Origin: Candidatus Enterovibrio altilux
Lineage (GTDB): Bacteria; Pseudomonadota; Gammaproteobacteria; Enterobacterales; Vibrionaceae
Direction of reading: 5' to 3'
DNA: 64,000 nt
Assembly (NCBI RefSeq): GCF_002381345.1
Contig: NZ_CP020660.1
Location: forward strand, 1,426,001-1,490,000
Part shown: piece after piece, positions 1 to 64,000 of the stretch
Position numbering within the stretch: position 1 is the first letter of the stretch
How the letters are laid out: each line of letters starts with the position of its first letter
Program-made: the position numbers and the translations under genes
Notes under the pieces: model-generated
Databases searched by the model: none
Told to the model about the DNA's origin: nothing
The model's input: the letters and a program-made list of their open reading frames with translations, nothing else

Positions 1-1634
1 GCAACTTCAGTAATGGATGCGTTCATTTCGGTAGCAGCGGTAGCGACTTGGCTGGAATTAGCTGCTTGGTCATCTACTTCTTTTCGCATAGTATTGATAT
101 TATTTTGAATATCATTGGATGCGTTACTTAAGGCTTTTACGGTGCTGTCAGCTCCTTTTATTACACCCATGAAATCTTGTAGCATGATGTTCATAGAACG
201 TGATAATTCTGCTAACTCATTGTTGCCTTTGGTTTCGAGTGTGGTGGTTAAATCATGAGCAACCGCAATATGGCTAATTTGTTGACTCAATTTATTGATT
301 GGTTTACTGATGCTATATGCAATGAACCACGCAATCATTACAGACATAAGGATAATGATTGCACCAACAAGTATAGCTACTTGGTAAAGCGAACTGTTTA
401 ACTCAGCTACCTCTTTCATCGCTTCCGTTTTTTCTATTTCAGAAACTAATGCCCATGTTTTTCCTAAAATATTAATGTCGCGATAAGCGGCGAATACTTC
501 TTTTCCCGCATGGTTCATGACGATGCTTAAACCAGACTCTCCACTTAGTGCTGCATTTACGTGCGTAGAATTGATGGGCTGCTGGCCTGCTGAAGAAGCG
601 GTTACATCAATACGTTCAATGGTCTTACGTGCGACACCACTTTGATGGAGCATATCAAGATATGCTGTCTTGTTTTGTTCAAGTAAGCGACTTTGAGAAC
701 GCATCAGGTTGTCAGGGCCAACAATAAATATTTCGCCTGTTTCACCTAATCCATCCTTTTCCCAATTGCCGCCGTAGGTCATAATGTTATTAATTGCATT
801 AATGGGCATTTGGAAAATAAGCACCCCAATTGTGATTCCATTTTTGAAAATGGGTGTAGCAATGAATGAGGCTGGACTATCGTAAGATGGATAGTAGGGT
901 GCAAAATCTATAAAACTGAACTCACCTTGGTTCATATTTTTTGCCTCTACGAATGATTCAGCAAGCCCACTTTTTGCATAAGGCCCATTTTCTAAATTCG
1001 TTGCATAGTCGAGTTCTTTAAATACGGAGTAAACAATATTACCAGAAAGATCAACCAAGAATATATCATAATAACCGAAGGAATCTAGGAAAGTCCGGTA
1101 ATTTGGATGATAAAGATGATGTGTTTCGCTATAAGTCGTCTTATCGTTCGCTTTATCGAGAAGGTGTTTATGGCCAAGAGAGTTTGGATTCATACCAATA
1201 TAAGTTTGTTGGAGTAATTTACCTGCCATGCTAATATTATCTAAACTAGAGATAGCCATTGAGGATGTTGCATTTGTCTCTTTGTATCTTACACCAAATT
1301 CATTGTTGTAATAATTTCGAAGTGCCTGTGCTTGCCCGTTGACCATGATGGCTTCTGAAGGTACATTTTTGAAGCCCTGCGTAAATTGCACCATTGCGTC
1401 TTCTGTCATTGTTGAATTAGCAAGATTTGTCAATTGTTTACCAATGGTCGTGAAGTACTGTTCAATTTCTGCTTTTTTCATTTCTCGTACAGATAGCAAT
1501 TGATTTTCGATCTGATGTTCCAGTGCTGTACTTGATATTTTGTTGGCCGTAAAGGCAAGTATCAATGCTGTAGTTATAACAGCAATAATACTCATGGCAA
1601 TAAAAGCGCCTTTTATTTTAGTCGATATTTTCAT
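1..1634 (-). CDS. methyl-accepting chemotaxis protein (5' part, runs off left edge)
   Basis: An open frame of about 544 codons reads from ATG at 1634 to the left edge without a stop. The N-terminus has a membrane segment after MKISTKIKGAF, followed by a long periplasmic region with the layout of a dCache ligand-binding domain (YDIFLVDLSGNIVYS, then FIVGPDNLMRSQSR). A second membrane segment (VAILVGAIIILMSVMIAWF) leads into a HAMP-like stretch (SKPINKLSQQI) and the start of the cytoplasmic signalling coiled coil, ending near ATEMNASITEV at the edge. It should sense a periplasmic ligand and signal to CheA/CheW. The ligand cannot be told from sequence. Whether the signalling tip is intact lies outside the window. 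Confidence 0.9.
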   Translation of the reverse strand, partial: MKISTKIKGAFIAMSIIAVITTALILAFTANKISSTALEHQIENQLLSVREMKKAEIEQYFTTIGKQLTNLANSTMTEDAMVQFTQGFKNVPSEAIMVNGQAQALRNYYNNEFGVRYKETNATSSMAISSLDNISMAGKLLQQTYIGMNPNSLGHKHLLDKANDKTTYSETHHLYHPNYRTFLDSFGYYDIFLVDLSGNIVYSVFKELDYATNLENGPYAKSGLAESFVEAKNMNQGEFSFIDFAPYYPSYDSPASFIATPIFKNGITIGVLIFQMPINAINNIMTYGGNWEKDGLGETGEIFIVGPDNLMRSQSRLLEQNKTAYLDMLHQSGVARKTIERIDVTASSAGQQPINSTHVNAALSGESGLSIVMNHAGKEVFAAYRDINILGKTWALVSEIEKTEAMKEVAELNSSLYQVAILVGAIIILMSVMIAWFIAYSISKPINKLSQQISHIAVAHDLTTTLETKGNNELAELSRSMNIMLQDFMGVIKGADSTVKALSNASNDIQNNINTMRKEVDDQAANSSQVATAATEMNASITEV

Positions 1635-1825
1635 TTTTTTGCTCCGATATTGCTACAACTGTAACAAATGCTAATCATTTAAAGTGTAGGTAAATATCGA
1701 ACATTTAGTGTTATTTAATTGTATTTATGCTTACTTTATTATACTTAGTAAGGTGAACAATGATAAGATCCTTTAGGCATTAAATTGAATTTGTTGTAAT
1801 ATTTTTCTCTACAATGATTATTGTA

Positions 1826-2859
1826 GAGTTCTGTTTCCTCATTCGAGTTCAGATAATAAATTTAACATGATTGACGGTTAAACAATCGTTTTGATAGCCA
1901 TATTTCGCTTTCCAATGTTTATTGGAATCGCTCGTTTAATTTAAGCGGTTTTATAATATTGTCTGGTGCTGTAAACACCATCAGCTGATATTTCATTGAT
2001 TTTTCAGTGTGTCTGTTTGAGCAAGTTAGGTAGCACTTCACCGTCAGTCACAGGTGACGCACTTAACGCAGCAGCAATTATTTTATGCGTATTGATATCT
2101 CTCGCTCAATATAACTTGCACCAGACTCGCCGTTTTCCATCAGAACCATGCTTTTTTACTTTCCATTCTCCTTCACCGTAGATTTGGAGTCCCCTAGAAT
2201 TAATGGTTAAGTGCTGGATGCTTACTTGATTTTTCGTTTTACACGTGACGTTAACTCTTTTGGCCCTCTTGCTAATGCATAAATAGTAAGGGTACGGTAA
2301 TGGCAGTTGAGCAGGTTTGAAAACAAAATGAATGAATCATTGCAGACCTCTCAATGGCATTAAAAATACGTATTTAACCATGTGAACCGTTTTAATGGCT
2401 AAGCACTAAATAAACGAGGTCTCCCATGATTACTCTGCTCAATGTGATTCCATCACTGAATAGTTTCTTCATCAATCCGAAATGTTAGTGAACCACAGTT
2501 GGTTAAAGCTGTATTATACAGCTCCTAGTCAGTTGTTTTATAGCGAAGATTATTCATAAACTTGAATATTTAAGTTAGCCTAGTTGTTTAGAGTATCGAT
2601 TTGGAAATGAAGTTCTCTTATTTAGGAAATACAGTCGATTACTATAAACGTTCCCTAGCAGAGACAGCAATGGTTCGAGTTAAAAAAATATTATAGGATA
2701 TTGAGTTTAAGGAATTATATAATTCAGATTAGTGAAACCTACGGCATGATAAAAGCCTTAAATAAGCTGATAAGACTAGGTATGTTGAACATGAAAGTGA
2801 TTATTTAATAGTGAATCATGAGGGGTTTTGCTATTGAACTACAATTAGGAAATAAAGCC
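1826..2859 (-). mobile_element. IS903-like composite remnant (right end on both sides)
   Basis: The minus-strand copy runs from a degraded right end (about 1826, next to TTCCTCATTCGAGTTCAGATA) to the left end near 2632. It is joined directly to plus-strand transposase 3' sequence that ends in a second right end at 2859. The transposase frame is broken throughout. The join (left inverted repeat, then G-TTAC-type transposase sequence) is the same as in the copies at 10070, 15295, 49035 and 53751. Confidence 0.8.
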
Positions 2860-3026
2860 TTACTAATCGTCACCATTATTATTAATTATTATTTTTTACA
2901 AATAAATGTAGTCCATAAAGTACAAAATAGACCATGGTGAATACTAATGTTATCGTAAATGATGCTACTGAATCTTTCTGCTTGAATATTTTTACAAAAT
3001 TTATCAATAAGGTATAAAAAAGCATA

Positions 3027-3913
3027 TTGATGAAGAAGCTATTTAGCTATGGAATCATAAAAAGCAGAGTCATCATGGGAAACCTCGTTTATTTAGTGCT
3101 TAGCCATTAAAACGGTTCACATGGTTAAATACGTATTTTCAATGCCATTGAGAGGTCTGCAATGATTCATTAATTTTGTTTTTAAACTTGCTCAACTGCT
3201 ATTATCGTGTCTATAACGATTAATATATTAGCAAGCGGTCCAACATGATTAATGTCACGTGCAAGAAGAATCAAGGAAGCATCCAGCGCTTAGCCATTGA
3301 TTTTACGGGATGCCACGTCTGAGGTTAAGGAAATGGGAAATTAAAAAAGTATGGCACTGATGGGAAACGGCGAGTTTGGCGCAAGTTACACTTAGCGGTA
3401 GGTATAAATACGCATGAAATAATTGCTGCTGAGTTATGTGCATCAAATGCGACTGACGGTGAAGTGCTACCTATCTTACTCAAACAGACCCGCCGAAAAT
3501 TCAATTAAATATCAGTTGATGGTGCCTACGGCACCAGATAATGTTACGAAATCATTCGTATTGAATGAGCGGTTCCATTCATACCACTAAAAAAAGAACA
3601 ACTTTTTGGAAACGAGGCCATTCGTGTAATTTAGTGGTCAGTTACCAGGAGTTATACGGTTCCAATCAGCATCGAAAAACTAGGTATGGTTACCATAAAT
3701 CTTCCTTATCAGAGGCGGTAATATTTCGAATCAAAAAACTACTTGGAGGCATATTGAGCTTAAGAGATCATACTGTTCAGATGAGCGCGACTTATGTCAT
3801 GATAAAAGCGTTAAGTAAGCTGACGGGGCTAGATATGCCTAAAATAAAAGTAATTGTTTAATCGTTAATTATTTTGAAATTTGCTATCTGAACTCGAATG
3901 AAGAAAGAAAGAC
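3027..3913 (+). mobile_element. IS903-like remnant, left end missing
   Basis: A plus-strand transposase remnant begins at the IDEEAI-coding region and ends in a degraded right end. The longest open piece, 3565-3861, encodes the transposase C-terminus, including YGYHKSSLSEA (the catalytic E region) and ALSKLTGLDMPKIK. Stops and frameshifts upstream make it inactive. Confidence 0.8.
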
Positions 3914-4166
3914 TACTTAGTCGTTGTCATGGCTAAGTAGCTAATAAACGAGGTCTCTCATTATTATTCAGCTTAGTTTGATTCCACAAATGAATGATTT
4001 CTTTATTCAACCCAGAGTGTTAGTGAATCACGATTGATTAAAGCTTGATTATACTGCTTTCAGTTAGGTGTTTTGGTAGCAAAGATTATCCATAGACCTT
4101 AAGTGATTTAGCTGTTCAGAGTGTAGATTGATAGTTTAGTTCTTTAATTTACGTAACAAAACTCCT
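3914..4166 (-). mobile_element. IS903-like 5' fragment with left end
   Basis: This is an inverted fragment covering the first part of the transposase and the left end (about 4135-4166). It abuts the preceding copy, so two broken copies meet here at their internal or degraded ends. Confidence 0.7.
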
Positions 4167-4222
4167 ATTAGGTGTATTTTTATAGGACTTAAGCCTCCCC
4201 AGCAGTTTAATTTACCATTATC

Positions 4223-4621
4223 CTAAGTGTTTTTTGTAGAGCGGGCAACTGCTTTAGTTTCGGGTAGACGGTTAAACCAAATTAAAAGCATTATCACCAT
4301 TGCAGTTAACATGATTTTTTGCCAAATTTCTGGCACAATATAAATTGAAATAAAAAAACTTAACACAATAAAGATATTAGCTCTCCATTTTATTCGTCGA
4401 TCAACAGCACGATATTGTTTCCAATTATAGATAATAGGGCCAAATGTTGGGTGCTGATGGAGCCATCCTGCAATAGTTGGTGAACCGCGTACAAAGCATG
4501 CACTAGCTAAAAGCAAAAATGGCGTGGTCGGTAGTAAAGGTAGAAAAATACCAATACAACCCAAGATGACACACAGCCAACCTACGCTGATTAGCAAAAA
4601 ACGCTTAAGTATATTTTTCAC
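4223..4621 (-). CDS. ybaN: DUF454 (YbaN-like) inner membrane protein
   Basis: This is a small membrane protein of the DUF454/YbaN family, whose function is not established. The family core is visible: ISVGWLCVILGCIGIFLPLL, PTTPFLLLASACFVRGS, a soluble turn with HPTFGPIIYNW, and two further membrane segments near the C-terminus. The frame is open back to 4738, but family members begin just before the KRFLL segment. I therefore place the start at GTG 4621, which has AAGGA a few bases upstream. The extra upstream residues show no family resemblance. In E. coli ybaN lies near apt-dnaX. Here apt-dnaX is 45 kb away, which fits rearrangement. Confidence 0.8.
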   Translation of the reverse strand: MKNILKRFLLISVGWLCVILGCIGIFLPLLPTTPFLLLASACFVRGSPTIAGWLHQHPTFGPIIYNWKQYRAVDRRIKWRANIFIVLSFFISIYIVPEIWQKIMLTAMVIMLLIWFNRLPETKAVARSTKNT

Positions 4622-4739
4622 TCCTTCCTTTTCTTCATCCAAAGTTGCTATCAACCACCGAGAATCGGAAGCTGCGGGAACATGGTAGATTATTTTAATC
4701 AAAGTACGGTAACCAAATAAAAGAATACATAATATCAAA

Positions 4740-4966
4740 TTAGCCTTTGTACCTTAAGACCATGATTACATCTTTATATTCATCTACATCTTCTGCGCTC
4801 ATGTAATATACTCATTCAGTGCCCTTCTAAATGCTGACAAACCTTGGATTTTATGCAGTTTTATTGGTGCAAGTTAGAATTAATACTTTCGAATATATTA
4901 GATTACGATTCATGTGCGTACGATAAATGAATAATGCTTAATATAGTAAAGATAGCACATTTGTAG
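4740..4966. other. non-coding stretch, nothing recognised
   Basis: AT-rich sequence between the DUF454 gene region and a short IS-derived element. I see no gene, RNA or convincing hairpin. Confidence 0.5.
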
Positions 4967-5102
4967 GGCTTTGTTTCCGAATTTTAATTCAGATAGCAAA
5001 TTCCCTTCAAAACTTCTGAGTATAGACTGCAGTATTGAAGTGAGCTTAGTGATTTAAATTGTAGGGTGATGATTTAGTCTCTCTCGCTTAAAAAACAAAG
5101 TT
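4967..5102. repeat. 136-bp MITE-like element with IS903-type ends
   Basis: It starts with GGCTTTGTTTCC (the right-end repeat) followed by ATTCAGATAGCAAATTCC, and finishes with an inverted left end (AAACAAAGTT). Only about 100 bp of sub-terminal sequence remains between the two ends. This is the form expected of an internally deleted, non-autonomous derivative of the local IS. Confidence 0.7.
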
Positions 5103-5203
5103 GGGAGTTATTAATTGTTTTTAATGCGGGTGAGGCGGACTATAAAACTAATGGTTTGCTTATTGCAAAGTTTTCAATGCTACATACAATACGTTAGCTT
5201 TAT

Positions 5204-5345
5204 GTTCGTAGAGGTGCTCTAGTCATCAGTATTGTTAGGGTGATACCTTCAAGGACATGTGAAAAGGAAGGAGTGTCGCAGTAGAAAGAAGTGTATCAAG
5301 TTATTCTACTGGGGTTGTGATCGAATAGATACGACTCTGCAATAA
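5204..5345 (+). promoter_or_regulatory. lysine riboswitch (L-box) candidate
   Basis: Conserved lysine-riboswitch blocks appear in order: GTAGAGGTGCTC at 5209-5220, CAGTATTG, GGAAGGAGTGTCGCAGTAG near 5265-5284, ACTGGGGTTGTGATCG near 5308-5323, and a closing ACGACTCTGC at 5331-5340. The first and last blocks pair as P1 (GTAGAG with CTCTGC). It lies about 120 bp upstream of an NhaC-family transporter. That is the known arrangement for LysW-type lysine transporters in this group. I could not fold it, and I see no clear downstream terminator hairpin, so the control mode (transcription or translation) is unclear. Confidence 0.75.
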
Positions 5346-5360
5346 TATTGGAGTTTAATT

Positions 5361-5387
5361 ATGAAGCGTTACTGTAGTTTTTATTAA
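5361..5387 (+). other. possible 8-codon leader ORF after the riboswitch
   Basis: ATG at 5361 opens MKRYCSFY and stops at 5387. A GGAG lies about 6 bases upstream of the ATG, better placed than the ribosome-binding site of the transporter itself. It may be a leader peptide or chance; only the spacing supports it. Confidence 0.25.
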
Positions 5388-5466
5388 TGTGTATATCAAT
5401 GTTTCATAATATTGAGTTTTCCATTTTTGCAGTAGATTTTTAACCTTATAGGTTGATATAAAAATT

Positions 5467-7047
5467 ATGAATTTAGTCAATTTTTCCTCTTCTGCACTAT
5501 CAATATTACCCGCTATTTTAGCGTTGAGTATAGCAGTTATTACTCACCGTGTTTTGCTTTCATTGGGTTTAGGTATAATCTCTGGTGCATTGTTGCTAAA
5601 TGATTTTTCATTTTCAGCAACATTATTGTATATCTCATCACATGTCTTGGATTTGTTTGTCGACAACGGAGGCGTTAATTTTGACAAAATGAGTATTGTG
5701 GTTTTTCTCATGTTAGTTGGAATGATCACTGTTTTAATTACACTTTCTGGTGGAACGCATGCATTTGCAGCATGGGCACAAAGACGAGTAAAGAGCAAGC
5801 GTGGTGCGAAACTACTTGCTGTGTTTTTGGGCGTATTTATTTTTATTGATGACTACTTTAATAGTTTGACTGTTGGTGCCATTATGCGTCCTGTCACGGA
5901 CCGATTTCACGTGTCACGCGCGAAGTTAGCTTATATTCTAGACTCTACTGCAGCTCCGATGTGTGTAATCATGCCCGCATCAAGTTGGGGCGCGTATATC
6001 ATTACCGTTATTGGTGGAATTTTGGTGAGTCATGGTGTAACTGAATACAGTCCGTTGAGTGCATTTGCACGCATGATTTTAATGAATTTTTATGCTATTT
6101 TTGCTTTGTTAATGGTGTTTGCTGTTGCTTGGTTTCAAATGGATATTGGTTCAATGCGTTATTTCGAGTATCAGGCATTAACGGGTAATCGTCTGGGTGA
6201 TGGAAAAGATTCAACGTCATCGTTGGATAACGAATTAGGCATTGAAGAAAGCAATAAGGGCCACGTGTCCGATCTTATTGTGCCTATTGCTGTATTGATT
6301 GTTACTACTATTTTTTGGATGATTTTTTCTGGGGCTGAAATACTTAAAGCGAACGCTAAATCTTTCTCAATTCTTGGTGCTTTTGAAAATACTGATGTCG
6401 GTATGTCTCTTCTTTATGGTAGTGGTTTAGGTTTGTTATCTGCACTTCTAACTGTTTCTAAGCAGCATTTATCCGTGCCTGAAATTAGCTATGCTATGTG
6501 GGTGGGTGCAAAATCGATGTTTGGTGCGATTATGATCTTATTCTTCGCATGGATAATTGGTAGTGTGATTGGTGATATGGGTACAGGTAAGTTCTTGTCG
6601 ACACTTATTCATGGTAATATTCCACACCAATTACTGCCGGTTATTTTATTTATACTCTCAGCTGCTATGGCATTCTCTACGGGCACATCATGGGGTACGT
6701 TTGGCATTATGTTGCCAATCTCTGGCGATTTATCGGCAGTAACAGACATTACTTTAATGCTACCAATGTTGTCGGCGGTTTTAGCTGGTGCTGTCTTTGG
6801 TGACCATTGCTCTCCGATTTCAGATACTACGATTTTGTCTGCAACCGGCGCGCATTGTGGGCACATGGACCACGTGTTGAGTCAGTTGCCGTATGCGTTG
6901 GCGGGTGCGATTATTGCCGCGGTAGCTTATCTTGTATTGGGTTTCACTGAATCACTCACTATTGCATTATTAGTTGGTTTTTGCATATTCATATTAGTAT
7001 GTCTCATGTTAATGTGGTTATCACGTCGCCCTAAAAAATATTGCTAA
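5467..7047 (+). CDS. NhaC-family Na+-coupled transporter, probable lysine transporter (LysW-like)
   Basis: A 526-residue inner membrane protein with about a dozen hydrophobic segments. It has NhaC-superfamily features: FIFIDDYFNSLTVGAIMRP near residues 130-150, DSTAAPMCVIMPASSWGAY near 160-180, FSTGTSWGTFGIMLPI near 400, and GDHCSPISDTTILSATGAH near 440-460. Most family members exchange Na+ and H+. The subfamily that follows a lysine riboswitch is thought to import lysine. The L-box-like leader at 5204-5345 therefore favours lysine uptake here, though that is an inference from context. The gene appears intact. It stands alone, with IS-derived sequence upstream and zapG convergent downstream. 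Confidence 0.85.
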   Translation: MNLVNFSSSALSILPAILALSIAVITHRVLLSLGLGIISGALLLNDFSFSATLLYISSHVLDLFVDNGGVNFDKMSIVVFLMLVGMITVLITLSGGTHAFAAWAQRRVKSKRGAKLLAVFLGVFIFIDDYFNSLTVGAIMRPVTDRFHVSRAKLAYILDSTAAPMCVIMPASSWGAYIITVIGGILVSHGVTEYSPLSAFARMILMNFYAIFALLMVFAVAWFQMDIGSMRYFEYQALTGNRLGDGKDSTSSLDNELGIEESNKGHVSDLIVPIAVLIVTTIFWMIFSGAEILKANAKSFSILGAFENTDVGMSLLYGSGLGLLSALLTVSKQHLSVPEISYAMWVGAKSMFGAIMILFFAWIIGSVIGDMGTGKFLSTLIHGNIPHQLLPVILFILSAAMAFSTGTSWGTFGIMLPISGDLSAVTDITLMLPMLSAVLAGAVFGDHCSPISDTTILSATGAHCGHMDHVLSQLPYALAGAIIAAVAYLVLGFTESLTIALLVGFCIFILVCLMLMWLSRRPKKYC

Positions 7048-7234
7048 AAATGACTTTATTTACTAATTTATGAAACACAGTAATGATGAATAAATAATCA
7101 AAAAATAACGTCTACTTGAAAAATAAATATTATTAAATAACTTTTTACAGTGATGCTTTCAAAGATTAATAACAAGTGACAGGTGCTCAATTTTGCATCT
7201 TTAAGTTAATTTAGTATATGCAAGAGGGATTTCA

Positions 7235-7654
7235 CTAATCTCCTTTGTTGGTTTTAGTCGCATCTTTTAGTAATCCAGTCGCTTGGTCGGAATAATCACG
7301 TGGTGGCCCCTGAGTTGTGTTTTCTTCAGATCCAGTCGTCATATCAGATAATTCACTGATACGTTTAACGAATGGATTATCTTGTTCTGGCAAGTGAGGT
7401 ATCAACTCTTCTGATGTTATTGCCATGCGCTGGTACAATTTGGTGTAGTCACGCGATATATTGTCGAGTAATTCAGCACTTTGTGTAAAGTGATCGCTGA
7501 ACTTTTGTCGATATTGCTCAAGTTCATAGCGAGACTGCTTTAGTTCTTTTTTTAAATTTTTTTGTTGAGCGTTGTTTCGCATTGTTAATCGGGCAATACA
7601 GGAGCCAATGACAATACCTATGCTCACAAAAATAAGTATGTTGATCCAAGCCAT
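7235..7654 (-). CDS. zapG: ZapG (YhcB, DUF1043) cell-division/envelope protein
   Basis: 139 residues: one N-terminal membrane anchor (INILIFVSIGIVIGSCIA) followed by a long coiled coil (about residues 28-90, rich in K, E, Q and L) and a polar tail. This matches YhcB/ZapG, an inner-membrane protein linked to divisome and envelope synthesis. It is divergent from zapE, as in E. coli, where yhcB and yhcM adjoin. A GGAG-type site lies just before the ATG. Intact. Confidence 0.85.
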   Translation of the reverse strand: MAWINILIFVSIGIVIGSCIARLTMRNNAQQKNLKKELKQSRYELEQYRQKFSDHFTQSAELLDNISRDYTKLYQRMAITSEELIPHLPEQDNPFVKRISELSDMTTGSEENTTQGPPRDYSDQATGLLKDATKTNKGD

Positions 7655-7841
7655 GAATTCTCCTTGACATTCAGTAAATTTTTGAACATCAGATGATTAA
7701 TATTGTATGGCTAGTCTAAACTTGCCACCTGAGTAGGTACGAACCCTCCAAATACATCAGCTATTATACATGGCAAAAGTTATGCATGATACTATTGATT
7801 CTGAGAGTAAAGATATTTATAGTCACAGTTAGGTGTAATGA

Positions 7842-8945
7842 ATGACACCGTTAGAATTATATTTAAAAGATTTACAACGGTTAGATTTTTTTGAAGATGC
7901 ATCACAAAAAAATGCGGTAAAAATGCTGGATAATTTATATTATCGACTTGTTCAGCAAGTGAGTACACCCAAGAAAAAAATTTCATTTTTGCAACACTTA
8001 TTTAGCAAGCAATTAGCCTTAATACGGCCAGAAAAGGGGCTTTATTTCTGGGGTGGTGTTGGTAGGGGTAAAACCTATTTAGTTGATACATTCTTTGATA
8101 GTTTGCCTTTTGACAAAAAAATACGAATACACTTTCATCGTTTTATGCACCGTGTTCATGAAGAGCTTAAAGCTCTTGATGGCCAGGTTGATCCGCTGGA
8201 AAAGCTCGCAATTACATTAGCAGCCGAAGCGCAGGTTCTTTGTTTTGATGAGTTTATTGTATCAGATATTGCCGATGCCATGATTTTAGGCAAGTTAATG
8301 GAAGCTTTATTCAAACGTGGGATCTGTTTGGTTGCGACATCAAATATTGTTCCGAATGATCTCTACAGAAATGGTTTACAGCGTGCTCGAATCCTTCCAA
8401 TGATTGCACTAATCTATCAAAATTGTAATGTTGTGAATATTGATTCGGGGATGGATTATCGATTACGTATTTTGAAACAAGCTGAAGTTTATTATTATCC
8501 ATTCAATAAGCAAGCAAAAATTAATCTGAAAACTTATTTTTATCAGTTAGCGACAGAACCTTATTTTTCAAACTATTTTGTTGAAATCAATCATCGTCAG
8601 CTGAACGTTATTAGAGGAGCTGAGGGCGTTGTGCATTTTAACTTCAAAATTCTTTGTGATGAGCCGCGGAGCCAATCTGACTATATAGAGATTGCATCTT
8701 TATATCATACCGTTTTGTTGTCAGAAGTACCACAAATGGGTGTTGAGAAGGATGATGCTGCTCGACGATTTATTGCCATGGTGGATGAGTTTTATGAAAG
8801 GCATATCAAACTTATTATTTCTGCAGAAGTACCAATAGATATTCTATATACGGGTTGGCGATTGAATTTTGAATTTGAACGCTGTTGTTCACGTTTAAAA
8901 GAGATGCAAAGTTATGATTATTTAGGACTTGAGCATCTCCCATAA
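7842..8945 (+). CDS. zapE: cell division protein ZapE (AFG1-like ATPase)
   Basis: 367 residues, the usual length. The Walker A motif GGVGRGKT lies near residue 70 in GLYFWGGVGRGKTYLVD, followed by the family's FHRFMHRVHEEL, Walker B VLCFDEFIVSD near 130, and the sensor region LVATSNIVPNDLYRNGLQR. ZapE is an ATPase that interacts with FtsZ at the constricting septum. It lies upstream of rplM, with divergent zapG on the other side. No lesion seen. Confidence 0.93.
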   Translation: MTPLELYLKDLQRLDFFEDASQKNAVKMLDNLYYRLVQQVSTPKKKISFLQHLFSKQLALIRPEKGLYFWGGVGRGKTYLVDTFFDSLPFDKKIRIHFHRFMHRVHEELKALDGQVDPLEKLAITLAAEAQVLCFDEFIVSDIADAMILGKLMEALFKRGICLVATSNIVPNDLYRNGLQRARILPMIALIYQNCNVVNIDSGMDYRLRILKQAEVYYYPFNKQAKINLKTYFYQLATEPYFSNYFVEINHRQLNVIRGAEGVVHFNFKILCDEPRSQSDYIEIASLYHTVLLSEVPQMGVEKDDAARRFIAMVDEFYERHIKLIISAEVPIDILYTGWRLNFEFERCCSRLKEMQSYDYLGLEHLP

Positions 8946-9029
8946 TAAGGTTCGATGCGTTAATAGCATTGTTATTAATGATTATGAAAAAAATAGGTGA
9001 TTTTTTTTATATCCTTCTCTATAATTTTG

Positions 9030-9157
9030 CAACCCACCGTTACTGTTGAAAGGCTTAAGCCAAGGGTACACTACTCGAAGGGGTATTGAATGGGCTCTTA
9101 ACAGTGGGAGCATTTGCTCCTTAAATGAATTTTAAAATAATCGGGTAATTTATTAGC
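9030..9157 (+). promoter_or_regulatory. structured leader upstream of rplM
   Basis: The 5' region of rplM contains CCCAC and CTGTT segments (about 9033-9050) that can pair with AACAGTGGG at 9100-9108. It also has a compact hairpin GGAGCA/TGCTCC at 9107-9120 that shares bases with that pairing, so two structures may compete. L13 operons are known to be autoregulated through their leaders. Whether this is such an element needs covariation analysis. Confidence 0.4.
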
Positions 9158-9595
9158 ATGAAAACTTTCGTTGCTAAACTAGAATCTGTAAAACGTAACT
9201 GGTACATTGTAAATGTTGAAGGTAAAACTCTGGGCCGCATTGCAACTGAAATTGCATCTCGCCTGCGTGGCAAGCATAAGCCAGAATATACTCCGCACAT
9301 TGATACTGGTGATTTCATTGTAGTTATCAATGCGGACAAAGTTACCGTAACTGGTGCAAAATTTACTAATAAGATATACTATAGTCACACTGGCTACATT
9401 GGTGGCATTAAAGCAATTAGCTTTGGTAAGCTGCAAGTGAAGAAACCAGAAATGATCATTGAACTTGCCGTTAAAGGTATGTTGCCACGTGGTCCTCTAG
9501 GTCGTGCAATGTTTCGTAAACTTAAAGTTTACGCTGGTGCTGAGCACAAGCACGCGGCACAACAACCGCAAGTACTGGACATCTCAGGAATATAA
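9158..9595 (+). CDS. rplM: 50S ribosomal protein L13
   Basis: 145 residues, typical for bacterial L13. Signature stretches are visible: [38 protein letters not shown] and [21 protein letters not shown]13 binds 23S rRNA early in large-subunit assembly. It is followed after 2 bases by rpsI as one operon. Intact. Confidence 0.98.
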
Positions 9596-9597
9596 CA

Positions 9598-9987
9598 ATG
9601 GCAGAACAATACTACGGCACAGGTCGTCGCAAATGCTCCGCAGCTCGTGTATTCATCAAGCTTGGTAGTGGTAATATTTTAATTAACCATCGTTCATTAG
9701 AAACCTATTTTGGTCGTCCTACGGCTCGTATGGTAGTTCTTCAGGCCCTTGAACTTGTAGACATGACTAATAAATTAGATCTTTATATTACTGTTACAGG
9801 AGGAGGTATTTCTGGTCAAGCTGGTGCAATTCGGCACGGTATTACCCGTGCATTGATGGAATACGATGAAACGCTGCGTCCTGTGCTACGTGCCGCTGGC
9901 TTCGTTACGCGTGATGCTCGTAAAGTTGAACGTAAGAAGGTTGGTCTACGCAAAGCACGTCGTCGTCCGCAGTTTTCTAAACGTTAA
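9598..9987 (+). CDS. rpsI: 30S ribosomal protein S9
   Basis: 129 residues. It shows [17 protein letters not shown] at the N-terminus, [19 protein letters not shown] in the middle, and the arginine/lysine-rich tail ending in QFSKR that reaches the ribosomal P site. Co-transcribed with rplM. In relatives petABC and sspAB follow; here a terminator and an IS composite intervene. Intact. Confidence 0.98.
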
Positions 9988-10014
9988 TTCAGTTCTGTGT
10001 AACGTTTTGGACCG

Positions 10015-10046
10015 AAAAGTCTGATTTTATGTCAGACTTTTTTATT
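10015..10046 (+). terminator. rho-independent terminator after rpsI
   Basis: Stem AAAAGTCTGA (10015-10024) and TCAGACTTTT (10032-10041) with a 7-base loop, followed by a T tract. It ends the rplM-rpsI transcript 28 bases after the rpsI stop. Confidence 0.85.
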
Positions 10047-10069
10047 TTTCCGATGTCTTTTTCTTGTTG

Positions 10070-11345
10070 ATAATTTGGTATCTTAATTTGCATTCAGCTA
10101 GTAAATCCCAGCATAATGAGCAATTAAACGATTAGTTTTGTGTTAGGTATGCCTAGCCCTATCAACTTATTGAACGATTTTATCGTGGTGTAAGTTTAAT
10201 CAATCTAAACATTGTAATCTCTTCAGTCCAATGTCTTCCAAGCAGTTTTTTGATTCGAAGCATTACCATTTTTGATAGGGAACGTTTATGGTAACCATAC
10301 CTTGTTTTTCAGTGTTGATTGAAATTGTGTAACTTCTAGTAACTAACCGCTAAATTATGCGGATGATTTTGTTCCTAAAAAAGTTGCTCCTTTTTTTGGT
10401 GGTATGAGTGGACTTACCCGTTGAATACGAGGGATTTTATAATATTATCTGATGTCGTAAGCACCATCAGCTGATATTTCATTGATTTTTGGCGGGTTTG
10501 TTTGAGCAAGTTAGGTAACATTTCACCGTCAGTCATATTTGATGTATTTAACTTAACCGCAATGATTGCATGCGTATTTATATCTACTGCTAAATGTAAC
10601 TTGCGCCAAACTCGCCGTTTCCCATCAGCGCCATGCTTTTTTATTTTCCATTATCCTTTACCGTAGATTTTGAGCCCTATAGAATTAGTGGCTAAGTGTT
10701 GGATGGTTCCTGTATTCTTCGTCTTGAATGTAACTTCAACTGTTTAGGCTCATTTGCTAATGCATTAATAGTAAGAGCATGACAATGGCAGTTGAACCAA
10801 TTTAAGAACAAAATTAATAAATTTTTGCAGATCTCTCAATAGCATTGAAAATACGCATTTTACCATGAAGGTCGCCGTAATAGCTAAGTCGCTAAATAAA
10901 CAAAGTCTCCCAGGATTATCCTGTTAGTTTGATTTTATAGCGGAATAACTTCTTCATCAATTCACAATGTTAGTGAGCCACGATTGATTAAAGCTTGATT
11001 GTACTGCGTCCAGTTAGTTGTTTTGTAGAGAAGATTGTTCATAAATCTGAATATTTAAGCGAGCTTAACTGTTTAGAGTCTTGGTTGAAAAATTAGTTCC
11101 TTTATTCAAAAAATAAAGCCGGTTACCATAAACGTTCCTTATGTAGAGACAGTAATGGTTAGAGTCAAAAAATTACTGAGGGAACATTGGGCCTAAAGGA
11201 TCACACAGCTTAGGCTAGCTAAGCCTACGGCACGATAAAAGAATTCAATAGATGGACAGGACTAGGTATGCCTAATACGAAAGCGATTGTCTAATAGTGA
11301 ATTATGTCGGGATTTGTTATCTGAATGCAAATTAGGAAACAAAGC
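10070..11345 (-). mobile_element. IS903-like composite, near full length (about 1.28 kb)
   Basis: The minus-strand portion runs from a degraded right end (about 10070) through a broken transposase to an intact-looking left end AAATAAAGCC at 11111-11120. At 11121 it continues into plus-strand GGTTACCATAAACGTTCC and the transposase 3' end, closing with a second right end at 11345. The same join is found in other copies. It separates rpsI from the dead bc1 genes. Confidence 0.85.
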
Positions 11346-11689
11346 TTCTTATAGGTCGTATTTCAACTAAGTAGGATAGTGATGAAAGGTGATGAATAAG
11401 CGGTCAGTGACTCACCCAAAGATTTCAGGTTTCCGGATATCCCCAATAAATTTCAAATATCATATATTAAAACCTGCATCTTCACATTGATTGAATATAG
11501 CTAAAAAATGACGTATTTTTCATAGTTATTGTAAAAAATAGTTTTATTTTTTAAGGGTGTATTTGTGTGTTATTTAAAGATAATTCACCTTATGGCATGC
11601 AATAAATTTTTCCGAATTAGTCGTACGCTTTATGGACGTGTATAAGGACAGTTTGTAAATTTTCGTGGGAGCACATGGGAGAATATTGG
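11346..11689. other. non-coding stretch before dead petA
   Basis: About 340 bp of AT-rich sequence. In relatives this would be the rpsI-petA intergenic region. I see no frame or hairpin that I can support. Confidence 0.4.
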
Positions 11690-11995
11690 ATGAGTAATGC
11701 ATCAGTGATAAGCTGCGCGGTCCTAGATCACAAGAGCCTCAATAACCTGAGTATATTTCAGGAACTTATCGATCTATTAAACAAAAATTATTTATTGCAA
11801 TAGATCTATGTATACATTTTGGATGCTCACCAACATATCTCCCTGATAGTTTGGAGAGCAAATTTAAGGTGTTATGGTGCGAAGTTTGATGTGGCTGGTC
11901 GTGTATTCCAGAGCGTTCCGACGCAACTAAATTTGGTTATTTTTTCGTATATATATCTTCATTATAACCGTATTTTAGTGGGTGCAGATGGGTAA
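11690..11995 (+). pseudogene. petA: petA pseudogene (Rieske Fe-S subunit of cytochrome bc1)
   Basis: The start MSNASV matches PetA. Most of the N-terminal third is then missing. RSQEPQ-stop-PEYISGTYRSIKQKLF leads into CIHFGCSPTYLPD, the first Rieske cluster box. After a frameshift the second box, normally CPCHGS, survives only as CYGAKFDVAGRVFQSV, so the cluster-binding His and first Cys are gone. It ends LVGADG at 11995, overlapping the petB start by a few bases as in relatives. Internal deletion, a stop and a frameshift make it non-functional. Confidence 0.88.
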
Positions 11996-13076
11996 TTTAC
12001 TGAATTGAATTGAAAAACGTTTCCCGGTTATGGATGCATATAAAAAGCATTTATCTTGATATCCAATACTTAATAACTGTAATTTTGGTACTTGTTTGTT
12101 TTCATAGCTATGCTGATATTAGTGAACTAGCTATTGACTGGCATTTGGTTAACCATGCATTATAATCTGTCGGTAGAATGTACTTTTGCTTCTGTTGAGC
12201 ATATTATGCGTGATGTCGAATATGGATGGCTGTTTAGACACATGCATTCAACGGTTGCATGTGCATTCTTTGTCGGTATTTACCTGCACATGTTTTGTGC
12301 TTTGACGTACGGTTCGTGTCAGAAGCCACGTGAGCTGCTGTGGCTTTTTGGTATGTTTATCCTCTTGGCATAGATGGCTGAATCTTCTATTAGTTATTTG
12401 CTTTCTTGGGGCAAATGTTTTACGGGAGTGCTCAGGTTATCATCTAACTGTTTGGTGTGATTCCAATTACTGGTGACGATTTAAAGCTATGGATTTCTGG
12501 GGGTTATGTGCTCTCAGGAGCAATACTTAATTGTTTCTTTGCGTTACACATTATTGCTTTACCGAGTGTTATTTTACCTTTAATTAGGTTGCATATTTTG
12601 GCACTTCATGAAGTGAGTTCTAATAACTCTGGTGGTATCGAAACGAAATTTCCAAAAGGACCGAAAGAGAAAGCTTACGCTATGCAGTTTGTACTTTATA
12701 ATACGATGCTACGAAATATGGTATTATTGAGTCTGTTTCTTTTCATCCTTATGGAAGAGTGAAGGATTGGGTTGGTGTCGCGGGCTTTGGTATTTTGTTT
12801 GCTTCCGTGATATTCTTCAATCTGGAGATGGATGGTTATTTGTTTGAACTACCTAATTTTAAAGAGGCTAATCTAATCAAAACGCCTGATCATATTGCAT
12901 TAGTTTGGTATTTTCTGCCCTTCTATGCAATTTTACATGCTGTTCCAGATAAACTAACGGGTGTTATTCTTATGGGTTTGTCAATCGCAGCGCTATTTTT
13001 ACTGCCTTGGCTTGATCGTTGTGAAGTACGCTCTTATTACCATCGTAGTAAATTACACTTAATAAATATTATTTAA
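11988..13076 (+). pseudogene. petB: petB pseudogene (cytochrome b of bc1)
   Basis: ATG at 11988 reads MGNLLN and meets a stop after six residues (IEKRFPVMDAYKKHLS follows in frame). Frameshifts break the next segment. Open pieces at 12134-12373, 12457-12762 and 12759-13076 still read as cytochrome b: GWLFRHMHSTVACAFF with YLHMF, FFALHIIALP with LHILALHE, and VWYFLPFYAILHAVPDK. The heme-ligand histidines of both membrane pairs survive, but at least two nonsense codons and several frameshifts interrupt the 400-residue protein. Gradual decay in place, not deletion. Confidence 0.9.
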
Positions 13077-13199
13077 TTTGTTATATCTTTTATTGCGTTG
13101 GGCATGTTAAGCACCTTACCAACAATGAATTTTATATCTTATTAGCTTAGATCTGCAACTTTGGGTACTTTATGTTCTTCGTGCTCCTGTACATTTACA

Positions 13200-13971
13200 A
13201 CAAAAATGAAATGACAAAACGATTAGCGGAGAGGATACATTATACATTTTAAAATAATTTTTTTGCTTTTTTCCTTCTCTGGTACTCGCTGCAGGCGATA
13301 ATATGCATTCAAATTCTGCGAATAATGATTTATCAAATAAGGTCTCTTTGTAAAATGGTATAAAGCTATTCATGAATTATTGTTTCGGCTGTCATGCGAT
13401 GCAATAGCAGCATTATGAGCGTGTCGCGGATCATCTAGACATTTCCAAAAAGTTAATGATGGAGCATTTGGTGTTTGGTAAATATACTAAAATTGGTGAT
13501 TTAATAAAAAATATTATCATTCCATCAGATGTAATAATATTTTTTGGTGGACCTGCATCTGATTTAACACTAGTTGCTCGTATTCGTGAAACTGATTGAA
13601 TTTATACATATCTGAGTTTTTTTTATGAGTATTCATCTCGCCCATTTGGTGTGAATAATACTATTTTTTAAATGTGGTATGTCGCATGTGCTAAAAAAAT
13701 TTCATGGAACTCCTGTGAAACAGTACAAGTCCGTAATGGTCGATGCAAGATAAGTGATGAATTTGTTGGTTTCATATCACTTAGTAATCATGCTCTTAGC
13801 TCTGAAGAATATGATGATGCAATGCGTGATTTAACTAATTTTTTCGAGTATTCTGGTGAGCGAAATAAGTTAAAATGCGAACAAATAGGCTATTGGGTTA
13901 TTGGTTTCTTCTTGATTTTCCTTATATTGACGATTTTGCTTAAGAAAGAATATTGGCGTGATGTGCATTGA
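13200..13971 (+). pseudogene. petC: petC pseudogene (cytochrome c1)
   Basis: Across several frames the sequence reads a cytochrome c1 signal region (FPSLVLAAG-like), NYCFGCHAMQ (heme-c site CFGCH retained at 13381-13395), HYERVADHLDI, PASDLTLVARIRETD-stop, RPFGVNNTIF, and finally an open C-terminal piece at 13672-13971 with EEYDDAMRDLTNFFEYSGE and the membrane anchor ending LLKKEYWRDVH. Several stops and frameshifts are present. With petA and petB it shows the whole bc1 operon is dead. Confidence 0.9.
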
Positions 13972-14057
13972 TCGGTTAATCTAATGAATTATTGATCCAT
14001 AATGGGGGCAAGAGCTCCCATTGTTTTTTTTCATGATGCAATATTCTGGAGGAGTTA

Positions 14058-14696
14058 ATGGCTGTTGCTGCCAATAAACGCTCGGTGATGACGTTGTATT
14101 CTGACGCATCAGACATGTATAACCATCAGGTTCGCATCGTTCTTGCAGAGAAGGGAGTAACCTATGAAATTGAGCTTGTTGATCCTAATAACCTGCCAGA
14201 GGATCTTCTGAATCTAAATCCGTATAATTCGGTCCCTACTTTAGTTGACCGTGAATTAGCGTTGTATAATGCGAATATTATTATAGAATATTTGGATGAA
14301 CGTTTCCCACATCCTCCTTTAATGCCGGTTTACCCTGTGGCCCGTGGTAATAGCCGTCTGATGATGTACCGCATTGAACGTAACTGGTATACGTTAGTTG
14401 AAAAAATTGAAAAAGGTAATGCGGTAGAAGCAGATGCAGCACGTCGTCAACTACGTGAAGAACTGCTTGCGTTAGCTCCTGTATTTGCTGAGTATCACTT
14501 CTTTATGAGTGAAGAATTTAGCTTGGTTGATTGTTATTTAGCTCCATTATTGTGGCGTTTGCCTATAATGGGGATAGAACTTGGAATGTTAGGCGCACAA
14601 GAAGTAAAAATATACATGACGCGTATTTTTGAAAGAGATTCGTTTTTAGCTTCATTGACCGAAGCTGAACGGGAGATGCGTTTAGCTGGTCAATAA
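14058..14696 (+). CDS. sspA: stringent starvation protein A
   Basis: 212 residues with a glutathione-S-transferase fold. The N-terminal thioredoxin-like part starts at RSVMTLYSDASDMYNHQVRI and contains NPYNSVPTLVDREL. The C-terminal helical part has FSLVDCYLAPLLWRLP. SspA binds RNA polymerase and alters transcription under stress. It carries a good GGAGG ribosome site upstream of ATG 14058. Its usual partner gene sspB follows immediately but is dead. SspA itself looks intact. Confidence 0.95.
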   Translation: MAVAANKRSVMTLYSDASDMYNHQVRIVLAEKGVTYEIELVDPNNLPEDLLNLNPYNSVPTLVDRELALYNANIIIEYLDERFPHPPLMPVYPVARGNSRLMMYRIERNWYTLVEKIEKGNAVEADAARRQLREELLALAPVFAEYHFFMSEEFSLVDCYLAPLLWRLPIMGIELGMLGAQEVKIYMTRIFERDSFLASLTEAEREMRLAGQ

Positions 14697-15153
14697 TGAA
14701 TAATGTAAGTCGTAAGTCACGGTGTGCATACTTGTTGTGATTTTTTATTGTTAGTTGCTAAATAATGATCTATTGCTTCATTTGGTAGTTAATGTAATGT
14801 TACTTCACGTTAGTGTATTCGTTTAGGAGGGTCATGTTATATTTTGCCACGAGTGCAGTGGGTCGTCTTGAATTTATCTACAAAGAAATGATATTTATGC
14901 ACGATTTAGTGCCAGTTTAATATAAATATTTGTATCACCATATGTAGTGTTGCTTGTCTATTTTTGAAAAAATAATATACAGTAATTTTATTGATTGAGA
15001 GTTAATTCATCAAGCTGAACTAGAAAATGTAAGTGCAATTGTTTCATGTGATGATGTATTTGGTCTAAAGAGTTACATATATACATCCAGTGAAGATGTT
15101 ACTCCGATAAAGGTAAGTCTAAAGGCTATCCGTTGCTGATTATCGTAAAATAA
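14696..15153 (+). pseudogene. sspB: sspB pseudogene (ClpXP adaptor)
   Basis: ATG at 14696 overlaps the sspA stop. MNNVSRKSRCAYLL matches the SspB start, followed by stops in place of R, L and others. Later fragments in shifted frames read YFATSAVGRLEF, NARFSASL with FVSPYVVLLVY, and a tail GYPLLIIVK ending at 15153, corresponding to the ClpX-binding C-terminal motif. Multiple stops and frameshifts. SspB normally delivers ssrA-tagged proteins to ClpXP. Confidence 0.78.
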
Positions 15154-15294
15154 AAAAACAACCATCAAGCTAATAGTAACTCGTTTAAGAGCACGTGGTT
15201 TTTCATTTAATCATGTATTTATTAGATTCAACTTAGCATAATATACTTGTTTTTTTGAAGGGGCTGTTGTTGATGTTAAGTACTACTTTTGTCA

Positions 15295-16566
15295 GTAAAT
15301 TAAGATTGAATTTGAATTCAGATAGTAAATTTCCACATGATTCATTATTAGATAATTATTTTCGTGTTAGATAGACTTAGCTCAGTTAGCTTATCTAATG
15401 TTTTTATTATGGCGTAAGTTTGGCTAATTTGAGCATTTAATTTTTTAAGTTCAATGTTCCTCCTAGTAGTTTTTTAACTCAAAACATTGTCGCCCCTAAT
15501 AGGAAGCGTCTATGGTAACTATATTTCATTTTTCAAGACTAATTTAAACTGTATAACTTCTGGAAACTGACCGCTAAATTACGCGGGTAATCTTGTTCCC
15601 AAAAAATTGCTTTTTTTCATGGAATGAGAAAACTGCTTGTTTAATATGCACTGTTTAATAACACTTCCTGATATCGTAAGCACCATCAGCTTATATTTTA
15701 TTAATTTTTTGGCGGGTTTGTTTGAAAAAGTTAGATAGCATTTCACTGTTAATCATATTTGATGCACTAAACTTAAAAGCAATGATTGCATGCGTATTTA
15801 TATCTACCACTAAATGTAACTCGCAGAAGATTTACCGTTTTCTATCAGTGCTATGCTTTTTTACCTTTCATTCTCCTTCACCGTAGGCTTTGAGCCCGTA
15901 TAACCAATGGCTAAGAGCTGGGCGTTTTCTTTATTCTTTATCTTGAACGTGACGTTAATCGGTCGGACTCGTTTGTTAAGGCATGAATCGTGAGGGCATG
16001 ATAATGACAGTTAAGCAAGTTTACGAACAGAAGTAATGAATTCGTGCAGACTTCTCAATAGTATTGAAAATGCGGATTTAACTATGAAGGACGTCGTAGT
16101 AGCTAAGATGCTAAATAAACGAGGTCTCTCATGATTATTCTGTTTCGTTTGATGCCATAGCTAAATAGCTTATTCATCACTTAATAATGTAAGTGAACCA
16201 TGATTGATTTAAGCGTTATTATGCCGCTTTCAGTTAGTTGTTTTATAGCGAAGATTGTTCATAGACCTGAATATTTAAGTTAACTTCACTGTTTAGAGTG
16301 TTGATTGAAAATTTAGTTCCCTTATGTAGGAAATAAAGCTGGTTACCATAAACGTGACCTAGCAGAGACAGCAAAGGTTAGAGTCAAAAAACTACTGGGA
16401 GGAACATCGAGCTTAAGGGAGCACGCAACTCAGATTATTGAAACCAAAACCATGATAAAAGCATTAAATAAGTTGACCGGGCTAGGTATGCCTAAAACAA
16501 AAGCGCTTGTTTAATCGTTAATCATGTTGGGATTTTCTATTCTAACTTGAGTTAGGAAACAAAGCC
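15295..16566 (-). mobile_element. IS903-like composite, near full length (about 1.27 kb)
   Basis: The minus-strand copy starts at a degraded right end near 15295 and runs through a broken transposase to the left end AAATAAAGCT at 16331-16340. Plus-strand GGTTACCATAAACG begins at 16341 and runs to a second right end at 16566. Same organisation and length as the copies at 10070 and 53751. Confidence 0.85.
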
Positions 16567-16589
16567 GCAAAGAAATGCAAATTAAAAGT

Positions 16590-17530
16590 GCAGGTTTGAA
16601 TAGGATTCACGATAAAATAACTAACTGGAAGCCCTATAATTAAGCTTAAATCAATTGTGGCTCATTAATACTTTAAATTAATGAAAAAGTCATTCAGCTA
16701 TGGGATCAAATTAAGCAGAGTCATTGTGAAGACCCCGTTTATTTAGTGACTGAGCCATTGTAATGGTTTTCATGGTCAAATGTGTATCTTTAATGCTGAG
16801 CAGAGGTTTGCAAAAATTCATTGATTATGTTTCAAAGTTGCTAACTTGCTCTTATTATACCCCCCATTATTCATGCAGTAACAAGCGAGCTAAAATGGTC
16901 AGCATCAAGTTTAAAACGAAGACTAAAGAAGTTATCTATCACTTAGTCACTGATTCTACGGGGTTAAAAGTCTACGATGAAAGTTAATGGTAAGTAAAAA
17001 AGCATGGCACTGATGAGAAACAGCGAGCTTAACGCAAGTTACATTTAGCGGTAGATAGGAATGTGAATGAGATTATTGCTGCGGAGTTAAGTTTATTAAA
17101 TGTAACTGGCGATGAAAGACTATCTGATTTACTCAAACAGATCCCGTTGAAAAATCAATAAAATATAAGGCGAAGGAGTTTGCGGCACTAAACCATATTA
17201 TGGAACTGTTTGTATTAAACGAGTTGTTTCATTCATTCTTCTAAGAAAAGGAGTAACTGTCTGAGAGTAAGGTCATATGCATAATTTAACGGTCAGTTAC
17301 CAGAAGTTATACGGTTCAAATAAACCATGGAAAACGAGGTATAGTTATCATAAACGTTCTTTATCAGAGGAAACAATATTTTACATTAAAAACTACTCGA
17401 AGAACATTGAGTTTGAGAGATTATAATGCCTAGATTGACTTAATCAATGCAATGATAAAAACATTAAATAAGCTATTATAGCTGAAATGAAAGCAATTGT
17501 CTAATGGTGAATCATGTTAAAAGTGTTATC
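16590..17530 (+). mobile_element. IS903-like remnant, both ends lost
   Basis: Plus-strand transposase remnant beginning inside the left sub-terminal region and stopping just before the right end. An open piece at 16763-16987 encodes the region up to the first catalytic Asp (DSTGLKVYD). Frameshifts and stops elsewhere. Confidence 0.75.
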
Positions 17531-17534
17531 TACA

Positions 17535-17976
17535 TTTGATAAATTAAACCTAGCAGCAATGATTTCATGTATGGTTTATGTCTACGACTAAATGTAATTT
17601 GCATCAGGCGCAATGATTCCATTAATCTTTGTCTTGAACACGACATTAATCATTTGAGCTCTCTTACTAATGTTCGAATAATAAAGGCATGATCATGGTA
17701 GTTGAGTAAGCGACAGAACAGAATTCAGGAATCCTTATAGACCTCTTATTGCATTAAAAATACACGTTTTACTATAAAACCATCGTAATGGCTAAGTAGC
17801 TAAATAAACTAGATTATTTATAATTATTTTGCTTAATCTAATGCCATAGTTGGATGGCTATTGCATCAATCCAAAATGTCATTGCAATACAATTAAATTG
17901 GATCCGTAGACCGAACTATTCAAGTAAATCTAGCTGTTTAGAGCGTAACCGAATAATTTAGAGGTACAAAAAAGCC
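17535..17976 (-). mobile_element. IS903-like 5' fragment with left end
   Basis: Inverted fragment of the first half of the transposase, ending in a left repeat at 17970-17976. The next bases, GGTTATTATGG, recall the composite join, so it may be the rest of a composite truncated at the carB side. Confidence 0.65.
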
Positions 17977-18062
17977 GGTTATTATGGCTGGTAATAAGAT
18001 GATTAGCAAAGTAAGTCCTCTATCAATCTTATTGATTATCTTTTTACAGTGTTTTTAAAAAA

Positions 18063-21000
18063 TTACATTTTTACGTATTTTTTAGCAATGCGTTCGTGAA
18101 GCTCTTGTACAGAGTTCACTTTCGACAGATTCGTTGCTGCATATGCCATACAGGTTGCGAATGCTGCGTTTAGTGTTGTGGTGTAATTCACTTTTTTAGC
18201 AAGAGCACCTCGACGAAGCACTTTTGAATCTTCAATTGCTTGGCGACCTTCCGTTGTGTTCACAATGTAGTTGTACTCACCGTTCTTTATGCGGTCCAGA
18301 ACATGCGGACGACCTTCATGTACCTTGTTAACTAAGCGAAAATTTATACCAGCTTCACCCAGAACGACTGCGGTGCCATGCGTTGCATCTAATTTAAAAC
18401 CAAGTTTGATAAGCTTCTTGGCCAAATCAACAATACGTTGTTTATCATTGTTGCGAACAGACAAGAGTGCTCGATTTTTTGCGCTGTACTTTTTACCACA
18501 ACCCAAATCGGCTTTAGCAAAAGCTTCCGCGAAAGTATCACCCACGCCCATCACTTCACCAGTAGAGCGCATTTCTGGGCCTAATAGTGGGTCAACACCA
18601 GGAAATTTATTAAATGGCAGAACCACCTCTTTTACTGAATGATACGGTGGAATAATTTCTTGTGTAAAACCTTGAGATTCAAGAGACTGACCCACCATGA
18701 CGCGTGCGGCAATTTTAGCTAATGGAACCCCTGTTGATTTCGAAACGAAAGGAATCGTGCGTGCTGCCCGTGGGTTTACCTCGATTAAATAAACTTCATT
18801 ATCTTTCACAGCAAACTGCGTGTTCATCAATCCACGCACACCCAATTCAAATGCCAGTTTTTTAACTTGTTGACGTATAATACTCTGAATTACTTGGCTT
18901 AATGTATAAGCAGGTAGTGAACATGCAGAATCACCAGAATGAACACCAGCTTGTTCGATATGCTCCATGATACCGCCAATCACAACACGGTAACCATCAC
19001 AAATAGCATCAACATCAACTTCAATCGCATCATCAAGAAAACGATCTAGCAGTACTGGTGATTCATTAGAAGCGCTAACCTCTTCTATGAAATAATGACG
19101 TAGATGGTTTTCGTCATACACAATTTCCATTGCACGGCCACCCAGAACATAAGACGGCCTCACCACCAATGGAAAACCAATTTTTTTTGATTTTTCAATA
19201 GCTTGATCTACGGTAGTTGCCGTGTCGTTTTCTGAAGTTTTTAAACCAAGGTGGTTAACAGCAGTCTGAAAACGTTTACGATTTTCTGCTCGATCTATTG
19301 CGTCAGGACTAGTCCCAATGATTGGCACCCCCGCCATTTCAAGTTCTCGTGCAAGTTTCAGTGGGGTCTGACCGCCATATTGAACGATAACGCCTTTGGG
19401 TTTCTCTACACGTGTAATCGCCAGTACATCTTCCAGTGTTACCGGCTCGAAGTACAAACGGTCTGACATATCATAGTCAGTAGAAACAGTTTCCGGGTTA
19501 CAGTTAACCATGATAGTTTCATAACCGTCCTCACGAAGCGCTAATGATGCGTGAACACAGCAATAGTCGAATTCTATACCTTGGCCAATACGGTTTGGTC
19601 CGCCGCCTAAAACTATGATCTTATTTTGGTCTGTTGGGTTCGACTCACATTCTTCATCGTATGTACTGTACATGTAAGCAATATTAGAAGGAAATTCAGC
19701 TGCATAGGTATCTATACGCTTATAGACAGGATGAATGTTGAATTGGTCACGTAGCTTGCGTATTTCGCTTTCACTGACATCAAGTAATTTGCTCAGACGA
19801 GCATCTGCAAAACCTTTACGCTTAAGCTTACGCAATACATCTTTATTAAGACCAGTAAATCCATTTTTTTTGATTTTTGTTTCTAGTTTTACGATTTCTT
19901 CAATCTGGACTAAGAACCAGCTGTCAATATTCGTTAACTTGAAGATATCAGGAACTGACATACCAGCACGAAATGCATCTGCAATATACCAAATGCGCTC
20001 TGCACCTGCATCTTTAAGCTCATGACGAATTTTAGTTAGTGCATCAGGTGCATCCAAAAGAACCATTTCGTCAAAGCCTGTTACGCCAACTTCTAGTCCA
20101 CGCAAAGCTTTTTGCAGTGATTCTTGTTGGTTACGACCAATCGCCATCACTTCACCGATAGATTTCATTTGTGTGGTTAAACGGTCATTTGCACCCACAA
20201 ATTTTTCAAAATTAAAGCGAGGGATCTTTGTAACAACATAGTCTATGGTAGGTTCAAATGATGCTGGAGTTGTACCGCCAGTAATATCATTCATCAATTC
20301 ATCAAGAGTAAAACCAACAGCCAGTTTTGCTGCTATTTTCGCAATAGGGAAGCCTGTTGCTTTTGATGCTAATGCTGATGATCGAGACACCCGCGGATTC
20401 ATCTCAATGATAACCATACGGCCATTCTTTGGATTGATGCCAAATTGCACGTTTGCACCACCTGTTTCAACACCAATTTCACGCAGAATCGCGAAAGATG
20501 CATTGCGCATTAATTGGTATTCTTTATCCGTCAGAGTCTGAGCTGGCACAATAGTGATGGAATCACCGGTGTGAATACCCATCACGTCAAAGTTTTCGAT
20601 AGTACAAACGATTATACAATTATTATTTTTATCACGAACAACTTCCATTTCATATTCTTTCCATCCGATCAGAGATTCATCAATCAATAGTTCGTTAGTT
20701 GGAGATAGATCTAAACCACAATGACAGATTTCTTCAAATTCTTCTTTATTATATGCAATCCCACCTCCTGTGCCACCCATTGTGAACGAAGGACGAATGA
20801 TACAAGGGAAACCAACCATATCTAAAACTTTGTAAGCTTCTATCATTGATTTCGCAGTATCTGCATTAGGACATGCAAAGCCAATAGACTTCATCGCCTT
20901 GTCAAAGCGTGAGCGATTTTCGGCTTTATCAATCGCATCAGCAGTGGCTCCGATCATTTCTACACCGAATTCTGCACAAACGCCGTGTTTTTCAAGAGCT

Positions 21001-21299
21001 AATGCGCAATTCAGTGCGGTTTGACCACCCATAGTAGGCAACACTGCATCTGGACGTTCTTTTTCAATAATGGTGCGTACTACGTCCCATTGTATAGGTT
21101 CGATGTATGTTGCATCTGCCATTTTAGGGTCGGTCATGATTGTTGCGGGGTTAGAGTTAACCAAAATAATGCGGTAACCCTCTTCCCCCAACGCTTTACA
21201 AGCTTGCACGCCTGAGTAGTCAAACTCACACGCCTGACCAATCACAATTGGACCAGCACCTAGAATAAGTATACTTTTCAGGTCTGTACGTTTTGGCAT
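18063..21299 (-). CDS. carB: carbamoyl-phosphate synthase large subunit
   Basis: 1078 residues, the normal length. Two homologous synthetase halves are visible, each with an ATP-grasp domain: [20 protein letters not shown] at the start and [20 protein letters not shown] near residue 560. An MGS-like allosteric domain follows from about 935. It makes carbamoyl phosphate for arginine and pyrimidines using ammonia passed from CarA. It follows carA by 16 bases in one operon. No lesion seen. Confidence 0.97.
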
Positions 21300-21315
21300 T
21301 CTTTGCTACTCTGCA

Positions 21316-22455
21316 TTACGCGCGATGTTGCTTAATAAGTTCTATAAAATGATTAAAAAATAGTGCTGCATCATGCGGACCAGGGCTTGCTTCTGGATGC
21401 CCTTGGAAACTGAATGCTGGTATGTCTGTGCGGTGAATGCCTTGCAAAGAGCTATCAAATAGTGATATGTGAGTAGCTCGTAAATTAGCAGGCAATGTCA
21501 TTTCATCTACTGCAAAACCGTGGTTTTGAGAGGTAATAATGACAACATTGCGGTCCAAGTCTTTAACTGGATGATTAGTACCATGGTGACCAAATTTCAT
21601 TTTCATTGTTTGTGCACCAGACGCTAAAGCAAGAATTTGGTGACCTAAGCAGATACCAAAAACTGGAATGCCTGTTTCTAGTAATACTGTAGTTGCTTCA
21701 ATTGCGTAAGTACATGGTGCTGGATCACCGGGACCATTAGACAAGAATATACCATCAGGATTCATTGCCAGCACATCGTCTGCAGATGTTTGCGCAGGTA
21801 CCACGGTTAAACGGCAACCCCGATCAACTAACATGCATAGAATGTTGCGCTTTACGCCCAAATCATAAACAACAACATGATATGGAAATGTGCTGCTGTC
21901 TTTTGCTTCTGGTATACCATTCTCTAGCGTCCAAGAACCTTGTTTCCATTCATACGCTTGTGCTGTCGTCACTTTTTTTACTAAATCTATGCCTGTGAGA
22001 CCTAAAAATGCCTGTATTTTCACTGATGCTAATGCTGCATTTAAGTTATTACCTGCAGCAATACAACCATTTTGAGCACCTTTTTCACGAAGTAGGCGTG
22101 TTAATTTACGGGTATCAATGTCAGCAATGCCAACGATATTTTGAAATTTCAGATAATCAGAAAGTGGTTGTTGACTGCGAAAATTGGAAGCAATGAGAGA
22201 AATATCACGAATTACCAAACCTTGTGCATGAATTTTTGAAGACTCTTCATCTTCGATATTAGTACCTGTGTTGCCAATATGAGGGTAAGTAAATGTTACA
22301 ATCTGTTGAGAATAGGAAGGATCAGTGAGAATTTCTTGATATCCTGTCACCGAGGTATTGAAAACAACTTCACCAACAGCAGAACCATCAGCACCAATGG
22401 ACTCACCGTGAAATATAGTTCCATCTTCTAGGACTAAGAGCGCGGACTGGCTCAA
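21316..22455 (-). CDS. carA: carbamoyl-phosphate synthase small subunit (glutaminase)
   Basis: 379 residues from TTG at 22455. The N-terminal domain starts [18 protein letters not shown]; the class I amidotransferase domain has the nucleophile in [13 protein letters not shown] and the His/Glu pair in [14 protein letters not shown]. The frame is open to an upstream TTG at 22467, but a GGAGG at 22461-22465 overlaps that region and sits 5 bases before TTG 22455, so I choose the latter, which also fits family length. Glutamine-derived ammonia is channelled to CarB. Confidence 0.95.
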
Positions 22456-22460
22456 GACAA

Positions 22461-22465
22461 CCTCC
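22461..22465 (-). promoter_or_regulatory. ribosome-binding site deciding the carA start
   Basis: GGAGG on the minus strand, 5 bases ahead of TTG 22455. It rules out the in-frame TTG at 22467 as the main start. Confidence 0.7.
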
Positions 22466-22467
22466 AA

Positions 22468-22889
22468 ATCAATAAAAATGCAAAAAATAATATTGCTGCA
22501 TTTTATTATACGTATTTTTAATAAATTATTATGAGGCTTAATTTTGATAAATTACTTATTTATTAAAGATCCACGTTTAACGTATCAACATTATAGTTGA
22601 AAAAATATGAATTTTAGCCAAGCTATAAGCTGAAGCAACAAAAAACAGCATTAAATATGTGTAAATAATGAATTTTTAGTCTATTAAAATAACTCTTTGA
22701 AGAGGGTAAGGCTTAAGAGTAGATAAAAGATCTCGTTTGATTTGTAATCGTTTATATTGTTTTGATTGAACTAATATTAAGAGCCACATAATAATAAAAT
22801 AAGCATATTATATATTTATAATTAGTATAAATACTTGATTTTTTGAGTAATTTAAAAGCATATTTTAGATCTATTTTATTTTTTAACTA
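22468..22889. other. AT-rich region upstream of carA
   Basis: About 420 bp that should hold the carAB promoter. I see no confident ArgR or PurR operator by eye, no ORF, and no trace of dapB, which often lies upstream of carA in relatives. Confidence 0.4.
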
Positions 22890-22973
22890 GAATTCAGATA
22901 GCAGGTTCCAGCATGAGTAACAATTAAACAATAGTCTAATAGTTACTCATGCTGGAACCTGCTATCTGAATTC
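22890..22973. repeat. perfect 32-bp-arm palindrome from two IS right ends
   Basis: Arms 22890-22921 and 22942-22973 are exact inverted repeats around a 20-base loop. Each arm carries the right-end sub-terminal sequence of the local IS (GAATTCAGATAGCAGG), and the flanks (TTCGAATGAGGGAACCAAGC to the right) extend toward the terminal repeat. It is therefore two facing right ends with nothing between them, in the form of a MITE. It lies downstream of the HD-GYP gene. No T tract follows on either strand, so it is not a standard terminator. Confidence 0.85.
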
Positions 22974-23072
22974 GAATGAGGGAACCAAGCTACACAAAAG
23001 CAGTAATGTGTGAATAATGCATTGGGCCGCTATCATTTTTATGATAGGCAACGGAATATAGTTAATTGTCAG

Positions 23073-24176
23073 TTAATCTTCGTATATTTTTGCGATATAA
23101 ATAAATTCCTTTTTCATATCAAAGACCAGGTCAACTAACATTGGGTCAAAATGAGTGGTACGTCCTTCGCGGATAATTTCAAATGCTTCATCGTGAGACA
23201 TTGCCACTTTGTAAACACGTTTACTGACTAGTGCATCGAATACATCTGCGATAGCCATTAAACGTGCACTGAGTGGTATATCCTTTTCACTCAGTCCTTT
23301 TGGGTACCCAGAACCGTCCCATTTTTCATGATGTCCAAGTACAATTTCTTTTGCCGTATTTAAAAATGGGTACTCCGCATCCACCTCTTTTTCTGCTTTC
23401 GTGATGGCATCGTAACCCAACTTGACATGCGACTTCATGATATCAAATTCCTCTGCTGTTAATTTGCCTGGTTTAAGTAAAATAGCATCTGGAATACCCA
23501 CTTTACCTATGTCATGAAGTGGAGCGGTTTTAAATACCATAGTAATGTATTCAGGCGTGACTACTTCAGTGTATTTACCTCGGAGATAAAGTTGATCAGC
23601 AAGAATTTTTACATAGTATTGCGTTCTAACAATGTGGTTCCCGGTTTCTTGATCGCGCGTTTCCGCTAGGCTTGCTAACGCATTGATTGTTACATCTTGA
23701 ATCACGCTCAACTCGTTGACTCGGCGTTGAACTTCGGCTTCTAAAAATTCATTTTGATTATGGAGAAAATCTTGAGACGCTTTATTTGCAAGGTGGATCT
23801 TGATGCGGGCCATGGTTATTGGTGGGCTCATTGGTTTTTTGATGTAGTCTGCCGCACCCACGGAAAATCCGAACTCCTGATCTTCTAATTTGGATTTAGA
23901 TGTTAAAAATATTATAGGGATATCTTGTGCCATTTTTTGTGTTTTGATCTTACGACAAACTTCATACCCGTCCATGCCTAGCATTACAACATCTAATAAT
24001 ATGAGGTCAATAGAAAATTTTTCTACTATTGCTAACGCAGTTTTGCCGTTGGTTGCAGCCTTGACTTCGTACTTGTCTTTTAACATTTCACTGACGAAAA
24101 TTAAATTCTCCGGAGTATCGTCAACGATTAGAATCGTTGCTCGTTTATCTGAATTACTTTTCGGTAACAGCATCAA
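23073..24176 (-). CDS. response regulator with HD-GYP domain (probable c-di-GMP phosphodiesterase)
   Basis: 367 residues. A receiver domain (about 12-130) has the phospho-acceptor Asp in IDLILLDVVMLGMDGYEV and the conserved Lys in AADYIKKPMSP. A short coiled linker leads to an HD-GYP domain (about 165-355): HD in APLHDIGKVGIPDAIL, then HHEKWDGSGYPKGL carrying the GYP motif. Such proteins hydrolyse cyclic di-GMP when phosphorylated by a partner kinase; none is adjacent. All key residues are present. Confidence 0.92.
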   Translation of the reverse strand: MMLLPKSNSDKRATILIVDDTPENLIFVSEMLKDKYEVKAATNGKTALAIVEKFSIDLILLDVVMLGMDGYEVCRKIKTQKMAQDIPIIFLTSKSKLEDQEFGFSVGAADYIKKPMSPPITMARIKIHLANKASQDFLHNQNEFLEAEVQRRVNELSVIQDVTINALASLAETRDQETGNHIVRTQYYVKILADQLYLRGKYTEVVTPEYITMVFKTAPLHDIGKVGIPDAILLKPGKLTAEEFDIMKSHVKLGYDAITKAEKEVDAEYPFLNTAKEIVLGHHEKWDGSGYPKGLSEKDIPLSARLMAIADVFDALVSKRVYKVAMSHDEAFEIIREGRTTHFDPMLVDLVFDMKKEFIYIAKIYED

Positions 24177-24363
24177 AGGGATCCTAAATAATTTTCCACT
24201 TATATAATCCTAGGTCTACTTTTTACATTGTTCCAATAATGAGACCTGATAATGTAATTAAGATATACGTTAGTTTTTATATATATTTTTAGACTATGTG
24301 AATGCATTAATTTTTGATATGGCTGAATATCGTTAAGTTAAACTGCGATCTAGTGTTTAGCAT

Positions 24364-24435
24364 GCCTTTTGTTCCTTAATTCAGAGTTAGAGAGTAAATT
24401 TAAACATAATTTACTATTAGACGCTTGCTTGCGTT
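24364..24435 (-). repeat. solo right end of the IS903-like element
   Basis: GCCTTTTGTTCCTTAATTCA and the following sequence up to about 24435 match the right end and transposase 3' terminus in inverted orientation, with no other part of the IS. It sits within 85 bp upstream of the nadK start. Confidence 0.6.
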
Positions 24436-24459
24436 TTCAGGTCTCATTAATAGCAAAGT

Positions 24460-24488
24460 ACGACAAATTTTTGTTATTCAATTATAAT
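24460..24488 (+). promoter_or_regulatory. candidate sigma-70 promoter of nadK
   Basis: A perfect TATAAT at 24483-24488 is preceded 17 bases upstream by ACGACA (4 of 6 to the -35 consensus). The nadK ATG is 31 bases after the -10 box. Confidence 0.5.
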
Positions 24489-24518
24489 CGAGTCTCTAAA
24501 TAGTGCAGGGTCAATGAA

Positions 24519-25400
24519 ATGTCAAAGCGTTTTAAAACAATAGCTCTGGTTGGAAAACCAAGAAATTCACAATCCGTTGCAACCCATGAAAGTCTGTATA
24601 ATTGGCTAACTGCTCATGGCTATCGAACCTTAGTCGACAATCGGCTTAATAATGACGTAAATATCCCTGCGCAGGATTTCCACGATTTACTTTCGTTAGG
24701 TGAAAAAGCCGAACTTGCTATTGTCATTGGTGGTGACGGTAACATGCTTGGTGCAGCGCGCGTTTTATCGCATTTCAATATTTTTGTAATTGGTGTAAAT
24801 CGCGGCAAGCTTGGTTTTCTTACCGATATAGATCCGGACGATTATCAGACCTTACTGTCTTCTGTTCTTGCAAATGAATATATAGAAGAATATCGTTTTT
24901 TACTGGAGGTTGAAATTCATCGTCATGGGAAGGTTAAAAGTCATAATGCGGCCCTCAATGAGGTCGTCTTACATCAAGGACAAGTTGCTCATATGATTGA
25001 ATTTGATGTGTATATCGATGATAATTTTGCCTTTTCTCAACGCTCGGATGGGCTTATTATTGCTACGCCCACAGGTTCAACTGCTTATAGTTTGTCTGGT
25101 GGTGGTCCTATTCTATCACCCGGTCTTGAAGCGATTTCTCTCGTACCAATGTTCCCGCATACGCTATCGAGCAGACCGCTGGTGGTGGATGCGACTTGTC
25201 ATATTAAACTTGTCATCTCACCAGACAATGGCAGCATGCTTAAAGCCAGTTGCGACAGTCAAGTTTTATTGCCAGTTAACCCTGGAGATGAGGTGCATAT
25301 CTTCCGCAGCCCTTCATTTTTAAAGCTTATTCATCCTAAAAATTACAGCTATTACAAAACACTACGAACAAAATTAGACTGGTCAAATAAGTTACTTTAA
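24519..25400 (+). CDS. nadK: NAD kinase
   Basis: 293 residues, as in E. coli. It shows the GGDG nucleotide-binding motif in [14 protein letters not shown] near residue 70, [11 protein letters not shown] near 95, and [16 protein letters not shown] near 185. It phosphorylates NAD to NADP in the cytoplasm. In relatives recN follows; here a terminator and IS scraps follow. Intact. Confidence 0.96.
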
Positions 25401-25423
25401 AAATCACTTAACATATATCAAAA

Positions 25424-25450
25424 AGAGCAGATAGTGTCTGCTCTTTTTTT
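25424..25450 (+). terminator. rho-independent terminator after nadK
   Basis: Stem AGAGCAGA (25424-25431) and TCTGCTCT (25437-25444) with a 5-base loop and a T run to 25450. Confidence 0.88.
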
Positions 25451-25717
25451 TAAATTAATGATATTTATTATTAATAATACGCTATATAATAATTTTATTA
25501 TTTGTGAGTACAGTATACACTACTTATCAACAGGTAATCATAAATATCAGTTCTTTCATATGTTTGCGGATATTATGATTTAAAATTTTGTTATTGTTAA
25601 AGTGTTAAAATTAAATGTCAGTCAGATTATCATGGCTAATATGTTGTGACTCTACTTAAGAAATCATTGAGATTCAACGATGGGATCATGCACTCAATAA
25701 GTCGATTGTAATTTAAG

Positions 25718-25828
25718 GGTCATACTTACATTCAATTAATGTACTCATAACTTTATTATGCATCTGCTTTGATTTTGAGTATTCAATTATTTTTTGGTTG
25801 AATCGTTTTAAGGGCTCTGTGTGAGTAA
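25718..25828 (-). mobile_element. IS1-family transposase tail fragment
   Basis: The minus strand reads LKRFNQKIIEYSKSKQMHNK followed by VMSTLIECKYDP. This resembles the C-terminus of IS1-type InsB transposases (SFSKSVELHDKVIGH in IS1). The same roughly 100-bp stretch recurs at 33245-33345. It is fused in frame to the adjacent IS903-like fragment, giving a chimeric open frame at 25713-25922. Confidence 0.55.
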
Positions 25829-26145
25829 GCATGAAAATGAAATTAATGAATTTTTGTATACTTTTCAATTGCATTGAAAATACGCGTTTAACCATGAGAG
25901 CTGTAGTAATTAAGTTGCTCAATAAACGAGCTCTTCTATGATTACTCCGCTTAGTTTGGCGTCATAGTTGAATGGCTTCTTTATCAATGCAGTATGTTGG
26001 TGAGTCTTGATTAATTAAAGCTTGATCATATGGCTTTTAATTAGTTATTTTTATTTAAGTGCATCCAGAGATTGAATATTTAAATAAGCTTCACTATTTA
26101 GAGCGTAAATTAATCATTTAGTTCCCTGGTGTAGCAAACAAAGTT
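25828..26145 (-). mobile_element. IS903-like 5' fragment with left end
   Basis: Inverted fragment with the transposase start region and a recognisable left end (GCAAACAAAGTT at about 26134-26145). The transposase 3' half is absent. Confidence 0.7.
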
Positions 26146-26439
26146 TTAAATATATTTAATATGTCTAAAATGATCGGGTACTCGAAGTTAGTGGAAAGAC
26201 ATGATAAAGTTACTAGTACATAATTGAACTGGAGTATAGTTTTTAAATCACGATTAATTACTTGAATGTATGAGCCCAAATCTTAATGTGATATAGTAAC
26301 TATGAAAAATGATGAATGAATAGGAAAGAAACAACGTTGACTGCACAGAAAACTATGAAAAACATTGTAAATGTGCTTTTTTGAGAGCTTGCAAGTTTTT
26401 AATGTCTAGAATAACTAATAACTTTTAGGTGTTTGAGTT
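26146..26439. other. non-coding stretch, nothing recognised
   Basis: AT-rich sequence between an IS scrap and the dead dsbC. In relatives recJ adjoins dsbC, but I find no trace of it here. Confidence 0.4.
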
Positions 26440-27182
26440 TGTATCTCCAAATTAATTGAGTATAGCACTTGAAAAAGTTGTTTAGTAGGTAAGTAACCAG
26501 ATAGCAAAGATCAATGTTATAGTAACATGGTTGGTGTACCTGTTACACTCATAGAATCACTCAATGTCATATGACGGAGGATTAAGTTAGTACACTGGTC
26601 ACTGTTTTTATTATAATTATCTTTTTTGCTTTATTCATTCCAGTCATTCTGTCAACTGCACACCAAATGGCACTTATTTGACCCATATTTGATGTACACT
26701 TTACTAGAGGAAGGAAATGCACGATAATTAACCGTAATGTCCAAATCATTATATTGTCTCATATCTCTATGTAGTTTCATGCAGTATCCGCATATGGTGT
26801 TAGTAAATATATTTATGATATATTTTTCGTCTTTCGCAGGGTAAACAATCAGTTCCTCTTCAATGTTAACTGCTTCCAACACGGTTTCATTGCGTTTCGA
26901 AGTGATAATCTCCATTAGATTAATAGAATTAGTTAGTGTATTATACAATAATTAGTCATAAAAAAAGTTAGTTGTGCTTTTATTTGTGTAAAAAATATTA
27001 TTACTGGCTAGTACTCTGTAAAGACTATCAGCTGGAAAAATCTTCACTCTCTGAACTTCTAAATGGTATTGTTGGCATAATCTCACTGATTGTCCGTTTG
27101 TTTATCCTTTTCGAGTTTATGCCCACAGAGAGAATATAATTGTAGTCAGCATGACACCAGTAAGTAGTTGTTTAAATTTCAT
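26440..27182 (-). pseudogene. dsbC: dsbC pseudogene (periplasmic disulfide isomerase)
   Basis: ATG at 27182 begins a signal peptide (MKFKQLLTGVMLTTIIFSLW) that hits a stop. The dimerisation domain follows in shifted frames (ASNNIFYTNKS, then LIQG-type sequence). An open piece at 26652-26948 reads EELIVYPAKDEKYIINIFTN and TICGYCMKLHRDMRQYNDL, keeping the CGYC active site. The C-terminal part continues out of frame: CAVDRMTGMNKAKK, VTGTPTMLL and SLLSGYLPTKQLFQ. Several stops and frameshifts. Usual neighbours xerD and recJ are not visible. Confidence 0.82.
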
Positions 27183-27739
27183 AATGTTTTATCTCACATA
27201 ATTCAAAGTACTTGCATATTACAGGCACATTATTACTCTCTTAGATCTGAGAAAGAAGTAAAAATTTCAATGCACACAGAAAAATGGTAATTCATATATT
27301 ATTTTGTCCAAAAATAGTGCTTTTAATTTAGTTATTTTCAGTGCTCAGTGACTACGTATGTATGAGTTTCCGTATTTAAAAGGTTGCTATCCCTAATAGC
27401 AGTTGAACCACACTTAAGCCAGGACATGCATTTCCGTTGATTTTGAGTACCTGAACGTTTTGGTACTGAGTTATTTTATGGTTACATATTCAATTGATTG
27501 TATTTCAGACTAATATGTATTGGAGGGGCTTGATTTTGTAATAATTTAGGATAGTTTTATAAACTATAAATATTTTTTGAATTGATAGAAAAGAACGTTC
27601 CACGCAAGTGTACCTTTGTTATCCCCGTTGTATAACTAAGAGATGTTGAACTTAACAGTTCAACAATAGCCTAATTCTAAGTCTTCTAATTTGTGATTAT
27701 AATCTGTTACAGTTTAACATATCGATCAGGGAAGAAACC
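27183..27739. other. long intergenic stretch, nothing recognised
   Basis: About 560 bp, AT-rich. A TATAAT at 27698-27703 could be the -10 box of the acetyltransferase gene. I checked the minus strand for xerD or fldB remnants and saw none that I can support. Confidence 0.4.
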
Positions 27740-28225
27740 ATGAACGTATCATTGTTACTACATTCCATTGATTCAATGTCTCGTCTTTTGGACCTATCCA
27801 AAGAAATGCATGACTATGAAGCTCTTTCATTCGATGTAGAGCACGTGACATCAGCTTTTACTTTCCTGCTTTCACATCCAGCTCAAGGTGAAGTATTTCT
27901 CATTAAGTTAGAAAGTGAAGACATTTGCGAAATCATTGGATTTATCGTGGTATGTTATAGTTTCAGCATCGAATTTGGTGGCCATATTGCCGTTATTGAC
28001 CAAATTTATTTGTCACAAGATTGGCGGCGCCAAGGCATTGGCTCACATGTACTGCCTAATCTGGAAGACCATGCAGTAAAACAAGGTTGCCACGCCATTA
28101 CTTTGGAAGTGAATATTGGTAACAGTGGTGCACGAGAGTTCTATGAACAATTTAATTACATACCTAGAAGACAACATTTCATTATGTCGAAGTGTCTCAA
28201 TCATAATGGTATAATAATTACCTAG
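27740..28225 (+). CDS. GNAT-family N-acetyltransferase
   Basis: 161 residues. The acetyl-CoA-binding motif A is clear: IDQIYLSQDWRRQGIGSHVL near residues 90-110 (R/Q-x-x-G-x-G/S loop), followed by HAITLEVNIGNSGAREFYEQ with the family's N-x-x-A-x-x-F-Y signature near 130-147. Substrate unknown; this could be an amino-acid, antibiotic or protein acetylase. A weak AGGGAAGAAA ribosome site precedes the ATG. Intact, single-gene unit. Confidence 0.85.
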   Translation: MNVSLLLHSIDSMSRLLDLSKEMHDYEALSFDVEHVTSAFTFLLSHPAQGEVFLIKLESEDICEIIGFIVVCYSFSIEFGGHIAVIDQIYLSQDWRRQGIGSHVLPNLEDHAVKQGCHAITLEVNIGNSGAREFYEQFNYIPRRQHFIMSKCLNHNGIIIT

Positions 28226-28306
28226 TTTTTCTATCAACTAGTAGTTATATTAGCAGTCTTAGGTGGTTACTTTTCTGACTAATATATATTAGTTACCTTA
28301 ATCAAT

Positions 28307-28377
28307 ACGAAAACAATCATTTAATAGTTCATCATCTTGGGATCTGCTATCTGAACTCGAATTAAAAAACAAAACCG
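28307..28377 (+). repeat. solo right end of the IS903-like element
   Basis: The sequence from about 28307 through GATCTGCTATCTGAACTCGA to AAACAAAACC at 28377 is a transposase 3' terminus and right end in plus orientation, with nothing else of the IS. It lies between the convergent acetyltransferase and clsA genes. Confidence 0.65.
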
Positions 28378-28385
28378 TATATATT

Positions 28386-29855
28386 TTACAATAGCGGACT
28401 AAACATATAAAAAAACTGTTCAATTGGACGATTTAACACCGAACGATTTTGCCATTCTTGTAGTACAACTATTGTAGAGTGAGCTATATAGGTTTGTTGA
28501 AGAGAAATCAAATCTTTACAAAAATCAGGAGCATCAATACATATGGTTAGTTCAAAATTTAACCATAAGCTACGCATATCTAAGTTTACGGTACCAATTA
28601 GACAAAAAGATTCATCGATCATTACAGATTTAGTATGTAAGAAACCACCATGGAATCGATAAATATTTACACCAGTGCGTAATAAATCAGTGAAAAATGA
28701 TTTACTGGCCCAATCCACCATTATGCTATCATTTTTCGCTGGAATAATAATGTTCACAGGCACACCACGTTGGGCGGTGGTTTGTAGTGCATCTAATAAT
28801 GACTCACTTGGAACTAAGTAAGGTGTTGTTATCGTAATGCTTTTTTTCGCTTGGTGAATAGATAACATTAGTATTTGCTGAATGATACCATCAGGCATAT
28901 CAGGTCCTGAAGGAGCTATTTGTGCTGCATAATTGCCATGGGTATGTTGTTTGATAAAAGAATATTCTGATAAATCAGGTAAGTAACGTAGTCCTGTTTC
29001 TACTTCCCAATCCCAAGCAAATATGCTGTTCAATAAAGGAACAGAAGGACCTTTTGCTTGAACCATAATATCTACCCATTGACCTACGCCTGAATCCTGT
29101 TTAAAAAAACGTGGGTCTACCATATTCATTGAACCTGTATAGCCAATTTTATTGTCTATAATGACAATTTTACGGTGTTGACGGATATCTAAGCGTCGCA
29201 GAAACATACGTAGTGGACTAACCGCCAAGGCTTCGATTAACTCAACCCCAGCTTTTCGCATTTGATCTGGCCAGTGACTTTTAAAGAATGCTTTGCTGCC
29301 AGCAGAATCAAGCATTATACGCACTGTTACTCCACGTTTTGCTGCGTTACAAGCGGCTTCTGCTACATTATCCGCGCGCCCTCCTGGCTGCCAAATATAG
29401 AAAACCATGTTTACTGACTTACTGGCATTTTCAATATTACTTGCAATGGATTTTAGTATGGTTGCTGTTTCGCTTTGCAGTGATAATTGGTCTCCTACTA
29501 ATGCAGGAATACCCGCTCGCATGAAGCACAAATTGTGAATAGGTTTAGAGAAAAGATTTTGATGTTGTGGATGATCAGTTTTGTATTCGTCGAGCGATGT
29601 CATCCAACATCGATAAGGCTCGTACATCGCACGAAAGCGTTCTACGCGTTTTTTTCCTAAATTTAATTCTCCAACAAGCAAATAGAGGATGATACCGGCA
29701 ATCGGAACGATATAAATGATCATTAACCAGGCAATAGACACACCCAAAGCGCGACGTTTTAATACCACGCGAATTGTGACAGATGCAATAAGGAGCCAAT
29801 AAAAGAAAACACTAGCTAAAACAAGGAATTGATAAATTTTTTCCATATCAAACAA
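28386..29855 (-). CDS. clsA: cardiolipin synthase A
   Basis: 489 residues (E. coli ClsA 486). Two N-terminal membrane segments (FLVLASVFFYWLLIASV and IAWLMIIYIVPIAGIILYLL) precede two phospholipase-D domains. Their HKD motifs are HRKIVIIDNKIGYTGSMNM near 220 and HTKSVMIDESFCLIGTVNLD near 400. The C-terminus FFYMFSPLL matches ClsA. It condenses two phosphatidylglycerols to cardiolipin at the inner membrane. The start could be this ATG or the Met three codons later. Confidence 0.95.
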   Translation of the reverse strand: MFDMEKIYQFLVLASVFFYWLLIASVTIRVVLKRRALGVSIAWLMIIYIVPIAGIILYLLVGELNLGKKRVERFRAMYEPYRCWMTSLDEYKTDHPQHQNLFSKPIHNLCFMRAGIPALVGDQLSLQSETATILKSIASNIENASKSVNMVFYIWQPGGRADNVAEAACNAAKRGVTVRIMLDSAGSKAFFKSHWPDQMRKAGVELIEALAVSPLRMFLRRLDIRQHRKIVIIDNKIGYTGSMNMVDPRFFKQDSGVGQWVDIMVQAKGPSVPLLNSIFAWDWEVETGLRYLPDLSEYSFIKQHTHGNYAAQIAPSGPDMPDGIIQQILMLSIHQAKKSITITTPYLVPSESLLDALQTTAQRGVPVNIIIPAKNDSIMVDWASKSFFTDLLRTGVNIYRFHGGFLHTKSVMIDESFCLIGTVNLDMRSLWLNFELTICIDAPDFCKDLISLQQTYIAHSTIVVLQEWQNRSVLNRPIEQFFYMFSPLL

Positions 29856-30342
29856 AATAGTCCAATTTCGTATAGATAGTTAGAAACATTAGGCATTGAA
29901 TACGATGTTTCGTGTTCTCTACGTTGAGGTCATTTAATGATGAGTATTTACATAATAGGATTAATAATGATTATTAGGTAATAACTTTTATTTTATACTA
30001 TAAAGGAACGTCATTATATTGTAACTTAATTCATTTTACTGTTATATTGAAAAATATAATATGCTTGATTTAACTTTTATTATTGAACTTGTTGACTCGC
30101 AATATCGACTGTAAAAATAGATCGTACTAGAAGTAATACTATGGGAAGACAGCAGGTGTTGAAAAGGGTAATCATCATTATCATTTATAGAAGAGCATCA
30201 TATATAGTTTTCTTCGAGTTTAAGATTCATGCTTACTGTCGTAAATTTTGAGGTAAAACACGGTAAATTTGGAAGGTTCCTAGCACAAGCCGTAAGCAAC
30301 GAGGAAAGAATGTTGTTTATTAACCTAAACGGCACATCAGAA
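29856..30342. other. intergenic stretch, nothing recognised
   Basis: About 490 bp upstream of clsA on its coding side, so the clsA promoter should lie here. No ORF with family resemblance. Confidence 0.35.
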
Positions 30343-30348
30343 AAGCTT

Positions 30349-30417
30349 TATTTTTTCATTCGAATTCAGATAGTCAATCCTAGCATGAGAAATTATCTGA
30401 ATTCGAATGAAAAAATA
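30349..30417. repeat. 24-bp-arm palindrome from two IS right ends
   Basis: Arms 30349-30372 and 30394-30417 are exact inverted repeats, each containing TCATTCGAATTCAGATA from the right end of the local IS, around a 21-base centre. Same type as the palindrome at 22890 but shorter. Confidence 0.8.
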
Positions 30418-30539
30418 ACATGACCTAAAGAACAAAAATGAAGTCTATTTTACATTTTATAGTTTTAGGATTACATTAATCAAAGTTACTTAATACAATG
30501 TATAAATCACTCCGGCAAGAAAAAATAGTCGCAGAGATA

Positions 30540-32027
30540 AACTTTGTTTCTTAATGTGAGCTTAAATAACAGATTTCAACATGATCAAATAATAGTTTTT
30601 ATTGTAGGCAGACCTAGCTTTTTCAGATTATTTAATATTTTTATCATGGTATCGTTTTAGTTAAGTTGAGTATTGTGATTCCTTAGACTCGACGTTCCTC
30701 CTAGTAGTTTTTTAATTCGAATCCTTGACGTCTTTGATAGGGGAGTGTTTATGGTAACCATACTTCGTTTTACACTGCTTATTTGAACCGTATAACTGCT
30801 GGTAACTAACAACAAAATTACGCGGATAATCTCGTTTTCAAATTTTTTGGTGAGATGAGTGAGATTGTCTGGTGTCGTAAGCGCTATCGGCTGATTTTCA
30901 ATGAGTCTGTTTAAGCAAGCTAGGTAACACTTCATCTTCAGTCACATTTGATGCACTTAGCTCAGCAGCCATGATTTCATGCGTATTTATGTCTACCGTT
31001 ACATGTAACTTGCGTTAAATGAACTATTCGCTTGCACTATAGATTTTGAGCCTCGTAGAATTAATAGCTAAGTGTTGGATGATTCCTTAGGTTCAATGTC
31101 CTTTCTAGCAGTTTTTTAGCTTGAATCATTGCTGTTTTTTTAGAAAAAGTTAATAATAACTTATTTTATTTTTAAATATGGAGGCTAAATTTTCGAGCAA
31201 CATACTAAATAATTAGGCTCACTTCAATATTTAGGTCTATGAACAATTTTCGCTACAAAATAAACAACTGAAATCAGTATAATCGAGTTTTAATTAATCA
31301 GTGGTTCACTGACATTGTGGATTTATGCAGAAGCTATTTAGCTATGGAATCAAACCAAGCAGGATCATTCTGGGAGCCCTCGTTTATTTAGTGACGTAGC
31401 CATTACGATGCCCTCGCGGTTCAATACGTATTTTCAATGCCATTGAAAGATCTGCAAAGATTTATGTATTTTGTTTGCAAACTTATTTAACTGCCATTGT
31501 TATGCCCTCATTATTCATGCATAGCAAACAAGTTAAAATGGTTGACGTCACATTCAAAACGAAAAATGCAGGAAGCATCCAGCATGTAGTCATTCATTTT
31601 ACGGAGCCTAAAGTTTACGATGAAGAAGAATGAAAAGTAAAAAACATGGTATTAATGGGAACGGTGAGCCTGGCGCAAGTTACATTTAGACGTAGATAAA
31701 AATATACATGAAATCATTGGTGCTGAGTAAATTTCATCTCATGTGACTGACGGAGAAGAATTATCTACTTTGTTTAAACAGACCCGCCGTAAAATCAGCA
31801 AAATATTAGCCAATAGTGCTGATGATGCCAGACAGTGTTGTAAGTCAAAAAACTACTGGTAGGGATATTGAGCTTAAGAGATTACAATGCTTAGATTAGT
31901 GAAATTTATACGATAATAAAAGTATTAAATACGCTGATAGAACTAGGTGTGTCTAAAATAAAAGCAATTATTTAATCGTTAATCATGTCGGTATTTACTA
32001 TTTGAACTCGAATTAGGAAATAAAGCC
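30540..32027 (+). mobile_element. IS903-like composite of three fused pieces
   Basis: 30540-31090 is a minus-strand right half starting with a right end (AACTTTGTTTCTTAA). At about 31090 it jumps to a second minus-strand 3' fragment, which meets a plus-strand left end near 31155-31175 in the reverse of the usual composite join. The plus-strand copy then runs to a right end at 32027. No open transposase frame; an internal deletion removes part of the 3' half near 31840. Confidence 0.75.
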
Positions 32028-32039
32028 TTTTGATTATGA

Positions 32040-32465
32040 TGTTAACTGTTTTGACTTACTTACTCATGCATGATAATGGTAGTTGAGTAAATTTAAAAAT
32101 AAAATTCACGAGTCTTTGCAGATTTTTCAATGACATTGGAAATATGCATTTAATCATGAGGGACATCGTAATGTCTAAGGTTACAGAATAAACAAAGGCT
32201 TCCATGATCACCCTGCTGAGTTTGATTCTATAGTTGAATGGCTTATTCCTTAATCTAGAACGTTAGTGGGCCACGATCGATTAAAGCTTTATTACACTAC
32301 TTCCAGTTAGTTGTTCTGTAGAATTTATGCATAGACCAGAATATTTAAGTGGTTTCGCTGTTTGAAGTATTGATTGAAAATTAAGTATGCTTAACACGAA
32401 AGCTATTGTCTAATAGTGAATCCTGTTGAAATTTTTTATCCGTGCTCTAATTAGGAAGTAAAGCC
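32040..32465 (-). mobile_element. IS903-like composite fragment
   Basis: A minus-strand 5' region of the transposase (about 32040-32390) is joined near its left end to a plus-strand right end that finishes GGAAGTAAAGCC at 32465. This is a shorter version of the same left-end-to-right-end join. Confidence 0.7.
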
Positions 32466-32755
32466 GCAGAGATACGCTTAGTTTCAAGTGTAGTTTCTAA
32501 ACTTGTTTGTGCCTTGATAAACAACTCATTACTGTAATGATATCAAAATTTTTAAATAAATTTTATTCGAAACACTCAAATTTTTCAAAAATGTTAACGC
32601 CTAAATAGCTATGCAAAACATTTTGATGACGCGTGGCATGATTTGTCATGCTTTGTGGGTGGGGAAACAAAAAATGCTGCATCAGAAGCATGAAAAATCA
32701 TGTGTTAAAAAGTATTTTGCTTCATTTTTGATTATAGTCATAACTAAATAAAGCA
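32466..32755. other. intergenic stretch with one small hairpin
   Basis: AT-rich. GCATGA/TCATGC (32636-32651) forms a short hairpin followed by only three T. No gene seen. Confidence 0.35.
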
Positions 32756-33117
32756 TCATAGACTTCTTATTAGTATTTCCAACTCTTCGGTTGCTTCCTC
32801 AATGAGATTTTGCAGTTCTCTAGCGTCATCGCTTGCTAAAGGTAATTGCCATTGAACTAGCTTACTATTTGAAGTATGGTTACTAACTAAATTTGTCACA
32901 TATCCGCTCTGCTCAAAATGTAAATGTTTAAACTCTGAGATGTGGCATTGGTCTTTTTCAATTATTTTCACTTCAACCAAACTAATAGGGTTGACTTGAA
33001 CATGCGCGTGGAATTGTTTTGTGCCTTTTGATTGATAGTCTCTATATCTTGCCAACGTGTAATTTTTCTTGAAGCATCTATCCGACTTAAAGTGTAGACA
33101 ACTGTGTGCGTATAGGT
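32756..33117 (-). CDS. hypothetical protein, probably frameshifted
   Basis: I do not recognise this protein. An open frame at 32756-33055 (99 residues, MARYRDYQSKGTKQFHAHVQ at its start, acidic ELQNLIEEATEELEILIRSL at its end) overlaps another frame starting at ATG 33117 (MTYTHTVVYTLSRIDASRKI then TRWQDIE). Amphipathic character continues across both frames, which suggests one protein of about 120 residues broken by a single frameshift near 33050. No domain is recognisable. It could also be a short intact gene starting at 33055. Confidence 0.4.
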
Positions 33118-33244
33118 CATGAAAAAAAGGAAATTTGGAGGAAAAAGTATGAAAAAGCTATCATGCATAAATAAAAATTTTAAAAAATTGTTCTATGAAG
33201 ACTGTGTTTCTTAACTTAGGGTCATGTGTCAATGAAGTGATTAG

Positions 33245-33345
33245 GACTAAAAGATAATACTTACATTCGATAATGTACCAATAACTTTGTTATGCACTTC
33301 TACTAATTTTGAATATCTGATTGCTTTGCTATGGAGTGATTTCAA
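33245..33345 (-). mobile_element. IS1-family transposase tail fragment (second copy)
   Basis: Clearly similar over about 100 bp to 25718-25828. The minus strand reads HSKAIRYSKLVEVHNKVIGT, again like the IS1 InsB C-terminus. No other part of the IS is visible. Confidence 0.5.
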
Positions 33346-33537
33346 GCTAGTGTAGAGGTAAAATTATTCCTCTTAATATGCTGCGCATATTTAATCAACT
33401 TAAAGAGTCAGGTTTAAAAACCTGAAACTTGTCACTTATTAGGAAGGTAAAAATTTGTAATTTTTCAATAGTCTCTTGGACTGTGCATTCATCGCCATTC
33501 ACACTCGCTTTATCAAGTTAAGATTTGAGCTATAAGG

Positions 33538-34304
33538 GGCTCTGTTTCCTAAATCATGGAACTAACTTTTCAATCATCACTTTAAACAGCTAGGCTTACT
33601 TAAATATTCAGGTCTATGAATAAATGTTTTCTACAGAATAACCAACTGGAAGCAGTATAATTAAGTTTTTATTAATAGCGGATCATCAATATTTTAAATT
33701 GATGAAGAAGCCATCCAGCTACGGGATCAAACTAAGCCGGAGAATCATGGAAGATCCTGTTTATTTAGCGACTTAGCTATGATGATGGTTCGCATGGTTA
33801 AATGCGTATTTTCAATGCTATGGAAAGGCTAGCAGGGATTCATGAATATTGTTTTCAAACTTGTTCAATTGTTGTTGTCATGCCCTCACTATTTATGCAT
33901 TTGCAAGTGGGCCAAAATGGTTAACGTTACGTTTAAGACAAAAAAGGAGCCATCCTGTGCTTAGTCGTTGATTTTGCGGGATGCAAAGTCTATGGTCGAG
34001 GCGAATGGAAAGTAAAAAAACATGACACTAATACAAAACGATGAGTCTGGCGAAAGTTGCATTGAGCGGTTAGCCATCCGAAGTTATATGGTTCAAATAA
34101 GCATTGTAAAACGAGGCATGGTTACCATAAACGTTCCCTATAAGAGGCGGCGACGTTTTCAGTCAAAAAAACTACTCAGAAGAATATTGATCTTAAGAGA
34201 TTACAATACTTAGATTAACGCAACTTACGCCATGATAAAAGAGATTGTTTAATAATCAATCATTTTGGAATTGGCTACTTGAACATGAATTAGGAAACAA
34301 GACC
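33538..34304 (+). mobile_element. internally deleted IS903-like element with both ends
   Basis: Left end GGCTCTGTTTCCTAAATCAT at 33538 and right end GAATTAGGAAACAAGACC ending 34304, 767 bp instead of about 1050. About 250 bp of the transposase middle is missing near 34070, joining the LHLAV region directly to the SYQKLYGS region. Not coding-competent, but the ends are good enough to be substrates in trans. Confidence 0.8.
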
Positions 34305-35636
34305 TAATTCAATGCTTATTTGAACCATATAGCTTCTGGTAACTCACCACTAAATCACGCGAATAGCCTCGTTTTTTGAAAATTGCTCTTGTCTGGGTGA
34401 GATTAATGTAATTGCTTGTTTAATGCGTATGGTTTCGTGACATTGTCTGGTGTGGTAAGCACCATCGGCTGATATTTCATTGACTCTTTGGTAGGGACTG
34501 TTTGAACAAGTAGGTAGCCCTTCACCGTCAGGCCATGCTTTTTGCTTGTTATGCGCCTACATCGTAGTCTTTTAAACCGCAAAATCACTGGTTAAGTGTT
34601 GGATGGTTCCTTTAGTCTGAGTTTTGAATGCGACGTTAACCGTTTTGGCTTGCTAATACATGAATAGTAAGGGCATAACAACAGCAGTTGAGTAAGTTTA
34701 GAAATAAAATTAATGAATTCTTGCGCACCTTTCCACAGCATTGAAAACCCGTGTTTAATTATGAAAGCTATCGTAATGGCTAAATAGCTAAATAAACGAG
34801 GTTTTTCATGATTATCTAGTCTATCTGGATCCCATAGCTGAATGGCTTCTTCATCAATCTACAATATTAGTGAACAATGATTGATTAAAGCTTGATTATA
34901 CTGCTGCCAGTTAGTTATTTGGTACTAAGCTTGTCTATAAACCTAAATATTTACGTGAACTTAGCTGCTTAGAGCGTAGATCAATAATTGAGTTTCATGA
35001 TTGAAAAAAATAAATGCATTAGCAAGTGAACTAAAATGGTGAACGTCGCGTTTAAAACGAAGACTAAAGGAACTATCTAGCACTTAGCCGTCGAGTCTGG
35101 TGAAAGTTACATCGAGTGGTAGATATAAGTACGTATGAAATCATTGTTGCTAAGTTAAATGCATCAAATGTGACTGATGATGAAATGCTACCTAACTTGC
35201 TTAAACAGACTGATCAAAGAATTAATGAAATATCAGCCGATAGTGCTTATGACACCAGATAATGTTACGAGATAGTACGTATTAAACGAGCAGTTCTGCT
35301 CATTCCACTAAGGAAAGGAATAACTTTCTGGGAACGAGATTATCTGTGTAATTAAGCGGTCAATTACCATAAGTTATATGGTTCAAGTGAGCATTAAAAA
35401 ATGAGGCATGGCTACCATAAACATTCCCTATCAGAGGCGACAATGTTTTGAGTTAAAAAAACTACTCGGAGGGACATTGAGCCTAAGGGATCACGATGCT
35501 CAGATTAGAGAAACCTCCGCCATGATCAAAGCGCTACATAAGCTGACCGGGCTGGGTATGCTGAAAACAGAGGCGTTTGTATAATCGTGAATTATGTTGG
35601 GATTTACTATATGAACTTGAATTAGGAAACAAAGCC
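34305..35636 (-). mobile_element. IS903-like composite abutting the previous copy
   Basis: The minus-strand copy begins inside the transposase directly after the right end of the previous element. It runs to a degraded left end near 35003. Plus-strand transposase from TGCATTAGCAAGTG continues from about 35005 to a right end at 35636 (GAATTAGGAAACAAAGCC). The join is of the same kind as the other composites but keeps a longer 3' segment. Confidence 0.75.
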
Positions 35637-35658
35637 ACTTAAGCACATAGATATTTGA

Positions 35659-36714
35659 TTACAGCCAGGTTTGACGCGTTACAAACATTGCATCGCCATA
35701 ACTGAAAAAGCGGTAGTTGTTTCCAATTGCTTGTTGATAAGCATTCATTACGTTACCATAACCCGCAAATGATGAAACTAACATGATTAACGTGGATTTC
35801 GGCAAATGAAAGTTAGTTATTAACGCATTCACTAGTTGCCATTTATAGCCAGGGTAGATAAAGATTGTAGTATCGTTAAAAAACGGCTTTAATTCTGTGC
35901 CTTCACTCCTAGAGTGTTGTGCTGCACTTTCAAGAGAACGAACAGACGTTGTACCTACAGCGATCACACGATTACCGCGAACTTTTGCAGCATTTACAGC
36001 ATTCACAACATGTTGCGGTACTTCTGTATATTCCGCATGCATGAGGTGATCATCAACATTGTCGACACGTACTGGTTGAAAGGTGCTCGCTCCAATGTGT
36101 AACGTGACAAATGCAATGTCTACGCCTTTTGATTTAAGCGCCATCATCATGTTGTTATCGAAATGGAGACCTGCAGTTGGAGCAGCAACTGCACCTGGTT
36201 TTTCGTTGTAGACTGTTTGGTAACGTTCTTTATCTGCATTTTCGTTTAGACGATTGATATATGGTGGCAAGGGAATATGACCAATTTGGTTAAGTATATC
36301 TAACACAACTTGTTCACCATTGAATTGAATCTCAAACAAGGTGTCATGACGTGCTATTATTTCTGCTTCATATGCGTTGTTTTCACCCATAAATAATATT
36401 GTTCCAGACTTTGGTGATTTTGACGAACGAACATGTGCAAGAATTATTTTATCATCCAATATGCGTTCCACCAGCACTTCAATTTTACCGCCTGACGCTT
36501 TATGGCCAAACATACGCGCAGGTATAACTCGGGTGTTGTTAAACACCATTAAATCACCAGTCTCAACAAGATCAAGAATATCGGTGAATCGCTTATGGCT
36601 TAATTCGCCCGTATTACCATTCAGTTGCAGCAGACGGCTTGTGGTACGCTCAGGCTGCGGATAAAGTGCGATCAACGAATCTGGAAGATCAAAATGAAAA
36701 TCGGATACTTGCAT
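35659..36714 (-). CDS. queA: tRNA preQ1(34) S-adenosylmethionine ribosyltransferase-isomerase
   Basis: 351 residues from ATG 36714 ([20 protein letters not shown]), matching the family start. The frame is open 19 codons further upstream, but those residues have no family counterpart. Motifs: [18 protein letters not shown] near 55, [14 protein letters not shown] near 180, [20 protein letters not shown] near 200, [10 protein letters not shown] near 265. It transfers the ribosyl of SAM to preQ1 in tRNA, toward queuosine. The usual partner tgt is not adjacent. Intact. Confidence 0.95.
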
Positions 36715-36952
36715 TGAAAAATTCCATTCTGATTGTGTATTCAATCGGTTATTTTTAGCGTAAAATTCCAATTTTTAGGGGATATTATTATAGCTACCAT
36801 TGACACTAGATATTATTTTTACCAGCATAGAGAATGAGTATATTATATTAACTGAATCTATTAAATACATAATCCTAATCTTAAATATTCGCTAGTATAG
36901 GCTTCATCGTTGCCAGATTAAGCCGGATGGAGCGGTATTACAGTATTTGTGG

Positions 36953-38074
36953 GGTTTGGTTTTCTAATCCGTGTTCAGATAGACAATCCTTACATGATGA
37001 ACGATTAGACGATCGCTTTTGTGTTAGGCATACTTAACTCTGTCAGCTTATTTGATGCTTTTACCATGGTGTAGGTTCTACCAACCTGAGAATTGTAATT
37101 TCTTAAACTCAATGTTCATCTGCGTAGTTTTTTGATTCAAAACATTGTTGTCTCTGACAATGAAGCTTTTTAATAACTATCTTTCATTTTTAAATGCTGA
37201 TTTGAATTGGTTTTGTTTACTGAATCAGAGAACTAAATGATTAAGTTACGTTCTAAATAGCTAGATGCGCTTAAATATTGAGTTCTATGAAGAAGCCTAG
37301 CCGATAAAACAATTAACTGGAAGCAGTATAATCAAATTTTAGCAATCGTGGCTTACTAATATTTTGAATTGATGAAGACGCCATACAGCTATGGAATCAA
37401 ACGGAGCAAGATAATGCTAGGAGGCTTCATTTATTGAGTAACTCAGCCATTACGACGGGACTGATGGTTAAATGTATATTCTCAATACCATCGAGAGGTC
37501 TGCAAGGATTAATTAATTTTATTTTTAAACTTGCTCAACTACTGTTATCATGCCCTCACTATTCTTGCATTAGCAAGCGAGCCAAAATTTAACGTCACGT
37601 TCATGACGAAGAATAAAGGAATCGTTGAGTACTTAGCCATTGATTTTACGAGTTTAAAGTCTACGGTGAAGGCGAATGGAGAAGAAAAAAGCATGGCACT
37701 GATGAAAAACAGCGAGTCTGATGCAAGTGACATTTCGCGGTAGATATAAGTACGCATGAGATCATTGTTGCTGAGTTAAGTACATCAAATGTGACTGAAG
37801 GTGAAGCGCTACTTAACCTGCATAAACAGCCCGCCGAAAAATTAATGAAATATCAGGAAACGGAACTTATGACACCAGACAATGTGTCGAGTTAAACAAT
37901 TACTAGGAGGGACATTGAGCTTAAGGGATCACAACACCCAGATTGGTGAAACTTACGCTATGATAAAAGTATTCAATAAGCTGATAGGGCTAGGTATGTC
38001 TAACACGAAAATAAGCGTCTAACAGCTAACCATATTGGGATCTGCTATCTGCACTGGTATTAGGAAACCAAGCT
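36953..38074 (+). mobile_element. IS903-like composite, right ends outward
   Basis: A 256-bp minus-strand right-end fragment (36953-37208) is followed directly by a plus-strand left end at 37209 (GGTTTTGTTTACTGAATCAG) and a broken copy that ends with a right end at 38074. Open piece 37531-37743 covers the first catalytic Asp region out of context. The retained 3' fragment is slightly longer than in the standard join. Confidence 0.75.
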
Positions 38075-38084
38075 CATTGTAATA

Positions 38085-39815
38085 CTACATACGCTCAAGT
38101 GTTTTGATCCCAAGCAGAGCTAGACTTTGTTTAATTGTTTTCGCGGTAAGTGCAGCTAGTTTTAAGCGGCTTTGTTTTATTGCACCTTCTGCATTAAGCA
38201 CAGGAAAAGCTTCATAAAAACTAGAAAATATACCAGTTAATTCAAGCAAATAACCACACATTATATGTGGCTGTCCATCGCGTGCTACAGACTGAACAGC
38301 TTCTTCAAATTGAAGAAGTTTAGAAACAAGAATTTTTTCTTTATCGTTAACTATCTGTATGTCTCCTTCAATTGCGCTGGGGTTAATATTAGCTTTTTTA
38401 AAAATAGAAGTAACACGAGTATAAGCGTATTGCATGTAAGGTGCAGTGTTGCCATCGAATGCCAGCATGTTATCCCAGTCAAAAATGTAATCTGTAGCTC
38501 GGTGCTTAGATAGTTCTGAGTATTTAACTGCAGCCATTGCTACTGTTTCCGCAATGTTTTCTTTTTCTTCTGCAGACAAGCCTGAATTTTTTTTTTCCAT
38601 TAGTTTGTTCGCTCTGATTTTTGCTTCATCTAATAAATCCGCAAGACGAATAGTGCCACCAGCTCGGGTTTTGAATGGACGACCATCCTTACCTAGCATC
38701 ATACCAAATGCGTGATGCTCAAGGCTTACTGAATCTGGTACGTAACCAGCTTGACGAACAATTGTCCATGCTTGCATCAGGTGCTGGTGTTGACGAGAAT
38801 CGATGAAGTAAAGAATACGATCTGCGCTTAGTACCTCGTAGCGATATTTAGCACATGCAATATCTGTAGTGGTGTATAGAAAACCTCCGTCGCGCTTTTG
38901 AATGATTACACCCATAGGCTCGCCATTTTTATTCTTGTATTTTTCAAGGAATACAACCAATGCCCCGTCACTCTCTACCGCGAGGCCTTTCTCTTTTAGG
39001 TCCGAAACAATATTAGTGAGCATGCCATTGTACATGCTTTCACCCATCGTGTTTTCATTCGTCAAAGATACGTTTAGGCGGTCATAGTTGCGTTGATTTT
39101 GTTCAAGAGTAATCTTAACTAGTGTTTTCCATTTTTTTTTGCAGTAATCATCACCGCTTTGTAGGCGAACAACATAATCACGTGCTTTTTTTGCAAATTC
39201 ATCATCTTCATTGTAGAGCTTTTTAGACTCGCGGTAGAAACCTTCGATGTCACTGAGATCCATAGAAATATTAATGCCTTGGACTTCATGACGCTCCAAG
39301 TTGGCGATCAACATGCCAAACTGTGTACCCCAATCACCTAAGTGGTTAGCTCGGATAACATTGTGACCTAAAAATTCTAATGTGCGCACAACCGCATCAC
39401 CAATGATGGTTGAACGCAAGTGACCAACGTGCATTTCTTTTGCTACATTTGGTGCGGAGTAATCCACAACGATGTTTTGTTTTTCTACTTTTGTTACGCC
39501 CAAGCGACTATCTGCTAATGCAGCATCGGCTTGAGAAGCTAACCACTCTGTATCTAAAAATATATTGATGAAACCAGGGCCAGCAATTTCAATTTTAGAT
39601 GCAATTCCATCAAGGTCCAATACGCTTAGCACTTTTTGTGCAAATTTATATGAGTTGTCACCAAATTTTTTAGCAATACCCATGATGCCGTTCGCTTGAT
39701 AATCACCGAATTGCGGCTTTGCTGATTGACGAACAGCAGCTGAGCTGCCTTCTGGTGCACCGGCTTTCACCATAGCTACCGAGACTTTCGTATTGAGCAG
39801 GGCTTGAATATTCAC
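38085..39815 (-). CDS. argS: arginyl-tRNA synthetase
   Basis: 576 residues (E. coli 577). An N-terminal tRNA-binding domain (about 1-115) is followed by the class I catalytic core with the HIGH-like motif in [20 protein letters not shown] near 125-135 and the flexible loop [13 protein letters not shown] near 380, the ArgRS counterpart of KMSKS. A C-terminal anticodon-binding domain ends [10 protein letters not shown]. It charges tRNA-Arg in the cytoplasm. Flanked on both sides by IS composites but intact. Confidence 0.97.
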
Positions 39816-39967
39816 TTATTTACCTTAATTCTGATACTAGATTCCACTGTGTGATATCGAATCACGACTGTGAGCTTATCGAATGATTTTATCACTAAGT
39901 ACTCCACACTATTTTATAGTGTACATTGATTAATATAAAAGTATCCACAAATGGTTGTAGTTTGAAA

Positions 39968-41223
39968 TAGCTTTGTTTTTTCATTCGCATTTGGACAGAG
40001 AATCCTAACGTGATTCACTATGAGATAATCGTTTGCGTGTTAAGTATACTTAGGCCTGTTAGCTTATTTAACGCTTCTACCATCGCGTAGGTTTCACTAA
40101 TCTGAGCATTGTGCTCTCTTAGGCTCAATGTCTCTCCGAGTAGTTTATTGACTCTAACTATTGCTGTTTTTGCTAGGAAATATTTATGAGAATTAACTTT
40201 ATTTCCTAAGTAAGGGAACTAAATTTTAAATGAATACTTTAAACAGCTAGGCTATTTAAAGTATTCATTTTATGAAAAATTTTGTTACAAACAACTAACT
40301 GGAAGTAGTATAATTAAGTTTTAATCAATTGTGGCTCGCTAATATTTTAGATTGATGAAGAAGTCATGCAACTATGGAATCAAATTAAGCTGGGTAATCA
40401 TGGAAGACCTCGTTGATTTAGTTGCTTAGCCATGACGGAGGTTTTCATGGTGCCATGTGCATGTTCAATGCCGCTGTGAGGTCTGCAAGGGTTCATCAGT
40501 TTTATTTCCAACTTTACTCAACTGTCACTGTCATGCCCTAGCAAGCTAAGTAATACAGTTAATGTTGCATTTAAAACTAAGACTAAAGGAACTATACAGT
40601 ACTTATCCATTGACTCTGCGGGGTTCAACGTCTGTGGTGGCGACGAATAGTAAGTAAAAAATTATGGATTGAGGGGGAGTGACGAGTCTGGCGCAGTTAC
40701 ACTTAACCGTAGGTATAACTACGTGTAAAATCATTGCTGTTGAGTTAAGTGCATAAGAGGTAACTGACGATGCAGTGTTATCTAATTTACTCAAGCAGAC
40801 CCGTCGAAAAAGTAATAAATATCCGGCGATGGATCTTACGACATCAGACAATATTACGAACCCGTTTGCATTAGACGCGGGGTTTCACTTATCGCACCAA
40901 GAAAAGGAACAACTTTTGGAAACGAGGTATCCGTGTAATTTAGTGATTAGTTACGGAAAAGTTATACAGTTCCAATCAGCATCGTAAAATGAGGTATGGT
41001 CACCATAATCTCTCTTTATTAGAGATGGCAATGTTTTGAGTCAAAACGCTCCTGGAAGGGGCATTAAGCTTAAGAGATTACAATGCTTAGATTAGCGAAA
41101 CTTCCGGTATGATACAAACGTTAAATAAGTTGATAGGGTTAGGTATGCCTAAAATAAAAGCGATTATTTAATTTTTAATCATTTTGAAATTTGTTATCTG
41201 AACGCAAAGTGAGAGACAAAGCC
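39968..41223 (+). mobile_element. IS903-like composite, right ends outward
   Basis: A minus-strand right-end fragment starts at 39968 (AGCTTTGTTTTTTCATTCG) and stops at TTTATGAGAATT, directly joined near 40196 to a plus-strand left end (AACTTTATTTCCTAAG). This is exactly the reverse complement of the join at 11120 and 16340. The plus-strand copy ends in a right end at 41223. Transposase frame broken throughout. Confidence 0.85.
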
Positions 41224-41408
41224 CGCAACAGAGGCTTCTATTGATAGTTTTACTATTGCATTATTTGTTGTCGTGTTTGTAAAAAATAACACGTGAACCT
41301 TTTTGTTTAGGTGTGCTAAACACGTATATTAAGGTAGCTTATGGTGGTTTCGTGGTTGTTTTTTCGTTATTCTTAGAGTACGAAAAATAAAGGATCCCAG
41401 AAGGTCAG

Positions 41409-42692
41409 ATGGAGCAATTAACGTTACAACCCATTTCTAAGGTTAACGGAACCGTTAATCTCCCTGGTTCTAAAAGTATTTCTAACCGTGCACTGTTATT
41501 AGCTGCCCTATCGAAAGGCACCACTTGCTTAACCAACCTTCTTGACAGTGATGATATTCGTCATATGCTGAAAGCACTGGCAAAGCTGGATGTCAAATAC
41601 CATCTTTCCGACGACAAAACTGAGTGCAAAATTGAAGGTTTAGGTGGTGCATTTAATACATCCAAGTCAATGGAATTATTCCTTGGAAATGCGGGAACCG
41701 TTATGCGCCCACTGACTGCTATTTTGTGTCTAGGTCAAGGTGAGTATATTCTCACTGGTGATTCACGAATGAAAAAACGGCCAATCGGTCATTTGGTTGA
41801 TGCTCTTAAAGCTGTAGGGGCTAATGTTATCTATCTTGAAAATGAGCATTACCCATCATTAAAAATTGTAGGTAAAAGCATTTCTGGGGGTAGCATTGAA
41901 GTTGATGGCTCTATCTCAAGTCAATTTTTAACGGCCTTTCTCATGACAGCACCTTTATTTGATGGGGATACGGAAATCCATGTCAAAGGTGATTTGGTAT
42001 CAAAACCTTATATTGATATCACGCTGCATATCATGGCGCAGTTTGGGGTTAACGTAGAAAATCACAATTACAAAGTATTTCAGTTGCAAGGTAACCAGAC
42101 TTACTTGGCGCCTGGTGGTTTCTTCATTGAAGGTGATGCATCATCAGCATCTTATTTCCTTGCTGCTGGTGCCATTAAAGGTGGTGAAGTTAAAGTGACA
42201 GGTATTGGTAAAAATAGCATCCAAGGTGATGTGAGATTTGCTGATGCACTGGCAGAGATGGGTGCAAAAATAGAGTGGAGTGATGATTATATTGTGGTCC
42301 GTTGTGGAGAGTTAAAGGCGGTTGAGTTAGATTGCAACCATATTCCTGATGCAGCAATGACCATGGCTACCACTGCATTATTTGCGAAAGGAACCACAGT
42401 TATTCGTAATGTTTACAATTGGCGTATAAAGGAAACCGACCGATTGTCTGCGATGGCGACTGAACTCCGTAAAGTGGGTGCAGTGGTTGAAGAAGGCGAA
42501 GATTACATAACTATCACACTTATAGATAATGTAAAGCATGCGATCATTAATACTTACGATGATCATCGCATGGCGATGTGCTTTTCGTTAGTTGCATTAA
42601 GTGATACACCTGTAACAATCAATGATCCAGCATGCACATCGAAAACTTTTCCAGGTTACTTTGAAAAGCTTGAAAGCTTAGCGGAAAGATAA
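41409..42692 (+). CDS. aroA: 3-phosphoshikimate 1-carboxyvinyltransferase (EPSP synthase)
   Basis: 427 residues, standard length. Motifs: [20 protein letters not shown] at 20-40, [17 protein letters not shown] near 92-105, [16 protein letters not shown] near 165, and [20 protein letters not shown] near 340. It joins shikimate-3-phosphate and PEP in aromatic amino-acid (and chorismate, hence menaquinone) synthesis. A good AGAAGG precedes the ATG. Isolated from its usual neighbours by IS remnants on both sides. Confidence 0.97.
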
Positions 42693-42831
42693 TCAAACAT
42701 CATTTTTAAATGCTGAAAATAGGCAGGGTAATACCTCACTTATTTTTTGTTTCAACTCTCCTATATGCTCAATGAACTTGAAGATACAGACTTGGGATCC
42801 TGAAATTGATTTTTATGCAGGATTTTAAAGG

Positions 42832-43345
42832 ACGGAGTTTCCTAAATAAGGGAACTAAATTTTCAGTCACATTTTAAACAGTTAAGCTTACTTAAATATT
42901 CAGGCTATGAATAGTTTTGCTACAAGACAATTAACTGGGAGCAGTATAATCAAGCGTGGCTCGCTAACATTCTGGATTGATGAAGAAGCTATTCAGCTAT
43001 GGAATTATACTAAGCCGGGCAAGCATGGGAGACCTCGTTTACTTAGTGACTGAGCTATGGATTCTACGGGTTCAAAGTCTACGGTAGAGTGTTACTTAAT
43101 TTATTTAAACAAACTTGTTGAAAAAATAATAAAATATTAGCCGATAGTGCTTACGATACCAAAAAGTGTTACGAACCAGTGCGTATTCAACAAGCGGCTC
43201 CATTCATTCATCAAAAAAAGCGCCGTTTGAAAGCGAGACTAACCGCGTAATATAGGGGTCAGTTATCAGAAGTTATGCGGTTAACATAAGCATTGGGAAA
43301 TGAAACATGGTAATCAGAAATGCTTTCTAGCAGAGATAGCAAGAT
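42832..43345 (+). mobile_element. IS903-like remnant, deleted and lacking right end
   Basis: Left end at about 42832 (GGAGTTTCCTAAATAAGG). Two large internal deletions: one joins the start of the transposase to the DSTG region near 43055, and another removes the DG region near 43095. The copy stops at GCAGAGATAGCAAGATC without a right end. Confidence 0.7.
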
Positions 43346-43377
43346 CACACATAATCAAAATGTTGATCTTGCTATCT
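43334..43377. repeat. 14-bp-arm palindrome at the broken end of an IS copy
   Basis: Exact arms 43334-43347 and 43364-43377 (AGATAGCAAGATCA) around a 16-base loop. The left arm is the truncated transposase sequence. The right arm is its inverted copy just beyond the break, so it may record the event that truncated the IS. Confidence 0.6.
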
Positions 43378-43467
43378 TACAATTATTCTTAGTTGTGTGA
43401 CATAACGAACCAGCAGTATAAAAAATATTTAAATTTATCAAAGCCATAAAAAGTTAGGAGTGAAAGA

Positions 43468-43812
43468 GTGATCATAAAAAAATTTTATTACATCATTTAG
43501 TGGTGTCTGTTATCAATTGTATTGCTTCTTGTTGGCGCTGTTAACCCTGCTGATATGTTTGCAGAAGCTATTATTGAACTTATTGCACCTGTTGGTTCTT
43601 TCTGCTTCGCAGGAGAAGAATCTGTTTCAGCAGCTGTGGTATCATCATTAGGTTCATGTAAAGGTGCTTGGGAACCAGCGCATAGCCCTATGTAAAATGT
43701 GCTAATTAGTCATGTGTTAAATGATTTTAATGGTATTCTTGTAAAAGGGACCTGCATGGACTGCTCTAACGACGAAATTATCTCGACGCTTGATCATATG
43801 CTTTCACTTTAG
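43468..43812 (+). pseudogene. cytochrome c5 pseudogene
   Basis: After GTG 43468 and an early stop, the frame reads VNPADMFAEAIIELIAPVGS, then FCFAGEESVSAAVVSSLGSC, which matches the start of mature Vibrio-type cytochrome c5. The CxxCH heme segment is then deleted: the reading jumps to KGAWEPAHSPM-stop. It continues out of frame as LNDFNGILVKGTCMDCSNDE and ISTLDHMLSL, the conserved c5 C-terminus with its second Cys pair. Without the heme-binding site it cannot be a cytochrome. Confidence 0.8.
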
Positions 43813-44244
43813 GATGAATTGATCTTTGTCGTACTTGCTATAAGCAATGCTCCTTCGTAAGTAGCACAAAACTTTGTTAGTTATGGTATGCATGAAAATG
43901 TAGATTGTATAAAATCATTACGTATTTATTTGGCTATTGTGGAATAAAACATGCAATATACTTTCCAATCATTTATCCGGATTCAAAATTATATCGTGGT
44001 GTACCTATGGTTTTAATGTATACGATATTCTTCCCGAGAATAAACACATTGTTGATAAATTTTATATTTAACGCATTGAGAAAAAGAACTTGTCCATTCA
44101 TCATTCATTTGAAACTACTGAATAAGAAAATAGAAGATATTCAAAATTAATGTCAATGGATGACAATGTCATTAATATATGCATTAAATGTAACTATTAC
44201 TTTTAAAGTATAATCAATGTATTGAATACATAACTACTTTGACG
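43813..44244 (+). other. unassigned stretch, possibly a decayed gene
   Basis: The plus strand has discontinuous coding-like pieces (HENVDCIKSLRIYLAIVE; PDSKLYRGVPMVLM; YDILPENKHIVDKFYI then RIEKKN in another frame) up to about 44150. I cannot match them to a family. The frame switching suggests a pseudogene rather than the 81-residue open frame at 43905-44150 being real. Confidence 0.3.
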
Positions 44245-45105
44245 AGCTTGATTCCTTAAATCAGGGACTCAATTGTTAATTTATGTTCCAAGCAGTTAGG
44301 TCACGTAAATATTCAGGTCTATGAATAATTTTCGCTACAAAATAACTAACTGGAAACAATATAAACAAGTTTTAATCAATCGTGATTAACTAACGTTTTG
44401 GATTGATTAAAAAGCTATTCATGCATTAGCAAGCGCGCCAAAACGGTTAACGCCGCGCTCAAGACGGAGAATAAAGGAGTATCCAGTACTGAACTATTGA
44501 TTCTATGGGGCTCAAAGTCTACGGTGAAGGAAAATGAAAAATAGAAAAAGCATCGTACTTATGGGAAACGGTGAGTTTGGCACAAGTTACATTTAGAGGT
44601 ATATATAAATGCACATGAAATCATTGCTGCTGAGTTAAGTGCATCAAATGTGACTGACGGTGAAGTTCTACCTAACTTATGCAAACAAATGAGTTGAAAA
44701 AACAATGAAATATCAGCTGATGGTGCTGACGACACCAAGTAATGTTGTGAAACCGTCGTATTAAACGAGTGGTTCCATTCATACCACCTAAAAAATAATT
44801 TTTTGAAATCAAGGTTGTATGCGTAATTTAGCGGCTAGTTACCTGAAGTTATAAGGTTCCAGTCAGCATTAAAAACTAGGTATGGTGACCATCAACGTTC
44901 CCTATCAGAGATGGCCATGTTTCAAGTTAAAAAACTACTGGAAGAACATGAAACCTAAAGAATTATAATGCTTAACTCAGTGAGCTCTATGGCATAATAA
45001 AAGCGATAAATAAGCCAATTGGACTAAGTATGCCTAACACGAAAGCGATTATCTAACAGCGAATCATATTGAATTTTACTACCTTATGCATTAGAACCTA
45101 AAAAG
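44245..45105 (+). mobile_element. IS903-like remnant with both degraded ends
   Basis: Left end near 44245 (AGCTTGATTCCTTAAATCAG), right end near 45105 (TTAGAACCTAAAAAGC). Part of the 5' region (RGSLTF to the middle of the copy) is deleted near 44415. Stops and frameshifts throughout. Confidence 0.75.
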
Positions 45106-45558
45106 CAACTTTATAGAGCGGCTCTAGGGCTGATGAATGAACAGTCCAAAAATAACTCTTACTTTAGAGGTAAACGTCGTTTTAGAGCGGATATTGAACC
45201 ACTTTTCCGGTAACTTTTTTAAAAATTGTAGGGTCTTGGATGTTTCAAGCAAAGAATTAGTTTCAAGTACTCAAATCTGCATCGTTAAGCGGATTGAGTA
45301 TGTGTGGTGTGATTGTCGAGAGTGGGCACACAAAATCGATTGACAGTGAGCGTTAAACACAACGAGAAAATAATAATTTTTAGCTGGTACTGTTTGAATT
45401 AGTAAATATTATCGACGTACTTTAAAATTGATACTAATAACCAATTTTTCATTATTAATACATAAAATGCAATGAAATTTCATCATTCTGCGTAGTGATA
45501 ATTTTGTAGCTACATCATTATCATAATAATGATTACTTAAACTCCTTTGTGAGAAGAT
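45106..45558. other. unassigned stretch upstream of the men genes
   Basis: Contains a 68-codon open frame at 45137-45343 (MNSPKITLTLEVNVVLERIL start) that I cannot assign. It has no good ribosome site and may be chance or a gene remnant. The rest is AT-rich. Confidence 0.3.
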
Positions 45559-45723
45559 TATGTAGTATTGCACTATGTATGTGGGTGTCCTCAGTTTCCT
45601 GTGATTGGCGAGTAATTTAGATTACCTATCATGTAATCCCTGACGCTGAACACAATGCTTATGCTGACTGAGCAATTAAAATGATTTAGCTAACTCGTAA
45701 AAATCTAACCAACTATTTAATAA
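45559..45723 (+). pseudogene. menH: menH 3' remnant
   Basis: Reading across frames: LHYVCGCPQFPVIGE, then YHVIPDAEHNAYAD-stop-AIKMI. This parallels the MenH C-terminus (E. coli CHVIPRAGHNAHREN), including the catalytic His region. It sits immediately upstream of menB, where menH belongs. The N-terminal two thirds, with the nucleophile Ser, are absent. MenH is the SHCHC synthase of the menaquinone pathway. Confidence 0.55.
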
Positions 45724-45738
45724 TTTAATGGAATTATT

Positions 45739-46605
45739 ATGGCGATTACAACAGGTTTAACCGAGCAAGAACTTTATGCGCCCGCTGAGTGGATGGATTA
45801 TTCCGAAGGCTATGAGGATATTCTTTATCATAAGTCGATTGAAGGTATTGCATGCATTACCATTAATCGTCCTGAAGTACATAATGCGTTCCGTCCTAAA
45901 ACCGTAAGTGAAATGATTAAGGCATTATCTGACGCCCGCTATGACGAAAAAGTGGGTGTCATTATTTTGACCGGTCAAGGTGCACATGCGTTTTGCTCTG
46001 GTGGTGATCAGAAGATCCGTGGTGATTATGGTGGCTATCGAGATGCGGAAGGTACTCACCATTTAAACGTGTTAGATTTTCAACGTCAAATTCGTACTTG
46101 TCCAAAACCGGTGATTGCATCAGTAGCGGGTTACGCAATAGGTGGTGGCCATGTTCTTCATATGATATGTGATCTAACCATTGCGGCAGATAATGCACAA
46201 TTTGGCCAAACAGGTCCAAAAGTGGGTTCTTTTGACGGAGGCTGGGGCGCGTCTTACATGGCACGTATTGTTGGACAAAAAAAAGCACGAGAAATTTGGT
46301 TCCTATGTCGTTTCTATGATGCACAGGAAGCCTTGAGCATGGGTTTGGTGAACCATGTGGTCCCCTATGCGGATCTTACTGTTGAAACTGTACGTTGGTG
46401 TCGTGAAATGCTTCAACATAGCCCAATGGCATTACGTTGTTTGAAAGCGGCACTGAATGCAGACTGTGATGGTCAGGCGGGCCTTCAAGAATTATCTGGT
46501 AATGCAACTATGTTATTTTATATGACGGAAGAAGGTCAAGAAGGTCGCAATGCTTTCAATGAAAAACGGCGTCCAAATTTTGATAAATTTCCCCGCAATC
46601 CTTGA
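45739..46605 (+). CDS. menB: 1,4-dihydroxy-2-naphthoyl-CoA synthase
   Basis: 288 residues, crotonase fold, very close to E. coli MenB throughout. The oxyanion-hole stretch is [17 protein letters not shown] near 87-103, followed by [20 protein letters not shown] and [20 protein letters not shown]. It closes the second ring of menaquinone from o-succinylbenzoyl-CoA. First gene of menB-menC-menE; a decayed menH scrap precedes it. Confidence 0.97.
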
Positions 46606-46616
46606 CGGAAATTTTA

Positions 46617-47600
46617 GTGAAACAAGCGATGCTTTATCGTTATAAACTCCCAATGGATAGTGGTGTTATATTGCGTAATACCCGTTTGGTAAATCGTGAC
46701 GGCTTCATTATAGAGCTGCGCGATAGTGATAAAATAGGACGAGGAGAAATCTCACCGCTTCCAGGATGTAGCCTAGAAGTGACTGATGAAGCGGGTGCTC
46801 AGGCTAAAACGATATTAGCGAGTTGGCTGTCAGGAGAATCAATTGCCTGGTCATCATTGTATCCCTCAGTTGCTTTTGGTGTGAGTATGGCCCTGGCGGA
46901 ATTGACTAATGAGTTGCCGCTCACTGGAAATTATTTAGGGGCACTGCTTTGTAACAGTCATCCAGATGATTTGATGCAAGTGCTAGCCGAAATGTCAGGC
47001 CAAAAAGTCGCTAAAATTAAAGTGGGATTACATGAAGCTATTCGAGATGGCATGATTGTAAACATGTTTCTTAAAGCAATTCCTGATTTGACACTTCGCT
47101 TAGATGCAAACCGACAGTGGACCGTAGCTAAAGCTGCGCAGTTTGCAAAGCATGTGAATATGGAGTGTCGTTCTCGCATTGCGTTTATTGAAGAACCATG
47201 CCAGACTATAAGGGATAGTTTAGTATTTTCTCAGGGGTCAGGCATTGCACTAGCGTGGGATGAAACCCTGCGTGATAATGGTTTTTTTTTAAAGCCATAC
47301 GGTGTATTAAAAGCTATAATTATTAAACCTACCTTAATTGGTTCACTTTCCGAAGTTAAGTCTTTAGTGACTAAAGCTCATGAAATGGGACTTGATGTAG
47401 TTATTAGTTCTAGTTTAGAAACAAGTATTGGTTTGAATCAGTTAGCAAGATTAGCGCAATGGCTAACACCTGCTACCATTCCGGGTCTAGATACCATTAA
47501 TCTTTTTAGCACTCAACTTGAAATACCTTGGCCAAACTGTACTTTACCTATTATGTCGCTTTCAGATTGCAATATAGTATGGCAACAGTCGAACCTGTAA
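46617..47600 (+). CDS. menC: o-succinylbenzoate synthase
   Basis: Enolase-superfamily dehydratase, 327 residues from GTG 46617, which aligns with the E. coli start (KQAMLYRYKLPMDSGV). A TTG at 46602 overlapping the menB stop is the alternative. Catalytic features: KIKVGL (KxK), RLDANRQW (metal Asp), FIEEP (metal Glu), AWDETLRD (metal Asp) and AIIIKPTLIGS (base Lys). It dehydrates SHCHC to o-succinylbenzoate. It overlaps menE by 22 bases. Intact. Confidence 0.93.
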   Translation: MKQAMLYRYKLPMDSGVILRNTRLVNRDGFIIELRDSDKIGRGEISPLPGCSLEVTDEAGAQAKTILASWLSGESIAWSSLYPSVAFGVSMALAELTNELPLTGNYLGALLCNSHPDDLMQVLAEMSGQKVAKIKVGLHEAIRDGMIVNMFLKAIPDLTLRLDANRQWTVAKAAQFAKHVNMECRSRIAFIEEPCQTIRDSLVFSQGSGIALAWDETLRDNGFFLKPYGVLKAIIIKPTLIGSLSEVKSLVTKAHEMGLDVVISSSLETSIGLNQLARLAQWLTPATIPGLDTINLFSTQLEIPWPNCTLPIMSLSDCNIVWQQSNL

Positions 47601-49024
47601 ACTTCGATTTATGGCCGTGGCAATATTGGAGACAAAGGTCACCAAATGCCACAGCTATTGTGCTTGAGCAGCAAAATATCACGTGGCGTGAGTTATGTGA
47701 CCATGTGTCTATAGCACAGCAACAGTTGGTGAATCACTTTGTTCATCTTCAAATATGCGCACTTCAAGTCGGATTGGTAGAATCTTCTGCTCATCCTCCT
47801 CTGTCAATTCAGCGTATCGCTATTAATAGTGATGGAAGATACGAAAATTTTATAATTATGTTGGCTTCTTGGCAACAAGGTTGGCAAACCTTAATGTTAA
47901 ACTCTGCATTGTCTCAGTCAGAACGTGCGATCCTGTTTAAGCAGGTTGGTATTGATGCTTTTTTTTCTCTTGACGTTTTTCCTCTTCACTTTGCAATAGA
48001 GAATAAACGTAATCAGGAATTTGCTTTGTATAAGCCTGTATTTGATAAAAATACCTTTTTGACGTTAACATTAACCTCTGGTTCAAGTGACTTACCTAAA
48101 GCGGTTGTGCATTCTGCACGCCACCATTTAGCGAGTGCAACTGGATTATTACATATTTTGCCATATGTGTCAGATGATTGTTGGCTGCTATCTTTGCCGC
48201 TATTCCATGTATCTGGTCTTGCGATTGTTTGGCGCTGGCTTTCTATAGGTGCTAGGTTGAAAATTGCTGAAATTAAAGGCGATAGGCTTATCTCGGCAAT
48301 TGAGGGCGTAACGCATGCCTCTTTCGTGCCACCGCAGTTACAGCGAGTTTTGAACTCAAAACTCTCTACATCTTTACATTCAGTGCTACTGGGGGGAGTG
48401 AGTATTTCACAAGCATTGGTTGACGAGGCTGAATACAAGGGTATTCAGTGTTGGTGTGGATATGGCATGACCGAGATGGCATCAACCATTACTGCAAAAC
48501 GAGCTGATGGACGTTTTACTGTAGGAAATGTGTTGCCGAATCGTGCATTGTATTTGACTGAGAGTGGAGAAGTCTTGGTTAAAGGTGAAACATTGTCTCC
48601 AGGATATATGGTAGGAGGAGTATTGCAGGCATTGAATGCTGACTGGTTGGCAACAAAAGACAAAGGACAGTGGTGCAAAACTTCTTGTGAACTACAGCTC
48701 ATAGGTCGATTGGATAATATGTTTATATGCGGTGGAGAGAATGTGCAACCAGAAGCTGTAGAACGCATGCTTTCTGTATATCCTAAGCTCACACAAGTTA
48801 TTATTTTACCTGTAGAGGATGGACGATGGGGTAGTGTTCCTATCGCCATTGTTAAAGGAAATATCGATTTTGACGTCTTTCTCCATTGGGCGCAAACACA
48901 AGTGCCTGCATATCAATGTCCAGTTTTAGCATTGCAACTGCCAGAGGATATAGGTCAATCAGGTATCAAGCTTTCGCGAAAAGCATTGGCAGATTGGCTT
49001 GCGAAACAGGTACTTTCATTTTAA
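47579..49024 (+). CDS. menE: o-succinylbenzoate-CoA ligase
   Basis: 482 residues from ATG 47579 (MATVEPVNFDLWPWQYWRQR); the open frame 17 codons upstream overlaps menC and lacks family similarity. AMP-forming ligase features: P-loop TLTSGSSDLPKAVVH near 180, WCGYGMTEMAST near 300, IGRLDNMFICGGENVQPEAVE near 390, and the C-terminal lysine region SGIKLSRKAL. The P-loop reads SSD where most relatives have STG, a possible weakening. It activates o-succinylbenzoate with CoA. Confidence 0.93.
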   Translation: MATVEPVNFDLWPWQYWRQRSPNATAIVLEQQNITWRELCDHVSIAQQQLVNHFVHLQICALQVGLVESSAHPPLSIQRIAINSDGRYENFIIMLASWQQGWQTLMLNSALSQSERAILFKQVGIDAFFSLDVFPLHFAIENKRNQEFALYKPVFDKNTFLTLTLTSGSSDLPKAVVHSARHHLASATGLLHILPYVSDDCWLLSLPLFHVSGLAIVWRWLSIGARLKIAEIKGDRLISAIEGVTHASFVPPQLQRVLNSKLSTSLHSVLLGGVSISQALVDEAEYKGIQCWCGYGMTEMASTITAKRADGRFTVGNVLPNRALYLTESGEVLVKGETLSPGYMVGGVLQALNADWLATKDKGQWCKTSCELQLIGRLDNMFICGGENVQPEAVERMLSVYPKLTQVIILPVEDGRWGSVPIAIVKGNIDFDVFLHWAQTQVPAYQCPVLALQLPEDIGQSGIKLSRKALADWLAKQVLSF

Positions 49025-49034
49025 GTATTTCGTT

Positions 49035-50115
49035 GGCTTTATTTTTTAATTTGAGTTAAAAATAATAAATTTCAGTATCATTTACTATTAGACAATCGCT
49101 TTTATTTTAGGTTTCCTTGGTTCTATCAGCTTATTTAACGCCTCTATCATTTCGTAGCGTTTTCTAATCTGATCATTACGATTCCTTAAGTTCAATGTTT
49201 CTTCGAGAGGCTGTTAACTTGAAATATTATCGCTTTGACAGAGAACGTGTATAGTTACTATTCTACGTTTTTTAATGTTGATTGGAACCGTATCACCGCT
49301 GGTAACTGGCCGTTAAATTATGCGGATGACTTCGTTTTCCAAAAATTATTTCTACTTTTGGTGGGATAGGTAGAGCCATTCGTTTAATACGAACGATGTC
49401 GTTACATTGTCTGACGCCGTAAGCACTATTGTTTGATATTCCATTGATTCCTTGGTGTGTCTGTTTGAGCAAGTTAGGTAACACTTCACCTTTAGTTACA
49501 TTTGATGCATTGAATTCAGCAGTAATAACTTCATGCGTATGTATATCTATCGTGAAATGGAACTTATGCCAGACTAGCCGTTTTCCATCAATGCGATACT
49601 TTTTTATTTTCTCTTCGTCTTCATCGCAGATTTTGAGCTCCATAGAATCAATGAGTTCTTGCAGACCGTTCAACGGAATTAAAAATACGTATTTAACCAT
49701 GAGGGCTGCCGTAATGGCTAAGTCACTAAATAAACGAGGTTTTTCACAATTACCTTGCTTAGTTTGATCCCATAGCTAAATAGCTGCTTCATCAATTCAG
49801 AATGTTAATTAGCCACGATTGATTAAAGTTTGACTATACTGTTTCCAGTTAGTTCTTTTGTAGCAAAGATTATTTATAGGCCTGAATATTTAAGTAAGTC
49901 TAACAATTGAGAGTGTGGTTTTTAAAATGTAGTTTTCTTATTTAGGCAATAAAGTCAGTTAGCATAAATGTTCCCTAGTAGAGACGGTAATATTACGAGT
50001 CAAAAATTACTTGGAGGACATTGAGCCTAAGACATTAGCATACCAAAATTGTCAAAATCTATGAATGATACACAAGTTAAATAAGCGGACAGTGCTAAGT
50101 ATGCCTAAAGTAGAA
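49035..50115 (-). mobile_element. IS903-like composite, right side truncated
   Basis: The minus-strand copy runs from a right end at 49035 (GGCTTTATTTTTTAATTTG) to a left end at 49946-49955 (AATAAAGTC). It carries the longest transposase pieces in the window (49293-49700, including DIHTHEVITAEFNASNVT and DGKRLVWHK). At about 49956 it joins plus-strand AGTTAGCATAAATGTTCC and transposase 3' sequence, lost at about 50115 where the apt remnant begins. Confidence 0.8.
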
Positions 50116-50212
50116 TTATTTTTCATGATATCACTAGTTTAGTGAAAAATGCTAAAGGTTATAAATTGACCATTACTCTATTAATAAAATAGTATAGAAA
50201 TTAAAATTTTAC

Positions 50213-50589
50213 TAAATTGTAGGCACTGAATCTAGAGGTTTTTTGTTTGGTGCGCCATTAGCACTTAAGCTTGGTGTTGGTTTTGTTCCTGTACGTAAAT
50301 CGGGAAAGTTACCACGTGAGGTGATCAGTGACCGTTATGTGCTAGAATACGATGAAATGCATTAAAAATTCACGTTGACTCTATTCAAAATGGCGATAAA
50401 GTGTTGGTGGTTGATGATTTGCTTGCAATTGGCTGTACGATTGAAGCAATAACAATATTAATCCGTTATTTAGGTGGTGATGTTGCACATATCGCTTTGA
50501 TTATTAATCTTCCAGACATCGGAGGTGCAGAACGTTTGAAAATACTTGGTTTAGACGTTTATTGTATGTGTGAATTCACAAGTCTTTAA
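50213..50589 (+). pseudogene. apt: apt pseudogene (adenine phosphoribosyltransferase), 3' part
   Basis: Reads [40 protein letters not shown] and YVLEYDE. A one-base frameshift near 50360 follows, then [20 protein letters not shown] and [20 protein letters not shown] to a stop at 50589. The PRPP-binding motif reads [13 protein letters not shown] where the family has VDDLLATGGT. The N-terminal third is missing and the IS composite ends just upstream. Adenine salvage by this route is lost unless another copy exists. Confidence 0.9.
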
Positions 50590-50686
50590 TGGCATCATTG
50601 GCACCCATGGGACTTGATCGACAAAGTCGCGTTCTTTTTGTCTCTGTGCTAGTATAAGAATACTATATAAGAAGATTTTATAACGT

Positions 50687-52921
50687 ATGAGTTATCAAGT
50701 ATTAGCCCGAAAATGGCGTCCTCATCAATTTCGTGATGTGGTAGGTCAAGCGCATGTTTTAATGGCTCTGACCAACGCCCTTGATCATAATCGTCTTCAT
50801 CATGCCTATTTGTTTAGTGGAACGAGGGGAGTAGGTAAAACAACTATAGCACGAATTTTCACAAAAGCATTAAACTGCGAACATGGCATTACATCAGTGC
50901 CTTGTGGTGTTTGCTCTACTTGCCAAGAAATTGATCAAGGTTGTTTTGTCGATCTGTTAGAGGTTGATGCGGCTTCGCGGACGAAAGTGGAAGACACTCG
51001 CGATCTTCTGGATAACGTGGAATACAAACCTGCCCGTGGACGCTACAAAGTTTATCTGATTGATGAAGTGCATATGCTGTCTCGTCATAGTTTTAATGCA
51101 TTGTTGAAAACACTCGAAGAGCCGCCTGAGTACGTAAAGTTTTTATTGGCAACCACAAACCCTCAAAAGCTTCCCATAACTATTTTATCTCGTTGTCTTC
51201 AATTTCACTTAAAGCACCTTGATACCCTTCAAATTAAGCACCAATTAGAACATGTTCTTTCGGAAGAATGTATTTCGGCTGAACTTCGAGCATTATCGCT
51301 GATATCACGAGCTGCAGAAGGTAGTATGCGTGATGCCTTATCTTTGACGGATCAAGCTATTGCGCTTGGTAACGGTGCAGTGTTTGAATCACAAGTAACT
51401 TCAATGCTCGGTACATTAAGTACAGACCAAGCGCTTTTGTTGTTAGAAGTTCTAGCGTGTGGTGAAACAAGTTTGGTGATGCAACGCGTGACTCAGATCG
51501 CTGATATTGGTGTTGAATGGGATGGGCTATTAAAAGAAATAGCATCACAATTGCATTGTGTGGCTATGGCTCAAGCTTTGCCTGAATCAATGGACATATC
51601 TTCTCCAGATGCAGAGCGCATTTTGTTGCTTTCAAAAACGATGCCACCACAAGATGTGCAGTTGCTTTATCAAATTGTTCTTCAAGGCCGGCAGGATTTA
51701 CCGTTTGCACCAGATGGTCGTGCAGGCCTAGAAATGGTGTTATTACGTATGCTTGCATTTAGGCCCGTTGTGTTAACACATTTTGAACCAGAGGTTATAG
51801 TGATCCCTAGCAAAGAACCACATAATGAAGTTACTATTGCAACGATGTCGTCTACTGCTGTTTCATCTACGTCTTTGGTAGTGCAAGAAAACATTGCATC
51901 GTTGAAGATTCCAGTGGCGTCTGGACGAATGCAAACTGCACCAGTAAGACAAAAAATTGTATCATCATCGACAAGTAATCAAGCAAACATAATATCTCAA
52001 TTTGCGCTGACAAGTCATGCGCCTAAATCTGATCAATTCACAGAGCCGTACCCACTGCTTTTATCACATATGGCGGCGATGGAACGAGATGTCCAGTGGA
52101 AATATGGTCATGAAGAGGAGGAAAACTTAAAAGTAGATTTACAATTGAATATAAATTCTCGCCAGAATATTTCTGGATACTCTTCATCAGCCTTAGGAGA
52201 GAGGTTAGCTTCTCGTAATTTGCTTGCTGCAAGAAATATGCTTCGAAGCAGAAAGCGAGAGCTGGAGGGAAAAGCATCAAAAAAGAATAGCCGAATAATT
52301 GCTGAATGTCATGCATCATCAGTGATTGGCAGGATTGTGGCGAAGCACAAACCTGTAGATCTAGAGACATTAGAACGCGTGGATTTAGTCACGACGGATG
52401 TTAATGCAAAAGATGAGGCATATCGTTGGAAGCCAACGAAGGTAGATATGTCGGTCATATTGCCTACCATGACATCAGAAAAATTTAAAAAAGTCCTTTC
52501 TCATGAACGAACCTCCAAAATGCGCGAAAAATTGGAAAAAGAATCAATTAAACAAAATGAATGGTGCCGAATTGTAAACTTACTGGATGTTCCACGTATT
52601 GTAAAACAAATGGCGTTAAATACAGCAATGGAAAAGAATGGAGATGAAATCATCTTAACTCTCCGTCCTGAGCAGGCGTGTTTGAATAAAAAGCAAGCTA
52701 AAAAACAACTAGCTGATGAGCTTAACAGATTAATTGGCTCTTCTATACTACTGTCTGTTAAGCTAGGAGAGCATGGTGTGACGCCATTAGAATGGCGAGA
52801 CAAGCTTTATGCAGAAAAATTCAATCAAGCTGAAAAAAGTTTGAATAATGACTCAAATATTCATTTTATTTGCCAGCATTTTTCAGCTGAACTGGATGAA
52901 GCGAGTATTAGACCAATATAA
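50687..52921 (+). CDS. dnaX: DNA polymerase III subunits gamma and tau
   Basis: 744 residues for the full-length (tau) product. The clamp-loader ATPase has Walker A in [16 protein letters not shown] near 45, four zinc cysteines in [16 protein letters not shown] near 64-79, Walker B in [20 protein letters not shown] near 125, and SRC at the sensor. The long central region is low-complexity and variable, and the C-terminal domain (about 600-744) is the polymerase- and helicase-binding part. A slippery heptamer at 52279 (separate entry) predicts a shorter gamma form. Conserved order apt-dnaX-ybaB is kept. Intact. Confidence 0.96.
52264..52327 (+). promoter_or_regulatory. programmed -1 frameshift signal in dnaX
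   Basis: The heptamer A AAA AAG (52279-52285) is in the correct frame. A -1 slip gives GAA then TAG (52288-52290), so gamma would end after about 534 residues. GGAGGG at 52264-52269 lies 9 bases upstream, like the stimulatory Shine-Dalgarno in E. coli dnaX. A 9-bp stem AATTGCTGA/TCAGTGATT (52297-52305, 52319-52327) starts 11 bases downstream. All three known elements are present in order. Confidence 0.85.
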
Positions 52922-52947
52922 TCACCAAAGTAAAAAGAGAGAAAAAT

Positions 52948-53277
52948 ATGTTTGGTAAAGGCGGAATGGGTAACCTGATGAAGCAAGCGCAGCAAATACA
53001 AGAGCGTATGCAGAAAATGCAGGATGAGATAGCAAGTATGGAAGTGACTGGTGAAGCCGGTGCCGGTCTTGTAAAAATCACTGTCACGGGCAGCCATAAT
53101 GTTCGCCGGGTTGAAATCGATGTAAGTTTGATGAAAGACGATCAAGACATGTTGGAAGATCTGATTGCAGCGGCTTTTAATGATGCGACACGACGTATTG
53201 AAGAAACTCAAACAAAAAAAATGGCATCTGTAACTGGTGGCATGCATATGCCACCAGACTTTAAAATGCCATTTTAA
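52948..53277 (+). CDS. ybaB: YbaB/EbfC nucleoid-associated protein
   Basis: 109 residues. Typical start [20 protein letters not shown], a helical coiled region, then a sheet with [17 protein letters not shown], and a Met-rich tail ending PPDFKMPF. It binds DNA as a dimer. It follows dnaX by 26 bases with AAGAGAGA upstream. The usual next gene recR is missing; an IS left end begins about 100 bp downstream. Confidence 0.95.
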
Positions 53278-53372
53278 AGTAACTAACTATGCAAATAAGT
53301 TAATTTTTTGCACAGCATATGGAGTTTCTACGGTGTTTACTTAATGTTGGCTCTAAAGTAGCGCAGTACATG

Positions 53373-53745
53373 CCGTTTCTGAAATCAGGGAACTACATTA
53401 TTAATTTACGCTCTAAACAGTTAAGTTGTCTTTAATATTCAAGTTTATAGACAAACTTAGCTACACAACAACTAACGGGAAGCAGTATAATAAAGATTTA
53501 ATTAATTGTGGTTCACTTAAACATTTTGTCTTAATGAATAAGCTATTTAGCTATGGGATTAAATTCAGGAGGGTAATCAAGGGAAGTCTCATTTATTTTG
53601 TGACTTAGCCATTACAACGTTTCGCATGGTCAAAAACGTATTTTTAATGCTATTGAGAAAGCTGCAAGGATTGATTAATTCTATTTTCAAACTTACTTAA
53701 CTATTCATGCATTAATAAGCGAGTCAAAACGAGTAACGCCATTTT
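53373..53745 (+). mobile_element. IS903-like 5' fragment
   Basis: Left end near 53373 (GCCGTTTCTGAAATCAGG) and the first third of the transposase, truncated where the next composite begins. The recR gene expected after ybaB is not seen here. Confidence 0.7.
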
Positions 53746-53750
53746 CTAGA

Positions 53751-55008
53751 TGCTGTCTTTCCTAATTCGAATTTAGATAGTAAATTTTAACATGATTTAC
53801 TATTAAACACTTGCTTTTTTATTAGCTTATGTAACATTTTTGTCATTGCGTAAGCTCTGCTAATCTGAGCATTATGATCTCTTGAGTTAAATGTTCTTCT
53901 GAGTAATTTTTTGATTTGAAATATTGCCGTCTTTGATAGGTAGCGTTTATGGTAACAATGCCTTGTTTTTTAATGCTGATTTGTACTGTATAGCTTCTGG
54001 CAACTGACCGCTAAATTACGATAATGATCTTGTTTTTAAAAGTTGCTCCCTTTTTTGATGGTATGAGTGGAACCGTTCATTTAATACGAACGGTTCCGTA
54101 AGATTGTCGGGTGCCGTAAGCACGATCGGCTGATATTTCATGAATCCTGTGGCGGGTATGTTTGAGCAAGCTAAGTAGCACCTCACCGTCAGTTACATTT
54201 GATTCACTTAATTCAGCTTCAATTATTTCATGTATATTGATATTTACCGGTTAATGTAACTTGCTGCAGACTCGCAGTTTCCCATCAATGCCATGCTTTT
54301 TCACTTTTTATTCAAATTAACCGTAAATTTTGAGCCTTGTAGAGTCAATGACTAAATGCTGGACGGTTCCTTTATTCTGTGTCTTCAACGTGATTTTAAT
54401 CGTTTTGGTTAGCTTGTTAATGCATGAATAGTAAGGGCATGACAATGATAGTTGAGTAAATTTGAAATTAAAATTGATGAATTCTTGCAGACCTCTCAAT
54501 GGTATTGAAAATAAGCGTTTAACCATGAGGTCTGTCGTAGTGGATCAGTCGCTAAATAAATGAGGTTTTCTACGATTACCTGGCTTAGTTTGATTCCATA
54601 GCTGAATGGCTTCTTCAGCAATCCAGAATGCTAGTGAATCACGATTGATTAAATCTTGATTATATTGCTTCCAGTTAGTTGCTTTGTAGTGAAGCTTATG
54701 CATAGATCTCAATATGGAAGTCAGCCTAGCTGTTTAGAGGGTTGATTGAAAATTAAGTTCCCTGATTTAGAAAACAAAGTTGGTTACCATAAATATTCCC
54801 TAGGAGAGGCAGCAAGGATTAGAGTCAAAAAACTACTGGGAAGGACATTGAGCCCAAAGAATCACACAGCTCAGATTAGCGAAATCTACACCATGATAAA
54901 AGTGTTAAATAAACTGATAAAACTAGGTCATGCCTAACACAAAAGCGATTGTTTAATAGCGAAGCATGTGGGGATTCGCTATCTGAACTCGAATTAAGAA
55001 ATAAAGCC
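53751..55008 (-). mobile_element. IS903-like composite, near full length (about 1.26 kb)
   Basis: Right end at 53751 (TGCTGTCTTTCCTAATTCGA), minus-strand broken transposase, left end AAACAAAGT at 54773-54781. It then passes directly to plus-strand TGGTTACCATAAATATTCCC and a transposase 3' end closing in a second right end at 55008 (GAAATAAAGCC). Best-preserved representative of the recurrent composite. Confidence 0.87.
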
Positions 55009-55021
55009 CCTCCCAGACAAA

Positions 55022-55537
55022 ATTCAAAAAATTATTCATCGCTTAGTTATATATTTTACAGGGCTAAAAATGTATGATGAAGAAATATGAAAAATAAAAA
55101 ATATGGTACTGACGTTGAAATGCTACTTAACTTGCTCAAATAGACTAGTCGTAAAATCGATGAAATATCAGCCTATGGTGCTTACAATACCGTTCGTATG
55201 AAACAAGCGGTTTCGCTTATCCCACCAAGAACAGGATCAACTGTTTAGGAAAGAGATCATCCGCATAATTTAGAGGCTAATTACTATAAGTGATCCGGTT
55301 CAAATCAGCATTGTAAAACGAGGTATCATTACTATAAACATTCCTTAGCAAAGACGGTAATGTTTTGAAGTTAAAAACTCCTGGGAGGGATATTCAGTTT
55401 CAAGGATCAGTAAAACTGGTGTCATGATGCAAGCGTTAAATAAGCTGATAAGATTAGGTATGCATAAAATAAAAGTAATTGTTTAATCGTCAATCACGTT
55501 GAAATTTGTCATCCTAACTTGAATTAGGAGGTTAAGC
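55022..55537 (+). mobile_element. IS903-like remnant, left half lost
   Basis: Plus-strand transposase from before the first catalytic Asp to a degraded right end near 55537, with an internal deletion near 55115 that joins the KHGTD region to the GEVL region. Confidence 0.7.
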
Positions 55538-55630
55538 TATTGGCAAGGCACGTTTAATTTATATAAAAGTAAATAAACTGGTAGAATGAGTTAGCAAATA
55601 TGATTTGCATTATTTACTGGCAGACGATAA

Positions 55631-55677
55631 CAATAAAAGTAACAAGCTTTCGGCTTGTTACTTTTATTGTTATTTTT
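55631..55677. terminator. strong bidirectional hairpin terminator
   Basis: Exact 17-bp arms 55631-55647 and 55653-55669 (outer part CAATAAAAGTAACAAGC) with loop TTTCG. The plus strand ends in a T-rich run; the minus strand also has an AT-rich tail. It should insulate srmB from upstream transcription. It is unrelated to the IS ends and may have belonged to a gene now lost. Confidence 0.8.
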
Positions 55678-55821
55678 TGACAAAATATCCCATTTTTCAA
55701 GATAATGAGAAATATTTCAATAACTTTATTGTGCTTATTAAAGACTTTACTTCAAGATGTGATGATTGTACTGAACATTATCTCTATAATTCGGTTCTAA
55801 CTTTGAGTGGAGAAATAACGC

Positions 55822-57045
55822 ATGCAAACATTTACTGAATTAGCGCTTGATCTTCCATTGCTTTTGGCGTTGGATGAAATGGGTTTTGAGAGACCAACAG
55901 CAATTCAAGCTGACGTGATTCCTCATGGCATAGCCGGCCGTGACATTATGGCATCTGCGCCAACAGGAACGGGTAAAACTGCTGCATTTTTACTTCCAGT
56001 ACTACAACATTTACTAGATTTTCCTCGTCAAAAAGCAGGTTCCGCTCGTGTATTAATCTTAACTCCAACACGTGAACTTACTATGCAGGTTGCCGCTCAA
56101 GCATGTAGGCTATCCAAACATACAGATATAAAGGTTTTCACCATTACTGGCGGTATTTCTTATCAAGAGCATGCTGAAATCCTTGGTAAGACCCAAGATA
56201 TTATTGTGGCAACCCCTGGGCGTTTGATGGAATACATTAACGCAGGACAGTTTGAGTGCCGCGCAATCGAAAGCCTAATTTTGGATGAGGCTGACCGCAT
56301 GTTAGACATGGGCTTCGGTGCTATCGTTGACTGTCTGTCTGAAGAGTGCCGTTGGCGTAAACAAAGCATGCTTTTTTCAGCGACACTGGAAGGTAAAGGT
56401 ATTAATAATTTTAAAGCCACAATCCTTACTAACCCAGTTAAGCTTACGATAGAATCCCCGCGCCGAGAACGCAAAAAAATTACACAGTGGTATCACCGAT
56501 GTGATGATCTTAGTCACAAGCATGCGATACTAAAAGTTCTTCTTAAATATCAAGCAAAGCGTGCGATTATTTTTATTAAAACACGTGATCGCCTTGCTGC
56601 ACTGCGTACTGTACTAGAACGGCAACAAATTAAATGTGGTTGGTTACAAGGTGCAATGCCTCAAGTAAAACGTAGTGCTGCTATCAAACGCTTCTGCGGC
56701 GGAGAAATTAATATTTTACTAGCGACTGATGTTGCTGCTCGTGGTATCGACGTACCTGACATTAGCCACGTGATTAACTACGATCTGCCTCGTACCGCTG
56801 ATGTATATTTGCACCGAATCGGACGTACTGCGCGCGCAGGTAACAGAGGCAATGCTGTATCTTTAGTAGAAGCACATGATCAATCAATAATGAATCGTAT
56901 CTGTCGCTACTTGGGTGAAGACGTGAAAGAGCGCTATATTGAAGGTCTGAAACCTACACATAAAAAGCCATTATTCAAAAAGAAAAAGAAAAAACTGCTA
57001 TGTAAGATTAGTAAAAAATTAAAAAAGAACAAAAAAAGCAGTTAA
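55822..57045 (+). CDS. srmB: DEAD-box RNA helicase SrmB
   Basis: 407 residues with all helicase motifs: ASAPTGTGKTAA (I) near 48, PTRELTMQ (Ia), VATPGR, LDEADRMLDMGFG (II, DEAD) near 155, FSATL (III), ATDVAARGIDVPD (V) and HRIGRTARAGNRG (VI). It is closest to SrmB: FTELALDLPLLLALDEMGF start, LLDFPRQKAG, and ERKKITQWYHRCDDLSHK. It helps early large-subunit assembly. The tail after residue 370 is short and almost all lysine, about 35 residues shorter overall than E. coli SrmB. A GGAG precedes the ATG. Confidence 0.92.
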   Translation: MQTFTELALDLPLLLALDEMGFERPTAIQADVIPHGIAGRDIMASAPTGTGKTAAFLLPVLQHLLDFPRQKAGSARVLILTPTRELTMQVAAQACRLSKHTDIKVFTITGGISYQEHAEILGKTQDIIVATPGRLMEYINAGQFECRAIESLILDEADRMLDMGFGAIVDCLSEECRWRKQSMLFSATLEGKGINNFKATILTNPVKLTIESPRRERKKITQWYHRCDDLSHKHAILKVLLKYQAKRAIIFIKTRDRLAALRTVLERQQIKCGWLQGAMPQVKRSAAIKRFCGGEINILLATDVAARGIDVPDISHVINYDLPRTADVYLHRIGRTARAGNRGNAVSLVEAHDQSIMNRICRYLGEDVKERYIEGLKPTHKKPLFKKKKKKLLCKISKKLKKNKKSS

Positions 57046-57112
57046 GAACTTAAATGCAACGGCTGAAAGTTGACTGTAGGTCATATGTAATAGTAAAAAG
57101 GAGGCTGTTAAT

Positions 57113-58080
57113 AGCTTGGTTTTTTAATTTGAGTTCACATTGCTAACCTTAACATGATTCATTATTAGAAAATTACTTTTATGGTAGGCATATCTAGCTC
57201 AGTTAGCTTATTTAGTTTTTTCATCATGGCTTAGGTTTCGCTAGCCTTAAAGTTGTGCTCCCTTAGGCTTAAATGTTCTTCCAAACGGTTTTTTGCTCCG
57301 AAAAATTACCGTTTCTGATAAAGAATATTTATGGTCAGCATGTCTTATTTTTGAAGGCTGATTTGAACCGCATAACTTCTGAGTGCTAGCCGTGTAATAC
57401 GAACAGTTTCGTAATATTGTCTAGTACCATAAGAACCATCAGCTGATATTTCATTAATTCTTTGGTGGGCCTATTTAAGTAAATTAAGTGGTATTTTCCC
57501 GTCAATAACATTAGATGCACCTAGCGCAGCAGAAATGATTTCATGTGTATTTATATCTACTGTTAAATGTAACTTTAGCCAAATTCTTTGTTTCCCATGA
57601 GTGCTGTGCTTTTTTATTTTTTTATGCACTTTCATAATAAACTTTGAGCCGTAGAATTAATGGCTAAGAGCTAAACGGTTCCGTAAGTCTTAGCCTTGAA
57701 CGCGAATTAACCATTTTAGCTTGCTTGCTAATGCATGAATAATGAGGATATGATAATGGCAGTTCAGTGAGCTTTAGAATAAAACTAATGAACTCTGACA
57801 GACCGCGCGACGGCATTGAAAATATTTGTTTGACTATGAGAGACGTAGTAATTGCTAAGTCACTAAACAAACGAAGTCTCCCACGATTACTATGCTTGAT
57901 TTAATCTCATAGCTGAATAGGACCTTCATCAATCCAGAATAGCAGTGAGTCACAATTTATTAAAGCGTGATTAAACTCCCCCTGTGGGTTGTTTTGTAGC
58001 AAGGCTTATCCATAAAACTAAACATTTAAATGAATTTCTGTAGATCGTACTTAATGATTTCATTGCCTAATTTAAAAATT
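57113..58080 (-). mobile_element. IS903-like remnant, nearly full length
   Basis: Right end near 57113 (AGCTTGGTTTTTTAATTTG), degraded left end near 58080. The segment for SYQKLYGS to the DGAYD region is partly deleted near 57385. The open frame 57664-57870 covers the conserved KLTELPLSYPHYSCISKQAK stretch. No composite join on its left-end side. Confidence 0.75.
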
Positions 58081-58277
58081 AATTTTTATTTAGTATATAA
58101 CTGAACTTAAAATAATGTAGTGGTATTGAAGCATAATTATCTTTCTTGTTTCTCTGTTTTGTGTTATCTAATACTTGGATATTCATTATGTTATATTGGC
58201 TTTTTATTTCGTTCAAAAATGCTACTGAATGAGCTCGCTTAAATGTTGAATACCAAGAAGAGTATTACTTTGTATTA

Positions 58278-59582
58278 TTAAAATTGGTCTTCTTCAGTAG
58301 ACCCCTTAAGAGCGGTCACTGAAGAGTGACCACCTTGAATGATATTCGTCATGGTGTCGAAATATCCAGTGCCCACTTCCTGTTGGTGTGCCACGAAGGT
58401 GTAACCACAATTTTCTGCTTCAAACTCGGGACGCTGTACTTTTTCAACGTAGTGGCGCATACCTTCACCCTGTGCATAAGCGTGGGCCAAGTCAAACATA
58501 TTAAACCACATGTTATGAATGCCAGCGAGGGTAATGAACTGGTATTTATAACCCATGTCTGACAGTTCTTGCTGAAAACGAGCAATGGTATTTTTATCTA
58601 AATTTTTCTCCCAGTTAAATGAAGGCGAGCAGTTGTACGCCAACAGTTGAGCTGGGTACTGAGAATGAATTGCTTCCGCAAACTGATGAGCTTCATTCAA
58701 ATCAGGTTTTGCTGTTTCACACCAGAGAAGATCTGCATACGGTGCATATGCTAGACTACGTGAAATGGCTTGGTTAATACCCGCATGTACTTTATAAAAA
58801 CCTTCTGCAGTGCGCTCACCTACGATGAACTCTTTATCGTATGAATCGCAATCAGAGGTTAAAAGATCTGCTGCATTCGCATCGGTACGTGCAATGATAA
58901 GAGTGGTAGTACCAGCAACATCCGCAGCAAGACGCGCAGCGATTAATTTTTGAATAGCTTCTTGAGTAGGAACGAGGACTTTTCCACCCATATGACCACA
59001 TTTTTTTACGGCTGCTAATTGGTCCTCAAAGTGAACACCTGCCGCACCTGCTTCAATCATCAAACGCATTAGTTCATAGGCATTTAACACACCACCAAAG
59101 CCAGCCTCTGCATCCGCAACGATTGGAAGGAAATAATCTGTACCTTCTCCCTGTTCGCCACCTTTGGACCATTGAATTTGGTCTGCACGACGGAATGAAT
59201 TATTAATGCGCTTAACCACAGCAGGAACAGAATCTACAGGATAAAGAGATTGGTCAGGGTACATGTTTGATGCGGTGTTGTTATCTGCTGCTACCTGCCA
59301 ACCAGACAAATAAACGGCTTCAATACCGGCTTTTGCCTGTTGCACTGCTTGACCACCAGTCAATGCGCCCAAACAGTTTACATATCCTTTTTTTGCAGAA
59401 CCATTTACTAAATTCCATAATTTATTAGCCCCACGTTGAGCAATCGTCTGCTCAGGAATAAAAGAACCACGCAGTGTAACAACTTCTTCTGCCGTATACG
59501 TTCGTTTTACATTCTCCCAGCGTGAGTTCTCTATCCAGTCGGTATTTAGTGCGTCAATTTGCTGTTGCCTTGTCATCGTCAT
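58278..59582 (-). CDS. aceA: isocitrate lyase
   Basis: 434 residues from ATG 59582 ([16 protein letters not shown]), identical in length to E. coli AceA and preceded by GAGAGGAAATCACA. The frame is open 19 codons further upstream without family similarity. The catalytic KKCGHMGG is near 193, with INSFRRADQ-type and [11 protein letters not shown] stretches around it. It splits isocitrate to glyoxylate and succinate. It follows aceB by 72 bases in one operon. Intact. Confidence 0.97.
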
Positions 59583-59654
59583 TGTGATTTCCTCTCTCAA
59601 TATCTTACTAAGTTTGGCTTGAAAGATCTTGGACTCCAATTACCTTTGGTTAAC

Positions 59655-61262
59655 TTAATCTAACCATTCGTATCCAGATAACGTTAAGAAATCAGCTAGC
59701 ACATTACTTGTTGTCAGCTGTTCCAGCATACTGGCTGCCTGCTGGTATTTCCCATTTTTAAATACATCATTCCCTAATTCTGCTTTTAGTGCACCCATCT
59801 CTTCGGTCAAACAGGCACGGAAGAAATGGGTGGTCATTTTTTTGCCGTTGCTAAGTGATTGCTCATGGCGGATCCACTGCCAAATTGATGCTCGCGCAAT
59901 CTCAGCCGTAGCAGCATCCTCCATCAAGCCATAAATCGGCACACAACCGTTACCGGAAAGCCACGCTTCGATGTATTGCACCGTAACGCGTATATTATGA
60001 CGCATTCCATCTTCCGTGCGATCACCTTCACAAGGCGCAAGCAATTCATTAGCGGTAATAGGAGAATCTTGTTCACGCATTACATCTAGTTGATTTTTAC
60101 GATCGCCCAATGCTGCATCAAACACCGCTTTTGCAGTGTTAACCAAGCCAGGATGTGCTACCCATGTGCCATCGTAACCAGTATTTGCTTCCAGTAACTT
60201 ATCGGTTTGAAGTTTATCCAGTACCTGCGTGTTCTTCTCTGGATCTTTCGACGGGATAAAGGCGGTCATTCCACCCAGAGCCATTGCGCCTCGGCGGTGA
60301 CACGTACTAATGAGCAGTCGCGAATAGGCATTTAGGAAAGGTTTGTCCATTGTGACAACCTCACGATCTGGTAAAATACGGTCCGGATGATTTTTTAATG
60401 TTTTGATGTAACTGAAAATGTAATCCCAACGTCCACAGTTTAGTGCCACAATATGATCTTTCAGCTTAAAGAGAATTTCGTCCATCTCGAACACAGCAGG
60501 TAAGGTTTCAATCAATACTGTTACTTTAATAGTGCCATGTGGTAAATTAAACTGATCCTCAGTAAAATAAAACACATCGCTCCACCAAGCTGCTTCTTTG
60601 TGTCCTTGGAGTTTTGGTAAGTAGAAATAAGGACCAGAACCGTTAGCTAACAACGTTTTGTGATTGTGAAAGAAGTATACACCAAAGTCGAACAGCGCGC
60701 CTGGAATGGCCTTACCATTATATAGTATATGTTTCTCTTTCAAATGAAGGCCACGGACACGACACATCAATACCGCAGGATCATCGTTCAACGTATACTT
60801 TTTACCATTGGTTAGGTTTTTATATGAAATAGTGCCATTAATTGCATCCATCAAGTTACGTTGTCCATCTAACACAGACTTCCATTCTGGTGAGAATGAG
60901 TCTTCGAAATCAGCCATGAAAATCTTTACGTTTGCATTCAGTGCATTGATTATCATTTTTCGCTTTGGTGGCCCCGTGATTTCTAATCGTCGATCTTGAA
61001 GATCCGAAGGAATACCTAGAATCGTCCAATCACTGTCTCTGATGTTAGACGTGTCAGACAAAAAATCTGGCAATTCGCCACTATCAAAATAAGCTTGGCG
61101 AACATCTCTTGCTTCAAGCAATGACGGAATATGATCAGCAAAACGTGTCACAAGCGCATCAATGAAAGTCATGGCCTCTGCGGTTAATACGTCAGATTCT
61201 CGTACTGTAACTGGTGGAACAAACATCAGTCCTTTAAATGTATATTGTGTTTGCACTACCAT
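59655..61262 (-). CDS. aceB: malate synthase A
   Basis: 535 residues from ATG 61262 (MVVQTQYTFKGLMFVPPVTV), with GGAG eight bases upstream; the extra upstream codons are not part of the family. The acetyl-CoA and glyoxylate-binding core is evident: ITGPPKRKMIINALNANVKI, FMADFEDSFSPEW, VLIETLPAVFEMDEIL, GRWDYIFSYIK, and the catalytic CEGDRTEDGMRHNIRV region. It condenses glyoxylate with acetyl-CoA to malate. First gene of aceB-aceA. The regulator and aceK are not adjacent. Intact. Confidence 0.96.
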   Translation of the reverse strand: MVVQTQYTFKGLMFVPPVTVRESDVLTAEAMTFIDALVTRFADHIPSLLEARDVRQAYFDSGELPDFLSDTSNIRDSDWTILGIPSDLQDRRLEITGPPKRKMIINALNANVKIFMADFEDSFSPEWKSVLDGQRNLMDAINGTISYKNLTNGKKYTLNDDPAVLMCRVRGLHLKEKHILYNGKAIPGALFDFGVYFFHNHKTLLANGSGPYFYLPKLQGHKEAAWWSDVFYFTEDQFNLPHGTIKVTVLIETLPAVFEMDEILFKLKDHIVALNCGRWDYIFSYIKTLKNHPDRILPDREVVTMDKPFLNAYSRLLISTCHRRGAMALGGMTAFIPSKDPEKNTQVLDKLQTDKLLEANTGYDGTWVAHPGLVNTAKAVFDAALGDRKNQLDVMREQDSPITANELLAPCEGDRTEDGMRHNIRVTVQYIEAWLSGNGCVPIYGLMEDAATAEIARASIWQWIRHEQSLSNGKKMTTHFFRACLTEEMGALKAELGNDVFKNGKYQQAASMLEQLTTSNVLADFLTLSGYEWLD

Positions 61263-61447
61263 AACATTTCTCCAAAGTCCCTTTGTAACTAAATGATAAT
61301 AATTAAATAATAGCATTTACTGTGCTGTTGTTCTGATTTATTGAGGCTTACCATTACGTTGGTGTATTTACAAGGACAGGTCAATACCTCCCAGCGTACC
61401 TAACTCACAAATAAAACCAGCTAATCCTTTCCATTTCAACTTGCAAT

Positions 61448-61577
61448 GGCTTTATTTCCTAATTTGCGTTCAGATGGCAAATCCCAGTATAATTAACTAT
61501 TAAAAGATCGTTCCGTTAATTTGAGCATTGTCTAATAGTAAATTATGTGAAGATTGGTTACCTAAACTAGTATTGGC
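61448..61577. repeat. MITE-like pair of facing IS right ends
   Basis: Begins with the right-end repeat GGCTTTATTTCCTAATTTGC at 61448 and contains a second, inverted right end (ATTGTCTAATAGTAAATTAT, about 61530 onward) whose terminal repeat is degraded. About 130 bp, no transposase body. An older, less perfect relative of the palindromes at 22890 and 30349. Confidence 0.6.
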
Positions 61578-61776
61578 TTCTCTACTTTCTTTTTTAATTT
61601 TACAGCAAGCATGTCGCCTTTATTCATTACATGTCAATGGTGAATCATGTATTCCTTAGACTAAATGTAGTGTAAAATACCTGCTTTTTTAAATGTTTAT
61701 TGTGTTTATCGATGATTTTAGTAAAAATTTTAATGCATAATCGCCGTATTAAATACATGATCTCAACGGTTATTAT
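61578..61776. other. stretch downstream of menD, no menH seen
   Basis: In relatives menH begins at the menD stop. I checked this strand and found no MenH N-terminal sequence, so the rest of menH was lost on this side. Confidence 0.45.
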
Positions 61777-63528
61777 TTAGTTAATTAACGTAGCACTTGC
61801 AACATCAGAGAATAGAGTCTTTAGTTGCTCACCGGATTCTCCCGCTGGAACACAAATCTCCATAAGCAATGTCCCTGGTTTTTTTTGACCTTCAAGACAA
61901 ATACGACGTCCTTCTTCTAAGGTTATTGGCCTACTATAGCCTAAACCAAACATAGCGGCTGCATGTAAAAATTCGAAACCATGTGGCATACGGTAAAGCG
62001 CATCTTTGCTTTCTTGCGGCACAGGTAGCATGTCGAATATGCCACCGCCGTTGTTGTTTACGACAATGATAACAAGAGGGTGAGAATTTTGCGATAAGAG
62101 CGCAAAACTATTTAAATCATAAAGTGCAGATATATCACCAAGCAGACACACCATTGAGCGTTGATTTGCGCGTTGAATCCCAGATGTTGTCGCAATAAGA
62201 CCATCAATGCCTGAAGCGCCGCGATTAGCATAAACATTTATATCGGGTAAACACGCACACATATCAAGAAGACGAATTACTAAACTGTTGCCGATAAACA
62301 GGTCACTGCAAGTATCAATCCAATTTGTAAAGTCCGTCGCCATTGCAAGTTCAGAAATAGATGCTGACATTTCAAGTTTCTCCTGAATCATCGTCTGATA
62401 ACGTTTACTGGCCGATGCTAATGCGCGGCACCAGTTAGTCACATCTGATGTAGGCCTGATGATGTCGTCTGTGTTAATAATAAGTTGCTCTGCAATGCAA
62501 TCTAGCTTTCCAATAATACGAAAAGCTTGTAGATGCCTCGGATCAAGACGGCCCGGATGATTATCCACTAACCAATAATCTCCTTTAAATTTGGCCATAA
62601 ACTGCCCTAGGCGTTTTGAAACTAATCGACTACCAAATTGTACAATAACAGCCGTTTGACATAGTAAATTAAAGCATGCTTGGTTTTGCATCCAAACATC
62701 AAAACCTGCAAAGTCAGACCCCATTCCAGATTGAGGATCACAAAGAAGTGGCCAACCTAACTTTTTCGACAAAACCTGAATTACACGTCGCTCTTTTCGC
62801 GATAAGCGTCCAGTAATGATAATTCCTTTTTTACACTGAACATTTTGCCAATGCATAATGATACTCGAGGTATTCAGCCATAAATTCTTTGTTTCTGTTT
62901 TAACAAATGTTAAATATCGAACGTTACTTTCAAGCCATGCAGTTACGGGCAGAAGGTAACTATTGGCTATGTCCAATTCTCCATATAAAGGTTCGGGGAA
63001 GGGGCAATTAATGTGAAAACTGCCTCCTGCCTGGGCTTGTGCATACAATTTTTCATCTAACGTCGATAATAGCCAAGCAGGGCTTATCAATTCAGAAGGG
63101 GAAGGCAAATTACAGCTAAAATCCACATGTTCGCCAAAAATGTTGAGTTGGCTAATCGCCTGATTAGCACCACACTGGATCAACTCGGTAGGTCTATCAG
63201 CGGTTAACAATATAAGTTTCTCGCGAGTTAAGTGGCTTTCCGTAACCGAAGAAAGAAGATTTGCTACCGCAGTGCCTGACGTTACGATTACTGCAATGGG
63301 TTTATCTGATGCTTTTGCCAACCCAAGAGCTAGAAAACCTAGACCTCTTTCATCAAAATGGGTATGAAGCCGTAATGAAAAATCATCGCTTTTCCTTAAA
63401 ATTTCAGCCTCGAGCGTTAATGGCGTAGAACGAGAACCCGGCGCGATGCAGATGTCTGTTATACCAGCACGTTGTAATGACATAAGCATTAGTTTTGCCC
63501 AGATGCGATTGAGAGTAGATTGCTTCAT
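61777..63528 (-). CDS. menD: SEPHCHC synthase (menaquinone biosynthesis)
   Basis: 583 residues, thiamine-diphosphate enzyme. The N-terminal Pyr domain has SRSTPLTLEA and the activating Glu in HFDERGLGFLALGLAK. The C-terminal PP domain has GDISALYDLNSFALLSQ with NNNGGGIFDMLP, binding ThDP and Mg2+. It joins 2-oxoglutarate to isochorismate. Start ATG overlaps the menF stop by 4 bases (ATGA), so menF-menD are translationally coupled. Intact. Here menD is oriented against menBCE, unlike the single cluster of relatives. Confidence 0.95.
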   Translation of the reverse strand: MKQSTLNRIWAKLMLMSLQRAGITDICIAPGSRSTPLTLEAEILRKSDDFSLRLHTHFDERGLGFLALGLAKASDKPIAVIVTSGTAVANLLSSVTESHLTREKLILLTADRPTELIQCGANQAISQLNIFGEHVDFSCNLPSPSELISPAWLLSTLDEKLYAQAQAGGSFHINCPFPEPLYGELDIANSYLLPVTAWLESNVRYLTFVKTETKNLWLNTSSIIMHWQNVQCKKGIIITGRLSRKERRVIQVLSKKLGWPLLCDPQSGMGSDFAGFDVWMQNQACFNLLCQTAVIVQFGSRLVSKRLGQFMAKFKGDYWLVDNHPGRLDPRHLQAFRIIGKLDCIAEQLIINTDDIIRPTSDVTNWCRALASASKRYQTMIQEKLEMSASISELAMATDFTNWIDTCSDLFIGNSLVIRLLDMCACLPDINVYANRGASGIDGLIATTSGIQRANQRSMVCLLGDISALYDLNSFALLSQNSHPLVIIVVNNNGGGIFDMLPVPQESKDALYRMPHGFEFLHAAAMFGLGYSRPITLEEGRRICLEGQKKPGTLLMEICVPAGESGEQLKTLFSDVASATLIN

Positions 63529-64000
63529 CCCGCTCTTTTTTCCATCTCAATATCTAAACCAGACGCTTTAGCTATTGGTTTTGCATTTTTACATGGTAAT
63601 GGTGCAGGTTTTAACAAGTTCATGAGGGTTGATATTTTTTTGTTTAATTCTTCCCATTCTGTTTCTGGCTCAGAACCAGGCACAATCCCTGCTCCTGCAA
63701 AAAGATGTAGTGTATTTCCCATTATTAATGCGCTCCGTATTGCAACACAAAATTCGCTGCGATTATGGCCAAAAAAACCGATCGAACCACTGTACCAGCC
63801 ACGAGCAAAAGGTTCGTTGTCGGTAATAAATTTAACTGCGTTGTCACGAGGAAGGCCTGCAATAGCTGCCGTAGGCTGAAGCATTTCAAGCAAGGTAGAA
63901 CTAGATATATTATTCTTCAATGTTGCAGCAATATCACGTTTTAGGTGTTGCACTTTGCGAAGTCGAATAAGATGCGGTGATGCCTCCACCTCAAGATTAA
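63525..64000 (-). CDS. menF: isochorismate synthase, C-terminal part (runs off right edge)
   Basis: The frame is open to the right edge (NLEVEASPHLIRLRKVQHLK), with no need for the GTG at 63989 as a start. The chorismate-binding family C-terminus is clear: LQPTAAIAGLPRDNAVKFI, GWYSGSIGFFGHNRSEFCVA and HLFAGAGIVPGSEPETEWEE. It isomerises chorismate to isochorismate, the first menaquinone step. About the last 158 residues are in view; intactness of the rest is unknown. Confidence 0.92.
   Translation of the reverse strand, partial: NLEVEASPHLIRLRKVQHLKRDIAATLKNNISSSTLLEMLQPTAAIAGLPRDNAVKFITDNEPFARGWYSGSIGFFGHNRSEFCVAIRSALIMGNTLHLFAGAGIVPGSEPETEWEELNKKISTLMNLLKPAPLPCKNAKPIAKASGLDIEMEKRAG

Follow-up and report, generated by a model that had tools for sequence, protein, structure and literature searches.

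Scattered over the genome examined here is a family of IS-derived units that end in a right terminal repeat on both sides. It is highly probable that this family started from a nested insertion, that the two-right-end unit was then spread by transposition, probably with its own transposase, and that its copies decayed later. The stretch of DNA that was analysed, called the window below, comprises 64,000 nucleotides (bases 1426001–1490000 of contig C1) of a genome of 2,143,356 bases in 4 contigs. Among the 3 loci that a contig database yielded for a dnaX-like open reading frame of the window, that of Enterovibrio norvegicus is the nearest (66%). In the proposed mechanism, a simple IS5-family element (IS903-like, with ISVa2 as the nearest named label) would have inserted inversely into a copy of its own family, at GGTTACCAT in the 3' region of the transposase gene, so that the inner IS and the terminal ~224 bp of the outer one came to be flanked by two correctly facing right ends. 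The transposase would then have paired these two right ends in place of a left and a right end, and the ~1.27-kb unit would have left this site and multiplied to well over 100 copies, producing 9-bp duplications at its outer right ends and probably carrying its own working transposase while spreading. The buried left end would have been altered before most of the amplification, so that it was the complete unit that moved, and only rarely the inner IS by itself; decay of the unit copies would have followed.

The general order of a unit is IRR1, an inverted whole IS, IRL, then directly GGTTACCATAAACG... (columns ~824–1047 of the simple-IS profile), and IRR2, the fused segment being the last ~224 bp of a second IS copy. 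The unit at 53751–55008 (1258 bp), delimited by profile mapping and end refinement, has this order. Its inner whole IS lies at 53754–54779 (profile columns 1–1046), with a decayed transposase gene on the minus strand. The fused 3' segment at 54782–55008 on the plus strand starts with GGTTACCATAAA and ends in the second right repeat. The profile itself matches the whole IS on the minus strand at 53754–54779 and columns ~798–1047 on the plus strand at 54760–55006; in this reading the first bases of the segment match overlap IRL.

Three further units of the window are near-complete, at 10072–11346 (1275 bp), at 15302–16566 (1265 bp, with a decayed left outer end of repeat score 7.4) and, in reverse orientation, at 39969–41223 (1255 bp). 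The near-equal length pointed out in the preliminary description holds for four units, of 1255–1275 bp, and the fullest units in the sampled stretches measure ~1250–1285 bp. A unit at 1827–2859 has an internal deletion (1033 bp) and keeps both right ends, and another at 49037–50115, with its join at 49954, has a truncated 3' segment. A decayed and rearranged reverse unit occupies 30542–31839; its join, at ~31161–31166, scores below the cut-off, with a segment start that is readable by eye. All seven joins listed earlier were recovered, with IRL tips at 2634, 11118, 16338, 49954 and 54779 for the forward ones and at 40197 and 31166 for the reverse ones. Six of the seven pass the join score cut-off of 20, and the one at 31166 scores 18. 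In total, 6 or 7 of the 17 mapped left ends of the window belong to a double-right-end unit.

It is important to describe how the copies were sampled. A profile made from the whole unit, which is palindrome-like, did not keep the two strands apart; it was dropped in favour of a one-strand profile of the simple IS with 1047 model columns, in which the terminal GG and CC lie outside the model. The first mapping covered 100 stretches, mostly picked by the join, and the later one 133 merged stretches of 512,817 bases, window included. The choice of stretches deliberately biases the sample: in addition to the window, 98 were chosen by the join (from the 100 listed of 101 matches), 2 by whole-unit matches, and a further 59 by left ends outside the join list (from 80 of the 100 listed of 250 matches).

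A pattern for the join, with up to 3 mismatches allowed, matches 101 times genome-wide, and a more degenerate version under the same limit matches 141 times; the reversed control gives 0 in both cases. The chimeric architecture, described previously for at least seven copies, is therefore borne out at a copy number far above seven. The 216 sampled left ends fall into 117 that continue into the 3' segment (the chimeras) and 99 that do not (the simple class), with bimodal scores and few intermediate values; by eye, 3 of the 99 still carry segment remnants. The left repeat itself was earlier given as AAACAAAGCC, but most copies read AAATAAAGCC instead (103 of 117 left ends).

The break point is also constant, as had been proposed for the scattered sites. 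At 115 IRL tips the outward-running segment reaches the 3' region, and 106 of these joins fall in the bins for columns 815–829, 102 of them in columns 820–824. The remaining 9 are spread over 8 other positions, with column 895 found twice, and have the look of ordinary nested insertions. Two stretches, L130 (C1:62022–64345) and L132 (C1:83960–87953), each contain a simple IS whose left tip adjoins another IS at column ~895, and may represent a further chimera family with two copies. In the window, at 36957–38074, IS columns 793–1045 follow the left tip at 37212; this nested insertion is likewise inverse and has the same geometry, and its join has no other copy in the sampled stretches.

Outside this genome, the join pattern was searched in 295 further Vibrionaceae genomes taken from a larger group; 34 of them have one match each vs 33 matches for the reversed control. 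A DNA search with the 1258-base unit in 40 relatives gives only short matches, in 6 of them, covering at most 205 of the 1258 bases. A reduced genome of the same genus (2.6 Mb, 40 contigs) has 133 transposase matches and 0 join matches (control 1).

We now consider the sequence states on the two sides of the join. Changes shared by the chimeras and absent from simple copies lie within the first ~85 inner IS columns and within the 3' segment. Compared with two Vibrio plasmid relatives, the chimera state is derived at inner columns 37, 40, 51, 56 and 85 and at segment columns 845, 853 and 860, while columns 909–911 are derived in part of the copies only. At inner column 37, 94 of 114 chimeras have A and 78 of 90 simple copies have T; at column 40, A is found in 105 of 115 chimeras and G in 71 of 93 simple copies. 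In the segment, G at column 845 (86 of 103) and A at column 853 (91 of 103) face T and G, respectively, in the 3' ends of whole IS copies. At least two of three segment markers are present in 91 of 104 segments vs 5 of 85 whole-IS 3' ends; the segment counts exclude 13 of the 117 chimeras, in which no segment was mapped. Nearly all chimera copies share one origin, and the earlier proposal that the chimera formed once and then spread as a unit is upheld by these markers, which are common to both sides of the join and polarised by the two outgroups.

The inner 5' end is simple-like in 5 of the 117 chimeras, which are either early branches, products of gene conversion or independent events. Segment markers 909–911 divide the units into groups of 31 and 63, with 23 of 117 in neither. 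Inner columns follow these groups more closely than they follow permuted labels, though to a modest degree (equalled in 13 of 500 permutations). Trees of the units (FastTree) are star-like and little resolved. Column 30 has A in 80 of 96 simple copies and T in both outgroups and in the chimeras; the A is thus derived in the simple copies, which means that the simple and the chimeric expansions come from different IS lineages. The divergence from the own consensus is 15.7% for the chimeras vs 17.3% for the simple copies (p 0.012), so the chimeras are perhaps the younger ones.

The 9-bp duplications that had been suggested as a mark of movement were looked for at the outer right ends, and they are present. 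Both outer ends could be traced in 63 of the 117 chimeras, and the 54 others were dropped; a further 11 with poor repeats were removed, leaving 52, while a looser repeat cut keeps 56. For the simple copies, 4 of the 46 traced were dropped and 42 used. The 9 bp outside the paired outer right ends of the 52 units match at 0.382 vs 0.299 after shuffling (z=4.1, reached in 0 of 1000 shuffles). The next best length is 5 bp (z 1.9, 25 of 1000, n=52), and the other lengths from 2 to 12 stay at or below 1.3. With increasing end quality (n=56, 52 and 43), the 9-bp z climbs from 3.8 through 4.2 to 4.5, whereas the 5-bp z falls from 2.1 through 1.9 to 1.2; this weaker 5-bp register has z values of up to 3.9 in sub-windows (n=40). 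Simple IS copies peak at 9 bp as well (z 2.75, 3 of 1000, n=42). A 9-bp duplication is presumably a mark of the IS903 group.

C-to-T and G-to-A are the commonest changes (5,076 of 9,531 in the full chimera inner copies). When transitions are given half credit, a score of 7 out of 9 or better is reached by 8 of 56 units, where 0.53 are expected; from the excess, we estimate that the duplication is still recognisable in only about a fifth of the units. Such duplications are known to be lost through decay, recombination and adjacent deletion (PMC11708052).

The unit at 53751–55008 provides an individual example, as it splits a simple IS on the plus strand. The left part of this host (column 6 on) is at 53376–53750 and the remainder at 55009–55531 (columns 394–497, then 583–1042). 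The left match (53376–53753, columns 6–401) ends at column 401, 3 bases inside the unit, and the right match starts at column 394, 4 bases past it. From these match ends, nine columns, ~390–398, are present on both sides. The left copy is TTTTCTAGA at 53742–53750 and the right copy is CCTCCCAGA, the first 9 bp of the remainder starting at 55009, both on the plus strand; the two differ at 4 positions, all of them C/T.

The constant join could also be thought to reflect independent nested insertions, in which whole IS copies repeatedly hit one hot spot and nothing with two right ends moved. IS-in-IS insertions do exist in this genome, as seen in the 9 other joins at 8 positions, and the five chimeras with a simple-like inner 5' end would fit as well. 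Several results argue against this reading, namely the 106 joins at one place vs at most 2 at any other, the derived markers common to both sides of the join, and the duplications at the outer ends. In addition, the left flank of IRR1 does not match the GGTTACCAT that would be expected there (0.268 vs 0.260 for permuted flanks, 58 units), which rules out independent insertions as the general explanation. The preliminary description had held that duplications confined to the inner IS, or join positions differing between copies, would point to such insertions; in fact duplications flank the outer ends and the join position is constant. Independent nested insertions are refuted as the general case and very improbable as an account of the family, although a few copies could have arisen independently.

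An assembly artefact of a repeat-rich short-read genome is scarcely conceivable. The assembly was built from 250-bp reads, according to PMC6020299, which is the circumstance that would favour it. However, copies that match the unit at 53751–55008 over most of its length are just 71–79% identical to it, and the flanks of the units all differ, with 0 of 1953 pairs among the 63 units more than 60% alike on either side. Neither duplications at the outer ends nor the fitting halves of an interrupted IS are expected from misassembly.

The founder was presumably a nested insertion. Homologous recombination, an adjacent deletion or a self-insertion could have produced the chimera as well, followed by the same spread. 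A founder locus would show an IS 5' part that ends in GGTTACCAT and lies next to IRR1, and a search of the 513 kb sampled yielded none. A near candidate around position 34300 of the window was rejected, its break lying near column 808 by eye. Against these other origins, the fusion sits exactly at the tip of IRL, which is the outcome of transposition, the genome has further joins with this geometry, and a nested insertion needs no extra deletion. We regard the other origins as rather unlikely.

At position 7 of the inner, buried IRL, A is found in 103 of 116 chimeras, whereas G is commonest in IRR1 (34 of 56), IRR2 (34 of 56), the simple IRR (30 of 45) and the simple IRL (27 of 45). In a larger set of simple left ends, G is present in 52 of 96 and A in 40 of 96, and both relatives have G; the A in these 40 simple copies arose through decay. 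Ten of the 116 chimeras keep G, the unit at 53751–55008 among them. Position 18 has A in 69 of 117 inner left ends vs 16 of 99 simple ones. The contrast between A at the inner end and G at the outer ends indicates that the left end was changed before most of the amplification, while both outer ends were not. We take position 7 to be within the transposase-binding part of IS903 ends. The changed left end presumably worked poorly, and two right ends would have been favoured for that reason. A chimera-like 5' haplotype is found in 9 of 99 simple copies, at least 3 of which have segment remnants; this low number means that the inner IS rarely moved alone.

The transposase consensus (the query of the domain search was the majority sequence, in which X stands for one stop) belongs to the IS5 family (NCBIfam NF033579, E 8.6e-109; Pfam PF01609 and PF13737). 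Its amino acid identity is 79.7% with copies that carry the ISVa2 label and reaches 83.5% with a V. gigantis copy without a name. The terminal repeats, for which the V. gigantis and V. cyclitrophicus relatives were compared, are 18 bp long and start GGCTTTGTT..., a motif that we assume to be that of the IS903-like group. At present, each of 58 full inner copies has at least 4 in-frame stops, and none of the units seen in the 513 kb sampled is intact.

The gene has probably not always been in this state. In 60 full inner copies, transversions shared by at least 12% of the copies are distributed 3/6/19 over codon positions 1/2/3, to be compared with 352/358/376 for the rare ones (p 0.001 for shared vs rare), and with all chimera copies the shared ones are 5/6/17. 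The bias holds at sharing thresholds of 10–25% (p 0.003–0.03) and is absent at 8% (p 0.15). Simple copies have a like but weaker bias, of 18/13/26 in 22 full copies and 15/9/23 in all copies at 12%. The untranslated segment, too short to be more than a weak control, gives 5/3/8 at 10% and 2/2/3 at 12%. Fixed changes at codon positions 1 and 2 number 0 of 586 in the inner gene and 4 of 112 in the segment (Fisher p=0.0006), and those of the segment may predate the fusion. Judged from these substitution patterns, the third-position bias of the shared transversions suggests that the transposase of the unit was probably functional during the spread, which would favour autonomous movement over movement in trans.

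In the alternative, the unit would be non-autonomous and a related simple IS would act in trans on its two right ends. Simple copies of the family are indeed many (99 of the 216 sampled left ends) and their right ends are alike, and the shared transitions are without codon bias (138/111/117), which we assume to result from repeated decay of the C-to-T type. On the other side are the third positions of the shared transversions (19 of 28, or 17 of 28 with all copies) and the lack of fixed changes at codon positions 1 and 2 of the inner gene. The IS903 transposase presumably prefers its own element in cis. Spread in trans is quite unlikely in our view. Of the earlier suggestion that the unit was mobilised in trans through its two right ends, the use of the right ends stands, but the trans part is less supported, the unit's own transposase having probably been functional.

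The component parts of the unit are ordinary IS5-family parts, and the two-right-end arrangement was known before as constructs. With the IS903-like elements of the IS5 family (ISVa2 label), the unit shares a single DDE transposase, 18-bp GGCTTTGTT ends and the 9-bp duplication. Instead of the left and right end pair of a normal IS, the unit has two right ends and a second partial 3' end: the outer ends are both right in the 63 of 117 units traced at both, and simple copies have a left and a right end. In the 'double Ds' of maize, the ends of neighbouring or nested copies are used together. Such joint use of ends is common to Ac/Ds and the unit, but the outcome described for alternative transposition in Ac/Ds is rearrangements, such as duplications and inversions (PMC3744419 and PMC8225341), whereas that of the unit is an amplified family with a fixed join. 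For Mos1, an element with two IRRs is 26-fold more active in vitro than one with the natural pair (PMC4505599), and minicircles are formed by an IS2 that has two right ends (PMC3299598). Two right ends pair in these engineered constructs as well, but they are lab-built and belong to other families, whereas the unit arose and amplified in nature. IS1272 was considered as a precedent and set aside, its mechanism being different (PMC5678879). MITEs, short IS derivatives thought to be moved in trans (PMC3189936), share with the unit an IS-derived body and IS ends. Unlike a MITE or other non-autonomous derivative, the unit is ~1.27 kb long and has a whole, now decayed, transposase gene; unlike a composite transposon, it has no passenger DNA, the 3' segment following directly on the IRL tip. 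A search of the top-ranked titles and abstracts in open-licence PubMed Central found no natural amplified IS with two right ends.

The results suggest that a bacterial IS can switch its end usage and found a new, highly successful lineage from one nested insertion, and the sequence still displays how the former left end changed. The chances are about even that we are dealing with a natural, self-driving IS with two identical ends, where a captured right end replaced the left end, which then decayed as unneeded (or the decay of which locked the unit), and which became a major mobile element. If this is true, the family would be a natural counterpart of the engineered hyperactive two-right-end transposons. 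The Mos1 and IS2 constructs had shown such elements to be workable in the laboratory, and the family is evidence that competition among elements can yield one in nature.

For the luminous symbiont of the anglerfish Cryptopsaras couesii, 'Candidatus Enterovibrio luxaltus' CC26, PMC6020299 gives 672 IS5-family transposase genes, none of them complete and all classed as pseudogenes, truncated or without inverted repeats. In comparison with that account, many IS5 copies here do keep recognisable repeats. The words 'chimeric' and 'target site' are absent from the main text of that paper.

Finally, the window also contains a lysine riboswitch at 5201–5379 (Rfam RF00168, 63 bits), which is directly upstream of an open reading frame of 526 amino acids at 5467–7047 that is membrane-transporter-like.
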